A stretch of 64,000 nucleotides of DNA from positions 186,001 through 250,000 of the forward strand of contig NZ_JACORT010000004.1 in assembly GCF_014297465.1 (NCBI RefSeq), given 5' to 3'. Shown here piece by piece: positions 1-64,000 of this stretch. Position 1 is the stretch's first letter. Each line of letters begins with the position of its first letter. Source of the DNA: Ramlibacter cellulosilyticus (GTDB lineage: Bacteria; Pseudomonadota; Gammaproteobacteria; Burkholderiales; Burkholderiaceae_C). A program made the position numbers and the translations under genes. The notes under the pieces were generated by a model, which saw nothing but the letters and a program-made list of their open reading frames with translations, was not told the origin of the DNA and searched no databases.

Positions 1-233
1 GAGACCAGCGTCATGGTCCATTCCGGCCGGTAGCGGAACACCACGCCCAGGATGGCGGCCATCGCCCAGAAGCAGGCGCCGTAGAACGCCGCGATGCCCG
101 GATAGGCCACGAGGTCGCGGGCACCGCCGGCGAGCCAGCGCAACGGAGCGACAAAGGGGATGGAGCGGACGCGGGGGATGGGCGGGGCGACGCGCGCGCC
201 CGCGGCTTCGGTTTCGGAGATCGGGTGGTCCAT
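1..233 (-). CDS. DUF2189-like integral membrane protein, N-terminal part (cut by window edge)
   Basis: The minus strand is open from an ATG at 233 to the window edge, giving the first 77 residues of a longer protein. The start is MDHPISETEA, followed by a polar leader and then a hydrophobic stretch (FYGACFWAMAAILGVVF, about residues 51-67) that looks like the first membrane segment. The mix of a short Pro/Arg-rich leader and an APLRWLAGGARD stretch before the first helix resembles DUF2189 membrane proteins of Burkholderiales; that family call is from memory of such sequences. Function unknown. It lies 55 bases downstream of metC on the same strand. Confidence 0.6.
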   Translation of the reverse strand, partial: MDHPISETEAAGARVAPPIPRVRSIPFVAPLRWLAGGARDLVAYPGIAAFYGACFWAMAAILGVVFRYRPEWTMTLV

Positions 234-288
234 GGCAACCCTCCTTCGCCGCACAGGGTAGCGCGGCGCGGGCCGCAGGTCCACTAGG

Positions 289-1509
289 TCAGGGGGCAGC
301 ACGCAGCGCGGCCAGCGCCTGCGCCAGGTCCCCTTGCAGGTCGTCCGGATCCTCCAGGCCGACCGAGAAGCGCACCAGCACCCCCTTGTGGGGCCAGGTC
401 GCCAGCTGCGCGCTGCGCATGGAGGGGATGTCGTAAGGCACCACCAGGCTGAGCGGCCCGCCCCAGGAGTAACCGAGCTTGAACAGCTTGAGCGCGTCGC
501 AGAAGGCGTCCACCTGCCGCACCGGGTAGCGCTCGTGGAACACCACCGAGAACAGGCCTGCCGCGAGGCCGTCCTCGCCGCAGAGCGCGCGCCAGTGTTC
601 GTGGCCGGGGGAGCCTTCCAGCGCCGGATGCAGCACCTGCGCGACCTCCTCGCGGCCGGCAAGCCAGCGGGCCAGCTGGCGCGCGGCGGCGTCGTGCGCG
701 CGATAGCGCACGGCGATGCTGGGCAGCGAGCGCAGCACCGCCTCCGCGTCGTTGCCGCCCACGCCGAAGCCCATGCGCATGTGCGTGAGCTTCAGCTGCT
801 GGTGCAGCTTCTCGTCGCGCGTGACGATGCTGCCCATGAGGACGTCGCCCCCGCCGCTGGGATACTTGGTCAGCGCCTGGACGACGATGTCGGCGCCGCT
901 GCCCGGCGTGAAGCGGTCGCCGCGCCCCAGGTCGAAGCCGTTGAACGCGAGGCCGGCGCCCCAGGTGTTGTCCAGGGCGGAGAGTACCCCCCGCTGGCGG
1001 CAGATGTGCGCCAGGTGCGCAAGCGGCGGGAACTCCATCGTCACGGAGCCCGGCGCCTCCAGCCAGACCAGCTTCGTCTTCGGCCCGATGCGCGCTTCGA
1101 GGTCGGCGGGCTTCATCGGGTCGTAGAGCTGGTGCGTGATGCCCCACGCCTTGAACTCGCCTTCGGCGAGCGCCCGGCTGGGCCCGTACACGTTGTCCGG
1201 CAGCAGCACCTCGTCGCCGGACTTCAGCAGCGCCATGCCCACGTTCGCGATGGCGGCCAGTCCGCTCGGGACCAGCACGCATTCCGCGCCGCCTTCCAGC
1301 GCCGCGATGCGCTCCTCCAGCGTGAAGGTGGTCGGCGTGCCGTGCAGGCCGTACGTGTAGCCGTTCTTGTGCTTCCAGTCGCGCGCGCGCATGGCCGCGA
1401 CGTTGGCGAAGAGGACGGTGGAAGCCTTGAAGACGCCCGGCTGCGGCGCGGCGAAGCCGGCGGGCGGCTGGTAAGGATGGTGGATGAGGTCGGTGACCGG
1501 CTTGCTCAT
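289..1509 (-). CDS. metC: Cystathionine beta-lyase, PLP-dependent (MetC type)
   Basis: This 406-residue protein belongs to the Cys/Met-metabolism PLP enzymes, which cleave cystathionine to homocysteine, pyruvate and ammonia in methionine synthesis. Visible family marks are the YTYGLHGTPT substrate/PLP loop (about 51-60), the LVPSGLAAI loop (79-87), the aspartate of SALDNTWGAG (about 177-186) that holds the pyridine ring, and the probable PLP lysine K215 in ALTKYPSGGGD. Length is normal for the family. It lies 20 bases after the upstream phosphoribosyltransferase and may be cotranscribed with it. A cystathionine gamma-synthase or gamma-lyase role cannot be excluded from sequence alone, but the LTKYPSGG context favours beta-lyase. 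Confidence 0.88.
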   Translation of the reverse strand: MSKPVTDLIHHPYQPPAGFAAPQPGVFKASTVLFANVAAMRARDWKHKNGYTYGLHGTPTTFTLEERIAALEGGAECVLVPSGLAAIANVGMALLKSGDEVLLPDNVYGPSRALAEGEFKAWGITHQLYDPMKPADLEARIGPKTKLVWLEAPGSVTMEFPPLAHLAHICRQRGVLSALDNTWGAGLAFNGFDLGRGDRFTPGSGADIVVQALTKYPSGGGDVLMGSIVTRDEKLHQQLKLTHMRMGFGVGGNDAEAVLRSLPSIAVRYRAHDAAARQLARWLAGREEVAQVLHPALEGSPGHEHWRALCGEDGLAAGLFSVVFHERYPVRQVDAFCDALKLFKLGYSWGGPLSLVVPYDIPSMRSAQLATWPHKGVLVRFSVGLEDPDDLQGDLAQALAALRAAP

Positions 1510-1529
1510 GCGAGCATGCTACCCCGTCG

Positions 1530-2054
1530 TCACACCTTCCACTTTTCGATGAGCTTCTCCGGCCGCATCGAGTCGTAGGTCTCGAAGGGCTGGTGGATCC
1601 ACGGGTTCGTGGGCAGGAACTCCACGGAGTAGTCCGCGGTGAACTTGCTCAGGCCCTTGGTCCACAGGACGGCGGTGCGCAGTTCCGTGACCTTGCTGTA
1701 CTTGCTGCGCAGCATCTCCACCACCTTGTGCAGCGTCAGCCCGGAGTCCGCGAGGTCGTCGACCAGCAGCACCTTGCCCGCGATCTCGCCCTTGGGCGTG
1801 GTGATGTAGTGCGCGATGTCCAGGTGGCCCTGCACCGTGCCGGCCTCGGCGCGGTAGGAGCTCGTCGACATGATGGCCAGCGGCTTGTCGAAGATCCGCG
1901 ACAGGATGTCGCCGGGGCGCATGCCCCCGCGCGCCAGGCACAGGATGGTGTCGAACTCCCAGCCGCTCTGGTGGATCTTGATCGCGAGCTTTTCGCAGAG
2001 GTTGTGGTACTCGTCGTAGCTCACGTACAGGTGCTTGCCGTCTTCCGTCAACAT
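1530..2054 (-). CDS. Phosphoribosyltransferase (purine type, PRPP-binding)
   Basis: This 174-residue cytosolic protein is a type I phosphoribosyltransferase. The PRPP-binding signature VLLVDDLADSGLTL lies at about residues 93-106, and an ARGGMRPGD loop near residue 42 resembles the second PRPP loop. Relatives are annotated as xanthine/hypoxanthine phosphoribosyltransferases; the exact base used is not readable here. The ATG at 2054 is preferred over an in-frame GTG at 2057 because an AGGAAAG stretch sits at a workable distance upstream. Its position directly downstream of purA on the same strand fits a purine salvage role. Confidence 0.8.
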   Translation of the reverse strand: MLTEDGKHLYVSYDEYHNLCEKLAIKIHQSGWEFDTILCLARGGMRPGDILSRIFDKPLAIMSTSSYRAEAGTVQGHLDIAHYITTPKGEIAGKVLLVDDLADSGLTLHKVVEMLRSKYSKVTELRTAVLWTKGLSKFTADYSVEFLPTNPWIHQPFETYDSMRPEKLIEKWKV

Positions 2055-2137
2055 CACTCTTTCCTCTCAGTTATTCACGATGCCCGCAGCAGGACGCTGC
2101 GCCAAACCATCCAGTGCCGCCGCGGAACCGGCTTTGC

Positions 2138-2193
2138 CGGGCCGCTGGGGGCGCCCCCTTGAGGGGGAGGCGCCGCAGGCGCTTCGGGGGTGG
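2138..2193. repeat. GC-rich palindromic repeat, family A (intergenic copy)
   Basis: The gap between purA and the phosphoribosyltransferase contains GGGCCGCTGGGGGCGCC, then CCCCCTTGAGGGGG (inverted repeat) and GGCGCCGCAGGCGC, ending CTTCGGGGGTGGG. The same order of blocks (GGGCCGC.., CCCCCTnnnGGGGG, GCCGCAGGC, GGGGG tail) recurs at 46789-46853 and inside rlmN at 17468-17551. It can fold into hairpins. It may act as an attenuator or be only a repetitive element. Confidence 0.7.
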
Positions 2194-2201
2194 GCCATTC
2201 T

Positions 2202-3560
<1,359 letters not shown>

Positions 3561-4724
3561 TCAGAGGGCGCGCACCGCCCAGCGGCCGGCGGCATCGCGC
3601 GCCAGCTCGCGGTCGCAGTGGAACTCGTCCACTTCGCTTTCGTGGCCCGGCAGCACGCAGACCACGGTCTCGCCCTCGCGGCGCAGGCCGGCGATCGCCG
3701 TGCGCAGTTCGGCGGCGTCCGGCCCGGCATCGAGCCAGGGCGCGCGGATCGCCGCCTTCAGCGGCCGCTGCGCGGCCACGCCCACCAGCTCGCGCACGTC
3801 CAGGCTGAAGCCCACGGCCGGCCGGTTGCGGCCGAACACGGCGCCCACCTCGTCGTAGCGGCCGCCGCGCACCAGCGCGTCGCTCGCGCCCGGCGTGTAG
3901 ATGCCGAAGCGCACGCCGCTGTAGTACGCGTAGCCGCGCAGGTCGGCCAGGTCGAAGGTGACGCGGGCGCCCTGCACGCGGCCCGACAGCCACTGCAGCT
4001 GCTCCAGCGCCTGCTGGATCACGGGCGTGCGGGGCAGCACCTTCGCGGCCTCGGCGAGCACCTTCGCGTCGCCATAGAGCGTGATCAGGGCCTGCAGCGC
4101 CTGCTGCGTGGCCGCGGGAAAGTCCTTCGCGAGCGAGGCGAGCTCCGTGGCGTCCTTGGTCGCCAGGGCGGCGTGCAGGCGCTCCAGGCGCGCCGCATCG
4201 ACGCCGAGTCCGGACAGCAGCGAACGGACGATGCGGGCATCGGCCATGTCCACCGTGAGCGCCTCGACCTTCGTCGCCTTCAGGCAGTCGAGGGCGAGCT
4301 GCAGGGCTTCGACGTCGGCCTCGAGGCCCGCGTGGCCGTAGATCTCTGCACCGAACTGCAGCGGCTCGCGCGTGGCGTGCGGGCGGTCGGGGCGCGTGTG
4401 CAGCACGGGGCCGCAGTAGCACAGGCGGGTGATGCCCTGGCGGTTCAGGAGGTGGGCGTCGATGCGGGCGACCTGCGGCGTCGTGTCGGCGCGCAGGCCC
4501 AGCATGCGGCCGGAGAGCTGGTCGACCAGCTTGAACGTCTGCAGGTCCAGCGCCTCGCCCGTGCCGGTGAGCAGCGACTCCAGGTGCTCCAGCATGGGCG
4601 GCATCACCAGCTCGTAGCCGTAGCCACGGGCGGTGTCCAGCAGTTCGCGGCGCAGTTCTTCGATGTGCCGGGCCTCGGAAGGCAACACATCGGCGATGTG
4701 ATCCGGCAGGACCCAGGCGGACAT
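3561..4724 (-). CDS. hisZ: ATP phosphoribosyltransferase regulatory subunit (HisZ)
   Basis: HisZ is a catalytically inactive paralogue of histidyl-tRNA synthetase that pairs with the short form of HisG to start histidine synthesis and give feedback control. The 387-residue protein starts [15 protein letters not shown] and has class II synthetase core motifs, for example [15 protein letters not shown] (about 97-111) and a late [22 protein letters not shown] stretch, but lacks the long C-terminal anticodon-binding domain of true HisS. A genuine HisS is encoded at 12.2-13.6 kb. hisG is not in the window. The next genes upstream are DUF2065 and hflCK. Confidence 0.92.
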
Positions 4725-4790
4725 GGGAATGCGGGGGCTGTTAAAAACGTGATTCTACCGGGCGGCGGGGAACGGCCGAGCTTCGCTGGG

Positions 4791-4882
4791 GTGCGCTTCG
4801 CGCAACCCAGCCTACGAACGCCGCGAACGCCACGCACCGGCAACGGTACGTAGGCTGGATTGCGCGTCAGCGCACCCCGGCG
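4791..4882. repeat. Inverted repeat, GCGCAACCCAGCCTACG family (copy 1)
   Basis: Left arm CTGGGGTGCGCTTCGCGCAA plus CCCAGCCTACG; right arm CGTAGGCTGGATTGCGCG and then CAGCGCACCCCGG. The arms are near-perfect inverse complements separated by about 25 bases. A related copy lies at 38140-38249. It occupies the gap between hisZ and the DUF2065 gene, and could form a large hairpin in RNA. Confidence 0.8.
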
Positions 4883-4883
4883 C

Positions 4884-5078
4884 TCACCCGAGCGACAGCA
4901 CCCAGAGCGTCACCAACCCGATCGCGATGCTCCTCAGCCCGAAGAACCGCAGCTGGCCGTCCCGCAGTTCGATCAGCTTCATGAAGGTCCGGCGCCAGCC
5001 GCCCGGCGACAGGAAGGGGAACAGCCCTTCCAGCACCAGCATCAGCGCGAGCGCCGTCCAGAGGACGTCGGTATCCAA
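4884..5078 (-). CDS. DUF2065 (YjeT-like) small inner-membrane protein
   Basis: This 64-residue protein (MDTDVLWTALALMLVLEGLF...) has two hydrophobic segments, about residues 6-22 and 46-62, separated by a basic loop with WRRTFMKLIELRDGQLRFFG. That pattern matches the DUF2065/YjeT family, which is found beside hflC in proteobacteria. The start appears to be TTG at 5078, three bases after the hflC stop, so translation is probably coupled to the hflKC genes. No biochemical role is established for the family. Confidence 0.85.
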   Translation of the reverse strand: MDTDVLWTALALMLVLEGLFPFLSPGGWRRTFMKLIELRDGQLRFFGLRSIAIGLVTLWVLSLG

Positions 5079-5081
5079 GGC

Positions 5082-6011
5082 TCAGCGGCGCGCAGGAGCC
5101 GCGGGCGCAGCGGCCCCGCCGCCGCCACCGCCGGTGAGACCGTTGCGGAACGTGCGGAAGAACTCGGTGCCGTTCGGGTCGACGACCAGCACGTCGCTCT
5201 TCTTGTTGAAGCTGCCCTTGTACGCCTCGAGGCTGCGGTAGAACTGCGCGAACTGCGGGTCGCGGCCGAAGGCCTCGGCGTAGGCCGCCGCGGCCTGCGC
5301 GTCGCCCTCGCCCTTGACCTTCTGCGCATCGCGGTACGCGTTGGCGACCGTCACCTCGCGCTGGCGGTCGGCGTCGGCGCGGATCTTCTCGCCCTCGGCC
5401 GCGCCGGTGGAGCGCAGCTCGTTGGCGACGCGCTTGCGCTCCGCTTCCATGCGGCGGTACACGGACTCCGTGATGGCCTCGACGTAGTCGGCGCGCGTGA
5501 TGCGCACGTCGACGATCTCGATGCCCCAGGGCTTGGCGCCCTTCACGGTCTCGGTCGTCTCGCGCTTCACGTCGGCCATCAGCTGTTCGCGCTTGGACGA
5601 CAGCAGTTCGCGCACCGTGAACCGGTTGACTTCCTCCTGGAAGGCGTTGCGCACCACGCGATTGAGCTGGTTGGCACCTGCCGCTTCGTCCAGGCCCACG
5701 TTGCGGATGTACGCCAGCGGGTCGGTGATGCGCCAGCGCACGTACCAGTCGATCACCACGCGCTGCTTCTCCGCCGTCAGCATGGGCTCGGTGTCCACGC
5801 TGTCCAGCGTCAGCAGGCGCTTGTCGATGTAGCTCACGTTCTGCAGCGGCGGCGGCAGCTTGAACTTCAGTCCCGGCTCGGAGATGACCTCCTTCACCTG
5901 GCCCAGGGCGTAGACCACGCCGAACTGGCGCTGGTCCACCACGAACAGCATGGAACTGAGCAGCGCGAGCGCGACCAGCAGCGACGTGACGATGAATCCG
6001 ATGCGGTTCAT
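5082..6011 (-). CDS. hflC: Protease modulator HflC (SPFH/band 7)
   Basis: HflC forms a membrane complex with HflK that surrounds and moderates the FtsH protease. The 309-residue protein begins with a single N-terminal membrane anchor (FIVTSLLVALALLSSMLFVV, about 6-25), followed by the SPFH domain (QRQFGVVYALGQVKEVI...) and a long charged coiled-coil region with RMEAERKRVANELRSTGAAEGEKIRADAD. The tail is rich in Gly and Ala. Its ATG overlaps the hflK stop (TAATG at 6013-6009), indicating translational coupling. Confidence 0.95.
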   Translation of the reverse strand: MNRIGFIVTSLLVALALLSSMLFVVDQRQFGVVYALGQVKEVISEPGLKFKLPPPLQNVSYIDKRLLTLDSVDTEPMLTAEKQRVVIDWYVRWRITDPLAYIRNVGLDEAAGANQLNRVVRNAFQEEVNRFTVRELLSSKREQLMADVKRETTETVKGAKPWGIEIVDVRITRADYVEAITESVYRRMEAERKRVANELRSTGAAEGEKIRADADRQREVTVANAYRDAQKVKGEGDAQAAAAYAEAFGRDPQFAQFYRSLEAYKGSFNKKSDVLVVDPNGTEFFRTFRNGLTGGGGGGAAAPAAPARR

Positions 6012-7336
6012 TAGCGGGACTCCCTCTCGCGGCCGCGCGCGTTCTCGCGGTTGCGGGCGTCGCTGGACGCGCCCGCGCTGGACGAAGGCGGGGTGGTGCT
6101 CGCGGGCGGCGCGGCTTCCGGGGCCGGGGCCGCGGCACCGCCCGCGGCCACCTGCTGCATGATCCGGTCCAGCGGCAGGAACAGCATGTTGCCGCCCTGG
6201 CGGGACTCCACCATCACCTTGGTCACGTTGCTGTAGATCTGCTGCATGCTTTCCAGGTAGAGCCGGTCGCGCGTCACCTGCGGCGCGCGCTGGTATTCGG
6301 CCAGCAGCAACTTGAAGCGCTGCCCGTCACCCTGGGCCTGCGCGACGATGCGCGCCTTGTAGCCCTCGGCTTCCTGCTGCAGGCGCGAGGCGGCGCCCAC
6401 CGCGCGGGGGATCACGTCGTTGGCATAGGCCTGCGCCTCGTTCTTGGCGCGCTCGCGTTCCTGGCCGGCGCGCAGCACGTCGTCGAAGGCGGACTGCACC
6501 TGCTCCGGCGGACGCACGCCGCCCTGCTGCAGGTTGATGCCGACCACCTCGACGCCGATCTTGTAGCGGTCCAGGATCTGCTGCATCAGCACGCGCACGC
6601 GGGGCGCGATCTGGTCGCGCTCCTCGGCCAGCGCGGTGTCCATGCGCATCTTGCCGACGACTTCGCGCACGGCGGTCTCGGCGGCCTGCACCACGGCTTC
6701 CTGCGGGTTCTTGCTCTCGAACAGCCACGCACGCGCGTCGTTCAGGCGGTACTGCACGGCGAACTTGATCTCGACGATGTTCTCGTCCTCGGTCAGCATC
6801 GCCGATTCCTTGAGGCCCGTCGCGCGGATCACGTTGTCGCGGCCCACGTCCACGGCGCGGATCTGCGTGACGTTGACGATCTCGTGGCGCTCGATCGGGT
6901 ACGGCAGGCGCCAGTTGAAGCCGGCGCCGACGGTGGCGCTGTACTTGCCGAAGCGCGTGATGACGGCCTGCTGGCCTTCCTGCACGATGAAGATGCCGGT
7001 GCCCATCCAGATCACGACCACGACGATCGCGATCAGGCCGGCCCCCACGCCGGCGCTCTTCATGTCCGGCTGGAAGTTGCCGCCGTTGCCCCCGCCATAG
7101 CCGCCGCCGCCTCCCCGGCGGCCGCCGAACAGCCCGGACAGCTTGCGGTTGAAGTCGCGCCACAGCTCGTCGAGGTCCGGCGGTCCCTGGTTGGGGCCCT
7201 TGTTGTTGCCCTCGGGACGCTGGTTCTCGTTCTTGTTGTCGTCGCCGCGGCCCCAGCGGGGATCGTTCAGGTTGAACATCCCCCGGATGCGGTGTCTCAG
7301 CCCGGTGAAGGCCAGGCTGCGGGACAAAAGGTTCAT
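6011..7336 (-). CDS. hflK: Protease modulator HflK (SPFH/band 7)
   Basis: Partner of HflC in the FtsH-regulating membrane complex. The cytoplasmic N-terminal part is polar with FNLNDPRWGRGDD and PPDLDELWRDFNRKL, followed by a Gly-rich stretch, one membrane segment (GLIAIVVVVIWMGTGIFIV), an SPFH domain, and a Pro/Ala/Ser-rich tail. The reading frame stays open far upstream into hflX. I take ATG 7336 (MNLLSRSLAF, 441 residues), just after hflX ends. ATG 7279 (MFNLNDPRW, 422 residues) is an equally credible start because similarity to the family begins there. Neither has a strong ribosome site. Confidence 0.92.
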   Translation of the reverse strand: MNLLSRSLAFTGLRHRIRGMFNLNDPRWGRGDDNKNENQRPEGNNKGPNQGPPDLDELWRDFNRKLSGLFGGRRGGGGGYGGGNGGNFQPDMKSAGVGAGLIAIVVVVIWMGTGIFIVQEGQQAVITRFGKYSATVGAGFNWRLPYPIERHEIVNVTQIRAVDVGRDNVIRATGLKESAMLTEDENIVEIKFAVQYRLNDARAWLFESKNPQEAVVQAAETAVREVVGKMRMDTALAEERDQIAPRVRVLMQQILDRYKIGVEVVGINLQQGGVRPPEQVQSAFDDVLRAGQERERAKNEAQAYANDVIPRAVGAASRLQQEAEGYKARIVAQAQGDGQRFKLLLAEYQRAPQVTRDRLYLESMQQIYSNVTKVMVESRQGGNMLFLPLDRIMQQVAAGGAAAPAPEAAPPASTTPPSSSAGASSDARNRENARGRERESR

Positions 7337-7391
7337 TCGTTCGTTTTCTTTCGGTGGTCGGCGGGTGCCATTGTGCCCAAGGTCTCTGACG

Positions 7392-8561
7392 TCAGGATGA
7401 GCCAGGAGTTTCCGCGGGAGCCGGCGTGGCCTCGTGGACGATGCGCGCCAGCTCGCGCCGCAGCTGCGCCAGGCCCTCGCCCGTCCGGCTGCTGACGAAG
7501 ACGCGCGGCACCTGCACACCCTCCACCTCGTAGCGGTCCACCGTCGCGAGCGGCTGCTGCCCCGGCGGGAGGGCGTCAATCTTGTTGAACACGACCAGCT
7601 GCGGCACCTCGGCCGCGCCGATCTCGTGCAGCACCCGCTGCACTTCCTCGACCTGCTCCGGGTGGTGCGGGTTGGACGCGTCCACCACGTGCAGCAGCAG
7701 GTCGGCATCGGCCGCCTCCTGCAGCGTGGCCTGGAAGGCGTCGATCAGCCCGTGCGGGAGGTCGCGGATGAAACCCACGGTATCGGACAGGGACACCGAT
7801 CGGCCGGTGCCGTCCAGGCCCTCCTCGTCGCGCAGGTAGAGCTGGCGCGTCGTCGTGTCGAGGGTGGCGAACAGCTGGTTGGCCGCATAGGCCCGCGCCT
7901 TCACCAGCGCGTTGAACAGCGTGGACTTGCCGGCGTTGGTGTAGCCGACGATGGAGATGTTGAAGGTCTCGCGGCGCTCGCGCTGCCGGCGCTGCGTGGC
8001 GCGCTGCTTCTTCACCTTCACCAGGCGTTCGCGGGTGCGCTTGATCGCGTCGTCGATCATGCGCCGGTCCAGTTCGATCTGCTTCTCGCCCGGGCCGCCG
8101 CGCACGCCGGCGCCGCCGGTCTGGCGCTCCAGGTGCGACCAGCGCCGCACGAGCCGGGTGCTCAGGTACTGCAGGCGGGCGAGCTCCACCTGCAGCTTGC
8201 CCTCGTGGCTGCGGGCGCGCTGGGCGAAGATCTCCAGGATCAGCAGGGTGCGGTCGTTGACCGGCAGGCCCATGTGCCGCTCCAGGTTGCGCTGCTGCGC
8301 GGGGCTGAGGGCCTGGTCGAAGAGGATCTCGCTGGCGCCGGTTTCCTCGGCGAGCTGCTTGATCTGGTCGGCCTTGCCCTTGCCGACGAAGAGCGCGGCG
8401 TCGGGCGCCTTGCGCTTGGCGGTGATGCGGGCGACGGGCTCCATGCCCGCGGTCTGGGCCAGCTGGCCCAGTTCCTCGAGCTCGGCGTCGAAATGGGGAA
8501 GGCCCAGGTCCACCCCCACCAGGATGGTGGCGGCGGCCGGGCGGTCGGGTGATGCGGTCAA
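7392..8561 (-). CDS. hflX: GTPase HflX
   Basis: HflX is a ribosome-associated GTPase that splits stalled or stressed ribosomes. The 389-residue product has an N-terminal HflX-specific domain (VGVDLGLPHFDAELEELGQLAQTAG), the conserved GGAGVRGGPGEKQIELDRR segment, and a G domain with GYTNAGKSTLFNAL (P-loop), DTVGFIRDLPHGL (G3) and NKID (G4). The start is uncertain: TTG at 8561 is the first in-frame candidate and lacks a clear ribosome site, so a start a few codons further in is possible. The order hfq-hflX-hflK-hflC matches many proteobacteria. Confidence 0.94.
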   Translation of the reverse strand: MTASPDRPAAATILVGVDLGLPHFDAELEELGQLAQTAGMEPVARITAKRKAPDAALFVGKGKADQIKQLAEETGASEILFDQALSPAQQRNLERHMGLPVNDRTLLILEIFAQRARSHEGKLQVELARLQYLSTRLVRRWSHLERQTGGAGVRGGPGEKQIELDRRMIDDAIKRTRERLVKVKKQRATQRRQRERRETFNISIVGYTNAGKSTLFNALVKARAYAANQLFATLDTTTRQLYLRDEEGLDGTGRSVSLSDTVGFIRDLPHGLIDAFQATLQEAADADLLLHVVDASNPHHPEQVEEVQRVLHEIGAAEVPQLVVFNKIDALPPGQQPLATVDRYEVEGVQVPRVFVSSRTGEGLAQLRRELARIVHEATPAPAETPGSS

Positions 8562-8589
8562 GCCGGCAACCAGGAGGGACTGCGGGTCA

Positions 8590-8611
8590 GGCGCCCGGGG
8601 TTCCGGGCGCC
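8590..8611 (-). promoter_or_regulatory. Strong hairpin between hfq and hflX
   Basis: A 9-base stem GGCGCCCGG / CCGGGCGCC with a 4-base loop lies in the hfq-hflX gap. There is no U-run on the minus strand, so it looks more like an attenuator, processing site or mRNA 3' end stabiliser than a classical terminator. Confidence 0.45.
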
Positions 8612-8625
8612 GCGGGACGGCGGCT

Positions 8626-8874
8626 TCAGCTGGCGGTACCCTCGCCGGCTTCGCTCGGCGAGAAGTTCACCGCGCGGCCGGGCACGATGGTGGAGATGGC
8701 GTGCTTGTAGACCATCTGCGTGACGGTGTTGCGCAGCAGGACGACATACTGGTCGAAGGATTCGATCTGTCCCTGCAGCTTGATGCCGTTGACGAGATAG
8801 ATCGACACCGGCACATGCTCGCGGCGCAGGGTGTTCAGGAAGGGGTCTTGTAGTAGCTGCCCTTTGTTGCTCAC
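8626..8874 (-). CDS. hfq: RNA chaperone Hfq
   Basis: Hfq is a hexameric Sm-like RNA-binding protein that pairs small RNAs with mRNAs. From a GTG start at 8874 the product is 82 residues, beginning [20 protein letters not shown], with the Sm1 motif [19 protein letters not shown] and the Sm2 motif [12 protein letters not shown]. The GTG is chosen because a GGAG ribosome site sits 6-9 bases upstream and the length matches known Hfq; an upstream in-frame ATG at 8919 would add 15 residues without family support. It is flanked by der and hflX, all on one strand. Confidence 0.96.
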
Positions 8875-9003
8875 GATATTCTCCGTGTTCCGGCGTTGTT
8901 GGAAGTTGCACATTACCACAGCAAGGCGCCGTGGCGGTCAAGCCGAGGCTGACCAGTTGCCGCCGTTCGGGCGGAAAACAAGGCCGGCGGGCGGGGCCCC
9001 GCC

Positions 9004-10341
9004 CTATTCTTTGTCCGCGTAGGGGTTCTTGCTGGTGCGCATCTCGATGCGCAGGGGCGTGCCCACCAGGTTGAATTCCTTGCGGAAGCGCCCTTCCAGG
9101 AAGCGCTTGTAAGCGTCCGTCACGTGTTCCAGGGAATTCCCGTGCACGACGATCACCGGCGGGTTCATGCCGCCCTGGTGCGCGTACCGCAGCTTGGGCC
9201 GGAACATGCCGGCGCGCTTGGGCGACTGGAACTGCACCGCCTCGAGCACCAGGCGGGTGAGCACGGGCGTGGTCATCTTGACCATCGCCGACCGGTAGGC
9301 GTTGGCGATCGAGGCCCACAAGGGCCCCAGGCCCTGCCGCTTCTGCGCGGAGATGAAGTGCAGCTCGGCGAACTTGAGAAACACCAGGCGCGTCTCGATC
9401 TGGCGGCGCACCACTTCGCGCTCGTAGTCGTCCACCGCGTCCCACTTGTTCACGGCCAGCACCACGGCCCGGCCCGACTCCAGGATGTAGCCGGCGATGT
9501 GGGCGTCCTGGTCGGTCACGCCCTGCGTGGCGTCCAGCAGCAGCAGCACCACGTTGGCGGACTCGATCGCCTGCAGCGTCTTGACCACCGAGAACTTCTC
9601 GATCGCCTCGAACACCTTGCCCTTGCGGCGCAGGCCGGCGGTGTCGATCAGCTCGAACTTCTGGCCGTTGCGCTCGAAAGGCACCGAAATGGCGTCCCGC
9701 GTGGTGCCCGGCATGTCGAAGGCCACCAGCCGTTCCTCGCCCAGCCAGGCGTTGATCAGGGTGGACTTGCCGACGTTGGGCCGGCCGGCGACCGCCAGCT
9801 TGATGGTCCCCGTGCCTTCGGCCTCGTCGCTTTCCTCGTCCTCGGGCAGGTTGAGCGGGTCGAAGGCGGCATCGACCAGGCTGCGGATGCCCTGACCGTG
9901 CGCCGCGGAAATGGGGTGCAGCTCGCCCAGGCCCAGCTCGTAGAACTCGGCGAGCTGCGGGCCTTCCTGCATGCCTTCGGCCTTGTTGGCCGCCAGCACG
10001 GTGGGCTTGCCCAGCTTGCGCAGGTACTTCGCGATGTCGTGGTCCTGCGCGGAGAGGCCCTCGCGCGCATCGACGACGAAGACGACGACGTCCGCCTCGG
10101 CCACCGCCTGGCGGGTCTGCTTGGCCATCTCCTTGTAGATGCCCGACTCCGCCGTCGGCTCGAAGCCGCCGGTGTCGATCACGATGAACTCGTAGCGCCC
10201 GTGCTTCGCGTTGCCGTAGTGGCGGTCGCGGGTGAGGCCCGCGAAATCCGCGACGATCGCGTCGCGCGACTTGGTCAGCCGGTTGAACAGCGTCGACTTT
10301 CCGACGTTGGGGCGGCCCACCAGGGCCATCACCGGCTTCAT
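9004..10341 (-). CDS. der: Ribosome biogenesis GTPase Der (EngA)
   Basis: Der is an essential GTPase with two tandem G domains that acts in 50S ribosome assembly. The 445-residue protein starts [19 protein letters not shown]; the second G domain carries [16 protein letters not shown] near residue 185, with DTAGLRRKG and NKWD motifs, and a C-terminal KH-like domain follows. ATG 10341 has an AGAGGA ribosome site. Open frame extends far upstream opposite bamB but has no family similarity. A GGGCGGGGCCCCGCCC palindrome overlaps the stop codon (8990-9005). Confidence 0.97.
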
Positions 10342-10352
10342 GGAATCCTCTT

Positions 10353-11504
10353 TTACTGGGGTGCGAAGGCGAAGACGCCCCCGTTGCGGGTCACGACGAC
10401 CAGGCTGTTCGACGCCGCCACGGGCGCGGCCGCGATGGCCGAGCCGTCGGTGGCCAGGCGCGTGAGCAGCGTGCCGTCCTCGCGGGAGAGCAGGTGCACG
10501 AAGCCGAAGCTGTCGCCGACGACGACCGAGCGGCCGAGCGCCAGCGGCGTGCCGAGGCCGCGGTGCAGCAGGCGCTCGTTGGTCCAGGCGCGCTGGCCGT
10601 TCTCGCGCTTCCACGCGACGACGCGGCCGTCGTTCTCGGTGCCGAACACGGAAGCTCCGTCGCCGCCGAGGCCCTCGCCGCCGTTGGCGCGCTGGGTCCA
10701 GGTGGTGCGGCCGCCGGCCGTGTCGACGCAGCCCACGGCGGCCTGGAAGGCCCGGGCGCAGACGGAGTCGCCGACGCGGCTGGCGTGGCCCACCAGGTCG
10801 ACGAGGCGTTCGATGTCGTTGATGCCGCGGGCAGCGGCGATGGTGCTTTCCCAGCGGACGCTGCCGTTCAGGGGGTTCAGGCCGACCAGGCGGCCGCCCT
10901 GCCCCACGACCAGCGTGTCGCCCACCGGCAGCATGACGCCGGCCTGGCGCAGCACCAGGGGCTCGCCCGTGCGCTGCTGCGACCAGAGGCGGCGGCCGGT
11001 GCCGCCGTCGAAGGCGCTCACGGAGCGGTCGCCGCTCAGCACGAAGACGCGGGCGCCGGCCACCAGCGGCGGCGTGTACGACAGCGCCGGCAGCTTCTGG
11101 CGCCAGGCTTCCTTGCCGCTCACGAAGGCGACCAGGTCGTTGTTGCGGGTGACCACGGCGGCGGTGCTGCCGTCGAAGCCGATGCCGGCGGCGATGGGCG
11201 CGCCGGCGGTGCCGCGCCACTGCTCGCGGCCGGTGGTCGCGTCGAAGCCGGCGACGGTGCCGTCACCGGCAGCCACGGCCACGGCATTGCCGCTCACGCC
11301 CACCACCAGCGGGAAGTCCACGGCCGCCACGCGCCCCGTCCAGGCCTGGCGCACGCCCAGCAGCTTCGGGTCCGGCTGCAGTTCGGCGGGCTTGGGCTTT
11401 TCCGAGGAGCCGAACCAGCCGGTCGGCATCATGGAGCAGGCCGAGAGCGAGACGAGCGATGCGACGGCGAGGGTGCGGAACATCATCGTGGCGGCGCGGC
11501 TCAT
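10353..11504 (-). CDS. bamB: Outer membrane assembly lipoprotein BamB
   Basis: BamB is the beta-propeller lipoprotein of the BAM complex, which inserts outer membrane proteins. The 383-residue product has a signal peptide with lipobox ([10 protein letters not shown], Cys at 24) and PQQ-like propeller repeats such as [28 protein letters not shown] and [10 protein letters not shown]. Its ATG overlaps the stop of the YfgM-like gene (ATGA at 11504-11501), a gene pairing conserved in proteobacteria. An alternative start at the MMFRTL methionines would shorten the signal peptide by six residues. Confidence 0.94.
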
Positions 11505-12181
11505 GACTTGGGGGCCTCCGCGGGCTGCTGCGCCTTGAGGGTGGCCACGTCCACGCCGAGGGCGGTCAGCTTGACCTCCACCAGCGCGCGGTAGTCGGTG
11601 TCGGCCGCCAGGCCCTGCCAGGCCTTGGTGTATTCGGCCTTGGCCTGGTCCTTCTTGCCCTGCAGGTTGTAGATGTCGCCGCGGCGGTCGGCCGCCAGCG
11701 GCTCGAACTTGCCCGGCAGGCCCGAGGAGAGCTGCTTCAGCGCGTCGTCGTAGCCCTTGGACTCGACCAGCAGCCCGGCCAGCCGCAGCTTGGCCAGCGC
11801 CTGGTAGCCCTCGTCGCCGGCGTTGTCCGCCACCCATTGCAGGGCGGCCTTGGCGGCGTCCGGCTTGCCCTTCTCGGCCAGCACCTTGCCGGCGAGCAGG
11901 CCCGCCTGCTGCGCGTAGGCCGTGCGGCCGAACTTGTCCTGGATGTCCTTGAAGGCCTGCTCCACGCGGGCGGTGTCGCCCGTGCCGGCGGCGCGCTCCA
12001 CCTCGTCGTACAGGACGGACGCCTCCAGGCCCTGCTTGCGCTGCCAGTACTGCCAGCCGTTGAAGGCGGCATAGGCGCCGAGGACGGCGATGAGCACCCA
12101 GGTGATCAGGTTGCCGTACTGCTTCCAGAAGTGCTTGAGCTCGTCAAGCTTCTCCTGTTCTTCGAGGTCGAAATGTGCCAT
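11501..12181 (-). CDS. YfgM-like tetratricopeptide protein, ancillary to SecYEG
   Basis: This 226-residue protein starts MAHFDLEEQEKLDELKHFWKQ and has one N-terminal membrane segment (LITWVLIAVLGAYAAFNGW, about 25-43) followed by a periplasmic TPR-like region. The family (YfgM, DUF2133) works with the SecYEG translocon and periplasmic chaperones such as PpiD. It sits between hisS and bamB, the usual place, and shares a 4-base overlap with bamB. Confidence 0.9.
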   Translation of the reverse strand: MAHFDLEEQEKLDELKHFWKQYGNLITWVLIAVLGAYAAFNGWQYWQRKQGLEASVLYDEVERAAGTGDTARVEQAFKDIQDKFGRTAYAQQAGLLAGKVLAEKGKPDAAKAALQWVADNAGDEGYQALAKLRLAGLLVESKGYDDALKQLSSGLPGKFEPLAADRRGDIYNLQGKKDQAKAEYTKAWQGLAADTDYRALVEVKLTALGVDVATLKAQQPAEAPKS

Positions 12182-12210
12182 GTGTTGCCCAGTTGCGGGC
12201 GAGATTGTAG

Positions 12211-13557
12211 TTACCTCAGGGAGGCGGCCCAGGCCGGTACCGCGTCCAGCGGCTGCAGCACCTGCGCGGCTTCGCGGTCGCGCAGCGATTTCACCGCCAC
12301 CTTGCCCTGCGCGATCTCGTCGGCGCCGAAGATGAGGGCGTGGCGGGCGCCGCTGGCGTCCGCCTTCTTGAACTGCGACTTCATGCTGCCGGGGCCGTCC
12401 GCGCCGCCCGCGTGCTGCACCACCCGGACGCCGCATTCCCGCAGCTGTTCGAGCACCGCGACCACCGCCGGCAGCGGCGTGCCGGGCGGCACGATGGCGT
12501 AGGCGTCGGCGCCCGCATCGGGCACCTTCACCTGCAGTTCCTGCAGCAGGAGCAGCAGGCGCTCGATGCCGAGGCCGAAGCCCACGGCGGGCGCGGGCTT
12601 GCCCCCGAGCTGCGCGATCAGGCCGTCGTAGCGGCCGCCGCCGCAGACCGTGCCCTGCGATCCGAGCTGGTCGGTGACCCACTCGAACACGGTGAGGTTG
12701 TAGTAGTCCATGCCGCGCACCAGGCGCGGGTTGACGCGGTAGGCCAGGCCCACGGCGTCCAGCGCCGCCTTCACCGCGTCGAAGTGCGCGCGCGAGGCCT
12801 CGCCGAGGAAGTCGATCAGCTTCGGCGCGCCTTCGATCACGGCCTGCATCGCGGGGTTCTTGCTGTCCAGGATGCGCAGCGGGTTCGTGTGCAGGCGCCG
12901 CTGCGAGTCCTCGTCCAGCGTGGCGGCGTGCTGGGAGAAGTACGCGACCAGCGCGTCGCGGTGCTGCTTGCGCTCCTCGGGCTCGCCCAGGCTGTTGATC
13001 TCCAGGCGCACGTCCCTGCCTTCGACCAGGCCCAGCTCGCGCCAGAGCGCGCGCGCCATGAGGATCATCTCCGCGTCCACGTCGGGCCCGGCGAAGCCCA
13101 GGGCCTCGACGTCGAGCTGGTGGAACTGGCGGTAGCGGCCCTTCTGCGGCCGCTCGTGGCGGAACATGGGGCCGATGGTCCACAGGCGCAGCGGGCCGTT
13201 GTACAGCGCGTTGTGCTCGTTCATCGCACGCACGATGCCGGCGGTGGCCTCGGGACGCAGCGTGAGCCGGTCGCCGTTCATGGCGTCGACGAAGGAGTAC
13301 ATCTCCTTCTCGACGATGTCGGTCACCTCGCCCAGCCCGCGCACGAACAGCGCCGTGGGCTCCACGATGGGCGTCAGCAGGTACTGGTAGCCGTAGCGCC
13401 CCATTACGCCGCGCACGCAGGACTCGAACCATTGCCACAGGCCGGAATCGGGCAGCTTCTCCGTGCGCGGCACGGAGGCCGGCAGGATGTCGTTCATGCC
13501 CTTGACGGCAACGAGCTTCTCCGCCTTCTTCGGGGCGGCCTTGTTCTCAGTGGTCAT
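12211..13557 (-). CDS. hisS: Histidyl-tRNA synthetase
   Basis: Charges tRNA-His. The 448-residue protein has a Lys-rich leader ([15 protein letters not shown]), VKGMNDILP, class II motif 2 ([20 protein letters not shown]), the HisA/HisB boxes [16 protein letters not shown] and CGGGRYDGL, motif 3 [13 protein letters not shown], and an anticodon-binding C-terminal domain. The ATG at 13557 lies five bases after the ispG stop; the open frame continues upstream through ispG but that part is not HisS-like. A second HisS-like protein (HisZ) is at 3.6-4.7 kb. Confidence 0.97.
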
Positions 13558-13562
13558 GTCGC

Positions 13563-14834
13563 TCAGGCGTGCTCGACCGCGTGGCCGAACCGCTTCTCGA
13601 TGTACTTCTCGACGATCTGGTGGAACTCGCGCGCGATGTTCTCGCCGCGCAGGGTCATCGCCTTCTGCCCGTCGATGAACACGGGGGCGGCGGGCGCCTC
13701 GCCCGTGCCGGGCAGGCTGATGCCGATGTCGGCGTGCTTGCTCTCGCCGGGGCCGTTGACGATGCAGCCCATCACGGCCACCTTCATCTTCTCCACGCCC
13801 GGGTACTTCGCGCGCCACACCGGCATCTGCGCGCGCAGGTAGTCGTCGATCTGCTTGGCGAGTTCCTGGAAGGTGGTGCTGGTCGTGCGGCCGCAGCCGG
13901 GGCACGCCGTCACGCTGGGCACGAAGCTGCGCAGGCCCAGCGCCTGCAGGATCTCCGAGGCGATCACGACTTCCTGCGTGCGCGACTCGCCGGGCTGCGG
14001 CGTGAGCGAGACGCGAATGGTGTCGCCGATGCCTTCCTGCAGCAGGATGCCCATGGCGACCGACGACGCCACCGTGCCCTTGGTGCCCATGCCGGCTTCG
14101 GTGAGGCCCAGGTGCAGCGGGTAGTCGCACCGGCGCGCCAATTCCCGGTAGACGGAAATCAGGTCCTGCACGCCGCTCACCTTGCAGGACAGCAGCACCT
14201 GCTCGTGCCGCATGCCCAGCTCCTCGGCGAGCTTCGCCGACTGGATGGCGGAGGTGATGAGCGCCTCGTACATCACCTGCTTCGCGTCCCAGGGCTGCGC
14301 GCGCTGCGCGTTCTCGTCCATCAGCTGCGCGAGCAGTTCCTGGTCGAGGCTGCCCCAGTTGACGCCGATGCGCACGGGCTTGTCGTACCTGAGGGCCGCT
14401 TCCACCATCTGCGCGAACTGGCGGTCCTTCTTGTCGCCCTTGCCCACGTTGCCGGGGTTGATGCGGTACTTGGACAGCGCCTGCGCGCAGTCCGGGAATT
14501 CGGTGAGCAGGCGGTGGCCGTTGTAGTGGAAGTCGCCCACCAGCGGCACCGCGATGCCCATGCGATCGAGCTGCTCGCGGATGTAGGGGACCTGCTTCGC
14601 GGCCTCGGGCGTGTTGACCGTGATGCGCACCAGCTCGCTGCCGGCCAGCGCCAGTTCCTTCACCTGGATCGCGGTGGCGATCGCGTCCTCGGTGTCGGTA
14701 TTGGTCATCGACTGCACGCGCACCGGCGCGTCGCCGCCCACCGTGACCACGTTCGCGCCCCAGGCCACGCGGGCCTGGGCGGAGCGGCGCGCCTTGGGCG
14801 CCGCGGGTTCGATGGGCAAGCAGGGCTCCTTCAT
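13563..14834 (-). CDS. ispG: 4-hydroxy-3-methylbut-2-enyl diphosphate synthase (IspG/GcpE)
   Basis: IspG performs the penultimate step of the non-mevalonate isoprenoid pathway with a [4Fe-4S] cluster. The 423-residue protein has the N-terminal TIM-barrel start ([19 protein letters not shown]), the cluster cysteines in ACPGCGRT (about 300) and CIVNGPGES (about 345), and normal length for the beta/gammaproteobacterial type. The rodZ-ispG-hisS order is widespread. It lies seven bases after the RodZ-like gene. Confidence 0.96.
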
Positions 14835-14841
14835 CGCAGGA

Positions 14842-15789
14842 TCACTTCACTTGGAAACGGGCCACGTTGTCCTTGGACACCGGGCCGAGGTTGTAGGGCT
14901 GGCCCCGCACCTGCACTTCCGTGGCCTCGACGCTGCCGACCACGACCGACAGCGGCAGGGTGCCGTTGGCGCCGGCGCTCTCGCCCGGCTGCATCAGCCG
15001 CTGGAGCACGGTGGCGCCGGCGGCATCCGTGACCTGGATCCAGGACGGGGCGCGGGTGCGGAACACGACGATGCCGCGCGCGTCGATCGGGCCCGAAGCC
15101 GCGGCTTGCGGCGCGGAGGCGGCGCTCGCGGCGGGGCTGGCCGGCGCGGGCGCGGCACTCGCCACGACCGCGGGGGCCGGCGGAGCGAGCGGCGCGGGAG
15201 CGGCCGACGGCACCCCGGGGGCGGTCGCGGGCGCGGGGTCGGAGGCCGGCACGACGGCGGCCGGCGGCGCGGGTTCCGCCGGTGCCTGCGTCGCCGGCGC
15301 ACCGGGAACGGATGCGGCCGGCGGCACGCCGTTGTCGTTGCCTGCCGTGGTCACCGCGTCGTAGCCGCGCTGCGCCATCGGCAGGAAGATCAGGACGAGC
15401 GCGCCGAGCAGCAGCGCCACCACGGTGAGCACGACGGGGCGCGAGACCTGGTCCAGCACGCCGGGGCTGGGGCCGTCGCCGGGGGCGCGGAACGGGGCGT
15501 TGATGCCCTGCGCATCCTCGACGAGCCGCGGCGACGCGGTCTGCGGCAGCCGCTGCAGCACCGGCTGCGGATCGATCTTGAGCGTGCGGCAGATGCTGGA
15601 AGCCAGCGCGCGCACGAAGACCGCATCGCCCAGCAGGTCGTAGCGGTCTTCCTCCAGCGCTTCGAGCTTGCGCAGCGGCACCTTCAGGTTGGCGGCCAGG
15701 GTGGCGGCATGCAGGCCGGCCGCTTCGCGCGCCTCGCGCAGCAGCGTGCCCGCCGTGGTGCCGTCGGCCGGGACGGCGGCCTCACTCAT
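14842..15789 (-). CDS. RodZ-like HTH / DUF4115 membrane protein
   Basis: This 315-residue protein has an N-terminal Xre-like helix-turn-helix ([40 protein letters not shown] without the usual DNA role), one membrane segment ([20 protein letters not shown], about 125-144), a long Ala/Pro-rich periplasmic linker, and a C-terminal DUF4115 beta domain ([18 protein letters not shown]). That architecture matches RodZ, a partner of MreB in cell shape. It overlaps pilW by 8 bases. Whether it acts in shape or only assists the neighbouring isoprenoid genes is inference. Confidence 0.85.
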
Positions 15790-16609
15790 CGAAGGCCTTC
15801 CGGTCCAGCGACGAGCGCTCGCGCGACTGCGGGTAGCGCTTGCGCAGCTGCTCGCTCAGCTGGTTCATCGCCGCCATGTCGTTCATGCGGTTCTCGACCT
15901 TGATGCCGAGCCACAGCGTTTCCGCGTTCGCGAGCTCGCTGTTGTTCAGGCGGCGGATGTAGAACTGCGCGCGCGGGTACTCGCCGCGCTGGTACAGCAC
16001 GCGGGCGAGGTTGTAGCCGGTGACGGGATTGGCCGCGTCGAGCTCGTACGAGCGCGCGAGGCTGCGCTCCGCCGCTTCGAACTGGCCGGCGCGCGCCTGG
16101 CACACGCCCATCGCCAGGAAGGTCTTGGAGCGGCCGCCGTACAGCGGGTTCGTGAGCGCCTGGTGGAACTGCGCTTCCGCCTCGGGGTAGCGCCCCTGCT
16201 GGCACTGCAGCCAGCCGAAGTTGTGCAGCGTCTCGGAGTCGCGCGGGTTGAGCACGATCGCGCGGCGGAAGCTGTCCTCCGCCTGGCGTGCGTCGCCGAG
16301 GCGCATGAAGATGAGGCCGCGCAGGTTGTACGCGTCGGAGTAGTTCGGGTCGATGGCCAGGACCTGCTTCAGCTCCTCGAGCGCGATCTCGGTCTTGCCT
16401 TCCTCGAAGTAGCTGGAGGCGAGCTCCAGGCGGATGCGGGCGCGCTTGCGGGCTTCGCTTTCCTCGATGGTGGGCGCCGCCAGGTCCGCGGAGGCCTGCT
16501 GGTTCGGGGCGGCGCAGCCCACGAGCACGGTCCCCAACACGCCGGCCAGCGCAACGGCCGCCAGCCCTCCCGCCGTGAAGCGGCTCGCTGCCGCCATGGC
16601 TTTCGTCAT
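15782..16609 (-). CDS. pilW: Type IV pilus biogenesis/stability lipoprotein PilW (PilF)
   Basis: The 275-residue product has a signal peptide with lipobox (GTVLVGC, Cys at about 33) and consecutive TPR units (ASSYFEEGKTEIALEELKQVLAIDPNYSDAYNLRG and following). PilW/PilF is the outer-membrane pilotin needed for the PilQ secretin to assemble. The position between rlmN and a RodZ-like gene is the conserved one in betaproteobacteria. It starts six bases after the rlmN stop. Confidence 0.9.
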   Translation of the reverse strand: MTKAMAAASRFTAGGLAAVALAGVLGTVLVGCAAPNQQASADLAAPTIEESEARKRARIRLELASSYFEEGKTEIALEELKQVLAIDPNYSDAYNLRGLIFMRLGDARQAEDSFRRAIVLNPRDSETLHNFGWLQCQQGRYPEAEAQFHQALTNPLYGGRSKTFLAMGVCQARAGQFEAAERSLARSYELDAANPVTGYNLARVLYQRGEYPRAQFYIRRLNNSELANAETLWLGIKVENRMNDMAAMNQLSEQLRKRYPQSRERSSLDRKAFDE

Positions 16610-16615
16610 GATCCC

Positions 16616-17842
16616 CTAGGCCTCCTTCGTGGTGTCCGCGGGGACCGGCTTGAGCATCACCGTACGCTGCTGCGCGATGCGCCGGTCCACCCGGGTGCGG
16701 TCCTTGACGTCGCCGGCCAGCTGGCCGCAGGCGGCATCGATGTCGTCGCCGCGCGTCTTCCGCACCGTCGTGACGATACCAGCATCACTCAGGATTTTCG
16801 CGAAAGCCTGCACGCGCTGTTGCGGCGAACGCACCAGTCCGGAGGCGGGGAAGGGATTGAACGGGATCAGGTTCAGCTTGCACGGCACGCCGCGGCCGCC
16901 GTGCGTCTGCACGAGGCGCGCCAGCTCGCGCGCGTGCTCCGGCGTGTCGTTCACGCCATCGAGCATGCAGTACTCGAAGGTGATGAAGTCGCGCGGCGCG
17001 TGCACGAGGTAGCGCGTGCAGGCGTCGAGCAGTTCGGCGATCGGGTACTTTCGATTGAGGGGGACGAGCTTGTCGCGCAGTTCGTCGTTCGGCGCGTGCA
17101 GCGAGACGGCGAGCGCCACCGGCGCGTCCTCGCCGAGCCGGTCGATCATCGGCACGACCCCGGAGGTCGACACGGTCACGCGACGGCGCGAGAGGCCGTA
17201 GCCGTGGTCGTCCAGCATGATGCGCAGCGCGGGGACGAGCGCGGCATAGTTCTGCAGCGGCTCGCCCATGCCCATCATCACCACGTTGGAGATGACGCGC
17301 TCGCCGTTCGTTTGGAGGTGCGCGCGCAGGAAGTGCTCGGCGAACCAGAGCTGCGCGATGATCTCGCCGGTGCTCAGGTTGCGCGAGAAGCCCTGGTGGC
17401 CCGTGGAGCAGAAGCGGCAACCCACGGCGCAGCCGGCCTGGGAAGAGATGCACAGGGTGCCGCGGTCAAGAACTGACGGCCCCCAGCCGCCTGCGGCGGC
17501 AGCCCCCCGAGGGGGCAGTACGGCGCCTTGGGGCGGCCCGGCGTCGCCGTACTCGGGGATGAACACGGCCTCGACGGCGTTGCCGCCGCCCACGTCGAAC
17601 AGCCACTTGATCGTGCCGTCGGCGCTCTCGTGCCGGGAGATGACGGGCAGGCCCTCGATGCGGGCGCTGCCCTGGAGCTTGTCGCGCAGCGACTTCGCGA
17701 GGTCGGTCATCTCGCCGAACTCGCGCGCGCCCTTCTGGTGGATCCAGCGGAACAGCTGGGTCGCCCGGAACTTCTTTTCTCCGAGCGACGCGCAGAACGC
17801 GGCCAGACCCTCGAGGTCGTAATCGAGCAGGTTGGCCGTCAT
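16616..17842 (-). CDS. rlmN: 23S rRNA (adenine2503-C2)-methyltransferase RlmN, with an in-frame repeat insertion
   Basis: RlmN is a radical-SAM enzyme methylating A2503 of 23S rRNA and A37 of some tRNAs. The 408-residue protein has the radical-SAM motif CAVGCRFC, the [15 protein letters not shown] block, and the C-terminal region with the methyl-carrying cysteine. Between FIPE and [10 protein letters not shown], residues normally adjacent or nearly so in the family, there are 28 extra residues (positions 17468-17551) rich in Gly, Pro and Ala. They are encoded by a palindromic repeat of family A. The frame is intact, so the gene is probably still expressed; whether activity is unaffected is unknown. 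Confidence 0.94.
17468..17551 (-). repeat. Family A palindromic repeat inserted in frame within rlmN
   Basis: Read on the minus strand it gives GGGCCGCCCCAAGGCGCCG, then CCCCCTCGGGGGG, then GCCGCCGCAGGCGGC and TGGGGG. These blocks match in order the intergenic copies at 2138-2193 and 46789-46853. Exactly 84 bases (28 codons) separate the conserved FIPE and DRGTLC codons, so the insertion keeps the frame. Confidence 0.8.
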
Positions 17843-17849
17843 TTCATGC

Positions 17850-18275
17850 TTATCGCGAGTAGATGTTCATGGCCGGGAAGAAGAAGGCGACTTCGTTCTT
17901 CGCGGTCTCGGCGGCGTCGGAACCGTGCACGGCGTTCGCATCGATGCTGTCGGCGAAGTCGGCGCGGATGGTGCCCGGGGCGGCCTTCTTGGGGTCCGTG
18001 GCGCCCATCAGGTCGCGGTTCTTCAGGATGGCGCCCTCGCCTTCCAGCACCTGGATCATCACCGGGCCGGAGATCATGAAGTCCACCAGGTCCTTGAAGA
18101 AGGGACGCTCCTTGTGCACGGCGTAGAACTGCTCGGCTTCCGCGCGCGACAGGTGGGCCATCTTGGCGGCGATGACCTTCAGGCCCGCGGCTTCGAAGCG
18201 GGCGTAGATCTGGCCGATCACGTTCTTCGCCACGGCGTCGGGCTTGATGATGGAGAGGGTGCGTTCGATAGCCAT
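17850..18275 (-). CDS. ndk: Nucleoside diphosphate kinase
   Basis: Ndk transfers phosphate from ATP to nucleoside diphosphates through a phosphohistidine. The 141-residue protein begins [21 protein letters not shown] and has the active-site histidine H117 in [10 protein letters not shown], with RPFF and MISGPV blocks as expected. It lies seven bases upstream of rlmN on the same strand, the usual betaproteobacterial arrangement, and is preceded by the rluB terminator, so it probably heads the ndk-rlmN-pilW transcript. Confidence 0.97.
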
Positions 18276-18331
18276 GAGGGGTTCCTGAGCTTGTGTTTTA
18301 GGGTTTCGCCGGAGGCAAAAAGTTCGGCAAA

Positions 18332-18354
18332 GCCCGCAATTCTAGCTTGCGGGC
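18332..18354 (-). terminator. Probable rho-independent terminator after rluB
   Basis: On the minus strand GCCCGCAA - 7-base loop - TTGCGGGC forms an 8-bp stem followed by TTTG and a later CTTTTT. It lies about 30 bases past the rluB stop and before ndk. Confidence 0.6.
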
Positions 18355-18385
18355 ATGACAAATGCCTGTATGCGGGAAAGGGCCG

Positions 18386-19855
18386 CTAGCGCCCGCGGCC
18401 GCCGCGGCCACCGCCGCGCCCGCCCCGGCCACCACCGCCGCCGCCACCGCCGCCCGGCATGCCGCCACCGGGGCCGCCGCGGCGCTGCCGGTTGAAGCTG
18501 TCGGCGCCGATGTAGCCCAGCGAGGTCTTCATCGGATCGGGCTGGCCGCCACCGCCGCCGGCGCCACCACCCCCGCCGCCGGACTTCCGCCGGCCCTGGC
18601 CGCCCTGCCCCTGCCCCTGGGCATTGCCCTGGCGCTGGCCAGGCCCGCCTTGCGGACGCGGGCCGTCGCCGCGCGGGCCGCCGCGGCGCTTGTTGCGCCC
18701 GCCGCCGCCCTTGCCTTCGTCGCGCTGCTGGCCTCTATCCGGTCGCGCCAGTCCCGGCACGCCGGCCGCGCGGGTGAGTGCCTCGATGTCGCGCTCGTCG
18801 AGTTCCATCCACGCCCCGCGCTTGAGGCCGCGCGGCAGCAGCATCGCGCCGTAGCGGATGCGGATGAGGCGGCTCACCGCATGGCCGACCGCCTCGAACA
18901 GGCGGCGCACCTCGCGGTTGCGGCCTTCGCTGATCGTCACGCGGTACCAGACGTTGGAGCCTTCGCCGCCGCCTTCGTCGATGGAGCCGAACTGCGCGCG
19001 GCCGTCGTCGAGGTCCACGCCATCGAGCAGCTTCTGCCGCTCCTCGTTGCTCAGCGCGCCGAGCACGCGCACGGCGTACTCGCGCTCGAGGCCGAAGCGC
19101 GGGTGCATGAGCCGGTTCGCGAGCTCGCCGGAGTTCGTGAACAGCAGCAGGCCCTCGGTGTTGAGGTCGAGGCGGCCCACGGACTGCCACTTGCCCTGCT
19201 GCAGCTTGGGCAGCTTGCGGAACACGGTGGGCCGGTTCTGCGGGTCGTCGTGCGTGACGACCTCGCCCACCGGCTTGTGGTACGCGATCACGCGCGCCGG
19301 CGGCGGCGCGATGCGCACCTTGATCGGCTTGCCGTTGACCTTGATCTGGTCGCCGAACTGGATGCGCTGGCCGATGTGGGCGGGCTCGTTGTTGACCGAG
19401 ATGCGCCCTTCCATGATCAGCTGCTCCATCTCGAGGCGCGAGCCGAGGCCGGCCTGCGCCAGCACCTTGTGCAGCTTGGGCTGTTCGGGTTGCGGCGCGA
19501 GCACGCGCTTGAGCGGCGCTTCGGCGGATTCCTCCTCGGCGTCGAAGCGGCCGGTGATCACGTCCTCGAAGCGGATGCCGGGCACGGGAGCGGCCGCGCT
19601 CTGGCGGCCACGGGGCGCGGCGCGCTCGCGGTCGTCGCGATCTTCGTCGTCGTCGTCGTCCTCGTCGTCGCCTTCGTCCTGGTCCTGGTCCTGGTCGTCG
19701 TCGGCGGCTTGCGCCACCGGCGCTGGCTCCTCGGCCGGGGCGGCAGGCGCGGCTTCGGCCGGCACGGTCGCGGCGGCTTCGGTCTCCGCCTGCCGCGGCT
19801 CCTCGGGCGTCTCGTCGGACGGGGTGCGCGCCATCGCGTCGCTGGGATTGTTCAT
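18386..19855 (-). CDS. rluB: 23S rRNA pseudouridine synthase RluB-like, with long low-complexity ends
   Basis: Makes pseudouridine in 23S rRNA (U2605 in E. coli). Of 489 residues, about 110-350 form the S4 plus RsuA/RluB catalytic region ([20 protein letters not shown]; catalytic Asp in [14 protein letters not shown]). The N-terminal 100 residues are acidic, with a run of Asp/Glu/Gln from a trinucleotide-rich stretch near 19640-19690. The C-terminal 130 are Gly/Arg-rich with RGG-like repeats, suggesting extra RNA binding (inference). The stop-start gap to scpB upstream is one base, so the two are coupled. Confidence 0.93.
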
Positions 19856-19856
19856 G

Positions 19857-20573
19857 TCAGTTCTCGATGGCCTGCGCGGGGTCGTGGTCGCCGATGTCGC
19901 CGGAGGGCGCGGGGCGGGATTCGCCTTCGGCGGACCCGGCTTCGGCTTCGGCCGTGGCGGTTTCGCCGTTCTCGCCTTCCGGCGCGGCTTCCGCGGGCTC
20001 CATCGCCAGCTCCGGCTGCGGTTCGCCGGCGTGCGCGAGCGCCTCGAACACGCCTTCCTGGGCGGGGCTCTGCAGCTCGGGCAGCTGGTCGAGCGAAGCC
20101 AGTCCCAGGTCGTCCAGGAACTGGCGCGTGGTGGCGTAGAGCGCGGGGCGCCCCACGGCTTCGCGGTGGCCGATCACCTCGATCCAGCCCCGGTCTTCCA
20201 GCTGCTTGAGGATCTGCGTGTTGATCGTGACGCCGCGGATGTCTTCCATGTCGCCGCGCGTGACCGGCTGGCGGTACGCGATGATGGCGAGCGTCTCCAG
20301 GGCGGCGCGGCTGTACTTCGGCGGCTTCTCCGGATGCAGCCGGTCGAGGTACTCGCGCATCTCGGGGCGGCTCTGGAAGCGCCAGCCGGTCGCGACGCAG
20401 ACGAGCTCCACGCCGCGCTGCGCCCATTCCTGCTGCAGTTCTCCCAGCAGCTCCTTGACCGTGTCGGCCCCGAGCTCGTCGTCGAACAGCACGCGCAGCT
20501 CGCGCACCGTGAGCGGCTGCTGGGTGCAGATCAGCGCGGTTTCGAGGACGCGCCTGGCATCCGCCGTATTCAT
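19857..20573 (-). CDS. scpB: Segregation and condensation protein B (ScpB)
   Basis: ScpB is the winged-helix kite subunit of the SMC-ScpAB chromosome condensin. The 238-residue protein has two winged-helix units; visible conserved segments include [51 protein letters not shown] (about 121-159) and [18 protein letters not shown]. The tail (about 185-238) is acidic and Ala-rich. It is followed one base later by rluB. ScpA is not in this window. Confidence 0.94.
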
Positions 20574-20591
20574 CGTCTTGTCGTGTGGAAG

Positions 20592-20609
20592 AGTGCCTCG
20601 CGAGGCACT
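20592..20609. repeat. Perfect 18-base palindrome between scpB and rluD
   Basis: AGTGCCTCGCGAGGCACT is its own inverse complement. It lies 19 bases upstream of the scpB start, in the gap after rluD, where it could be a protein-binding site or a small hairpin. A second inverted pair, GGCACCC and GGGTGCC, lies at 20648-20679. Confidence 0.4.
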
Positions 20610-20666
20610 TCGGTTCTGGGCCCTGGGCTTCGTCCTGGTCGCCGCTGGGCACCCCCTCCGGGATGC

Positions 20667-21644
20667 TCAAGCGGGTGCCGGGCCGGACAGGCCATCGAAG
20701 GCTGCCGCCGCCGGCTGGCTCGTGAGCCATTCGGATTCATTGTAACGCAGCCCCCACGCCGCCCATGCGCTGCGCAGGTCCGGCGGCAGGGGGGCGTGGA
20801 AGGCGAGGGACACGCCCGTGACCGGATGCGCGAACGCGAGGCGGAAGGCATGCAGCGCCTGGCGCTGCAGCCCCGCCGCCGGCGCGCCGCCGTAGAGCGG
20901 GTCCGCCACGAGGGGATGGCCGATGTGCGCGGCGTGCACGCGGATCTGGTGCGTGCGGCCCGTCTCCAGCGTGCACAGCAGGCCGCAGCCCTGCGGCGAC
21001 TGGTCCAGGAGCTGGAACACGGTGGCCGCGGGCTTGCCGGAATGGCGCTCGGGATCGACCACGGCCATGCGCAGGCGATTGCGCGGGTCGCGACCGATCG
21101 CCGCGTCGACGCGCCGGCTCGCGGGCCCTTGCCACGGCCGGTGCGCGAGCGCGAGGTACTGGCGCGCCACTTCGCGCGCCGCGATCTGCGCGACGAGGCG
21201 GTCCATCGCGGCGCGCGTGCGCGCCACGACCATGAGGCCGCTCGTGTCCTTGTCCAGCCGGTGCACGATGCCGGCGCGCGGCAGCAGGCGCGCGCCCGCG
21301 TCGCGCGCGAGCAGCGCGTTGAGGAGCGTGCCGCGCCAGTTGCCCGGCGCGGGATGCACCACCAGGCCGGCGGGCTTGTCGACGACGAGCAGGTGCTCGT
21401 CCTCGTGCACCACGGTGAGCGGGATCGCCTCGGCCACGAAGGCCTGGCTCTGGGGCGTGGGGCGCAGCTCGATCTCGCCGGCCTCGCCCGCCTTCACGCG
21501 CTGGGACGGCTTGGCCGCGACGGCGCCGCGCACGCGCACGGCGCCGGCCTCGATCAGCTGCTGCAGGTAGCTGCGCGAGAACTCGGGCACGAGCTGCGCG
21601 AGCGCGCGGTCCAGGCGCTCGCCATGCGCGGCGGCGGCGATCAC
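20667..21644 (-). CDS. rluD: 23S rRNA pseudouridine synthase RluD
   Basis: RluD makes pseudouridines 1911, 1915 and 1917 in helix 69 of 23S rRNA. The protein has an N-terminal S4 domain (ERLDRALAQLVPEFSRSYLQQLIEAGAVRV) and the catalytic motif HRLDKDTSGLMVVA. GTG 21644 (325 residues) is the first standard start codon. The frame upstream still reads like protein (STDPPQDPAEDLLDEPGAEAETRPF) back to ATA/ATT codons at 21722-21717, so the true N-terminus may be longer if a non-standard start is used. It is divergent from bamD, the normal arrangement. Confidence 0.93.
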   Translation of the reverse strand: MIAAAAHGERLDRALAQLVPEFSRSYLQQLIEAGAVRVRGAVAAKPSQRVKAGEAGEIELRPTPQSQAFVAEAIPLTVVHEDEHLLVVDKPAGLVVHPAPGNWRGTLLNALLARDAGARLLPRAGIVHRLDKDTSGLMVVARTRAAMDRLVAQIAAREVARQYLALAHRPWQGPASRRVDAAIGRDPRNRLRMAVVDPERHSGKPAATVFQLLDQSPQGCGLLCTLETGRTHQIRVHAAHIGHPLVADPLYGGAPAAGLQRQALHAFRLAFAHPVTGVSLAFHAPLPPDLRSAWAAWGLRYNESEWLTSQPAAAAFDGLSGPAPA

Positions 21645-21719
21645 GAAAGGACGCGTCTCCGCTTCGGCGCCGGGTTCGTCCAGCAGGTCCTCGGCGGGGT
21701 CCTGCGGGGGGTCGGTCGA

Positions 21720-21725
21720 TATAAT
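21720..21725 (+). promoter_or_regulatory. Consensus -10 box TATAAT upstream of bamD
   Basis: A perfect TATAAT lies 28 bases before the bamD ATG, in the divergent rluD-bamD gap. No good TTGACA is seen 16-18 bases upstream, so the -35 is weak or the promoter depends on another factor. Confidence 0.5.
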
Positions 21726-21753
21726 GGCTCGCCCTTCAGGTCAAGAGAGTTGC

Positions 21754-22557
21754 ATGCTTGCTCGCGCCAAATTATCGGTGGTCCCCCTCGCCCTCGCCGC
21801 GTCCCTGCTGGCAGGGTGTTCCAGCCTGAAGGACGAGGACAAGACCGCCCAGTGGAGCCCGAACCGGATCTACGCCGAGGCGAAGGACGAGATGAACTCG
21901 GGCGCCTACGACAAGGCGATCCCGCTGTACGAGAAGCTGGAAGGCCGCGCGGCCGGCACGCCGCTCGCGCAGCAGGCGCAGCTGGAACGGGCCTACGCGT
22001 ACTACAAGCAGAACGAGCAGGCGCAGGCCCTCGCCACGCTGGACCGCTTCATCAAGCTGCACCCGGCCAGTCCCGCGATGGACTATGCGCTGTACCTCAA
22101 GGGCATCGTCAACTTCAACGACAACCTGGGCATGTTCTCGTTCATGTCCCGGCAGGACCTGTCCGAGCGGGACCAGAAGGCCGCCAAGGAATCGTTCGAG
22201 GCGTTCCGCGACCTGGTGAACCGCTTCCCCGACTCGAAGTACGCGGCCGACGCGCGCTCGCGCATGACCTACATCGTCAACTCGCTGGCGAAGTACGAGG
22301 TGCACGTGGCGCGCTACTACTACAGCCGCGGCGCCTACGTGGCGGCGATCAACCGCGCGCAGAGCGCGCTGGCCGACTACCGCGACGTCCCGGCGCTGGA
22401 AGAGGCGCTGTTCATCCTGATGCGCAGCTATGATGCGCTGGGCATGGCGCAGCTGCGCGACGACACCCGTCGCGTGATGGAAAAGAGCTATCCGCAGAGC
22501 CCGTACCTCACCGGCAGGGGGCCGGGGGTGAACAAGCCCTGGTGGCAGGTGTGGTGA
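21754..22557 (+). CDS. bamD: Outer membrane assembly lipoprotein BamD
   Basis: BamD is the essential TPR lipoprotein of the BAM complex. The 267-residue protein begins MLARAKLSVVPLALAASLLAGCSS with lipobox Cys 22, then TPR units including RIYAEAKDEMNSGAYDKAIPLYEKL and YYKQNEQAQALATLDRFIKLHP. ATG 21754 follows an AAGAGAG ribosome site; an earlier in-frame ATG at 21724 would sit inside the -10 box and spoil the signal peptide. A strong terminator follows. bamB lies at 10.4 kb in the same window. Confidence 0.96.
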   Translation: MLARAKLSVVPLALAASLLAGCSSLKDEDKTAQWSPNRIYAEAKDEMNSGAYDKAIPLYEKLEGRAAGTPLAQQAQLERAYAYYKQNEQAQALATLDRFIKLHPASPAMDYALYLKGIVNFNDNLGMFSFMSRQDLSERDQKAAKESFEAFRDLVNRFPDSKYAADARSRMTYIVNSLAKYEVHVARYYYSRGAYVAAINRAQSALADYRDVPALEEALFILMRSYDALGMAQLRDDTRRVMEKSYPQSPYLTGRGPGVNKPWWQVW

Positions 22558-22565
22558 GATGAGGA

Positions 22566-22587
22566 AAGGGCCGCGGTTGCGGCCCTT
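22566..22587 (+). terminator. Rho-independent-like terminator after bamD
   Basis: AAGGGCCGC - GGTT - GCGGCCCTT gives a 9-bp stem with a tight loop, followed by GTCGTTT, nine bases after the bamD stop. Confidence 0.7.
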
Positions 22588-22605
22588 GTCGTTTCTGGCG
22601 GTGGG

Positions 22606-22727
22606 GTTCGCTGACGCTCACCTTCCGGCGCTGTCGCGCCGCCACCCTACGAATGCAAGGCGCGCGGAAGTTGTAGGGTGGCGCGGCGACAGCCGCGGAA
22701 GGTGAGCGTCAGCGAACCCCACCGATC
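22606..22727. repeat. Inverted repeat, GGTGGGGTTCGCTGACGCTC family (copy 1)
   Basis: Left arm GTGGGGTTCGCTGACGCTCA then CCTTCCGGCGCTGTCGCGCC and GCCACCCTAC; right arm GTAGGGTGGCGCGGCGACAG then CCGCGGAAGGTGAGCGTCAG and CGAACCCCAC. The arms are inverse complements over about 45 bases around a short centre. It fills the gap between converging bamD and dinG. A second copy is at 61044-61193. Confidence 0.85.
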
Positions 22728-24795
22728 AGCCGGCCAACGCGTCCAGCGCCTCCTCGAACCCGCCCTCGTCCACGATCCGCCGCATCGGCGGCAGCGCCGC
22801 CAGCAGCCGCCGCCCGTACCCCATCTGCTCCAGCCGCGTGTCGCACACCACCAGCAAGCCGCGGTCGCTCTCGCGGCGGATCAAGCGCCCTGCTCCCTGC
22901 TTCAAGGCGACGGCGGCCTCGGGCACGAAGTAGTCGTTGAAGGGGCTGCGGCCCTGCGCCTGCAGGCGCTGGCCACGGGCTTCCACGAGCGGGTCGCCCG
23001 GGGGCGGGAACGGGAGCTTGTCGATGATCACCAGCTGCAGCGCATCGCCCGGCACGTCCACGCCTTCCCAGAAGGACGCGGAAGCCACGAGGATGCAGCC
23101 CGGGCGGCCGTCGCCCGCCCCTTCGCGGAAGCGGTCGATCAATCGCCGCTTGGGCCACTGGCCTTGCACCAGCACCTCGAGCTCGCCCGTGGCCTGGAAG
23201 CGCGCCTGCAGCTGCTCGCCGATGGCACGCAGCGCCCGCAGCGTCGTGGTGAGCACCATCGTGCGGCCGCCGATGCGCAGGGCCGCGCGCTGCGCCACCC
23301 GTGCCACCGCGTCGCTGTGCCCCGGATCGTTGGGCTTCGGCAAGCCGCGCGGCAGGTACAGCGCCGCCTGCGCCGCGTAGTCGAACGGGCTCGCCACCCG
23401 CACGACCTCGGCGTCGCCCAGCCCGCAGGGTTCGGTGAACCAGGACAGGCGCGCATCGTCGCCGAGGGTCGCCGAAGTGAAGATCCAGGCCTTGCGCGCG
23501 TTCTCCGCTTCCGGGTCGGCGTCGGTCTTCAGCAGCTTGCGTTGCACGGCCTCCGCGATGTCGAGCGGCGATTCCACGAGGCGCAGGTGCGTGCCGGCGT
23601 CGACCCAGCGGACCGCACCTTGCTGGGGCGCCTCTTCGAACGCGCGCACGCGCTGCGCGAGCTGCACTGCACGCTCGTGCAGGCGCGCGAGGTCGGGTGC
23701 GGCCTCGTGCACGGTCGCCAGCCCTTCGGCTGCGAGGTCCAGCGCGGAAGCCAGGGCCGCGAGCCCTTCGCACCACGTCACCTCGTCCACGCCGTCCGGC
23801 GCGGCTCCCGCCCAGCGCAGGCGCGCCCCGGGCGCCGTGCGCCCCACCGAGAGCCGGAAGTCGCGCGCCGCGCGTTCTAGCGTGCCGGCGGCCAGCTGCC
23901 AGTCCACCAGCCCGCGCGCGAACTGCAGGCCGGCGCCGAGCATGTCGCGCGCGAAGTCGAGGACCTGCCCCGTCCCGAGCTGGCGCCCGAGGAACTGCAC
24001 GCCCGTTTCATTGAGCTGGTGCGCCTCGTCGAAGATCACGACGCGCACGCTGGGCAGCAGTTCGGCCATGCCCGACTCGCGCACCGCCAGGTCCGCGAAG
24101 AACAGGTGGTGGTTGATGACCACCACGTCCGCCGCCATCGCTTCGCGGCGCGCGGCGTTCACGTGGCAGGTGCGGAACTTCGGGCACTGCGAACCGAGGC
24201 AGTTCTCGCGCGTGGAGGTGACCAGGGGCAACAGCGGTGAACGTTCGTCGAGGCCGGGCATCTCGGCGAGGTCGCCGCTGCGCGTGGTCTGCGCCCATTG
24301 CTCGATCTTCGCCAGCGTGCGCAGCGCGCTGCGGTCCGGGAGGTTCGCGTCGTGCCGCGCCAGCTCCAGCCGGTGCGTGCACAGGTAGCTGGCGCGCCCC
24401 TTCAGCAGCGCCATGCGCACGGGCAGGCCGAGCGCGTCCGCGAGCCGCGGCAGGTCGCGGGCGAACAGCTGGTCCTGCAGGGTCTTCGTGGCCGTCGAGA
24501 GCAGCACGCGCTCGCCGCTCAGGAGCGCGGGCACGAGGTACGAGAAAGTCTTGCCGACGCCGGTGCCCGCCTCGACGACGAGCGCCCCGCCGTGCGCGAT
24601 GGTGCGTGCGACGGCCGCGGCCATCTCGGTCTGGCCATGCCGCGGACGGAAGGCTTCGGCCGCGCGCGAAAGCACGCCGCCGGGCACGAAGGCCTCGCGT
24701 GCCAGCTGTTCGAGGTCCTGCGCCTCGGGCGCGGGCCACACGCCCGCCGCGGGCGCGTCGTGGCGCCCGGACGACGCCGCTGCCGATTCCGTCAT
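22726..24795 (-). CDS. dinG: ATP-dependent DNA helicase, DinG/YoaA (XPD-like) family
   Basis: A superfamily 2 helicase with an iron-sulphur cluster, acting in DNA repair and R-loop or fork processing. The 689-residue product has Walker A EAGTGVGKTFSY (about 76-87), four cysteines (SYLC, ENCLG, SQCPKF, RTCHV, about 145-215) placed as in Fe-S helicases, a DEAH box (VVIFDEAHQL), and motif VI-like QGAGRLIRRESDRG. The start is ATG 24795, overlapping the stop of the small upstream gene (ATGA). The family member (DinG versus YoaA) is not settled by sequence inspection. Confidence 0.9.
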   Translation of the reverse strand: MTESAAASSGRHDAPAAGVWPAPEAQDLEQLAREAFVPGGVLSRAAEAFRPRHGQTEMAAAVARTIAHGGALVVEAGTGVGKTFSYLVPALLSGERVLLSTATKTLQDQLFARDLPRLADALGLPVRMALLKGRASYLCTHRLELARHDANLPDRSALRTLAKIEQWAQTTRSGDLAEMPGLDERSPLLPLVTSTRENCLGSQCPKFRTCHVNAARREAMAADVVVINHHLFFADLAVRESGMAELLPSVRVVIFDEAHQLNETGVQFLGRQLGTGQVLDFARDMLGAGLQFARGLVDWQLAAGTLERAARDFRLSVGRTAPGARLRWAGAAPDGVDEVTWCEGLAALASALDLAAEGLATVHEAAPDLARLHERAVQLAQRVRAFEEAPQQGAVRWVDAGTHLRLVESPLDIAEAVQRKLLKTDADPEAENARKAWIFTSATLGDDARLSWFTEPCGLGDAEVVRVASPFDYAAQAALYLPRGLPKPNDPGHSDAVARVAQRAALRIGGRTMVLTTTLRALRAIGEQLQARFQATGELEVLVQGQWPKRRLIDRFREGAGDGRPGCILVASASFWEGVDVPGDALQLVIIDKLPFPPPGDPLVEARGQRLQAQGRSPFNDYFVPEAAVALKQGAGRLIRRESDRGLLVVCDTRLEQMGYGRRLLAALPPMRRIVDEGGFEEALDALAG

Positions 24796-24998
24796 CACGC
24801 CGGTTCTTTGGGATCGAGGACGAGTTCGAGCCGCGCGATCGCATCGCGCAGGGCGAGCCGGCGTTTCTTGAGGCGGCGCATCATGAGTTCGTCGACGGGG
24901 TGCTGCTCCGCTGCGCGGTCGATCAGCGCGTCGAGGTCGGCGTGCTCCATGCGCAGCTCGATCAGGCGCCGTTCGGGAGAGTGCAGGTTGGAGTCCAA
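24795..24998 (-). CDS. YdcH (DUF465)-like small protein
   Basis: A 50-67 residue protein ending RRLKKRRLALRDAIARLELVLDPKEPA, with the helical ELRMEHADLDALIDRA and HPVDELMMRRLKKRRL pattern of DUF465/YdcH proteins. The start is uncertain: I use TTG 24998 (67 residues); ATG 24950 would give 51. ATGs at 25055-25058 lie in what looks like the divergent promoter region. Its stop overlaps the dinG ATG, so the two are cotranscribed. No function is known for the family. Confidence 0.65.
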   Translation of the reverse strand: MDSNLHSPERRLIELRMEHADLDALIDRAAEQHPVDELMMRRLKKRRLALRDAIARLELVLDPKEPA

Positions 24999-25094
24999 AG
25001 GTAATAAGCGGGGCGCCGCTGCGGATCGTTCGATAATACGACCCCAACCGTCCATCATCGCAGCGAACGCGCGCCAGCGCCACTTTTCCCGCCC

Positions 25095-25862
25095 ATGAGC
25101 AGCAGCAAAGGTTACCGACTCACCGCGTCCACCGGCATCCACAAGGGGGACCGGGAGTACCAGCAGGACCAGATCGCCCTGATCGCCCACCCGCGGGTGA
25201 ACGGCTGCGTGCTCGGCGTCGTCGCCGACGGCATGGGCGGCCGCAGCGGCGGGCGCAAGGCGTCCGACCAGGTCATGATGACCTGCAAGCAGCTGTTCGA
25301 CCGCTACTCGCCGACCGCCGACGACACGCCCACGCTGCTCAGGCAAATGGTGCAGGAGTCGCACCTCGTCATCAAGCTGACCGCCATCTCCGCCGAGCAG
25401 GAGCCGCACAGCACCATCGCGGCCTTCATCATCAACCCGGACGGCGAATGCCACTGGGTGCATGCCGGCGACTCGCGCATCTACCACTTCCACGGCAACC
25501 AGCTCGTGAAGCGGACCATGGACCACTCCTACGTGCAGACGCTCGTCGACCGCGGCGAGCTGACGGAGGAAGAGGCCAACGTGCACCCGCAGTCGAACAT
25601 CCTCATGGGCTGCCTCGGCGCCGAGGACGACCCGCCGGCGGACCTGCACACCATCCCGCAGCTGCGCCCCGGCGACACCCTGCTCGCCTGCAGCGACGGC
25701 GTGTGGCACTACTTCAGCCCCGAGGAACTGGGCTCCGTGCTGTCCTCGCTCTCGCCGCGCGAGGCGAGCGAGTTCCTGATCGAGAAGGCGCGGTCGCGGG
25801 CGCACGGCGGCGGCGACAACCTGTCGCTGGTGATCGTCAAGCTGGAGCCGCTGGCGGCCTGA
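25095..25862 (+). CDS. PP2C-family serine/threonine phosphatase
   Basis: This 255-residue protein is a stand-alone PP2C metal-dependent phosphatase. Motifs are GDREYQQDQ (first metal aspartate region, about 21-29), DGMGGRSGGRKASD (about 52), HAGDSRIYHF (about 121), CSDGVWHYF (about 199) and GGDNLSLVIV near the end. No signal peptide or membrane segment. In such bacteria it usually opposes an Hpk2-type kinase; no kinase partner is adjacent here. It diverges from the YdcH-dinG pair. Confidence 0.9.
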   Translation: MSSSKGYRLTASTGIHKGDREYQQDQIALIAHPRVNGCVLGVVADGMGGRSGGRKASDQVMMTCKQLFDRYSPTADDTPTLLRQMVQESHLVIKLTAISAEQEPHSTIAAFIINPDGECHWVHAGDSRIYHFHGNQLVKRTMDHSYVQTLVDRGELTEEEANVHPQSNILMGCLGAEDDPPADLHTIPQLRPGDTLLACSDGVWHYFSPEELGSVLSSLSPREASEFLIEKARSRAHGGGDNLSLVIVKLEPLAA

Positions 25863-25865
25863 TCT

Positions 25866-25898
25866 GCCCCCTCCCCCTCCGCGGAGGGCCGGGGTGGA
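25866..25898. repeat. Short palindromic repeat, family B-like (intergenic)
   Basis: CCCCCTCCCCCTCCGCGGAG followed by GGCCGGGGTGGAGG lies between converging genes. Its layout (CT-rich arm, GA-rich arm, then GGGGTGGAGG) matches the copies that lie inside aceF and lpdA at 46-49 kb. Confidence 0.55.
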
Positions 25899-25900
25899 GG

Positions 25901-26551
25901 CTAGCGCGCCGGCGGCGGCAGGTCCGCGGAAGCGGACTTGCCCTTCTTCGCGTTGCGCTCGGCGACTTCCGCCTTGTGCCGCTGCGCCTCGCGCAGGCGC
26001 TCCTCGTAGGCGGCGCGGTTCTTCGCGGCCTCGTCCGGCGTCGGGGCATGGCTCGCGGGGGCCTTGGGGTCCCGGGGCTTGCCTTGCGGGCCGGAGGAGC
26101 CGTGCGGCTCCTTGACGCGCGGGCCGCGCCTAGCGCGTTCCGCATCGTCGGCGGACTTCTTCGCCGCCTTCTCCGCGGCCTGCGCCTCGCGCTCCTGCTG
26201 CTCGGCGGCGGCCTTGGCGCGCTTCTCGGCGGCCTCCTTCTGGCGCTCGGGCGAGTTGCGCTCGTCGATGTCCCGCTGGCGCTCCGCGGCCTTGCGCTTG
26301 CGCTCGGCGTCGTTCAGCACGCGCTCCTGCCGCTTCAGCTCGTTGACTTCCACGTTGTGCGCACGGCGGGCGTCGTCGAGGCAGTCGTTGACGGCGAACT
26401 TCGCGCGGCAGGCCTTCTGGGCCTCCGTGTAGCGCGCCTCGGCGGCCTGGCGCTCGCCCCGGATGCGCGCGCGCTCCGCGGCGTCGTCCGGCGCCTGCGC
26501 GTGGGCGGCGAAGGCGGCAATGGCAATGGCGAGCGGGACGAAATGCTTCAT
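25901..26551 (-). CDS. Secreted charged coiled-coil protein of unknown function
   Basis: The 216-residue product has a clear signal peptide (MKHFVPLAIAIAAFAAHAQA, cleavage near 19-20). The rest is dominated by Ala, Glu, Arg and Lys in long helical runs (RKRKAAERQRDIDERN, KRAKAAAEQQEREAQAAEKAAKKSADDAERARR), predicted coiled coil, and a Pro/Gly/His-rich tail. Two cysteines (KACRAKF, NDCLDDA) near residues 47 and 56 could form a disulphide. The ATG overlaps the zapE stop. I do not recognise a function. Confidence 0.8.
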   Translation of the reverse strand: MKHFVPLAIAIAAFAAHAQAPDDAAERARIRGERQAAEARYTEAQKACRAKFAVNDCLDDARRAHNVEVNELKRQERVLNDAERKRKAAERQRDIDERNSPERQKEAAEKRAKAAAEQQEREAQAAEKAAKKSADDAERARRGPRVKEPHGSSGPQGKPRDPKAPASHAPTPDEAAKNRAAYEERLREAQRHKAEVAERNAKKGKSASADLPPPAR

Positions 26552-27645
26552 GTCAGACGGGTATCCACCATGCGGTGTTCGAGGGCCAGGAATTCCGCGG
26601 ACTGCATCTCGTTGAGCCGGGACACGGTGCGCGGGAACTCGTGGGCCAGCGGGCCCTCGGTGTACAACGCCTCCGGTGGGACCTCGGCCGACAGGATCAG
26701 TTTCACCCGTCGATCGTAAAGAACATCCACCAGCCAGGTAAATCTCCGCGCCTCGGACGCATTGCGCGCCGACATGCGGGGCACGTCGCTCAGCAGCACC
26801 GTGTGGAACTGGGTCGCGATCTCCAGGTAGTCGTTCTGCGAGCGGGGACCGCCGCAGAGGGTGCCGAAGTCGAACCAGACCGCGCCGCCGGCCTTGCGCC
26901 GCGCGCGGATCTCGCGCTGCTCGATGTGCAGCACGGGGTCCTCGTCGTGGCTCTCGGCGAGCCGGCTGAAGGCATCGTTCATCTCGGCGTCGGCCTGCGC
27001 GCCCAGCGGCGTGTGGTACAGCCGCACCTGCTCCATCGTGCGGCGCCGGTAGTCCGTGCCGTTGTCGACGTCGATCACCTCCAGCTTCTGGTTCAGGAGC
27101 TCGATCGCCGGGAAGATGCGTTCGCGGTGCAGCCCGTTGGGGTACAGGTCGTCCGGCTTGAAGTTCGAGGTGGTGACGAAGCCCACGCCGTTGTCGAACA
27201 GCGCGTCCAGCAGGCGGTGCAGGATCATCGCGTCCGTGATGTCCGCGACGTGGAACTCGTCGAAGCAGATCAGCCGGAAGCGCCTGGCGATGCGCGCCCC
27301 CAGCGTGTCCAGCGGGTTCACCGTGCCCTGCAGCTCGGCGAGCTCGCGGTGCACCTCGCGCATGAACTCGTGGAAGTGCAGGCGCGTCTTGCGCACCACG
27401 GGCACGGCCTGGAAGAAGCAGTCCATCAGGAAGCTCTTGCCCCGCCCCACCCCGCCGTACATGTACACGCCGCGCGGGATCGGGGGCCGGTTGATCAGCT
27501 TCTTGAAGGCGTTGGAGCGCTGCTCCTTGTACGCCGCCCAGTCGCTGGCGCAGCGCTCGAGCGCCGCGACGCCGCGCAGTTGCGCGGGATCGCTCTGGTA
27601 GCCGCGGGCCTGGAGCTCCGCCTCGTAGACAGCCTTGACGCTCAT
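26548..27645 (-). CDS. zapE: Cell division protein ZapE (AFG1-like ATPase)
   Basis: A AAA-type ATPase of the AFG1/ZapE family, implicated in Z-ring stability. The 365-residue protein has Walker A in YGGVGRGKSFLMD (about 64-76), Walker B ICFDEFHVADITDAMIL (about 127), and the family's LPYP-like region with ASNFKPDDLYPNGL-type sequence (here TTSNFKPDDLYPNGLHRERIFPAIELL). In this order zapE lies downstream of the lpd gene of the 2-oxoglutarate dehydrogenase operon, separated by a large repeat. Confidence 0.93.
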   Translation of the reverse strand: MSVKAVYEAELQARGYQSDPAQLRGVAALERCASDWAAYKEQRSNAFKKLINRPPIPRGVYMYGGVGRGKSFLMDCFFQAVPVVRKTRLHFHEFMREVHRELAELQGTVNPLDTLGARIARRFRLICFDEFHVADITDAMILHRLLDALFDNGVGFVTTSNFKPDDLYPNGLHRERIFPAIELLNQKLEVIDVDNGTDYRRRTMEQVRLYHTPLGAQADAEMNDAFSRLAESHDEDPVLHIEQREIRARRKAGGAVWFDFGTLCGGPRSQNDYLEIATQFHTVLLSDVPRMSARNASEARRFTWLVDVLYDRRVKLILSAEVPPEALYTEGPLAHEFPRTVSRLNEMQSAEFLALEHRMVDTRLT

Positions 27646-27654
27646 CGAAGAGAT

Positions 27655-27750
27655 GAACGCAGAGGCCGCAGAGATTCCGCAGAGGTCGCAGAGAAATCCA
27701 TGAAGGTATTCTCTGCGACCTCTGCGTTGCCTCTGCGACCTCTGCGTTCC
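27655..27750. repeat. Tandem and inverted repeat, CGCAGAGGTCGCAGAG family (copy 1)
   Basis: Units of CGCAGAGGnCGCAGAG occur twice, then the inverse units CTCTGCGACCTCTGCG twice, after a short AT-richer centre (AAATCCATGAAGGTATT). It can form a long cruciform or hairpin. It fills the lpd-zapE gap. Copy 2 is at 55242-55346. Confidence 0.85.
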
Positions 27751-27754
27751 GTTG

Positions 27755-29173
27755 CTAGAAGTTCAGCGTCCGCTTGTCCACCGCCAGCGCCGCTTCCTTC
27801 GTCGCTTCGGACAGCGACGGGTGCGCGTGGCAGATGCGGGCGATGTCTTCGGCGGAGGCCTTGAACTCCATGGCGACCACGGCCTCGGAGATCAGTTCGC
27901 TGGCCATGGGGCCCACGATGTGCACGCCGAGGATCTCGTCGGTCTTGGCGTCGGCCAGGAACTTCACCATGCCGGTCGTGTCGCCCAGCGCCCGCGCGCG
28001 GCCGTTGGCCATGAACGGGAAGGTGCCGGCCTTGTACTGCACGCCGTCCGCCTTGAGCTGCTGCTCGGTGCGGCCCACCCACGCGATCTCGGGCGAGGTG
28101 TAGATCACCCAGGGGATCGTGTTGAAGTTGACGTGCCCGTGCTGGCCGGCGATGCGCTCGGCCACCGCCACGCCCTCTTCTTCCGCCTTGTGCGCGAGCA
28201 TCGGGCCGCGCACGACGTCGCCGATCGCCCAGACGTTCGGCAGGTTCGTGCGGCACTCGTCGTCGACGACGATCGCGCCGCGCTCGTCCAGCTTCAGGCC
28301 CACCGCTTCCGGCTTCAGGCCGATGGTGTTGGGCACGCGGCCGATCGAGACGATCACGTGGTCGGCGTCGAGCGTCTGCTGCTCGCCCTTGGCCGTCGTG
28401 TACGCCACCGACACGCCCTTGCCGCCCGTCTTGATCTCGCCGACCTTCACGCCCAGCTCGATCTTCAGGCCCTGCTTGGTGAACGCCTTGTGCGCTTCCT
28501 TGGCGATCTGCTCGTCGACGGCGCCCAGGAACGTGGGCAGAGCTTCCAGCACGGTGACTTCCGCGCCGACGCGGCGCCACACCGAGCCCATCTCCAGGCC
28601 GATCACGCCGGAGCCGATCAGCACCAGCTTCTTCGGCACCGCGGGGATGCGCAGCGCGCCGTCGTTCGAGAGGATCTTCTCCTCGTCGAAGGGCACGCCG
28701 GGCAGCGCACGGGCGTTGGAGCCGGTGGCCACGATCACGTGCTTCGCCACCAGCGTCTCGTCGCCGACCTGGATCTCGTAGCCCGCGTCGGTCTTGTTGC
28801 CGAAGGAGCCGCGGCCGTGGAAGAAGCTGACCTTGTTCTTCTTGAACAGGTACAGGATGCCGTCGTTGTTCTGCTTCACGACGGCGTCCTTGCGACCGAG
28901 CATCTTCTGCACGTCGATGCTCAGGCCCTGCACGCCGATGCCGTGGTCCGCGAAGTGCTTCGAGGCGTGCTCGTAGTTCTCCGAGGACTGCAGCAGCGCC
29001 TTGGACGGGATGCAGCCCACGTTGGTGCAGGTGCCGCCCGGCGCGGGCTTGCCGTCCTTCGTCTTCCACTCGTCGATGCAGGCGGCATTGAAGCCCAGCT
29101 GCGCCGCGCGGATGGCGGCGATGTAGCCGCCGGGGCCGCCACCGATGACGACCACGTCGAATTGTTTGCTCAT
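27755..29173 (-). CDS. lpdA: Dihydrolipoyl dehydrogenase (E3) of 2-oxoglutarate dehydrogenase
   Basis: E3 re-oxidises the dihydrolipoyl groups of E2 and passes electrons to NAD+. The 472-residue protein has the N-terminal FAD loop [10 protein letters not shown] (11-20), redox cysteines C49 and C54 in [15 protein letters not shown], an NAD-binding [10 protein letters not shown], and the C-terminal HAHPSLSEA catalytic His-Glu. It has no lipoyl domain, unlike the other E3 in this window (44.9 kb). Placement after sucA-sucB assigns it to that complex. Confidence 0.95.
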
Positions 29174-29179
29174 GTTGAG

Positions 29180-29262
29180 GGGCTAGGTTCTAGGGGCTAG
29201 GGTCTAGGGAGGAACCGGCTGTTGCCCTAGTCCCTAGCCCCTAGTCTCTAGCCCCTTGGTTT
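29180..29262. repeat. CTAGGG-based inverted repeat between lpd and sucB
   Basis: GGGGCTAGGTTCTAGGGGCT with AGGGTCTAGGG on one side and CCCTAGTCCCTAGCCCCTAG then TCTCTAGCCCC on the other are inverse copies around GAGGAACCGGCTGTTG. In the sucB-lpd mRNA this would be a hairpin of about 30 bp, upstream of the lpd start. Confidence 0.85.
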
Positions 29263-29263
29263 T

Positions 29264-30529
29264 TTAAATATCGAACAGCAGCCGCGCCGGATCTTCCAGC
29301 GCTTCCTTCATCGCCACCAGGCCCAGCACGGCTTCGCGGCCGTCGATGATGCGGTGGTCGTAGGACATCGCCAGGTAGTTCATCGGGCGGATCACGATCT
29401 GGCCGTTCTCCACCACCGCGCGGTCCTTGGTCGCGTGCACGCCCAGGATGGCCGACTGCGGCGGGTTGATGATGGGGGTGGACAGCATCGAGCCGAACAC
29501 GCCGCCGTTGGAGATGGAGAACGTGCCGCCGGTGAGCTCTTCCAGGCCCAGCTTGCCGTCACGAGCTTTCTGGCCAAACTCGGCGATCTTCTTCTCGATG
29601 TCGGCGAAGGACATCTGATCCGCGTTGCGCAGGATGGGCACCACCAGGCCGCGCGGCGAACCCACCGCGATGCCGATGTCGAAGTAGCCGTGGTAGACGA
29701 TGTCGTTGCCGTCCACCGAGGCGTTGAGCACCGGGTACTTCTTCAGCGCGTGCACGGCCGCCTTCACGAAGAAGGACATGAAGCCGATCTTGACGCCGTG
29801 CTCCTTCTCGAACTTCTCCTGGAAGCGCTTGCGCATCTCCATCACGGGCGCCATGTTCACCTCGTTGAAGGTGGTCAGGATGGCGTTGGTGGACTGCGAC
29901 TGCAGCAGGCGCTCGGCCACGCGGGCGCGCAGGCGCGACATCGGCACGCGCTGCTCGGGGCGGTCGCCCAGGTCGGCGGGCGCCACCGGGGCGGAGACCT
30001 GCTGCAGCGGCGCGCGGGCCGGGGCAGCGGCGGGCGCCGCCGGGGCCTTGGCGGTCGCGCCGGACGCGAGGGCGCCGATCACGTCGCCCTTGGTGACGCG
30101 GCCATCGCGGCCGGTGCCGGCCACGGAGCCGGCGGCCAGGTTGTTGTCCGCCATCATCTTGGCGGCGGCGGGCATCGCCACGTCCGACTTGGAGCCACCG
30201 GCGCCGGGTGCCGCGGCGCTGGACGTGGCAGCGGCCGGCTTGGCCGCCGCGGGAGCGGCAGCCGCCGGCGCGGCGGCGCTCGCCTTGCCTTCGCTGTCGA
30301 TCTTCGCGATCACCTGGTCCGAGGTCACGGTGCCGCCGTCGGCCACCACGATCTCCGCCATCACGCCGGCGCTGGGGGCCGGCACTTCGAGCACCACCTT
30401 GTCGGTCTCGATCTCGATCAGGATCTCGTCCTGCGCCACGGCCTCGCCGGGCTTCTTCTTCCACTGCAGCAAGGTCGCTTCGGCAACCGACTCGGACAGT
30501 TGCGGGACCTTCACGTCAACGATAGCCAT
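29264..30529 (-). CDS. sucB: Dihydrolipoyl succinyltransferase (E2) of 2-oxoglutarate dehydrogenase
   Basis: Transfers the succinyl group to CoA. The 421-residue protein starts [21 protein letters not shown] with the lipoyl domain (lipoyl lysine in [11 protein letters not shown], about 42), an Ala/Pro linker, the E3-binding domain ([29 protein letters not shown], about 130-158) and the catalytic domain with H392 in SYDHRIIDG. The start is ATG 30529; upstream open frame holds only a repeat. Middle gene of sucA-sucB-lpd. Confidence 0.96.
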
Positions 30530-30566
30530 TTGTGTTCTTTCTGGATTCGGGAGCGCGCCAGACATC

Positions 30567-30626
30567 GTCATTCCCGCGAAGGCGGGAACCCAGGGCGCCC
30601 TGGGCCCCCGCCTGCGCGGGGGTGAC
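30567..30626. repeat. CGTCATTCCCGCGAAGGCGGG-type palindromic repeat between sucA and sucB
   Basis: GTCATTCCCGCGAAGGCGGG followed by AACCCAGGGCGCCCTGGG and CCCCCGCCTGCGCGGGGGTG then ACG. Two nested palindromes flanked by GTCA and TGAC ends. This is the common proteobacterial intergenic palindrome style; a shorter relative is at 44904-44934. Confidence 0.8.
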
Positions 30627-30634
30627 GAAGGGCC

Positions 30635-33508
30635 TTACTTCGAGAGCACGAAGCCCTTGAGCTTCGAGAACGCCGCATCCACCAGCGCCTTCTGCTGCTC
30701 GGTGTGCAGGTGCGAATACCCCACGGCGGGCGACGCGGACGCCGGGCGGCCGGCATAACCCAGCTTCTGGCCTTCGCTCATGTTCTCGTGCAGGTTGTGC
30801 TGGATGAAGAACCAGGCGCCCTGGTTCTGCGGCTCGTCCTGGCACCACACGATGTCGGTCGCGTTGGGGTACTTCTTCAGCTCCGTCGCGAACGCCTTGT
30901 GCGGGAACGGGTACAGCTGCTCGACGCGGATGATCGCCACGTCGTCGGTCCCCTTCTCCTCGCGCTTCTTGGCCAGGTCGTAGTAGACCTTGCCCGAGCA
31001 AACGACGAGGCGCTTGACCTTGTCGGCCTTCAGGTCCTTGTGCTGGTCCGGGATCACCGTCTGGAAGCTGCCCTTCGTGAACTCGGCGAGCGGGGACGTG
31101 GCGTCCTTGTTCCGCAGCAGCGACTTCGGCGTCATGATCACCAGCGGCTTGCGCAGGTTGCGCACCATCTGGCGGCGCAGCACGTGGAAGATCTGGCTGG
31201 CCGTCGTCGGCTGCACCACCTGCATGTTGGCGTCCGCGGACAGCTGCATGAAGCGCTCGAGGCGCGCGGAGCTGTGCTCCGGGCCCTGCCCTTCGTAGCC
31301 GTGCGGCAGCATCAGGGTGATGCCGTTGACGCGGCCCCACTTCACCTCGCCCGAGGCGATGAACTGGTCGATGACGACCTGCGCGCCGTTGGCGAAGTCG
31401 CCGAACTGCGCTTCCCAGATCACGAGCGTGTTCGGGTCGTTGGAGGCGTAGCCGTACTCGAAGCCCAGCACCGCCTCTTCCGACAGGATGGAGTCGATGC
31501 AGACGAAGGGCGCCTGGTTCTCCGCCACGTTCTGCAGCGGCACGTAGGTGCCGACGTCCCACTTCTCGCGGTTCTGGTCGTGCAGCACGGCGTGGCGGTG
31601 CACGAAGGTGCCGCGGCCCACGTCCTCGCCCGAGAGGCGCACGGGGTAGCCGGAGGCGACCAGCGAGGCGAAGGCCATGTGCTCGCCCATGCCCCAGTCG
31701 ACGTTGACGTCGCCGCGGCCCATGGCGGCGCGGTCTTCCAGCACCTTCTTCACCAGCGGGTGCACGGCGAAGTCGGACGGCACGGTGGTGATGCGCTCGG
31801 CGAGGCGCTTCCACTCGGCGAGCGGGATGGCGGTGTCGGCCGCGTCGGTCCACTTCTTGCCGAGGAAGGGCGCCCAGTCGACGGCGTACTTGCTCTTGAA
31901 GTTGGACAGCACCGGGTCGACCGTGTGCTTGCCGGCGTCCATCGCGGCGCGGTAGGCCTTGACCATGTCGTCGCCGAGCGTGTCGCCCAGGCCCTGCGTG
32001 GCCAGCTTGTCGGCGTACAGCTTGCGCGTGCCGGGGTGCGCCGCGATCTTCTTGTACATCAGCGGCTGCGTCAGCGCGGGCGTGTCCTGCTCGTTGTGGC
32101 CCAGCTTGCGGAAGCACACGATGTCGATCACGACATCCTTGTTGAACTCCATGCGGTACTCGAGCGCGAGCTGCGTCGCGAGCACCACGGCTTCCGGATC
32201 GTCGCCGTTCACGTGCAGCACCGGCGCCTCGATCATCTTCACGATGTCCGTGCAGTACAGCGTGGAGCGCGCGTCGCGCGGGTCGGAGGTGGTGAAGCCG
32301 ATCTGGTTGTTGATGACGATGTGCACCGTGCCGCCCGTGTAGTAGCCACGGGTCTCGGCCAGCGCCAGCGTCTCCTGCACCACGCCCTGGCCGGCGATGG
32401 CGGCGTCGCCGTGCACGAGCACGGGCAGCACCTGGTTGCCCTTGGCGTCGCCGCGGCGGTCCATGCGGGCGCGGGTGGAGCCCTCGACCACCGGGTTCAC
32501 GATCTCCAGGTGCGACGGGTTGAAGGCCAGCGACAGGTGCACCGGGCCGCCGGGGGTGCTGACGTCGGAGCTGAAGCCCTGGTGGTACTTCACGTCGCCG
32601 GCGGGCAGGTCCTCGGGAGCGGTGTGCTCGAACTCGGCGAACAGGTCCTTGGGCATCTTGCCCAGGGTGTTGACCAGCACGTTCAGGCGGCCGCGGTGGG
32701 CCATGCCGATCACGACTTCCTGCACGCCGCGGGCGCCGGCCTGCTGCACCAGTTCGTCCATCGAGGCGATGAAGCTCTCGCCGCCTTCCAGCGAGAAGCG
32801 CTTCTGGCCGACGTACTTGGTGTGGAGGAAGCGCTCGAGGCCTTCGGCCGCGGTCAGGCGGTCGAGGATGTGCTTCTTCTTCTCGGCGTTGAAGCTGGGC
32901 TTGGAACGGATCGCTTCCAGCTTCTGCTGCCACCAGCGCTTGTGGCCCTGGTCGCTGATGTACATGAATTCGGCGCCGATGGTCCCGCAGTAGGTCTCGC
33001 GCAGCGCGTTCATCAGCTCGCGCAGCGACATGCTCTGCTTGCCGAAGAAGGTGTTGCTGGTGTTGAACACCGCTTCCTGGTCGGCATCGGTGAAGCCGTA
33101 GAAGGACGGCTCCAGCTCGGGGATGTTCTCGCGCACGTCGCGCTTGAGCGGGTCGAGGTCGGCCCAGCGGGCGCCGACGTTGCGGTAGGCGGCGATCAGC
33201 TGCTGGACGGCCGTGCCCTTGCGGGCGAGTTCGGGGTCGCCACCGGCGGCCACGACGACGCGGGTGCCGCCCTGCTTGGCGCGCTGCGCGAAGGCGTTGA
33301 CGACCGGGAGGTGGGGGACGTCCTTGGCGTTGCTGCCGTCGACGGCGGGAACGTTCTGGAGGGCGTCGAAGTACTCGCGCCAGTGGTCGGGCACGCTGCC
33401 CGGGTTCGCGAGGTAGTTTTCATACATCTCCTCGACGTACGGCGCGTTGCCGCCGAAGAGATAGGTGTTTCCGCGGTACGCGGAATAGATCGAGCTCTGA
33501 TCGCTCAT
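30635..33508 (-). CDS. sucA: 2-oxoglutarate dehydrogenase E1 component
   Basis: Thiamine-dependent E1 that decarboxylates 2-oxoglutarate in the TCA cycle. The 957-residue protein opens MSDQSSIYSAYRGNTYLFGGNAPYVEEMYENYLANP-like (N-terminal E2-interaction helix), has GMAHRGRLNVLVN (about 258), a thiamine-binding GDAAIAGQGVVQETL region (about 349) with NNQIGFTTS, and the transketolase-like C-terminal half with LPHGYEGQGPEHSSARLERF. Length and blocks are normal. First gene of the sucA-sucB-lpd operon; a promoter candidate lies 125-155 bases upstream. Confidence 0.97.
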   Translation of the reverse strand: MSDQSSIYSAYRGNTYLFGGNAPYVEEMYENYLANPGSVPDHWREYFDALQNVPAVDGSNAKDVPHLPVVNAFAQRAKQGGTRVVVAAGGDPELARKGTAVQQLIAAYRNVGARWADLDPLKRDVRENIPELEPSFYGFTDADQEAVFNTSNTFFGKQSMSLRELMNALRETYCGTIGAEFMYISDQGHKRWWQQKLEAIRSKPSFNAEKKKHILDRLTAAEGLERFLHTKYVGQKRFSLEGGESFIASMDELVQQAGARGVQEVVIGMAHRGRLNVLVNTLGKMPKDLFAEFEHTAPEDLPAGDVKYHQGFSSDVSTPGGPVHLSLAFNPSHLEIVNPVVEGSTRARMDRRGDAKGNQVLPVLVHGDAAIAGQGVVQETLALAETRGYYTGGTVHIVINNQIGFTTSDPRDARSTLYCTDIVKMIEAPVLHVNGDDPEAVVLATQLALEYRMEFNKDVVIDIVCFRKLGHNEQDTPALTQPLMYKKIAAHPGTRKLYADKLATQGLGDTLGDDMVKAYRAAMDAGKHTVDPVLSNFKSKYAVDWAPFLGKKWTDAADTAIPLAEWKRLAERITTVPSDFAVHPLVKKVLEDRAAMGRGDVNVDWGMGEHMAFASLVASGYPVRLSGEDVGRGTFVHRHAVLHDQNREKWDVGTYVPLQNVAENQAPFVCIDSILSEEAVLGFEYGYASNDPNTLVIWEAQFGDFANGAQVVIDQFIASGEVKWGRVNGITLMLPHGYEGQGPEHSSARLERFMQLSADANMQVVQPTTASQIFHVLRRQMVRNLRKPLVIMTPKSLLRNKDATSPLAEFTKGSFQTVIPDQHKDLKADKVKRLVVCSGKVYYDLAKKREEKGTDDVAIIRVEQLYPFPHKAFATELKKYPNATDIVWCQDEPQNQGAWFFIQHNLHENMSEGQKLGYAGRPASASPAVGYSHLHTEQQKALVDAAFSKLKGFVLSK

Positions 33509-33633
33509 CCTGTTGCGCTACTTTCCGCTCCCCTGCAGGGAGCCTGAGCTGGTTGGAAAACCTTCCGCGACACGGCTTTACCGATTGGCGGATGCGACTG
33601 TGGGGGAAGGGCCCTGGGTCTGGTTGCGGGCGG

Positions 33634-33663
33634 ATTGTGCCATCGAACCCGGGTTTTCACCAA
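33634..33663 (-). promoter_or_regulatory. Candidate sigma-70 promoter for the sucA operon
   Basis: On the minus strand TTGGTG (33663-33658) and CACAAT (33639-33634) are spaced by 18 bases, about 125 bases before the sucA ATG. The match to TTGACA/TATAAT is moderate (3/6 and 4/6), so this is a suggestion only. Confidence 0.35.
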
Positions 33664-33695
33664 GGTGAGGCCGGAAGCGCCTGCCGCAAGTGCGG

Positions 33696-35588
33696 TCAGG
33701 ACGCCACGAGATCCTTGATCTGCTGCAGAGCCGCCGGGTCTTCGATCGTCGTCAGGTCGCCCGGATCGCGGCCTTCGCACACCGCCTGGATCGCGCGGCG
33801 CAGCAGCTTGCCGCTGCGCGTCTTGGGCAGGACGGTCACGAAGCGCACGCGCGCGGGACGCGCAACGGCGCCCAGCGTGTCGTCGACCACCTTCATCACC
33901 TCGCCTTCGAGCTTCAGGCGGGCCTTGTCGTCGACGAGCGCCGAGGCGTCCTTGACGACGGCAAAGGCCATGGCGACCTGGCCCTTGAGCGGATCGGCGA
34001 CGCCCACGACCGCGACTTCGGCGATGTTGGGATGGCCGGAGATGCTCTCCTCGATCTCGCGCGTGCCGAGCCGGTGGCCGGCCACGTTGATCACGTCGTC
34101 GGTGCGGCCCAGGATGTAGAAGTAGCCGTCCTCGTCGCGGATGCCCCAGTCGAAGGTGCTGTACACCTGCCGGCCCGGGATGCTGGACCAGTAGGTCTGG
34201 ACGAAGCGCTCGTCGTCGCGCCACACCGTCTGCATGAAGCCGGGCGGCGTCGGCCCCTCGAGGACCACCACGCCCTTCTGGCCGGCCCCGGTGAGCTCCT
34301 CGCCGGTGGACTCGTGCACCAGGCGCACGTCGAAGCCGTACATGGGCACGCCGGGGCTGCCGAACTTGCTGGCCTTCTTCTCGATGCCGTTGGCCACCGT
34401 GAGGATCGGCCAGCCGCTCTCGGTCTGCCAGTAGTTGTCGATGATGGGCACGCCCAGGCCGTCGCTGATCCAGCGGGCGGTGGGCTCGTCGAGCGGCTCG
34501 CCCGCGAGGAACAGCGCCTTGAGGCTGGAGAGGTCGTGCTTCTTCAGGAAGGCCGGATCCTGCTTCTTCAGCACGCGCACCGCGGTCGGCGCGCTGAACA
34601 TCGAGGCCACCTTGTACTTCTCGACGAGGTTCCACCAGATGCCGGCGTCCGGGCGGATCGGCAGGCCCTCGTACAGGATGGTGGCCATGCCGGCGATCAG
34701 CGGCCCGTAGACGATGTAGCTGTGGCCGACCACCCAGCCGATGTCGCTGGTCGAGAAGTAGGTCTCGCCCGGCTTGCCGAGGAAGATGTGCTTCATGCTC
34801 GCCGCGAGCGCCACGGCATAGCCGCCGACGTCGCGCTGCACGCCCTTGGGCCGGCCCGTGGTGCCGCTGGTGTAGAGCGTGTAGCTGATGTCGGTGGCGT
34901 CCAGCCAGGCGCAGGGCACCTGCGTGCGCTGGTGCCGGTCGGCCAGCGTGGCCCAGTCGTGGTCGCGGCCGGCCACCTTTTCCATCGGCGCGAGCTTGCG
35001 GTCCACGAGCAGCACGGCGCCCGGCTTGTGCTGCGAGAGCCGGATGCTTTCGTCCAGCAGCGGCTTGTACGGCACGACCTTGCCGCCGCGCGACCCCGCG
35101 TCGGCGCTGACCACGACCTTGGGCGTGGCATCCTCGATGCGCGAGGCGAGCGACACCGAGGCGAAGCCGCCGAACACGACCGAGTGGATGGCGCCGAGGC
35201 GCGCGCACGCGAGCATCGCGAACACGGCTTCGGGGATCATCGGCATGTAGACCAGCACGCGGTCGCCGCGGCCGACGCCGAGCGTTGCCAGCACGGCGGC
35301 CATGCGCTGCACCTCGGCGTGCAGTTCGCGGAAGGTGTAGACCTTTTCCTGCCCGGTCTCCGTGGAGACGTAGATCAGCGCCGCCTGGTCCGCGCGCTGC
35401 GCGAGGTGGCGGTCGACGGCGTTGTGGCACAGGTTGGTGCGGCCGCCGGCGAACCAGCGGTAGAACGGCGGGCGGCTCGCGTCGCAGATGGTGGCCGGCG
35501 GCGTCTCCCAGTCGACCAGCTTCGCCTGCTCCGCCCAGAAGGCGTCGCGATCCTCGATCGAACGCCTGTAGAAGTCCGCGTACCCCAT
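33696..35588 (-). CDS. prpE: Propionyl-CoA synthetase (acyl-CoA synthetase, PrpE type)
   Basis: Activates propionate (or acetate) to the CoA ester via an acyl-adenylate. The 630-residue protein has DFYRRSIEDRDAFWAEQAKLVDW, the AMP-binding motif YTSGTTGRPKGV (about 231), DIGWVVGHSYIVYGPL, and the C-terminal acylation-sensitive lysine in TRSGKLLRRA. The start ATG 35588 has an AGGAG ribosome site. The N-terminal GYADFYRRSIED is more like PrpE than the longer Acs. It lies upstream of sucA on the same strand with a promoter-sized gap, so it is probably a separate unit. Confidence 0.9.
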   Translation of the reverse strand: MGYADFYRRSIEDRDAFWAEQAKLVDWETPPATICDASRPPFYRWFAGGRTNLCHNAVDRHLAQRADQAALIYVSTETGQEKVYTFRELHAEVQRMAAVLATLGVGRGDRVLVYMPMIPEAVFAMLACARLGAIHSVVFGGFASVSLASRIEDATPKVVVSADAGSRGGKVVPYKPLLDESIRLSQHKPGAVLLVDRKLAPMEKVAGRDHDWATLADRHQRTQVPCAWLDATDISYTLYTSGTTGRPKGVQRDVGGYAVALAASMKHIFLGKPGETYFSTSDIGWVVGHSYIVYGPLIAGMATILYEGLPIRPDAGIWWNLVEKYKVASMFSAPTAVRVLKKQDPAFLKKHDLSSLKALFLAGEPLDEPTARWISDGLGVPIIDNYWQTESGWPILTVANGIEKKASKFGSPGVPMYGFDVRLVHESTGEELTGAGQKGVVVLEGPTPPGFMQTVWRDDERFVQTYWSSIPGRQVYSTFDWGIRDEDGYFYILGRTDDVINVAGHRLGTREIEESISGHPNIAEVAVVGVADPLKGQVAMAFAVVKDASALVDDKARLKLEGEVMKVVDDTLGAVARPARVRFVTVLPKTRSGKLLRRAIQAVCEGRDPGDLTTIEDPAALQQIKDLVAS

Positions 35589-35659
35589 GCCGTGTCTCCT
35601 GTGCTGTCCGGCGCATTGTGGGCACCGGGCTTGCCGCAGGCTGACAGGCCGCGGCAGGC

Positions 35660-36265
35660 CTATTTGACGATGCTCAAGACTTCCTTGAACCGGGGATGTC
35701 CCGCATCCCGCAGCCATTCGAAGGCGACCATCTCGGTGGTCACGAGCTCGGCGCCGGCGCCGGCGAGGCGGTCGAAGGCGGCGTCGCGGTTGCGCTCACT
35801 GCGCGAGCTGCAGGCGTCGGTGACGACCCAGACCTCGAGCTCCTCCTCCAGCAGGCCCAGCGCCGTCTGCATCAGGCACACGTGCGCTTCGCAGCCGGCG
35901 AGCACGATCATCTCGCGGCCCGGCGCCGGGGCCGGGGCGGCCTTCTGCAGGTGCTTGGGCAGGCTGCGCGCGTTGCCGCCCTGCTGGCGCGGCGCCGGCT
36001 TGAGCCGGGGCAGCAGCACGCTGGTGCCGTCGAACGCCATCTTGGGCAGCACGCGGCCGGCCACGAGCGGCTGCAGCGCCTCCACGGTGCCGCCCAGGCC
36101 CTCCGGGTTTTCTTCGGTGGCCCAGACGGGCACCTGCAGCAGCTGCGCGATGCGCGCGAGGCGCTGCGCGTTGGCCACGACGAGGTCGGCCTCGTGGATG
36201 GCGGGCAGGAGGCGGGACTGGTAGTCGACCAGCACCAGTTGCGATTCTTCGGCGTCCAGGAGCAT
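35660..36265 (-). CDS. Isochorismatase-family cysteine hydrolase
   Basis: The 201-residue protein has the isochorismatase fold with the catalytic triad visible: D14 in LVLVDYQSRLLP, a lysine in LPKMAFDGTS, and the cysteine in LAGCEAHVCLMQTA. Such proteins hydrolyse amides or related substrates (nicotinamidase, YcaC-like); the specific substrate is unknown. A stretch rich in Lys/Pro/Gln (APRQQGGNARSLPKHLQKAAPAPAPG) interrupts the domain and is not common in the family. It lies upstream of prpE and divergent from the kinase gene. Confidence 0.85.
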   Translation of the reverse strand: MLLDAEESQLVLVDYQSRLLPAIHEADLVVANAQRLARIAQLLQVPVWATEENPEGLGGTVEALQPLVAGRVLPKMAFDGTSVLLPRLKPAPRQQGGNARSLPKHLQKAAPAPAPGREMIVLAGCEAHVCLMQTALGLLEEELEVWVVTDACSSRSERNRDAAFDRLAGAGAELVTTEMVAFEWLRDAGHPRFKEVLSIVK

Positions 36266-36364
36266 GCGGAAATCCTTTGGCCCCGATTATTCCAGCGCGC
36301 GTTAGGGAACAGGCTTACTTACCCGGCCGCGCAACCCGACGGTAAACTCGCTGCCCACCCTCTC

Positions 36365-37459
36365 ATGTCCAGTCGCGCAGTTCTCGATTCGAAACCCATC
36401 CGGCTGCTGTGCGTGGAGGACAACCCGGACGACGTGGAGCTGATGGGGATCGCCCTCGAACGGGCCGACCCCGTGCGGCGCTACGAGCTGCACCGCGTCG
36501 ACAACGCGGCGAGCTTCGTCGCCGCCCTCGACGGCGACTGGGACGTGATCCTCTGCGACTTCAACCTGCCGCGGTTCTCCCCGTACGCCGCCCTGCAGAT
36601 CCTCGTCACGCGCCGCAGCAACGTGCCCCTGATCGTGCTGACGCGCGCCATCGGCGAGGAAGCCGCGGTGCACGTGCTGCGCTGCGGCGCCAAGGACTAC
36701 TTGACCAAGGACAAGCTGGGCACCCTGCCCCAGATCATCGGCCGGGTGCTCGAGGAACGGCGGCGCGCGCAGGAGAAGGAACGGCTGGACGCGGAACTGC
36801 AGGGCGCCTATGCGCGCCTGAAGGAACTGTCGGCGCGCTTCGTGCTCGCCCAGGAGCGGGAACGCTCGCACATCTCGCGCGAGCTGCACGACCAGCTCGG
36901 GCAGACGCTCACGGCGGTGGTGATCCACCTGCACGCGGCGGACCGCGCGGGCGACGCCGACGTCCGGCGCAAGCACAACACGACGGCGGCGGAACTCGCC
37001 AACGGCGCGCTGCAGCAGCTCAAGACGCTGTCCTTCTCGCTGCGGCCCGCGCAGCTGGACCTGCTGGGGCTCGTGCCCGCGGTGCAGTCGGCCATGCAGC
37101 GCATCGCGGAGCCCGCGGGCCTGCGCTGCGAGGTCTCCACCCGCGGGCAGGAGCCGGAACGGCTGGAGGAGAACGCGGCGGTCGCGGTGCGGCTGGTGCA
37201 GGAGGCGCTGACCAACACGGTGCGGCATGCAAAGGCATCGACCGTGTGGGTGCGCCTGCGCTTCCTGCCGCGCGGCCGCATCAGCGTGCTGATCGCCGAC
37301 GACGGCATCGGCTTCGACAAGGCCGCGGTGCTCGATGGGCACCAGAGCGAGAGGAATATCGGCTTGTACGGGATGATCGAAAGGACGGAACTTGCCGGCG
37401 GACGGTTGCACATCCGCACCCGCGAAGGTGGCGGCGTGGCGATCCGTGCGGTATTGTGA
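36365..37459 (+). CDS. Receiver-histidine kinase hybrid (NarX-type transmitter)
   Basis: This 364-residue cytosolic protein begins with a receiver domain (RLLCVEDNPDDVELM; phospho-acceptor D65 in VILCDFNLPRFSP; K in DYLTKDKLG). It continues with a coiled linker (ERRRAQEKERLDAEL) and a HisKA_3 transmitter with H175 in SHISRELHDQLGQTL, N box QEALTNTVRHAKAS and G box ADDGIGFD. There is no membrane segment, so the kinase is probably driven through the receiver by another protein. It lies 17 bases upstream of its likely partner, a LuxR-type regulator. Confidence 0.92.
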   Translation: MSSRAVLDSKPIRLLCVEDNPDDVELMGIALERADPVRRYELHRVDNAASFVAALDGDWDVILCDFNLPRFSPYAALQILVTRRSNVPLIVLTRAIGEEAAVHVLRCGAKDYLTKDKLGTLPQIIGRVLEERRRAQEKERLDAELQGAYARLKELSARFVLAQERERSHISRELHDQLGQTLTAVVIHLHAADRAGDADVRRKHNTTAAELANGALQQLKTLSFSLRPAQLDLLGLVPAVQSAMQRIAEPAGLRCEVSTRGQEPERLEENAAVAVRLVQEALTNTVRHAKASTVWVRLRFLPRGRISVLIADDGIGFDKAAVLDGHQSERNIGLYGMIERTELAGGRLHIRTREGGGVAIRAVL

Positions 37460-37476
37460 AAGAGAAGGAGGGCACC

Positions 37477-38130
37477 ATGATCCAGAAGAACTCGAACGCT
37501 TCCCTGCCCATCCAGGTGGTGCTCGCGGACGACCACGACCTCGTCCGCTCGGGCATCAAGGCCCTGCTGTCCACGGTGGACGGGGTGCAGGTGATCGCCG
37601 AAGCGCGCAACGGCAACGAACTGCTGCAGCTGCTCGAGTCGGTGAAGCCCGATGTCGTGATGACCGACATCTCCATGCCCGGCATGGACGGCATCACCGC
37701 GATCGCGGAGATCCACGCGCGCTTCCCCGACGTGAAGGTGATCGTGCTGTCGATGTACGACACCGTGGATTTCGTCAAGCGCGCGGTCGCCAACGGCGCC
37801 TGCGGCTACCTGATGAAGGATGCGCCGCCGTTCGAGCTCGAACAGGCGCTGCGCAGCGTGATGGCCACCGGCAGCTACTTCAGCGCCGCGGTGGCGCAGC
37901 GGCTGCTGCAGCCGTCCGAACCGACGGTGGACGACGAACTCACCACGCGCCAGGTCGAGATCCTCACGCTGATCGCGCAAGGCAAGTCCGCCAAGGAGAT
38001 CGCCTTCGAGCTCGGGTTGAGCCCGAAGACCGTGGACGTGCACCGCGCCCGCATCATGGAGCGGCTGCGGCTGAACGACATCGCGAGCCTGACGCGGTAT
38101 GCGGTGCGCAAGGGGTTGGTGAAGGCGTAG
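37477..38130 (+). CDS. LuxR/NarL-type response regulator
   Basis: The 217-residue protein has a receiver domain (VVLADDHDLVRSGIKALLS, acidic D18-D19; phospho-acceptor D64 in VVMTDISMPGMDG; Lys in GYLMKDAP) and a C-terminal LuxR helix-turn-helix (LTTRQVEILTLIAQGKSAKEIAFELGLSPKTVDVHRARIMERL). It has a strong ribosome site, GAAGGAGGG, before ATG 37477. It follows the hybrid kinase and most likely receives its phosphate. A relative, FixJ-like, is at 54.6 kb. Confidence 0.94.
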   Translation: MIQKNSNASLPIQVVLADDHDLVRSGIKALLSTVDGVQVIAEARNGNELLQLLESVKPDVVMTDISMPGMDGITAIAEIHARFPDVKVIVLSMYDTVDFVKRAVANGACGYLMKDAPPFELEQALRSVMATGSYFSAAVAQRLLQPSEPTVDDELTTRQVEILTLIAQGKSAKEIAFELGLSPKTVDVHRARIMERLRLNDIASLTRYAVRKGLVKA

Positions 38131-38139
38131 GGCGATCGC

Positions 38140-38249
38140 TGGGGTGCGCTTCGCGCAACCCAGCCTACGGTGCGCTTCGCGCAATACAGCCTACGGACGT
38201 GGCGAACCCCGGCGCCCGTAGGCTGGGTTTCGCCGCAGGCGAACCCCAG
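38140..38249. repeat. Inverted repeat, GCGCAACCCAGCCTACG family (copy 2)
   Basis: GCTGGGGTGCGCTTCGCGCA and ACCCAGCCTACG, then a second partial unit GTGCGCTTCGCGCAATACAG, and the inverse CGTAGGCTGGGTTTCGCCGC with AGGCGAACCCCAGC. It fills the gap between the converging regulator and sugar dehydrogenase genes. Related to 4791-4882. Confidence 0.8.
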
Positions 38250-38253
38250 CAAA

Positions 38254-39399
38254 CTACTGCGGCACCACCCGCACCAGCTTCCCGTCCCCTTCGTCCGTCA
38301 GCAGGTACAGCAAGCCATCCGGCCCCTGCCGCACGTCGCGCACGCGGCCGATGCCTTGCAGCAGCTTCTCCTCGCGCACGACCTTGCCGCCCTCCAGCAC
38401 GATGCGATCGAGGTAGCCGAACTTCAGCGAGCCCACGAACAGGTTGCCGCGCCAGCCCGCGCCATAGCGCTCGCTGGTGAGGAACACCATGCCGGAGGGC
38501 GCGATCGACGGCACCCAGTAGTGCAGCGGCTGCTCCATGCCGGCCTTCTCGGTGAGCCCTTCGCCGATCTTCCCGCCACCGTAGTTCTCGCCGTAGGTGA
38601 TCACCGGCCAGCCGTGGTTGCGCCCCGCCTGCGGCACGTTGATCTCGTCGCCGCCCTGCGGCCCGTGCTCGTGCATCCAGAAGGTGCCGTCCGGCGCGAG
38701 CGCCGCGCCCTGCGCGTTGCGGTGGCCGTAGCTCCAGATCTCCGGCAGCGCACCCGCGCGCTGGACGAAGGGGTTGTCGCGCGGGACGCCGCCGCCCTTG
38801 TCCACGCGCACGACCTTGCCGTGGTGGTTGTCCAGCGTCTGCGCGTCCTGCCGGCGCGAATTGCGCTCGCCCAGCGTGAGGAACAGCGTGCCGTCGCGCG
38901 CCTCCACGATGCGGCAGCCGAAGTGCATGGAACTCGCCACCTTCGGCTTCTGGCTGAAGATCACGCGGACGTCCTCCAGCGAGCGCTCGTCCGCCGAGAG
39001 GCGGGCCCGTGCGAGGGCGGTGCTGTTGCCGGCGCCACCGGGCTCGGAGAAGCAGAAATAGAGGGTACGGTTCTGCGCGAAGCCGGAATCGAGCACGACA
39101 TCGAGCAGACCGCCCTGCCCCCCCGCCGCAATGGGGGGCAAGCCCGCCAGCGCCGGGCCCACACTGCCTTGCGCGCTCACCACGCGCATGCGGCCGGGGC
39201 GCTCGGTCACGAGGAAGCGGCCTTGCGGGAGGAAGGCGACGGCCCAGGGATGGTCCAGGCCGTTCGTCACCGTCTCGGCGCGCACCGTCTGGGCGTGCAC
39301 CCCGGCAGCCATCGAAGCTGCGAGAATGCACGCCGTGCAGGAAGCTGCCAGCCGGCCCCAGAGCCGTCGGCAGGACAGGGTTCGATTGTTGCTACGCAT
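38254..39399 (-). CDS. PQQ-dependent sugar (glucose-type) dehydrogenase, secreted
   Basis: The 381-residue product starts MRSNNRTLSCRRLWGRLAAS with a signal peptide ending near AGVHAQ (about 36), followed by a six-blade beta-propeller of the soluble glucose/sorbosone dehydrogenase family (VTNGLDHPWAVAFLPQGRFLVTERPGRMRV; HGPQGGDEIN; NHGWPVITYGENY). It oxidises an aldose sugar with PQQ in the periplasm; the true substrate is not known. ATG 39399 is preferred over GTG 39426 because it leaves a normal signal peptide. It converges on the response-regulator gene. Confidence 0.88.
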   Translation of the reverse strand: MRSNNRTLSCRRLWGRLAASCTACILAASMAAGVHAQTVRAETVTNGLDHPWAVAFLPQGRFLVTERPGRMRVVSAQGSVGPALAGLPPIAAGGQGGLLDVVLDSGFAQNRTLYFCFSEPGGAGNSTALARARLSADERSLEDVRVIFSQKPKVASSMHFGCRIVEARDGTLFLTLGERNSRRQDAQTLDNHHGKVVRVDKGGGVPRDNPFVQRAGALPEIWSYGHRNAQGAALAPDGTFWMHEHGPQGGDEINVPQAGRNHGWPVITYGENYGGGKIGEGLTEKAGMEQPLHYWVPSIAPSGMVFLTSERYGAGWRGNLFVGSLKFGYLDRIVLEGGKVVREEKLLQGIGRVRDVRQGPDGLLYLLTDEGDGKLVRVVPQ

Positions 39400-39535
39400 G
39401 GCGAGCGATTGTTTCGCAGCCGCCACAGGTTCGGGGCCGCTCCCGGTGCGATAGCAAGAATTCGAAACAAATCAAGAACTTGGAATGAACTCTTCGCTTG
39501 ACGCGCGAACCGTCGCCGGGCTACGCTCCGCGCCC

Positions 39536-40129
39536 ATGAAGCAATGGATGGGCTTGCTCCTCCTGGTCGCCGCTGCCGGCGTCCAGGCTGCCCCTGCGTC
39601 GGCGGAGGAAGACGTGAGCCGCTTCATGGCCGAAAAGGGCGACAAGCGCCTGGTGGACCGCCTCGAGGAAGTGCGCGTCCTCATGGGCGAACGCATGCAC
39701 GACGGCGCCGCCCGCGTGAAGAGCCGCACCTCGGAACTGGTCGTCACCGCCATGGGCTTCCTCGGCGTGCCCTATCGCCGCGGCGGCAGTTCCGTGGAAA
39801 CGGGCTTCGACTGCAGCGGCTTCGTGAAGGCGATGTACGAACAGACGCTGGGCCTCATGCTGCCGCGGCGCGCCAACGAGCAGGCCGCGGCCACGCAGAA
39901 GATCGACCGGCAGGAACTGCAGCCGGGCGACCTGGTGTTCTTCAACACCCTGCGCCGCACCTTCAGCCACGTCGGCATCTACATCGGCGACAACAAGTTC
40001 ATCCACTCGCCCAAGCCCGGTGCGCAGGTGCGGGTGGAAGACATGGCGGTGCCCTACTGGGCCACCCGCTTCGACGGCGCGCGCCGCGTCGTCACGCCAG
40101 CGCAGCAGCAGCAGGCCGCTTCGCAATAA
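39536..40129 (+). CDS. NlpC/P60 (C40) peptidase, secreted
   Basis: The 197-residue product has a signal peptide ([23 protein letters not shown]), then a short charged region and an NlpC/P60 domain ([25 protein letters not shown]; catalytic Cys in DCSGF; catalytic His in [14 protein letters not shown]). Such enzymes hydrolyse peptide stems of peptidoglycan (D-Glu to diamino acid bonds). ATG 39536 is chosen over an upstream in-frame ATG at 39485, which would push the signal peptide inwards. It stands alone, diverging from the sugar dehydrogenase gene. Confidence 0.9.
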
Positions 40130-40226
40130 ATTCCATAGCGTAAGAAACTTTCCCATGGGGAATACGCGGGGGTGCCAGCACCCGCCGCGGCCCGTACCAT
40201 GCGCGCGCGACGACCAAGGAGGCCGC

Positions 40227-40723
40227 ATGGCGAGGCTCAACGTGAACGGCGCGGTGCGCGAGTTCGAGGCCGAGGGCGACACGCCCTTGCTGTGGGTGCT
40301 GCGCGAGCAGCTCGGACTGACGGGGACCAAGTACGGCTGCGGCATCGCCGCGTGCGGTGCCTGCACCGTGCACGTCGACGGCGTGCCCACGCGCACGTGC
40401 GTGCGGCCGGTCTCCACGGTCGGGCCGGACGAGAAGATCGTCACCATCGAGGGCCTCTCGCGCGACGGCTCGCACCCGGTGCAGCGCGCCTGGGTCGCGC
40501 TCGACGTGCCGCAGTGCGGCTACTGCCAGTCCGGGCAGGTGATGGCGGCCGCCGCGCTGCTGAAGGCCAAGCCGAATCCCACCGACGCGGACATCGATGC
40601 GGCCATGAGCAACATCTGCCGCTGCGGGACCTACAACCGCATCCGCGCCGCGATCCACGCCGTGGCCCGCGGCGACCTCAAGAGCGCCGGCCTCTCGATC
40701 CAGCACAGCGACGGGAGCACGAC

Positions 40724-40727
<4 letters not shown>
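40227..40727 (+). CDS. [2Fe-2S] subunit of a molybdenum hydroxylase (isoquinoline 1-oxidoreductase alpha-like)
   Basis: The 166-residue protein carries the two [2Fe-2S] domains of xanthine-oxidase-family small subunits: C38, C43, C46 and C58 in the ferredoxin-like part ([17 protein letters not shown]), and CGYC (C97, C100) with CRC (C131, C133) in the helical part. It passes electrons from the molybdenum centre. The start ATG 40227 has an AAGGAGG ribosome site. Its stop overlaps the GTG of the large subunit (GTGA at 40724), so the two are coupled. Physiological substrate unknown. Confidence 0.93.
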
Positions 40728-42905
<2,178 letters not shown>

Positions 42906-42915
42906 GGGACGGCTC

Positions 42916-43353
42916 TTGCGGCGTGCAGCCTGCGCGGTGATGCTGGGATGGGCCTGCGCCGCCGCAGGCGCGCAGGAGCGCGTGCCGTTTGCGGTGAAAG
43001 GCGACGGCATTCCGCTGCCGCTGGCGGGCCTGCGAGGCGACGCGCAGCGCGGACGCGCCATCGTGGCGAGCCGCCAGGCCGGCCTGTGCCTCCTGTGCCA
43101 TGCGGCGCCGATCCCGGAGGAACGCTTCCAGGGCGACCTCGCACCGGACCTCGCCGGCATTGGCGGCCGCTACAACGCCGCGCAACTGCGCCTGCGCGTG
43201 GCCGACCCGCGGCGGCTGAACGCGGCCAGCTTCATGCCGGCATTTCACGCCGAGGCCCGCGCGCCGCGCGTGGGCACGCCCTGGGCCGGCAAGCCCATCC
43301 TCTCCGCGCAGCAGGTCGAGGATGTCGTGGCCTGGCTCGCCACGCTGCGCTAG
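42916..43353 (+). CDS. soxX: SoxX-like monohaem c-type cytochrome
   Basis: The 145-residue periplasmic protein has a signal peptide (ACAVMLGWACAAAGAQ) and one haem site, C58-L-L-C61-H62, with FMPAF supplying a likely methionine ligand. DLAGIGGRYNAAQLRLRVADP and LSAQQVEDVVAWLATLR fit SoxX. In the Sox system SoxXA couples thiosulphate oxidatively to the SoxYZ carrier. The start is TTG 42916, 10 bases after the molybdopterin gene; no clear ribosome site is seen, so the start is not firm. Confidence 0.85.
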   Translation: MRRAACAVMLGWACAAAGAQERVPFAVKGDGIPLPLAGLRGDAQRGRAIVASRQAGLCLLCHAAPIPEERFQGDLAPDLAGIGGRYNAAQLRLRVADPRRLNAASFMPAFHAEARAPRVGTPWAGKPILSAQQVEDVVAWLATLR

Positions 43354-43362
43354 GTGGCCCGC

Positions 43363-43830
43363 ATGGTGTCCCGGCCCTTCCCCACCCGGCGCCTGCTGCT
43401 GCAGGCCAGCGCCGCGGCCTTCGCGCAACTCCTCGTCCGGCCGGCGACCGCGCAGGATGCGGCCGCCATGGCGGCGGCCATCGCGCGGTTCACTGGAGGC
43501 CAGCCGGTCCGGCCCGGACGCGTGAAGCTGGACGTGGCCACGCTGGTGGACAACGGCAACGTCGTGCCGCTGCGCGTGGCGGTGGACAGCCCCATGAGCG
43601 CGGCCGACCACGTCACGGACATCGCCCTCTTCAACGAGAAGAACCCGCAGAACGACGTGGCCCGCTTCGTCCTGGGACCGCGCTGCGGCAAGGCGGAGAT
43701 CGCCACGCGCATCCGCCTCGCCACGAGCCAGAAGCTGGTTGCGCTCGCGCGCATGAACGACGGCAGCATCTGGTCGGACACGGTGGACGTCATCGTGGTG
43801 CTGGCGGCCTGCATCGAAGGAGACCCCTGA
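43363..43830 (+). CDS. soxY: SoxY-like sulphur carrier protein, unusual C-terminus
   Basis: SoxY carries the sulphur substrate on a Cys near its C-terminus, normally in GGCGG. The 155-residue product has a Tat-like signal (FPTRRLLLQASAAAFAQLL) and SoxY blocks (LVDNGNVVPLRVAVDSPMS, FNEKNPQNDVARFVLGP, TRIRLATSQKLVALARMNDG). It ends VIVVLAACIEGDP, with one cysteine (C150) but no GGCGG. The Cys is thus probably on a shorter, stiffer arm; whether it still carries sulphur is unknown. ATG 43363 is used; an in-frame GTG at 43354 is possible. It overlaps soxZ (TGATG). Confidence 0.85.
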   Translation: MVSRPFPTRRLLLQASAAAFAQLLVRPATAQDAAAMAAAIARFTGGQPVRPGRVKLDVATLVDNGNVVPLRVAVDSPMSAADHVTDIALFNEKNPQNDVARFVLGPRCGKAEIATRIRLATSQKLVALARMNDGSIWSDTVDVIVVLAACIEGDP

Positions 43831-44150
43831 TGGCGCGCACGCTGATCCAGGCGCCGGCCAGCGCGCGCCGCGGCGAGATCGTGGAGGTGCGCGTGACCAT
43901 CGCCCATCCGATGGAGACCGGCTACCGCCCGGGCGCGGACGGCCGCGTGCTGCCGCGCGACATCCTGCGCCGCTTCACCTGCCGCTATGGCGGCGAGGTC
44001 GTGTTCGCGGCCGAACTGCACCCGGCCATCGCGGCGAATCCCTATCTCGCCTTCCACGTGCGGGCCGAGGCGAGCGGCACGCTGGAGTTCGAATGGGTGG
44101 GGGACAACGGCTTCGCCCAGGTGGAGCAGCGCGCGCTGCAGGTCGCCTGA
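43830..44150 (+). CDS. soxZ: SoxZ-like sulphur carrier partner
   Basis: The 106-residue protein has no signal peptide and shows the SoxZ immunoglobulin-like fold pattern: MARTLIQAPASARRGEIVEVRVTIAHPMETGYR, then FTCRYGGEVVFAAELHPAIAANPYLAFHVRA and LEFEWVGDNG. SoxZ binds SoxY and is exported with it. Its ATG overlaps the soxY stop and its stop overlaps the soxA ATG (both TGATG), so the three are translated as a unit. Confidence 0.92.
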   Translation: MARTLIQAPASARRGEIVEVRVTIAHPMETGYRPGADGRVLPRDILRRFTCRYGGEVVFAAELHPAIAANPYLAFHVRAEASGTLEFEWVGDNGFAQVEQRALQVA

Positions 44151-44899
44151 TGCGGCGCGCGGCCGCGGTGCTCGCGCTCGTGCTCCTGGGCTGCGCGGCG
44201 CCGCCGGCGGCGGACACGCGCCGGTCCGGGTTCGAGGACATGGGGGCGTCCACGCAGGCCATGCAGCGCGACGACGCGCAGAACCCGGCGATGCTGTGGG
44301 TGCAGGACGGCGAGCAGCTGTGGACGCGCGGCGAGCGTTCCTGTGCCGCCTGCCACGGGGACCCGAAGGGCATGCGCGGGGTCGCGGCGCGCTACCCGGC
44401 CTGGGACGCGACGCTGCGCCGCCCCGTGGACCTCGCCACCCGCATCAACCTGTGCCGGCAGCGGCACCAGCAGCAGCCGGCGCTGCCGCCGGAGCACGGC
44501 GACCTGCTGGCACTCGAGGCTTTCCTGGCACTGCAATCGCGCGGCACGACGATCCGGCCGGACGAGGATGCGCGCCTGCAGACCTTCCTCGCGCGCGGCG
44601 AGGCGGCCTGGCGGCAGCGCATCGGGCAGCTGGAACTCTCGTGCGCGCAATGCCACGACGAGCGCGCCGGCGGCCGCCTGGGGCCCGCGCGCATCCCGCA
44701 AGGGCATGCCACGGGCTACCCCTTGTACCGGCTGGAATGGCAGTCGCTCGGCTCGCTGGGCCGGCGCATCCGCGGCTGCATGACCGGCGTGCGCGCCGAG
44801 CCGTTCGCGTACGGCAGCGTGGAGATGACCGAGCTGGAGCTCTACCTCGCGCGGCGAGCGATGGGGATGCCGTGGGAAGGGCCGGCGGTGCGGCCCTGA
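44150..44899 (+). CDS. soxA: SoxA-like dihaem c-type cytochrome
   Basis: The 249-residue product carries two haem motifs, C65-A-A-C68-H69 and C165-A-Q-C168-H169, and the SoxA signature RIRGCMTGVRAEPF in which C210 is the likely cysteine haem ligand and active centre. The leader (VLALVLLGCAAPP) looks like a lipoprotein signal with Cys at 15, which is not usual for SoxA. It would pair with SoxX to load SoxYZ. It ends the plus-strand cluster and converges on lpdA. Confidence 0.9.
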   Translation: MRRAAAVLALVLLGCAAPPAADTRRSGFEDMGASTQAMQRDDAQNPAMLWVQDGEQLWTRGERSCAACHGDPKGMRGVAARYPAWDATLRRPVDLATRINLCRQRHQQQPALPPEHGDLLALEAFLALQSRGTTIRPDEDARLQTFLARGEAAWRQRIGQLELSCAQCHDERAGGRLGPARIPQGHATGYPLYRLEWQSLGSLGRRIRGCMTGVRAEPFAYGSVEMTELELYLARRAMGMPWEGPAVRP

Positions 44900-44903
44900 A
44901 AAG

Positions 44904-44934
44904 GGGATGGATCCCGGCTTGCGCCGGGATGACG
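44904..44934. repeat. ATCCCGGCTTGCGCCGGGAT palindrome between converging genes
   Basis: ATGGATCCCGGCTTGCGCCG and GGATGACGGCG lie just after soxA. The inverted arms ATCCCGGC / GCCGGGAT are exact. It is a familiar type of proteobacterial intergenic palindrome and may help terminate both converging transcripts. Confidence 0.7.
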
Positions 44935-44948
44935 GCGCAGTCGCGCCG

Positions 44949-46775
44949 TCACTTGCGCTGCGGCGGGACGTCCGTGCAGGTGCCGTGCGCGATCTCCGCC
45001 GCCATGCCGATGCTCTCGCCCAGCGTGGGGTGCGGATGGATGGTCTTGCCGATGTCGATCTCGTCGGCCCCCATCTCGATGGCCAGCGCCACCTCGCCGA
45101 TCATGTCGCCGGCATGCGTGCCGACGATGCCGCCGCCGACGATGCGGTGCGTCTCGGCGTCGAACAGCAGCTTGGTGAAGCCCTCGTCGCGCGTGTTGGC
45201 GATGGCGCGGCCGGAAGCGGTCCACGGGAAGTGGCCCTTCTTGATCGCGATGCCCTGCTTCTTCGCCTCGTCCTCCGTGAGGCCCACCCACGCGACCTCG
45301 GGGTCCGTGTAGGCGACGCTCGGGATCACACGCGCGTTGAAGGCGCTCTTCTCGCCCGCAGCGGCTTCGGCCGCGACGTGCGCCTCGTGCACCGCCTTGT
45401 GGGCCAGCATGGGCTGGCCGACGATGTCGCCGATGGCGAAGATGTGCGGCACGTTCGTGCGCATCTGGATGTCCACCGGGATGAAGCCGCGGTCGCTGAC
45501 GTTCACCCCGGCCTTCTCCGCACCGATCTTCTTGCCGTTGGGGCTGCGGCCGACGGCCTGCAGCACCAGGTCGTAGACCTGCGGCTCCTTGGGCGCCTGC
45601 TCGCCTTCGAAGCGCACCAGGATGCCGTCCTTGGTCGCCTCGGCCCCGACGGTCTTCGTCTTGAGCATGATGTTGTCGAAGCGCGGCGCGTTCATCTTCT
45701 GCCACACGCGCACCAGGTCGCGGTCCGCGCCCTGCATCAGGCCGTCCAGCATTTCCACCACGTCCAGGCGCGCGCCCAGCGTGGAGTACACCGTGCCCAT
45801 CTCCAGGCCGATGATGCCGCCGCCGAGGATCAGCATGCGCTTCGGGTCCGTCGCGAGCTCCAGCGCGCCGGTGGAGTCCACCACGCGCGGGTCCTTGGGC
45901 ATGAAGGGCAGCGACACGGCCTGCGAGCCGGCCGCGATGATCGCGTTCCGGAAGCGGATGACCTGCTTCTTGCCGGTCGTCTCGGAGCCGCTGCCCGAGG
46001 TCTCCTGCACTTCCAGGTGGTACGGATCGAGGAAGGTGCCGATGCCGCGCACGGTGGTCACCTTGCGCATCTTGGCCATCGCCGTGAGGCCCCCGGTGAG
46101 CTTGCCGACGACCTTGTCCTTGTGGGCCTTGAGCTTGGCGCGGTCCACGGTCGGCTTGCCGAAGCTGATGCCCAGGGCGTCCATGTGGCTCACCTCGTCC
46201 ATCACCGCGGCCACGTGCAGCAGCGCCTTGGACGGGATGCAGCCCACGTTGAGGCAGACGCCGCCGAGGGTGGCGTAGCGCTCGACGATCACGGTCTTCA
46301 TGCCGAGGTCGGCGGCGCGGAACGCGGCGGAATAGCCGCCGGGCCCGGCACCGAGGACCAGCATCTCGCATTCGAGGTCGACGCCGCCGGAGTAGGAGCC
46401 GGCGGGCAGCGGAGCGGCTGGCGCCGTCCCACCCTCACCCCTGCCCTCTCCCGCCCGGGCGGGAGAGGGAGAAGGAGAGGCTCCCTCTCCCCTCTGGGGA
46501 GAGGGCTGGGGCGAGGGGCTCGCGGCCGCGGCACCGGCAGCGGCTTCCACCACCAGCAGCACGGAGCCTTCGGAGACCTTGTCCCCCACCTTCACCTTCA
46601 GCTCCTTCACCACCCCCGCATGCGACGACGGAATCTCCATCGACGCCTTGTCGCTCTCCACCGTCACGAGGGACTGCTCCGCCTTGATCGTGTCGCCCGG
46701 CTTCACGAGCACTTCGATCACGGACACGCTTTCGAAGTCCCCGATGTCGGGGACTTTCACTTCCGCCTGGGGCAT
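44949..46775 (-). CDS. lpdA: Dihydrolipoyl dehydrogenase (E3) of pyruvate dehydrogenase, with N-terminal lipoyl domain
   Basis: The 608-residue protein begins with a lipoyl domain ([23 protein letters not shown]; lipoyl Lys in VESDKASME, about 43) and then an E3 core ([14 protein letters not shown] loop, redox cysteines in [28 protein letters not shown] loop, HPHPTLGES). The lipoyl-E3 fusion is known in Burkholderiales PDH operons. The linker, about residues 86-115, is encoded by two head-to-head palindromic repeats (family B). ATG 46775 has an AGGAG ribosome site. Last gene of aceE-aceF-bph-lpdA. Confidence 0.94.
46431..46520 (-). repeat. Family B repeats (two copies, head to head) coding the lpdA linker
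   Basis: On the plus strand CCCTCACCCCTGCCCTCTCC then CGCCCGGGCGGGAGAGGGAG, followed by CTCCCTCTCCCCTCTGGGGA and GAGGGCTGGGGCGAGGGG. Both palindromes are of the CTCTCCCC..GGGGAGAG type. On the minus strand they encode [13 protein letters not shown] and then [13 protein letters not shown]. No frame is broken. Confidence 0.8.
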
Positions 46776-46788
46776 TGCCGCTCCTGCC

Positions 46789-46853
46789 GGGCCGCCCCAA
46801 AGGAGCGGCACGCCCCCTCGGGGGGCAGCGACGCGTCCCGCGTCGCGTGGGGG
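46789..46853. repeat. GC-rich palindromic repeat, family A (intergenic copy 2)
   Basis: GGGCCGCCCCAAAGGAGCGG then CACGCCCCCTCGGGGGGCAG and CGACGCGTCCCGCGTCGCGT ending GGGGGC, between lpdA and the BPH gene. It shares the GGGCCGCCCCAA and CCCCCTCGGGGGG blocks with the copy inside rlmN. Confidence 0.75.
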
Positions 46854-46860
46854 CTCATTT

Positions 46861-47451
46861 TCATTTTGCCTCTTTCGTCTTGACAGTGAAGATGTCGCAG
46901 GGCAGCTCGGAGTTGCGGTCGAACTCGCAACCCGCGGCGATGCCTGCTTCCGCGACTTCGCGCGCGGTCTTGGCCCGGGAATAGGCGGCGTGCATCGCGC
47001 CCAGCGCGAAGCTGCGCCCGGAGCCTATGCCCCAGAACTCCTTGAACTCGAAGACTTCGCGATAGCTGTACAGGCCGTAGATGCCGCTCGCGTTGGCGAT
47101 CACCACGCTGAACTGGCTGGACTCGTAGGGGTCGCTGTCCTCTTCCTTCGTCTGCAGGAAGAAGTTGTCCTTCAGGTACGGGTGCAGCTTCGTGAACGTG
47201 TCGAAGACGTCGTCCTTGGAGGACAGCTTCAGGATCTCGCGCGGCATCGAGCCCATCGCCTTGCGCAGCACCGGGAAGTGCGCCACGGTGCCGGCCATGC
47301 CGATGTAGCTCGGGCCGTCGTCGGTCTCGACGCGGAAGATCTTGGTGTTGTCCTCGTAACGGTGCGCAAGGCGGGTGTCGCCGAAGGTGACCAGGGTATC
47401 GGCCGCGATTGCGATCTGTCCCGCTTTCTTCACCACCACAACAGTTGTCAT
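46861..47451 (-). CDS. Betaproteobacterial proteasome homologue (BPH), HslV/proteasome-fold peptidase
   Basis: This 196-residue protein begins [25 protein letters not shown], similar to HslV (MTTIVSVRRNG...). After Met removal, Thr1, Asp17 (IAIAAD) and a Lys in NTKIF (K36; the loop is three residues longer than in HslV, whose Lys is K33) match the N-terminal nucleophile triad of proteasomes. GMAGTVAHF and [16 protein letters not shown] are further proteasome-like blocks. No HslU or other ATPase is adjacent. It sits between aceF and lpdA, a place for which I know no reason; family membership (BPH) is from memory. ATG 47451. Confidence 0.85.
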
Positions 47452-47467
47452 CGAGTCTTTTTGGTTC

Positions 47468-49126
47468 TTAGAGAAGGACGCGGCGGAAGTCCGCCAGGAT
47501 CTGTCCCAGGTAGGCGTTGAAGCGCGCCGCCGCCGCACCGTCGATCACGCGGTGGTCCCACGAGAGCGACAACGGCAGCATCAGCCTCGGCTGGAACTGC
47601 TTGCCGTCCCAGACCGGTTCGGTCTGGCTGCGGCAGACGCCAAGGATAGCGACTTCCGGTGCGTTGATGATCGGCGTGAAGTAACGACCGCCGATACCGC
47701 CGAGTGAAGAAATCGTGAAAGTCGCGCCCGACATGTCGGCCGGGCTCAGCTTGCCGTCGCGCGCCTTCTTCGCCAGCTCGGCCATTTCGACGCTGATCGC
47801 GAGCACGCCCTTCTTGTCCGCGTCCTTGATCACCGGGACCACCAGGCCGTTGGGCGTGTCCGCCGCGAAACCGATGTGCCAGTAGTTCTTGAGGACGAGC
47901 TCGTCGCCGTCGAGCGAACTGTTGAACTCGGGGAACTTCTTCAGCGCGGCGACGCAGGCCTTGATGAGGAAGGCCAGCATCGTCACCTTGACGCCCGACT
48001 TCTCGTTCTCCTTGTTGGTGGAGACGCGGAAGGCTTCGAGCTCCGTGATGTCCGCGTCGTCGTGGTTCGTGACGTGCGGGATCATCACCCAGTTGCGGTG
48101 CAGGTTGCCGGCGCTGATCTTCTTGATGCGCGGGCGCTCCTTGCGCTCGATCGGGCCGAACTTCGCGAAGTCCACCTTGGGCCAGGGAAGCAGGCCCAGC
48201 GCCTCGCCGCCGCCGCCCGCCGGCGCCTTGGCCGCGGCCGCCTTGGTGCGCACGTCGCCGGCCATCACCTGCTTGGTGAAGCCCTGGACGTCCTCCTGCG
48301 TGATCCGGCCCTTGGGACCCGTGCCCTTCACTTCCTCCAGCGGCACGCCGAGCTCGCGCGCGAACTTGCGCACCGAGGGCGATGCATGCGGGAGGTTGCC
48401 GGTGGGCGTGCCGGGCTCGTGCGGCGGCAGGGCCGCGGTCGGCGCGACGCGGTCGGACGGCGCTGCCGGAGCGGGCGCCGGACTTGCTTCCTCTCCCCTC
48501 TGGGGAGAGGGTTGGGGTGAGGGGCTCGCGGCCGGCGCCGCGCCCTGACCTTCCAGGATCGCGATCAGGTCACCGATGTTGACCTTGTCGCCGACCTTGA
48601 CCTTCAGCTCCTTGAGCACGCCGGCGGCGGAGGACGGGATCTCCATCGACGCCTTGTCCGACTCGATGGTCAGCAGCGACTGCTCCTGCTTGATGGTGTC
48701 GCCGGGCTTGGCAAGCAGCTCGATGACGGCGACATCCTTGAAGTCGCCGATGTCGGGCACCTTCACCTCGATGGTCTTGCTCCCTCCCCCGCTGGGGGCG
48801 GGTTGGGGTGCGGGCGGCGCCGAAGGCGCGGGTGCTTGCGCCGGCGCGGACGCCTTCGCAGCCGCCGGCGCCGCGGCGGCAGCTGCTCCCGCCGCCTCCA
48901 CGATCGCGATCACGGACCCTTCGGCCACCTTGTCGCCGATCTTGACCTTCAGTTCCTTCACGACGCCCGCCGTGGACGACGGGATCTCCATCGAAGCCTT
49001 GTCCGATTCGACGGTCAGCAGCGACTGCTCCTGCTTGATGGTGTCGCCGGGCTTGACCAGCAGTTCGATGACGGCGACCTCCGCGAAGTCCCCGATGTCG
49101 GGGACCTTGACTTCGACCAGAGCCAT
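47468..49126 (-). CDS. aceF: Dihydrolipoyl acetyltransferase (E2) of pyruvate dehydrogenase
   Basis: Transfers the acetyl group to CoA. The 552-residue protein has two lipoyl domains ([23 protein letters not shown], about 5-27, and [23 protein letters not shown], about 122-144; lipoyl lysines in [12 protein letters not shown]), an E3-binding domain (ASPSVRKFARELGVPLEEVKGTGPKGRITQEDV, about 242-274) and the catalytic domain with H525 in SWDHRVIDG. Both Pro/Ala linkers contain palindromic repeat sequence (about 105-116 and 201-213). ATG 49126 has GGAG upstream. It follows aceE. Confidence 0.96.
   Translation of the reverse strand: MALVEVKVPDIGDFAEVAVIELLVKPGDTIKQEQSLLTVESDKASMEIPSSTAGVVKELKVKIGDKVAEGSVIAIVEAAGAAAAAAPAAAKASAPAQAPAPSAPPAPQPAPSGGGSKTIEVKVPDIGDFKDVAVIELLAKPGDTIKQEQSLLTIESDKASMEIPSSAAGVLKELKVKVGDKVNIGDLIAILEGQGAAPAASPSPQPSPQRGEEASPAPAPAAPSDRVAPTAALPPHEPGTPTGNLPHASPSVRKFARELGVPLEEVKGTGPKGRITQEDVQGFTKQVMAGDVRTKAAAAKAPAGGGGEALGLLPWPKVDFAKFGPIERKERPRIKKISAGNLHRNWVMIPHVTNHDDADITELEAFRVSTNKENEKSGVKVTMLAFLIKACVAALKKFPEFNSSLDGDELVLKNYWHIGFAADTPNGLVVPVIKDADKKGVLAISVEMAELAKKARDGKLSPADMSGATFTISSLGGIGGRYFTPIINAPEVAILGVCRSQTEPVWDGKQFQPRLMLPLSLSWDHRVIDGAAAARFNAYLGQILADFRRVLL
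48490..48524 (-). repeat. Family B repeat coding the second linker of AceF
   Basis: CCTCTCCCCTCTGGGGAGAG followed by GGTTGGGGTGAGGGG on the plus strand. Read on the minus strand in the aceF frame it gives [12 protein letters not shown], the same peptide as the copy in lpdA. Confidence 0.85.
48780..48813 (-). repeat. Decayed family B repeat coding the first linker of AceF
   Basis: CTCCCTCCCCCGCTGGGGGC then GGGTTGGGGTGCGGG aligns with the copy at 48490 with some changes. On the minus strand it reads PPAPQPAPSGGGS, the same pattern as [12 protein letters not shown], so the reading frame has been kept while the sequence drifted. Confidence 0.65.
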
Positions 49127-49183
49127 GTTTCTTGTTCTCCGTGGCCCGAGCGCGGGCCTTCTCGTTGTGGGGGAAGACGCGCG

Positions 49184-51889
<2,706 letters not shown>

Positions 51890-51918
51890 GTTGTCTCCTT
51901 GGGGCGTTCGTGAATTTA

Positions 51919-51935
51919 GTACGGGCTCGCCGTAC
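51919..51935. promoter_or_regulatory. Inverted repeat GTACGG-N5-CCGTAC upstream of aceE
   Basis: Perfect 6-base arms around GCTCG lie 30 bases upstream of the aceE start, within the 182-base divergent region. This has the size and symmetry of a dimeric repressor site, though it does not match the PdhR box known from enterics. Function is inferred only from position. Confidence 0.35.
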
Positions 51936-51966
51936 GCGGGCGGAGTGTCGCACAAAGAATGGTCGA

Positions 51967-51995
51967 TTTCAAATCGTGCGCGCCCGTTTCATAAT
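51967..51995 (+). promoter_or_regulatory. Candidate promoter for the PAS sensor kinase gene
   Basis: TTTCAA (51967-51972) and CATAAT (51990-51995) are spaced by 17 bases, 77 bases before the kinase ATG. The -10 is 5/6, the -35 is weak. Confidence 0.4.
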
Positions 51996-52071
51996 GCGAA
52001 CTGGTGTCGGCGGCACCTTTGGCGCGGACGTTGCTCTCACGAAGGGGCCGCCCCTTAGACTTACGCTCCTC

Positions 52072-54609
52072 ATGCATGACTCTCCCCCGTCGGAGCTGCA
52101 CTCCGACGTCCCGATCCCGAACTGGTGGCGCCACTGGTGGCGGCGGCAGACGCCGACCCGCCAGGACCGCTACGCGATGCTCGCACCGCTGGCGGCGGTG
52201 CTGCTGTTCCTCGCCGCCATCGTGTCCGCGTTCTGGTACCTGCGGCTGGAGGAGATGGACCGCGAGCAGGAAGCGGTCAAGCGCGACGTCGAATACGCGC
52301 AGCAGCGCATGCGCCTGCGCCTGCTCGAGCGCCAGGAACAGCTGATGCGCATCGCGCGGGACATCTCCAACAAGGAGGTGGACGCCGAGGAATTCGTGGG
52401 CCGCGCCGAATCGATGATCGCGCAATACCCCGAGGTGCTGATGCTCACCTGGATCGACGAGCGCCGCCGCGTGACGGCGAGCTACGCCGCCCCCAGCCTC
52501 AGCACGCCGCAGGTCCGCACCAAGGGCGAGGTGCTGCGCCCGGGCGAGACGGAGACCATGTACAGCCTGGCGCGCGACCTGCAACAGCCGGTCTACTCGC
52601 AGCCCGTCGCCGGCCCCGACAGCGCCGGCCTGCTGCAGCTGCACGTGCCGCTCGCCGACCAGGGCAAGTTCGGCGGCGTGATCCTCGGCGAGTACTCGAT
52701 CGACGGCCTCCTGCGCTACGGCGTGCCCGCAGAGATCTCCGCCAAGTACGCCGTCGCGCTCCTCGATGGCAAGGGCCGCGTGCTCGCGGGCACCTCGGTG
52801 CCGCCGCGCAACCCGGCCACCCAGCTGCTGCCCTGGGCGGCCCAGCCGAACGAATACGAGGTGCCGGTCTCCCCCGTCGGCAACGGCCTGATCGTGCGGG
52901 CGCAGGCCTACCGCACCGGGCTCGGCGTGATCGGCAGCGGCCTCTTCTGGCTGGTGGGCGCGCTGTCCGCGATGACGGCCTGGATGCTGATCGCGAACTG
53001 GCGCCACACGCGCCGGCGCGTGAAGGTGCAGCAGGCGCTGATGGCCGAGACCAACTTCCGCCGGGCGATGGAGAACTCCATGCTGACCGGCATGCGGGCG
53101 CTCGACATGAACGGCCGCATCACCTACGTGAACGCCGCGTTCTGCCAGATGACCGGCTGGAGCGAGGCGGAGCTGGTGGGCCGCACGCCGCCCTTCCCCT
53201 ACTGGCCCGACGAAGACCGCGAGCTGCTCGCCGCCCGACTGGAGGACGAGCTCAATGGCCGCACCATCCAGGGCGGCTTCCAGGTCCGCGTGAAGCGCAA
53301 GGACGGCACGCTGTTCGACGCGCGCCTGTACGTGTCGCCGCTGGTCGATGCGCGCGGCCACCAGACCGGCTGGATGACGTCGATGACGGACATCACCGAG
53401 CCGACGCGCATCCGCGAGCAGCTGCAGGCCTCGCACGAACGCTTCACCACGGTGCTGGAGGCGCTGGATGCCTCGGTGTCCGTCGCGCCGCTGGGCAGCG
53501 AGGAACTGCTCTTCGCGAACAAGCTGTACCGCCTCTGGTTCGGCGGGCGCGCCGCCGGCCACCTGCAGATGGTGGTGCAGGCCGGCATGTCCGACGCACC
53601 GCACCCGAGCGACGAGCCGCTGGACGACGTCGACGCCTTCGTAGGCCTGCCGACCAACTCGCTCACCTCCGCCACTTCCGAGAACGCCGAGATCTTCGTC
53701 CCGGAACTCGGGAAGTGGCTCGAAGTGCGCTCGCGCTACCTGAACTGGGTGGACGGCCGCCTCGCGCAGATGGTGATCGCCACGGACATCACCTCGCGGC
53801 GCAACGCGGAGGAACAGGCGGCGCTGCAGGCCGAACGCGCGCAGTCCGCCAGCCGCCTGATCACGATGGGCGAGATGGCGTCCTCGGTGGCGCACGAACT
53901 GAACCAGCCGCTCACCGCCATCACCAACTACTGCAACGGCCTCGTCTCGCGCATCCGCAGCAAGCAGATCAGCGACGAGGACATGCTCGCCGCCCTGGAC
54001 AAGACCTCGCGCCAGGCGCAGCGCGCGGGCCAGATCATCCAGCGCATCCGCAGCTTCGTGAAGCGCAGCGAGCCGAACCGCACGCCCTCGGACGTGAGCG
54101 CGATCGTGAGCGAGGCGCTGGAACTCGCCGAGATCGAGCTGCGCCGCCGCAACGTGCGCATGTCCCATTATGTCGCCGCGCGCCTGCCGGAGCTGCTGGT
54201 GGACCCGATCCTGATCGAGCAGGTGCTGGTGAACCTCCTGCGCAATGCGGCCGAATCCGTGGAGAAGGCCGAGCGCCCGCCGGGCCGGCGCAGCGTGGAA
54301 CTGCGCGTCATCCCGAAGCAGGTGCACGAGCAGCCGGTCGTGGAATTCGCCGTCACCGATTCCGGCGAAGGCCTCGCGCCGGAAGTGATGGAGCGTTTGT
54401 ACGAAGCCTTCTTCTCCACCAAGCCCGAAGGCATGGGCATCGGCCTGAACCTGTGTCGCTCCATCGTGGAGTCGCACCAGGGAAGGATGCAGGCGGAGAA
54501 CATCTACAATGGCGCCGAAGTCGCGGGGTGCCGGTTCTCCTTCTGGATTCCGGTCTCCGGGTCTGGCAGTCCCACAATAGGTAAGGATGCGGGGGTGACG
54601 ACAGCATGA
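52072..54609 (+). CDS. Membrane PAS-domain sensor histidine kinase (FixL-like)
   Basis: The 845-residue protein has a first membrane segment (about 37-57), a periplasmic sensor region (about 60-280), a second membrane segment ([22 protein letters not shown], about 285-306), a PAS domain ([36 protein letters not shown]), a second PAS-like region, and a HisKA/HATPase_c core with H608 in [13 protein letters not shown] box [10 protein letters not shown] and G boxes [10 protein letters not shown] and [18 protein letters not shown]. The signal is not recognisable. ATG 52072 follows the candidate promoter. It overlaps the FixJ-like regulator by four bases (ATGA). Confidence 0.93.
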
Positions 54610-55232
54610 GCCTGATTCCCAAGAAGGGCACCGTGTACGTGGTGGACGACGACGAAGCCGTCCGCGATTCCCTCCAATGGCTGCTCGAAGGCAAGGACTA
54701 CCGGGTCCGCTGCTTCGACTCCGCGGAATCCTTCCTGGCCCGCTACGACCCCCGCGAGGTCGCCTGCCTGATCGCCGACATCCGCATGGGCGGCATGACC
54801 GGCCTCGAGCTGCAGGACCGCCTGGTCGAACGCAAGTCCCCCCTGCCCGTCGTTTTCATCACCGGCCACGGCGACGTGCCGATGGCCGTGAACACGATGA
54901 AGAAGGGCGCGATGGACTTCATCCAGAAGCCTTTCAAGGAAGACGAGCTCGTGAGCCTCGTCGAGCGCATGCTGGAGCGGGCCAAGGACACCTTCGCCGA
55001 ATACCAGAGCGCCGCCAGCCGGGACGCCCTGCTCTCCAAGCTGACCTCGCGGGAGGCCCAGGTGCTGGAACGCATCGTGGCCGGCCGCCTGAACAAGCAG
55101 ATCGCCGACGACCTGGGCATCAGCATCAAGACGGTGGAGGCGCACCGCGCCAACATCATGGAAAAGCTGAACGCCAACACGGTGGCCGACCTGCTGAAGA
55201 TCGCGCTCGGACAAACGCCGCCGAAAGCCTGA
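54606..55232 (+). CDS. FixJ/TtrR-like LuxR response regulator
   Basis: The 208-residue protein has a receiver domain ([18 protein letters not shown]; acidic D14-D16; phospho-acceptor D58 in [43 protein letters not shown] with the conserved Lys) and a C-terminal LuxR helix-turn-helix ([43 protein letters not shown]). This is the FixJ subfamily. The start overlaps the kinase stop, so the two are a coupled two-component pair. Target genes are unknown; the divergent aceE promoter is an obvious candidate to test. Confidence 0.95.
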
Positions 55233-55241
55233 ACTCGAAAA

Positions 55242-55346
55242 CCTCTGAACGCAGAGGTCGCAAAGGTTGCGCAGAGGTCGCAGAGAACATCCACCAAGGG
55301 TTTTCTCTGCGACCTCTGCGCTTCCTCTGCGACCTCTGCGTTCCAA
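55242..55346. repeat. Tandem and inverted repeat, CGCAGAGGTCGCAGAG family (copy 2)
   Basis: AACGCAGAGGTCGCAAAGGT and TGCGCAGAGGTCGCAGAGAA, a centre of about 20 bases, then TCTCTGCGACCTCTGCGCTT and CCTCTGCGACCTCTGCGTTC. Same units as the 27655-27750 copy. It lies between the FixJ-like gene and folD. Confidence 0.85.
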
Positions 55347-55360
55347 AACCTCGTGAACCC

Positions 55361-56212
55361 ATGACCGCCCAGATCATCGACGGCAACGCGCTGGCCAGGA
55401 AAGTGCGCGAAGAAGTCGCCGGCCGCACGCAGGCGCTGAAGGCGAAAGGCGTCCAGCCGCACCTCGCCATCCTCCTCGTGGGCGAAGACCCCGCCAGCCA
55501 GGTGTACGTGAAGCACAAGGTCGCCGACAGCGAGCAGACCGGCCTGAAGGCCACGCTGGAGCGCCATCCCGCGACGATGTCCGAGGCCGACCTGCTCGCC
55601 CGCGTGAAGGCGCTGAACGAAGACCCGTCGGTGCACGGCATCCTCGTGCAGCTGCCCCTGCCGAAGCACATGGACAGCCACCGCGTGATCGAGACCATCT
55701 CGCCCGCCAAGGACGTCGACGGCTTCCACGTGGCGAGCGCCGGCGCGCTGATGGTGGGGCAGCCGGGTTTCTGGCCTTGCACGCCCTACGGCTGCCTGAA
55801 GATGCTCGATTCCATCGGCTACGACCTGAAGGGCAAGCACGCCGTGGTCATCGGCCGCAGCAACATCGTCGGCAAGCCCATGGCCATGATGCTGCTCGGG
55901 CGCGATGCGACCGTCACCATCTGCCACAGCCGTACGAAGGACCTCGCCGCCTTCACCCGCCAGGCCGACGTCGTGGTCGCCGCCGTCGGCAAGCGCGACG
56001 TGCTGACCCGCGACATGGTCAAGCCTGGCGCGGTGGTGATCGACGTCGGCATGAACCGCAACGACGAAGGCAAGCTCTGCGGCGACGTCGACTTCGCCGG
56101 CGTGCAGCAAGTCGCGGGCTGGATCACGCCGGTGCCGGGCGGCGTCGGCCCCATGACGCGGGCGATGCTGCTGGCGAACACGATCGAGGCGGCGGAGCGG
56201 GCCGCCGGCTAG
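55361..56212 (+). CDS. folD: Bifunctional methylene-THF dehydrogenase / methenyl-THF cyclohydrolase
   Basis: FolD converts 5,10-methylene-THF to 10-formyl-THF in one-carbon metabolism. The 283-residue protein has [14 protein letters not shown] (catalytic Lys about 56), [23 protein letters not shown], the NADP motif [18 protein letters not shown] (about 162-179) and [10 protein letters not shown]. Length and motifs are normal. It starts 14 bases after the repeat; no strong ribosome site is visible. Confidence 0.97.
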
Positions 56213-56433
56213 CGCGGGGCGGCGAGCGGCCAGAAGGTCCAGCCCTCGCCCTCGAATTCGTCCTCGTCCAGCTCCAGCGGCCAGGCGCTGCCGGGCTCTT
56301 CCGCGGGCGGCCCCGGCTCTGCCTTGGGGCGGGCGGGCGCCGGGGCGGCGACCTCCGGGCGCGCGACTTCCGTGGACGGCACGCCGGAGCTCGCGAGCAC
56401 CGCGGCCCAGGCCAGTTTCTGCATCACGTTCAT
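56209..56433 (-). CDS. Small Pro/Glu-rich protein, probably exported
   Basis: A 74-residue protein from ATG 56433: [20 protein letters not shown], then a Pro/Ala-rich stretch and an acidic end ([22 protein letters not shown]). The first 20 residues resemble a signal peptide without a classical cleavage site. It overlaps the folD stop by four bases on the opposite strand. The frame is open further upstream, but that part lies in the prlC leader. No family recognised; it could be a false gene. Confidence 0.45.
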
Positions 56434-56582
56434 CGCGGTCCCCCGGAAGCTTTCGACTTGCCTCCAAGGTAAGCCCCGGCGCATGAACCCCTCCTGAACG
56501 GCCGCGCGCTTATCGCCGCCATCGGGATTCGCAATCCCGCCCACCCCTTGATGGGGCGCGTGCTGCCGCAAAATGGGTCCTT

Positions 56583-58604
56583 ATGAGCAACCCCCTCCTC
56601 GATTTCAAGGACCTTCCCCTGTTCGACCAGGTGCGGCCGGAGCACGTCGCCCCCGCGATGGACGAACTGCTGGGCCAGGCCGACCAGGCCCTGGCCGCCG
56701 TCACCGCGCCCGACTTCCCGGCCGACTGGAACGCGATCGCCAAGGTGCTGGACGTCGCCACCGAGCGCCTCGGGCGGGCCTGGGGCATGGTGGGACACCT
56801 GAACGCGGTGGCGGACACCCCCGAGCTGCGGGCCGCGTACAACGAGGCCCTGCCGCGCGTCACCGAGTTCTGGACCCGCCTCGGCGCCGACGAGAAGCTC
56901 TACGCCAAGTACAAGGCCATCGCCCCGGCGAAGCTCACGCCCGAACAGCGCCAGGCGCACAAGAACGCGCTGCGCAACTTCACGCTGTCCGGCGCGGAAC
57001 TGACGGGCGCCGCCAAGGAGCGCTTCGCGCAGATCCAGGAGCGGCAGGCGGAGCTGAGCCAGAAGTTCAGCGAGAACGCGCTCGATGCCACCGATGCCTT
57101 CGCCTACTACGCCGCCCCGGAAGAACTCGATGGCGTCCCGCCCGACGTGGTGCAGGCCGCGCGCGCGGCCGCCGAAGCGGAAGGCAAGCCGGGCTACAAG
57201 CTCACGCTGAAGATGCCCAGCTACCTGCCGGTCATGCAGTTCGGCCACAACCGCACGCTGCGCGAGCGGCTGTACCGCGCCTACGTCACCCGCGCCAGCG
57301 ACCAGGGCGACCCGCAATTCGACAACAGCGCGCTGGTCCGCGAGATCCTCGCCCTGCGCCAGGAGGAAGCCAGGCTCCTCGGCTACCGCAACTTCGCGGA
57401 AGTGTCCGTCGTGCCCAAGATGGCGGATTCGCCCGAGCAGGTGGTCCGCTTCCTGCGGGACCTCGCCAACCGCGCCCGTCCCTACGCGCTGAAGGACGTC
57501 GAGGACATGCGCAGGTTCGCGGCCGACCAGCTGGGCATCGCGGACCCGCAGGCCTGGGACTGGTCGTACATCGCCGAGAAGCTGAAGGAGGAGCGCTATT
57601 CCTTCAGCGAGCAGGAGGTCAAGCAGTACTTCACGGCGCCCAAGGTGCTCGCCGGCCTGTTCAAGATCGTCGAGACGCTGTTCGAGGTGGAGATCCGCAA
57701 GGACTACGCGCCCGCGTGGAACCCCGGCGTGGAGTTCTACCGCATCGAGCGCGGCGGCGAGCTGGTGGGCCAGTTCTACCTGGATCCTTCGGCGCGCACC
57801 GGCAAGCGCGGTGGCGCCTGGATGGACGACGTGCGCGCCCGCTGGCTGCGCCCCGACGACGGCCGCCTGCAGACGCCGATCGCGCACCTCGTGTGCAACT
57901 TCGCCGAAGGCGTGGACGGCAAGCCCGCCCTGCTCACGCACGACGACGTCATCACCCTCTTCCACGAGTCCGGGCACGGCCTGCACCACATGCTCACGCG
58001 CGTGAACGAGCGCGACGTGTCGGGCATCAGCGGGGTCGAGTGGGACGCCGTGGAGCTCCCCAGCCAGTTCATGGAGAACTTCTGCTGGGAATGGGGCGTG
58101 CTGAAGCACATGACCGCCCACGTGGAGACGGGCGAGCCCCTGCCGCGCGAGCTGTTCGACAAGATGATCGCGGCGAAGAATTTCCAGAGCGGGCTGGCGA
58201 CGCTGCGCCAGATCGAGTTCGCCCTGTTCGACATGCTGTTGCATTCTGAACACGATCCGGCCGCGGATTTCATGCCTCTTTTGCAACAAGTCCGCAACGA
58301 GGTCTCGGTGCTGCAGCCGCCGCCGTTCAACCGCATGGCGCACACGTTCAGCCACATCTTCGCGGGCGGCTACGCGGCGGGCTACTACAGCTACAAGTGG
58401 GCCGAGGTGCTCAGTGCCGACGCGTACGCCGCCTTCGAGGAGACGGCGGGCGACGACGGCATGCCCAGCGTCCAGACGGGGCGCAAGTACCGGCAGGCGA
58501 TCCTGGAAGCGGGGGGCAGCCGGCCGGCGATGGACTCCTTCAAGGCCTTCCGCGGCCGGGAGCCCACCCTCGACGCCTTGTTGCGCCACCAGGGAATGGC
58601 CTGA
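56583..58604 (+). CDS. prlC: Oligopeptidase A (M3 zinc peptidase)
   Basis: A cytosolic thimet-like oligopeptidase that degrades short peptides and cleaved signal peptides. The 673-residue protein has the zinc motif HESGH in TLFHESGHGLHHML (about 460) and the downstream glutamate in SGVEWDAVELPSQFMENF (about 490), plus the C-terminal FNRMAHTFSHIFAGGYAAGYYSYKW block. All are typical of PrlC. The start is ATG 56583 with a weak ribosome site. Confidence 0.95.
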   Translation: MSNPLLDFKDLPLFDQVRPEHVAPAMDELLGQADQALAAVTAPDFPADWNAIAKVLDVATERLGRAWGMVGHLNAVADTPELRAAYNEALPRVTEFWTRLGADEKLYAKYKAIAPAKLTPEQRQAHKNALRNFTLSGAELTGAAKERFAQIQERQAELSQKFSENALDATDAFAYYAAPEELDGVPPDVVQAARAAAEAEGKPGYKLTLKMPSYLPVMQFGHNRTLRERLYRAYVTRASDQGDPQFDNSALVREILALRQEEARLLGYRNFAEVSVVPKMADSPEQVVRFLRDLANRARPYALKDVEDMRRFAADQLGIADPQAWDWSYIAEKLKEERYSFSEQEVKQYFTAPKVLAGLFKIVETLFEVEIRKDYAPAWNPGVEFYRIERGGELVGQFYLDPSARTGKRGGAWMDDVRARWLRPDDGRLQTPIAHLVCNFAEGVDGKPALLTHDDVITLFHESGHGLHHMLTRVNERDVSGISGVEWDAVELPSQFMENFCWEWGVLKHMTAHVETGEPLPRELFDKMIAAKNFQSGLATLRQIEFALFDMLLHSEHDPAADFMPLLQQVRNEVSVLQPPPFNRMAHTFSHIFAGGYAAGYYSYKWAEVLSADAYAAFEETAGDDGMPSVQTGRKYRQAILEAGGSRPAMDSFKAFRGREPTLDALLRHQGMA

Positions 58605-58639
58605 GAGAATCCCCCAAACACCAGATTGGGGGAACACCG

Positions 58640-59281
58640 ATGCCGACTTTCCGCACCGCGGCCCTTGCCGCGCTCTACGCCGCCACCGCCCTCGCCGCGG
58701 CCACGGCCCAGGCGCAGGTCTATCGCTCCGTCGGGCCCGACGGGAAGGTGACGTTCACGGACCGCCCGCCGGTCGACGGCAAGGCCACCCCCGCGGCGAC
58801 GCTCCCCCTCGGGGGCGGCGCCGCCGCGAACCTCCCGGCCGAAGTGCGCCGGGCCGCGGGCCAGTACCCCGTGACCCTGTATTCCAGCAGCGACTGCGGC
58901 CCGTGCGACCAGGCGCGCGCCATGCTGCAGCGGCGCGGCATCCCGTTCTCGGAAAAGACCATCAACACCCCGCAGGACGCCGCCGCGCTGCAGCGGGTGT
59001 CGGGCGGCAACAGCCTGCCTTTCGCCACGATCGGTGGCCAGCACCTGAACGGCTTCGCCGAAGGCGAGTGGTCGCAGTTCCTCGACGCCGCGGGCTATCC
59101 CAAGACCTCGCAGCTGCCGGCCAGCTACCGCAACCCGCCGGCCACGCCGCTGGTCGCGGTGCAGCTCCCGCCCCCGCAGGCCCCCGCTGCGCCGCAGGGA
59201 GGCTCCGCGCAGGCCGCCCCGGCACCGGCACCCGCCCCGGCGGAGTCGACCGGCTCGAACCCCGCCGGCATCCGCTTCTAG
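58640..59281 (+). CDS. Secreted DUF4124 - glutaredoxin-like protein
   Basis: The 213-residue product has a signal peptide ([18 protein letters not shown], cut near residue 26), a DUF4124 segment ([20 protein letters not shown]), and a glutaredoxin-like domain with a CGPC redox pair ([23 protein letters not shown]) and [15 protein letters not shown], followed by a Pro/Ala/Gln-rich tail. The role is probably disulphide handling in the periplasm, inferred from domains. An upstream GGGGGA is a fair ribosome site. It follows prlC by 35 bases and converges on rpiA, overlapping its stop by four bases. Confidence 0.85.
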
Positions 59282-59949
59282 AAGTCCAGCGTCTCCACGC
59301 CGCGGCTCGTGCCCAGCAGGCACACCGCGGCTTTTTGCTGCGCGAACACGCCCACGTCCACCACGCCGGGCCACGCCTTCACGTCGCGCTCGAAGGCGAG
59401 CGGCTCGCGGATCTGCAACCCCGTGACGTCCAGGATGTGCTGCCCGTTGTCGGTCACCAGCGGCTGGCCGTCCTTCAGGCGCACCTTCGCGACACCCCCC
59501 ATCGCCTGGAACTGCCGCACGATGCGCTGCGTCGCCATGGGCACCACTTCCACCGGCAGCGGGAAACGCCCGAGCACCTCCACGCGCTTGGATTCGTCGG
59601 CGATGCACACGAAGCGGCGTGACTGCGCCGCGACGATCTTCTCGCGCGTGAGGGCCGCGCCGCCGCCCTTGACCATGTAGCCGCGGCCGTCGATCTCGTC
59701 GGCCCCGTCGATGTAGACCGCGAGTTCCCCGACCTCGTTGGCGTCGAACACGCGGATGCCCAGCGCGCGCAGCCGCTCGGTGGAAGCGTTGGAGCTCGAG
59801 ACGGCGCCCGGCACCCGGTCCTTCATCGTCGCCAGCGCATCGATGAACTTGTTGACGGTGGAACCCGTCCCCACGCCCACCACTTCGCCGGGCACGACGT
59901 ACTTCAACGCCGCCTGGCCCACCAATGCCTTGAGTTCATCCTGCGTCAC
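59278..59949 (-). CDS. rpiA: Ribose-5-phosphate isomerase A
   Basis: Interconverts ribose 5-phosphate and ribulose 5-phosphate. The 223-residue protein has [15 protein letters not shown] (about 25-39), [29 protein letters not shown] (catalytic Asp and Glu in DGADEID) and the [11 protein letters not shown] block. The start is GTG 59949. It diverges from pyrD with only 40 bases between the start codons, so both promoters are compact. Confidence 0.96.
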
Positions 59950-59989
59950 GCGACAATCCCCGGTTTTGACCTGAAGCCGGAATTATCGG

Positions 59990-61033
59990 ATGCCGCTCCT
60001 GCCCTACCCGCTCGCCCGCCCCTTCCTTTTCGGCATGGACCCGGAAACCGCCCACGAGCTGACGCTGGGCACGCTCGCGCGCGCGCAGGGCACGCCGCTG
60101 CGCTGGGCCTGGTGCAACGGCTTCGTGCCCGACCCCATCGAGCTCGCCGGGCTGCGCTTTCCCAACCGCATCGGCCTCGCCGCGGGGCTGGACAAGAACG
60201 CCCGCTGCATCGACGCGCTCGGCGGCATGGGCTTCGGCTTCGTCGAGGTGGGCACGGTCACGCCGCGCGCCCAGCCGGGCAACCCGCGGCCGCGCATGTT
60301 CCGCCTGCCCGAAGCCAATGCCCTCATCAATCGCCTGGGCTTCAACAACGAAGGGCTGGACGCCTTCATCGCCAACGTGCAGCGTTCGCGCTTCCGGCAG
60401 CAGGGCCGGCTGCTGGGCCTCAACATCGGCAAGAACGCGGCCACGCCGATCGAGCACGCGACGGACGACTACCTCGCCTGCCTCGCGGGCGTGTACCCGC
60501 ACGCCGACTACGTGACGGTGAACATCTCCAGCCCCAACACCAAGAACCTGCGCGCGCTGCAGAGCGACGAAGCGCTGGACGCGCTGCTCGGCGCGATCGC
60601 GGCGCGCCGGGGCGAGCTCGCGGGACAGCATGGCCGCCGCGTGCCGATCTTCGTGAAGATCGCGCCCGACCTCGATGCGGCCCAGGTCGACGTGATCGCC
60701 GCCACCCTGCGCCGCCACGGCATGGACGGCGTGATCGCCACCAACACCACGGTGGCGCGCGACAAGGTGGCGGGCCTGGCGCATGCGGAGGAAGCAGGCG
60801 GCCTGAGCGGCGGGCCGCTTCTGGAAGCGAGCAACCGGGTGATCGCGCAGCTGCGCGCGGCGCTGGGCGCCGGGTTCCCCATCATCGGCGTCGGCGGGGT
60901 GTTGAGTGCGCAGGATGCGCTCTCGAAGCTGCAGGCGGGGGCGGACGTGGTGCAGATCTACACGGGGCTGATCTATCGCGGGCCGGCGCTGGTCGACGAG
61001 ATCGCGCGCGCGTTCAAGGCGCAGCGGGCGTGA
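59990..61033 (+). CDS. pyrD: Dihydroorotate dehydrogenase (quinone, class 2)
   Basis: Membrane-associated flavoprotein of pyrimidine synthesis that passes electrons to the quinone pool. The 347-residue protein has the N-terminal quinone-tunnel helix ([20 protein letters not shown]), [38 protein letters not shown], the catalytic Ser region [13 protein letters not shown] and FMN-binding [25 protein letters not shown]. Normal length. It is followed by a repeat and a converging FAD oxidoreductase gene. Confidence 0.97.
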
Positions 61034-61043
61034 GCGCCGCTCG

Positions 61044-61193
61044 GTGGGGTTCGCTGTCGCTCACCTTCCGCGGCGTTCGCCGCGCCACCCTACAGGGCCC
61101 AGCGGCCCGTCGCAATTCCAACGCGAAGCGCGCCAGCGCTCGTAGGGTGGCGGCGCGCCAGCGCCGGCAGGTGAGCGCAGCGAACCCCACCGA
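61044..61193. repeat. Inverted repeat, GGTGGGGTTCGCTGACGCTC family (copy 2)
   Basis: GGTGGGGTTCGCTGTCGCTC then ACCTTCCGCGGCGTTCGCCG and CGCCACCCTAC; the inverse arm starts GTAGGGTGGCGGCGCGCCAG and ends GGTGAGCGCAGCGAACCCCA. It again fills the gap between converging genes (pyrD and the FAD oxidoreductase). Related to 22606-22727. Confidence 0.85.
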
Positions 61194-62294
61194 TCAAAGC
61201 ATCTCCAAGACCTCTTCCGCGATCGCCAGCGCACTCGTCAACCCCGGCGACTCGATCCCGAAAAGGTTCACCAGCCCCGGCACGCCGTGCAGCGCGGGCC
61301 CATCGATGCGGAAGTCCGGCGCCTTCTCGTGCGGGCCGTGGATCTTGGGGCGCACGCCGCTGTAGCTGGGCGCCAGCGCGCCATCGGGCAGGCCGGGCCA
61401 GTAGCGCCGCACCTCCGCGTAGAAGCCTTCGGCCCGCGCGGGGTCGACCCGGTAGTCGATCGCCTCCGGCGTCGCGACGTCCAGCCACTCGATGTCGGGC
61501 CCGAACTTCGCCTGCCCGCCGAGGTCCAGCGTCAGGTGCGTCCCGAGGTGCGCATCCGCCGGCGCGGGGTAGATCAGGTGCGTGAAAGGAGCGCGCCCGC
61601 CCAGGGCGTAGTAGTTGCCCTTGGCGAACCATTCGCGCGGCACGAAGCGCGCATCCAGGCCTTCGAAGCGACGCGCCAGCCCGCAGGCATGGAGCGACGC
61701 GGAATTCACCAGCACGTCGCAGGCGAGCTCGCTGCCGTCGGCGAAGCGCAGCACGTGCGGCGCACCGAGCGTGGCGGACTCCACCTGCGTCGCGAGCGCC
61801 ACCATGCCGCCCGCGCGCTCCAGGTCGCCCTGCAAGGCCAGCATGAAGCCGTGGCTGTCGACGATGCCGGTGCTCGGCGAATGCAGCGCCGCGATGCAGC
61901 GCAAGGCAGGCTCCAGCGCCCGCGCCTGCGCGCCTTCGAGGAACTCCACCGGGACGCCATTCGCAAGCGCGCGATCCTGCAGGACCCGCAGCGCCCGCAC
62001 CTCGTCCTCGTCGTTCGCCACCGTGAGCTTGCCGCAGCGGCGGTGCTCCACGCCGTGCGAGGCGCACAGCGCGTACAGCAGTTCCTTGCCGCGCACGCAC
62101 AACCGGGCCTTCAGCGAGCCTGGTGCGTAGTAGAGGCCGGCGTGGATCACCTCGCTGTTGCGCGAGCTGACGCCCTGCCCGATCCCGGGCTGCGCCTCCA
62201 CGACGATGGTCTCGCGCCCGGCTTGCGCGAGCGCGCGCGCCACCGCCAGGCCCACGGCCCCGGCGCCGATCACGACCGCCGCGACGCGGTCCAT
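61194..62294 (-). CDS. FAD-dependent oxidoreductase (LhgO/DAO-like)
   Basis: The 366-residue protein starts [26 protein letters not shown] (Rossmann FAD loop) and has [54 protein letters not shown] and a C-terminal [30 protein letters not shown]. This fits the D-amino-acid-oxidase/L-2-hydroxyglutarate oxidase (LhgO, YgaF) group. The substrate is unconfirmed. Its ATG overlaps the stop of the upstream N-formylglutamate amidohydrolase (ATGA), suggesting a shared glutamate or hydroxyglutarate theme. Confidence 0.88.
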
Positions 62295-63148
62295 CAGGCG
62301 AGCGTCCGCGGATCCGTCGCCAGCAGCCGTTCGACGAGCTGCTGCAGGTGCCCGCGCAGGCGCGCGAACCCGGCATTGCGCTCCAGCGTCGCCTCGTCCA
62401 TGTACAGCTTGCGGTTCACTTCCACCTGGATGCTGTGGCGATGGCTGGCGGGATCGCCGTTGCGCCGCACGAGCTCGACGCCCTTGTACGGGTGGTTGTA
62501 GGCCACGTCGTAGCCGAAGCCGCGCAGCGTGTCGCAAACGAGCTGCGACAGCGCGGGCGACGCCGTGCTGCCGTCGCGGTCGCCGATGACGAAATCCGCG
62601 TGCACGAGGCCGGGGAACTCCGTCGCGTAGGTCGCCGCGACCGCGGGCATGGAATGGCAGTTCAGGTGGATGCTGTAGCCGTGGCGCGCGTGCGCGTCGG
62701 CAATCGCGCGCGAGACGGCCTCGTGGTAAGGGCGCCAGCAGCGCTCGATCCGCTGGCGTACTTCGGCGGACGAGAGCTGGCGCGCATAGATCGGCACCCC
62801 ATCGTCCGTCATGCGCCAGATCAGGCCCTTGCCGAGCCGCACCTTGGCGAGCGCGGCGGGGGTGGTCTCCACCGCGTCGGACCACCCGTCCTCGATCATT
62901 TCGACGTCGATCTCGGTGGCATTGCGGTTGACGTCGATGTAGCTGCGCGGAAAGAGTGCCTCGATCCAGGCGATGCCCAGCGCAGGGGCGAAGTCGTAGA
63001 GCTTCTCGACGTGGGTATCTTCAGCCTGCCGGAGGACGGCGAGCTCGCAGGCGTGGCGGAAATCGGCGGGATAGGCAACGCCGCTGTGCGGCGAATCGAG
63101 CACCAGCGGTGCGCTGCCCGGCAAGTGGCGGATCAGCGTGGAGGACAT
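62294..63148 (-). CDS. N-formylglutamate amidohydrolase
   Basis: Family enzymes release formate from N-formyl-L-glutamate (HutG type, histidine degradation). The 284-residue protein has [15 protein letters not shown], the active-site [15 protein letters not shown] (about 68-82), [11 protein letters not shown] and FVIGDRDG. No other hut genes are in the window, so the route is uncertain; a related formyl-amino acid is possible. It is translationally coupled to the FAD oxidoreductase downstream. Confidence 0.9.
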
Positions 63149-63201
63149 CCCGCCATTGTCGCCGAGGCGGAGGTGCCGGCAGGCACCTCCGGCTGCCAGG
63201 A

Positions 63202-63990
63202 TCAGCCGCCCTGCGCCGGCGCGGCCGCGCGCACTTCGCCGGGCTCCGGCTCGGCGCCCTTCGCGACGGTGGTCACCGGCGCGGCCGTCGACAGCCGCTC
63301 GCGCATGCCCGCGAAATTGCGCATCGACTGCAGGTGCGCGAAGATCAGCTCCAGCTCGTCGGACTTCAGCAGCTCCGCGACCTTGTCCGAAGCCAGCGTC
63401 TTCAGCCGGGCGCGGTCGACGGCCATGAAGCCGCCCAGCGCGATGCGCTCGCCGGAGGCCAGGCTGATCTGCGCGCGCATCGGCTCCAGCAGGTTCAGCT
63501 CCTTCAGCTTGCGGCAGAAGGCCTGGGTGCGCTGCGACTCCACCTGGTACTGCTGCAGGAACTTCAGCACGTTCTGCGTGTACTGCGAAGGCTTCTCGGT
63601 CTTGGCGTCGTACAGCGGCTGGCCGCGGCCGTCCTGGTTGAAGCCGGTGTACGACTCGTCGATGCAGAGCGTGAAGGTCTTGCCCTCGTCACGGCTGGAG
63701 AAGACGAAGGGATAGCGCCGCAGGAAGGCCGGCACGTAGCGCGCCTTCCAGCCGCCGTCGTCGGCCAGGTACAGGTTCTCCTCCTCGCGCACGCCGAGCA
63801 GCACCGCGGGGGTGACCACGTCGCCGGTGCCCGCGAAGATGATCACGTACTCCGCGGCCGCGGCCGGGAACTCCACGGCGGCGAGCGGCACGGAGTTGAC
63901 GTTGCGGCTGAAGCCGAAATCGGCGCCGACGTCCACGGACCACTTGCCGTGGCGCCCGTTGGACACGGGGACGGCGGATTCGTAGATCAT
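63202..63990 (-). CDS. SapC-family protein
   Basis: The 262-residue protein (MIYESAVPVSNGRHGKWSVDVGADFGFSRNVNSVPLAAVEF; FLRRYPFVFSSRDEGKTFTLCIDESYTGFNQDGRG; LGGFMAVDRARL) resembles the SapC family first described with S-layer genes in Caulobacter and now found widely. There is no signal peptide. Function unknown. It lies alone, about 50 bases upstream of the N-formylglutamate amidohydrolase, and ends with an Ala/Pro/Glu-rich tail. Confidence 0.85.
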   Translation of the reverse strand: MIYESAVPVSNGRHGKWSVDVGADFGFSRNVNSVPLAAVEFPAAAAEYVIIFAGTGDVVTPAVLLGVREEENLYLADDGGWKARYVPAFLRRYPFVFSSRDEGKTFTLCIDESYTGFNQDGRGQPLYDAKTEKPSQYTQNVLKFLQQYQVESQRTQAFCRKLKELNLLEPMRAQISLASGERIALGGFMAVDRARLKTLASDKVAELLKSDELELIFAHLQSMRNFAGMRERLSTAAPVTTVAKGAEPEPGEVRAAAPAQGG

Positions 63991-64000
63991 GAGTTGCTTG

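Follow-up and report, generated by a model that had tools for sequence, protein, structure and literature searches.

The best-known palindromic repeats that invade protein-coding genes in frame are those of Rickettsia and Wolbachia, for which drift offers an easy explanation given the small populations. The Rickettsia palindromic elements (RPE; Ogata et al. 2000) measure 105-146 bp and occur in 19 reading frames, according to the accessible part of a review (PMC2229807). From Bordetella and other betaproteobacteria, the Beta-proteobacterial Repeat Element (BRE) has been described by Hot et al. (2011; PMC3110155), with a unit of 75-91 bp in Bordetella and B. pertussis 3605317-3605401 as the type unit. 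BRE copies are mostly intergenic, with some lying within coding sequence, can follow each other in tandem with few or no nucleotides in between, and have a G+C content of 63.7-78.9% in Bordetella; copies next to lexA are reported from B. pertussis, B. bronchiseptica and B. parapertussis, and the contexts are only moderately conserved (PMC3110155). Hairpin anatomy, a function and a list of the proteins interrupted are absent from the accessible part of this account (PMC3110155).

In the window (i.e., the whole stretch of DNA analysed, 64,000 nucleotides), a three-hairpin intergenic repeat of ~80 nt, most probably BRE, has very likely inserted into rlmN ahead of the radical-SAM core, leaving the reading frame open (Table 1). 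Protein invasion by palindromic repeats is a known phenomenon, of which this insert is a further, new example, caused by a repeat that probably already bears a name. No paper on an in-frame palindromic insertion in RlmN was found in our literature search, in keeping with the preliminary description of this DNA, which knew of none in RlmN of this lineage. The repeat family itself is probably not new, since it fits BRE, of which copies in coding sequence are on record in the accessible text (PMC3110155). In the literature searched, no description was found of how far the protein invasion extends, of the three hairpins with their copy-specific yet complementary arms, or of the way the repeat fits operon junctions.

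The insert in RlmN and its distribution

The open reading frame that carries the insert scores 420 bits against the NCBIfam model TIGR00048 (rRNA_mod_RlmN; cut-off 290). Its translation reads FIPE, then 28 residues, then DRGTLC, which agrees with the preliminary description; insert-free relatives mostly have FIPE-D-DRGTLC, a few with another single residue. Given that the 28 residues, which are rich in alanine, glycine and proline, occupy a one-residue site, the net gain is 27 residues or 81 nt, whereby the frame stays open and the segment is predicted to be encoded within RlmN. The first cysteine of the CX3CX2C motif (C138, C142 and C145, which we take to be the cluster cysteines) stands 13 residues past the insert; hence, to place the insert "just before" the radical-SAM cysteines was fair. 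In the numbering of E. coli RlmN, the insert falls between residues 112 and 113 (alignment to 3rf9), and it may form a surface loop, for which this alignment is a weak test; a single-sequence structure prediction of RlmN had a mean pLDDT of 39, too low for use.

Table 1. Features of the window referred to in the text (R1, covariance model of the repeat).
Feature	Position	Strand	Details
rlmN with in-frame insert	16616-17842	minus	408 codons; open reading frame list and NCBIfam
Insert in rlmN	17468-17551	minus	84 nt = 28 codons; site is one codon in insert-free relatives
CX3CX2C cysteine codons (C138, C142, C145)	17408-17431	minus	translation; alignment to E. coli RlmN 3rf9
R1 match in rlmN	17478-17553	minus	sense to rlmN; 53.1 bits, E 3.2e-8 over 79.6 kb
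Hairpin 1 outer arm in rlmN	17545-17551	minus	pairs with 17519-17525
Hairpin 1 inner arm in rlmN	17519-17525	minus	pairs with 17545-17551
Hairpin 2 in rlmN	17502-17516	minus	GCCCCC-TCG-GGGGGC core
Hairpin 3 in rlmN	17485-17501	minus	in G014, one pair doubly changed, G-C to T-A
Second copy of the repeat	46775-46855	plus	R1 70.3 bits, E 2e-11
sucA RNA motif RF01070	33516-33597	minus	76.9 bits, gathering score 40
Inverted-repeat family GTAGGGTGGCG...GGTGAGCG...CCCCACCG	22599-22730, 61036-61094, 61140-61177		several copies; arms 92-95% complementary
Inverted repeats of GAACGCAGAGGTCGCAGAGA-type units	27655-27749, 55247-55343		two places
Inverted repeat of GGGGCTAGGTTCTAGGGG-like units	29178-29256		

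Among 60 genomes of the same genus, RlmN bears the insert in four (G000, G008, G014 and G022; G000 denotes the genome of the window, other G numbers the compared genomes) and is free of it in 48, where the match resumes after the gap at residue 126; eight genomes with a frameshifted, partial or missing gene were left unscored. When the rlmN loci were read directly (58 fetched, 57 read; L051 left out), a single residue was found at the site in 52 and a 28-residue segment in five. The fifth insert belongs to G306, an incomplete genome from another genus of the family; it is diverged and sits at the same codon. In a sample of the family comprising 299 genomes, 293 of which were matched, only G000, G008 and G306 align through the insert among the matches listed.

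Anatomy, copies and settings of the repeat

The covariance model R1 (84 positions) was built from 51 aligned copies, with the rlmN copies excluded. The repeat is ~80 nt long and consists of three hairpins: in the 51 aligned copies, hairpin 1 has variable arms and a loop like GCCGGGCCGCCCCAA; hairpin 2 is the near-invariant GCCCCC-TCG-GGGGGC; and hairpin 3 is variable and followed by GTGGGGGC. Matches above 60 bits listed for R1 span 67-86 nt. Although the arms of hairpin 1 differ among copies, they pair within each copy, with a mean of 7.0 bp versus 3.7 bp when arms were exchanged among copies (57 copies, including three from rlmN; 300 swaps, largest swapped value 4.2), and the covariation score of the 51 copies was 0.343, compared with 0.097 after shuffling and 0.064-0.089 after sliding. 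G-U makes up only eight of the 380 standard hairpin-1 pairs, a scarcity that points to a process at the DNA level rather than to selection on RNA alone; arm-to-arm copying of DNA or selection on the fold might keep the arms complementary. In the rlmN copies of the five genomes, hairpin 1 retains all seven pairs, three of them doubly changed in G306, and of the pairs of all three hairpins 94% are kept, four of them doubly changed; the covariation score was equalled by one of 500 shuffles, the structure being drawn from one of the five sequences.

An Rfam scan of the window at gathering scores returned no family for the repeat, its sole match being the sucA motif; inverted repeats of other kinds are present at several places (Table 1). 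Two places in the window hold the ordered core of the repeat, GGGCCGCCCC-N-GCCCCCTCGGGGG: 17504-17539, without mismatch, and 46789-46824, with one mismatch at fixed spacing; 100 shuffles of the window gave no match. The second copy fills the gap ahead of a minus-strand gene, presumably for a pyruvate dehydrogenase E2-like protein, to which it lies antisense. The preliminary description had likened the insert to two intergenic stretches, of which 46789-46853 is borne out (70.3 bits), whereas 2138-2193 is not supported as a copy of the same repeat, with 11 bits and E 2.3 in R1 and shared blocks visible by eye alone. The stretch 2125-2193 is hairpin-rich (GCCCCCTTGAGGGGG...), and a pattern of 22 nt related to it was met in two of 405 fetched loci; it possibly represents another repeat family that shares blocks with the repeat in rlmN.

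Beyond the rlmN insert, searching all of G000 at the DNA level found six further places of the repeat, and the exact gapped pattern occurs there at seven places, its reversed control at none. R1 recovers the rlmN insert at E 2.2e-6 over this genome and detects at least 15 places at E <= 0.01, a lower bound since scoring covered 150 of the 9786 initial candidates; with 150 candidates scored per genome, at least 13 places were found in G008 and at least 10 in G014. Across the genus, 49 of 60 genomes hold the exact pattern in 1 to 35 copies each, and the reversed control is found in none of the 60. In G013, the repeat stands in the ndk-rlmN gap just upstream of rlmN (L016 2647-2740), and the RlmN of this genome is without insert. 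The alignment of related proteins and the genome search that had been proposed with the preliminary description show a segment that is absent from most genomes of the genus and a repeat that recurs elsewhere in the genome, so that neither of the refuting outcomes named there was obtained. An ordinary, lineage-specific G+C-rich loop that resembles the repeat by chance might have been suspected from the 83% G+C of the matched rlmN stretch; it is, however, refuted by the 53 bits that the independent R1 model assigns to the insert and by the exact, ordered core with its empty reversed and shuffled controls, and we consider it extremely improbable. The earlier claim that a palindromic element entered rlmN and kept the frame is supported.

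The usual location of the repeat was assessed with a simple gene caller on 150 distinct pattern copies, a non-random set that stems mainly from G000-G026 among the copies listed. Intergenic copies prevail (131/150, with 19 inside open reading frames). Of these 131, 82 lie antisense and 29 sense between co-directional genes, other surroundings account for 17, and three lack a called gene on at least one side. For the 82 antisense copies, the downstream start is found at -2 to +6 nt from the repeat in 48, the upstream stop within 0-17 nt in 73, and both apply to 43, so that in these the repeat fills the intergenic gap. In 72 antisense copies the ends of both genes are close by, and anchoring succeeded for 66 of these; an ATG is found 3-8 nt ahead of the CCCCCA end in 56 of the 66, versus 10% of control windows. 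The frame from that ATG continues to the repeat end in 55 copies, and in 42 it closes between -8 and +30 nt from the start that follows; only 13 have a Shine-Dalgarno-like word ahead of the ATG. Over the 150 copies, stop triplets are not depleted relative to shuffles (sense, 156 versus 116; antisense, 100 versus 106), which speaks against a repeat kept stop-free by selection; given that G+C-rich frames are mostly open in any case, the openness of the mini-ORF by itself means little, and the evidence is confined to the enrichment in ATG.

At the trpB-trpA junction (30 loci fetched, 26 read), the repeat is present in G014 and G022 only, and the empty sites mostly show a close stop-start junction. 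As the empty sites show, the repeat brings its arm along and leaves the native ribosome-binding site at its far side; an origin of the hairpin-1 outer arm as an inverted copy of the host flank was, therefore, rejected. ATGAG is seen on both sides of the repeat at trpA in these two genomes and is clear there only. A general target-site duplication was not seen, the excess in the longest word shared by the two junctions being slight (3.65 versus 3.39 shuffled; 127 copies, 200 shuffles, largest shuffled value 3.57). Tentatively, and with more doubt than confidence, the repeat might be viewed as a translation-compatible mobile element that settles at the stop/start junctions of operons, where its mini-ORF of ~30 codons replaces the direct stop-start overlap and keeps ribosomes coupled; it would supply its own ATG at one end and, often, a Shine-Dalgarno-like arm at the other, and the same property would allow it to lie in frame within proteins. 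If true, core enzymes of these presumably free-living betaproteobacteria would be steadily supplied with new loops by such a repeat.

The 19 in-frame copies fall into 17 proteins, with families assigned by profile searches: RlmN (three genomes; the copy of G014 misses the exact pattern), AroA-Cmk, PheS, PaaC, kynureninase, a PP2C-kinase protein, an ABC ATPase, HrpA, RecQ, a FemAB-like protein, an AMP-binding ligase, DAHP synthase, a hybrid histidine kinase, an AmgK-like kinase (NCBIfam score under the cut-off, Pfam APH above it), acetoacetate-CoA ligase, a DUF2126 protein and MoaE. Four of the frames (L104, L344, L360 and L373) leave the stretch read. All nine antisense copies are read in one frame (LPPEGA); eight of the ten sense copies, including the three of RlmN, read GGGCCG in one frame (GPP), and two are in other frames. 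The insert in MoaE is confined to G022 among nine genomes, the near relative G043 having an empty site, and that in PheS to G026 among eight, with an empty site in the relative G019. PheS is essential in bacteria; its native loop varies in length among relatives, as expected of a tolerant site. For the FemAB-like protein, the site is filled in G013, empty in the relative G004, and occupied by a few extra residues in G008; in the gene of G000 (L398, G000:C23), a short in-frame remnant (AATGTGGCCCCCACGC / GTGGCCCCCACGC) lies at the site filled in G013 and is apparently a mostly deleted copy.

Origin and fate of the rlmN insert

The insert would have arrived by transposition of a putative non-autonomous element, against which the lack of a general target-site duplication counts, and may be tolerated because it lies in a turn and because G+C-rich repeats seldom hold stops. 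As a candidate mover, a Y1-transposase gene is present in 58 of the 60 same-genus genomes, mostly singly and twice in four genomes; that of G000, which adjoins what we take to be a glutamate synthase-like gene, scores 74.7 bits for NF047646 (REP-associated tyrosine transposase, RAYT; cut-off 80). In 20 RAYT-like loci, R1 gave no match at E <= 0.01 (best E 0.29). Presence of the gene bears no relation to copy number: G036, an incomplete genome, has 25 copies and no Y1 gene found, and G006, G018, G020 and G050 have the gene and zero exact-pattern copies. RAYT is not supported as the mover, since the genes exist but the repeat does not stand beside them in these loci.

Carriers of the rlmN insert are scattered over more than one clade. 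At least four changes are required for the insert label on the RlmN tree, and 62 of 500 shuffles do as well; G022 is placed in a different clade from G000, G008 and G014, and G306 is a long branch. G000 and G022 have inserts that are identical at all but 8 of 84 nt, in contrast to a difference at 37% of the third positions in the rest of rlmN, a disparity that neutral vertical descent does not predict. In the G022 gene, the tract from -118 to +152 around the insert has two clade-diagnostic sites, both donor-like, whereas beyond that tract 18 of 23 are clade-like, four donor-like and one other; as these limits were chosen after inspection, the signal is suggestive only of a possible short recombination tract around the insert. 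A comparison of rlmN between G014 and its relative G023 revealed no such tract. We favour, on thin evidence, horizontal spread, in which the insert-bearing allele would have passed between species by recombination. A gain in an old ancestor of the genus, followed by repeated loss with no passage between species, would agree with the diverged insert at the same codon in another genus (G306, with the reservations of an incomplete genome and a long branch), with the identity of the insert arms in G000, G008, G014 and G022, and with the near-complete loss of a copy that left the short remnant in the FemAB-like gene of G000. It would, however, demand roughly fifteen or more losses on the RlmN tree by our own count, no scar was seen in any of the 52 insert-free rlmN loci, and the donor-like sites near the G022 insert run against it, within the limits just given. 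Thus, we deem the old gain the less likely course, albeit one that deserves some weight, and prefer horizontal spread.

Outside the insert, G000 and G008 differ at 20/10/93 sites at codon positions 1/2/3, as opposed to 0/2/2 within it; for G000 and G014, the counts are 22/13/81 and 2/3/4, respectively. These counts are limited to G000, G008 and G014, those for the rest of the gene with G022 and G306 having been dropped for an unaligned indel. The third-position bias outside and the even spread inside argue for a conserved enzyme and an unconstrained insert peptide; judged by these counts, purifying selection acts on the remainder of RlmN, and the insert shows no amino-acid constraint. The enzyme with the insert would presumably work.

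A selected role in rlmN, exerted either by mRNA hairpins (pausing, stability) or by a peptide that alters the enzyme, might be read from the upkeep of hairpin arms in a coding region, doubly changed pairs included, and from an insert more conserved than the third positions of the remainder. The same upkeep is, however, seen in copies at many unrelated places, and is thus a property of the repeat and not of rlmN; moreover, 48 of 60 genomes live without the insert, its amino acids are unconstrained, and its RNA is not stabler than shuffled sequences (z -0.74; 45 of 200 fold equally well). We therefore regard a selected role as improbable. Complementary, copy-specific arms, even in a coding gene, raise the question of how both arms stay in step, and insert-free close relatives for the four cases checked (RlmN, MoaE, FemAB-like and PheS) make the cost and fate of an insert directly testable.

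Comparison with BRE and other known systems

For comparison with BRE, named Bordetella and Achromobacter genomes were reached via LexA, and 11 genomes were searched with R1, with 150 candidates scored in each. The repeat was found in seven, with many units end to end at a spacing of 76-84 nt: Bordetella genomosp. 5 (G357) has 62 places and Achromobacter insolitus (G361) 84, expansions that are largely tandem, followed by B. ansorpii (27), A. xylosoxidans (16), B. hinzii (3), B. genomosp. 2 (3) and Bordetella sp. LUAb4 (one weak place). Five units stand end to end in G357 (C3:140950-141333). The four other genomes, of Comamonas, Collimonas, Ralstonia and Pandoraea, gave no match. Nor did R1 match in 17 lexA loci, five of Bordetella and five of Achromobacter among them, which came from species other than B. 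pertussis, B. bronchiseptica and B. parapertussis.

The repeat is probably BRE, matched by the accessible description (length, hosts, tandem arrangement and placement). The lengths agree, with 75-91 bp for BRE versus 84 positions in the repeat model and a net 81 nt in rlmN; both are found in Bordetella in tandem with few nucleotides between units, and both are mostly intergenic, with 131 intergenic and 19 intragenic copies by our own gene caller for the repeat. Its G+C fraction is 0.70-0.83 in Bordetella loci (L264-L267) and 0.83 in the rlmN copy.

With the REP/RAYT systems, the repeat shares short hairpin units and genomes that contain a Y1-transposase gene; unlike REP, it does not flank the RAYT gene in the 20 loci searched. 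The parallel to Rickettsia drawn in the preliminary description is apt, given in-frame copies in 16 further proteins. As far as the accessible text on RPE goes, both are palindromic and occur between genes as well as in frame inside conserved proteins, but RPE measure 105-146 bp, while the repeat has ~80 nt in three hairpins with copy-specific arms; the likeness drawn here is one of behaviour. In the present case, the hosts have genomes of 3.9-7.0 Mb and are presumably free-living bacteria, in which invasion is seen repeatedly and has reached core enzymes such as PheS, AroA, DAHP synthase, MoaE, RecQ, HrpA and RlmN.
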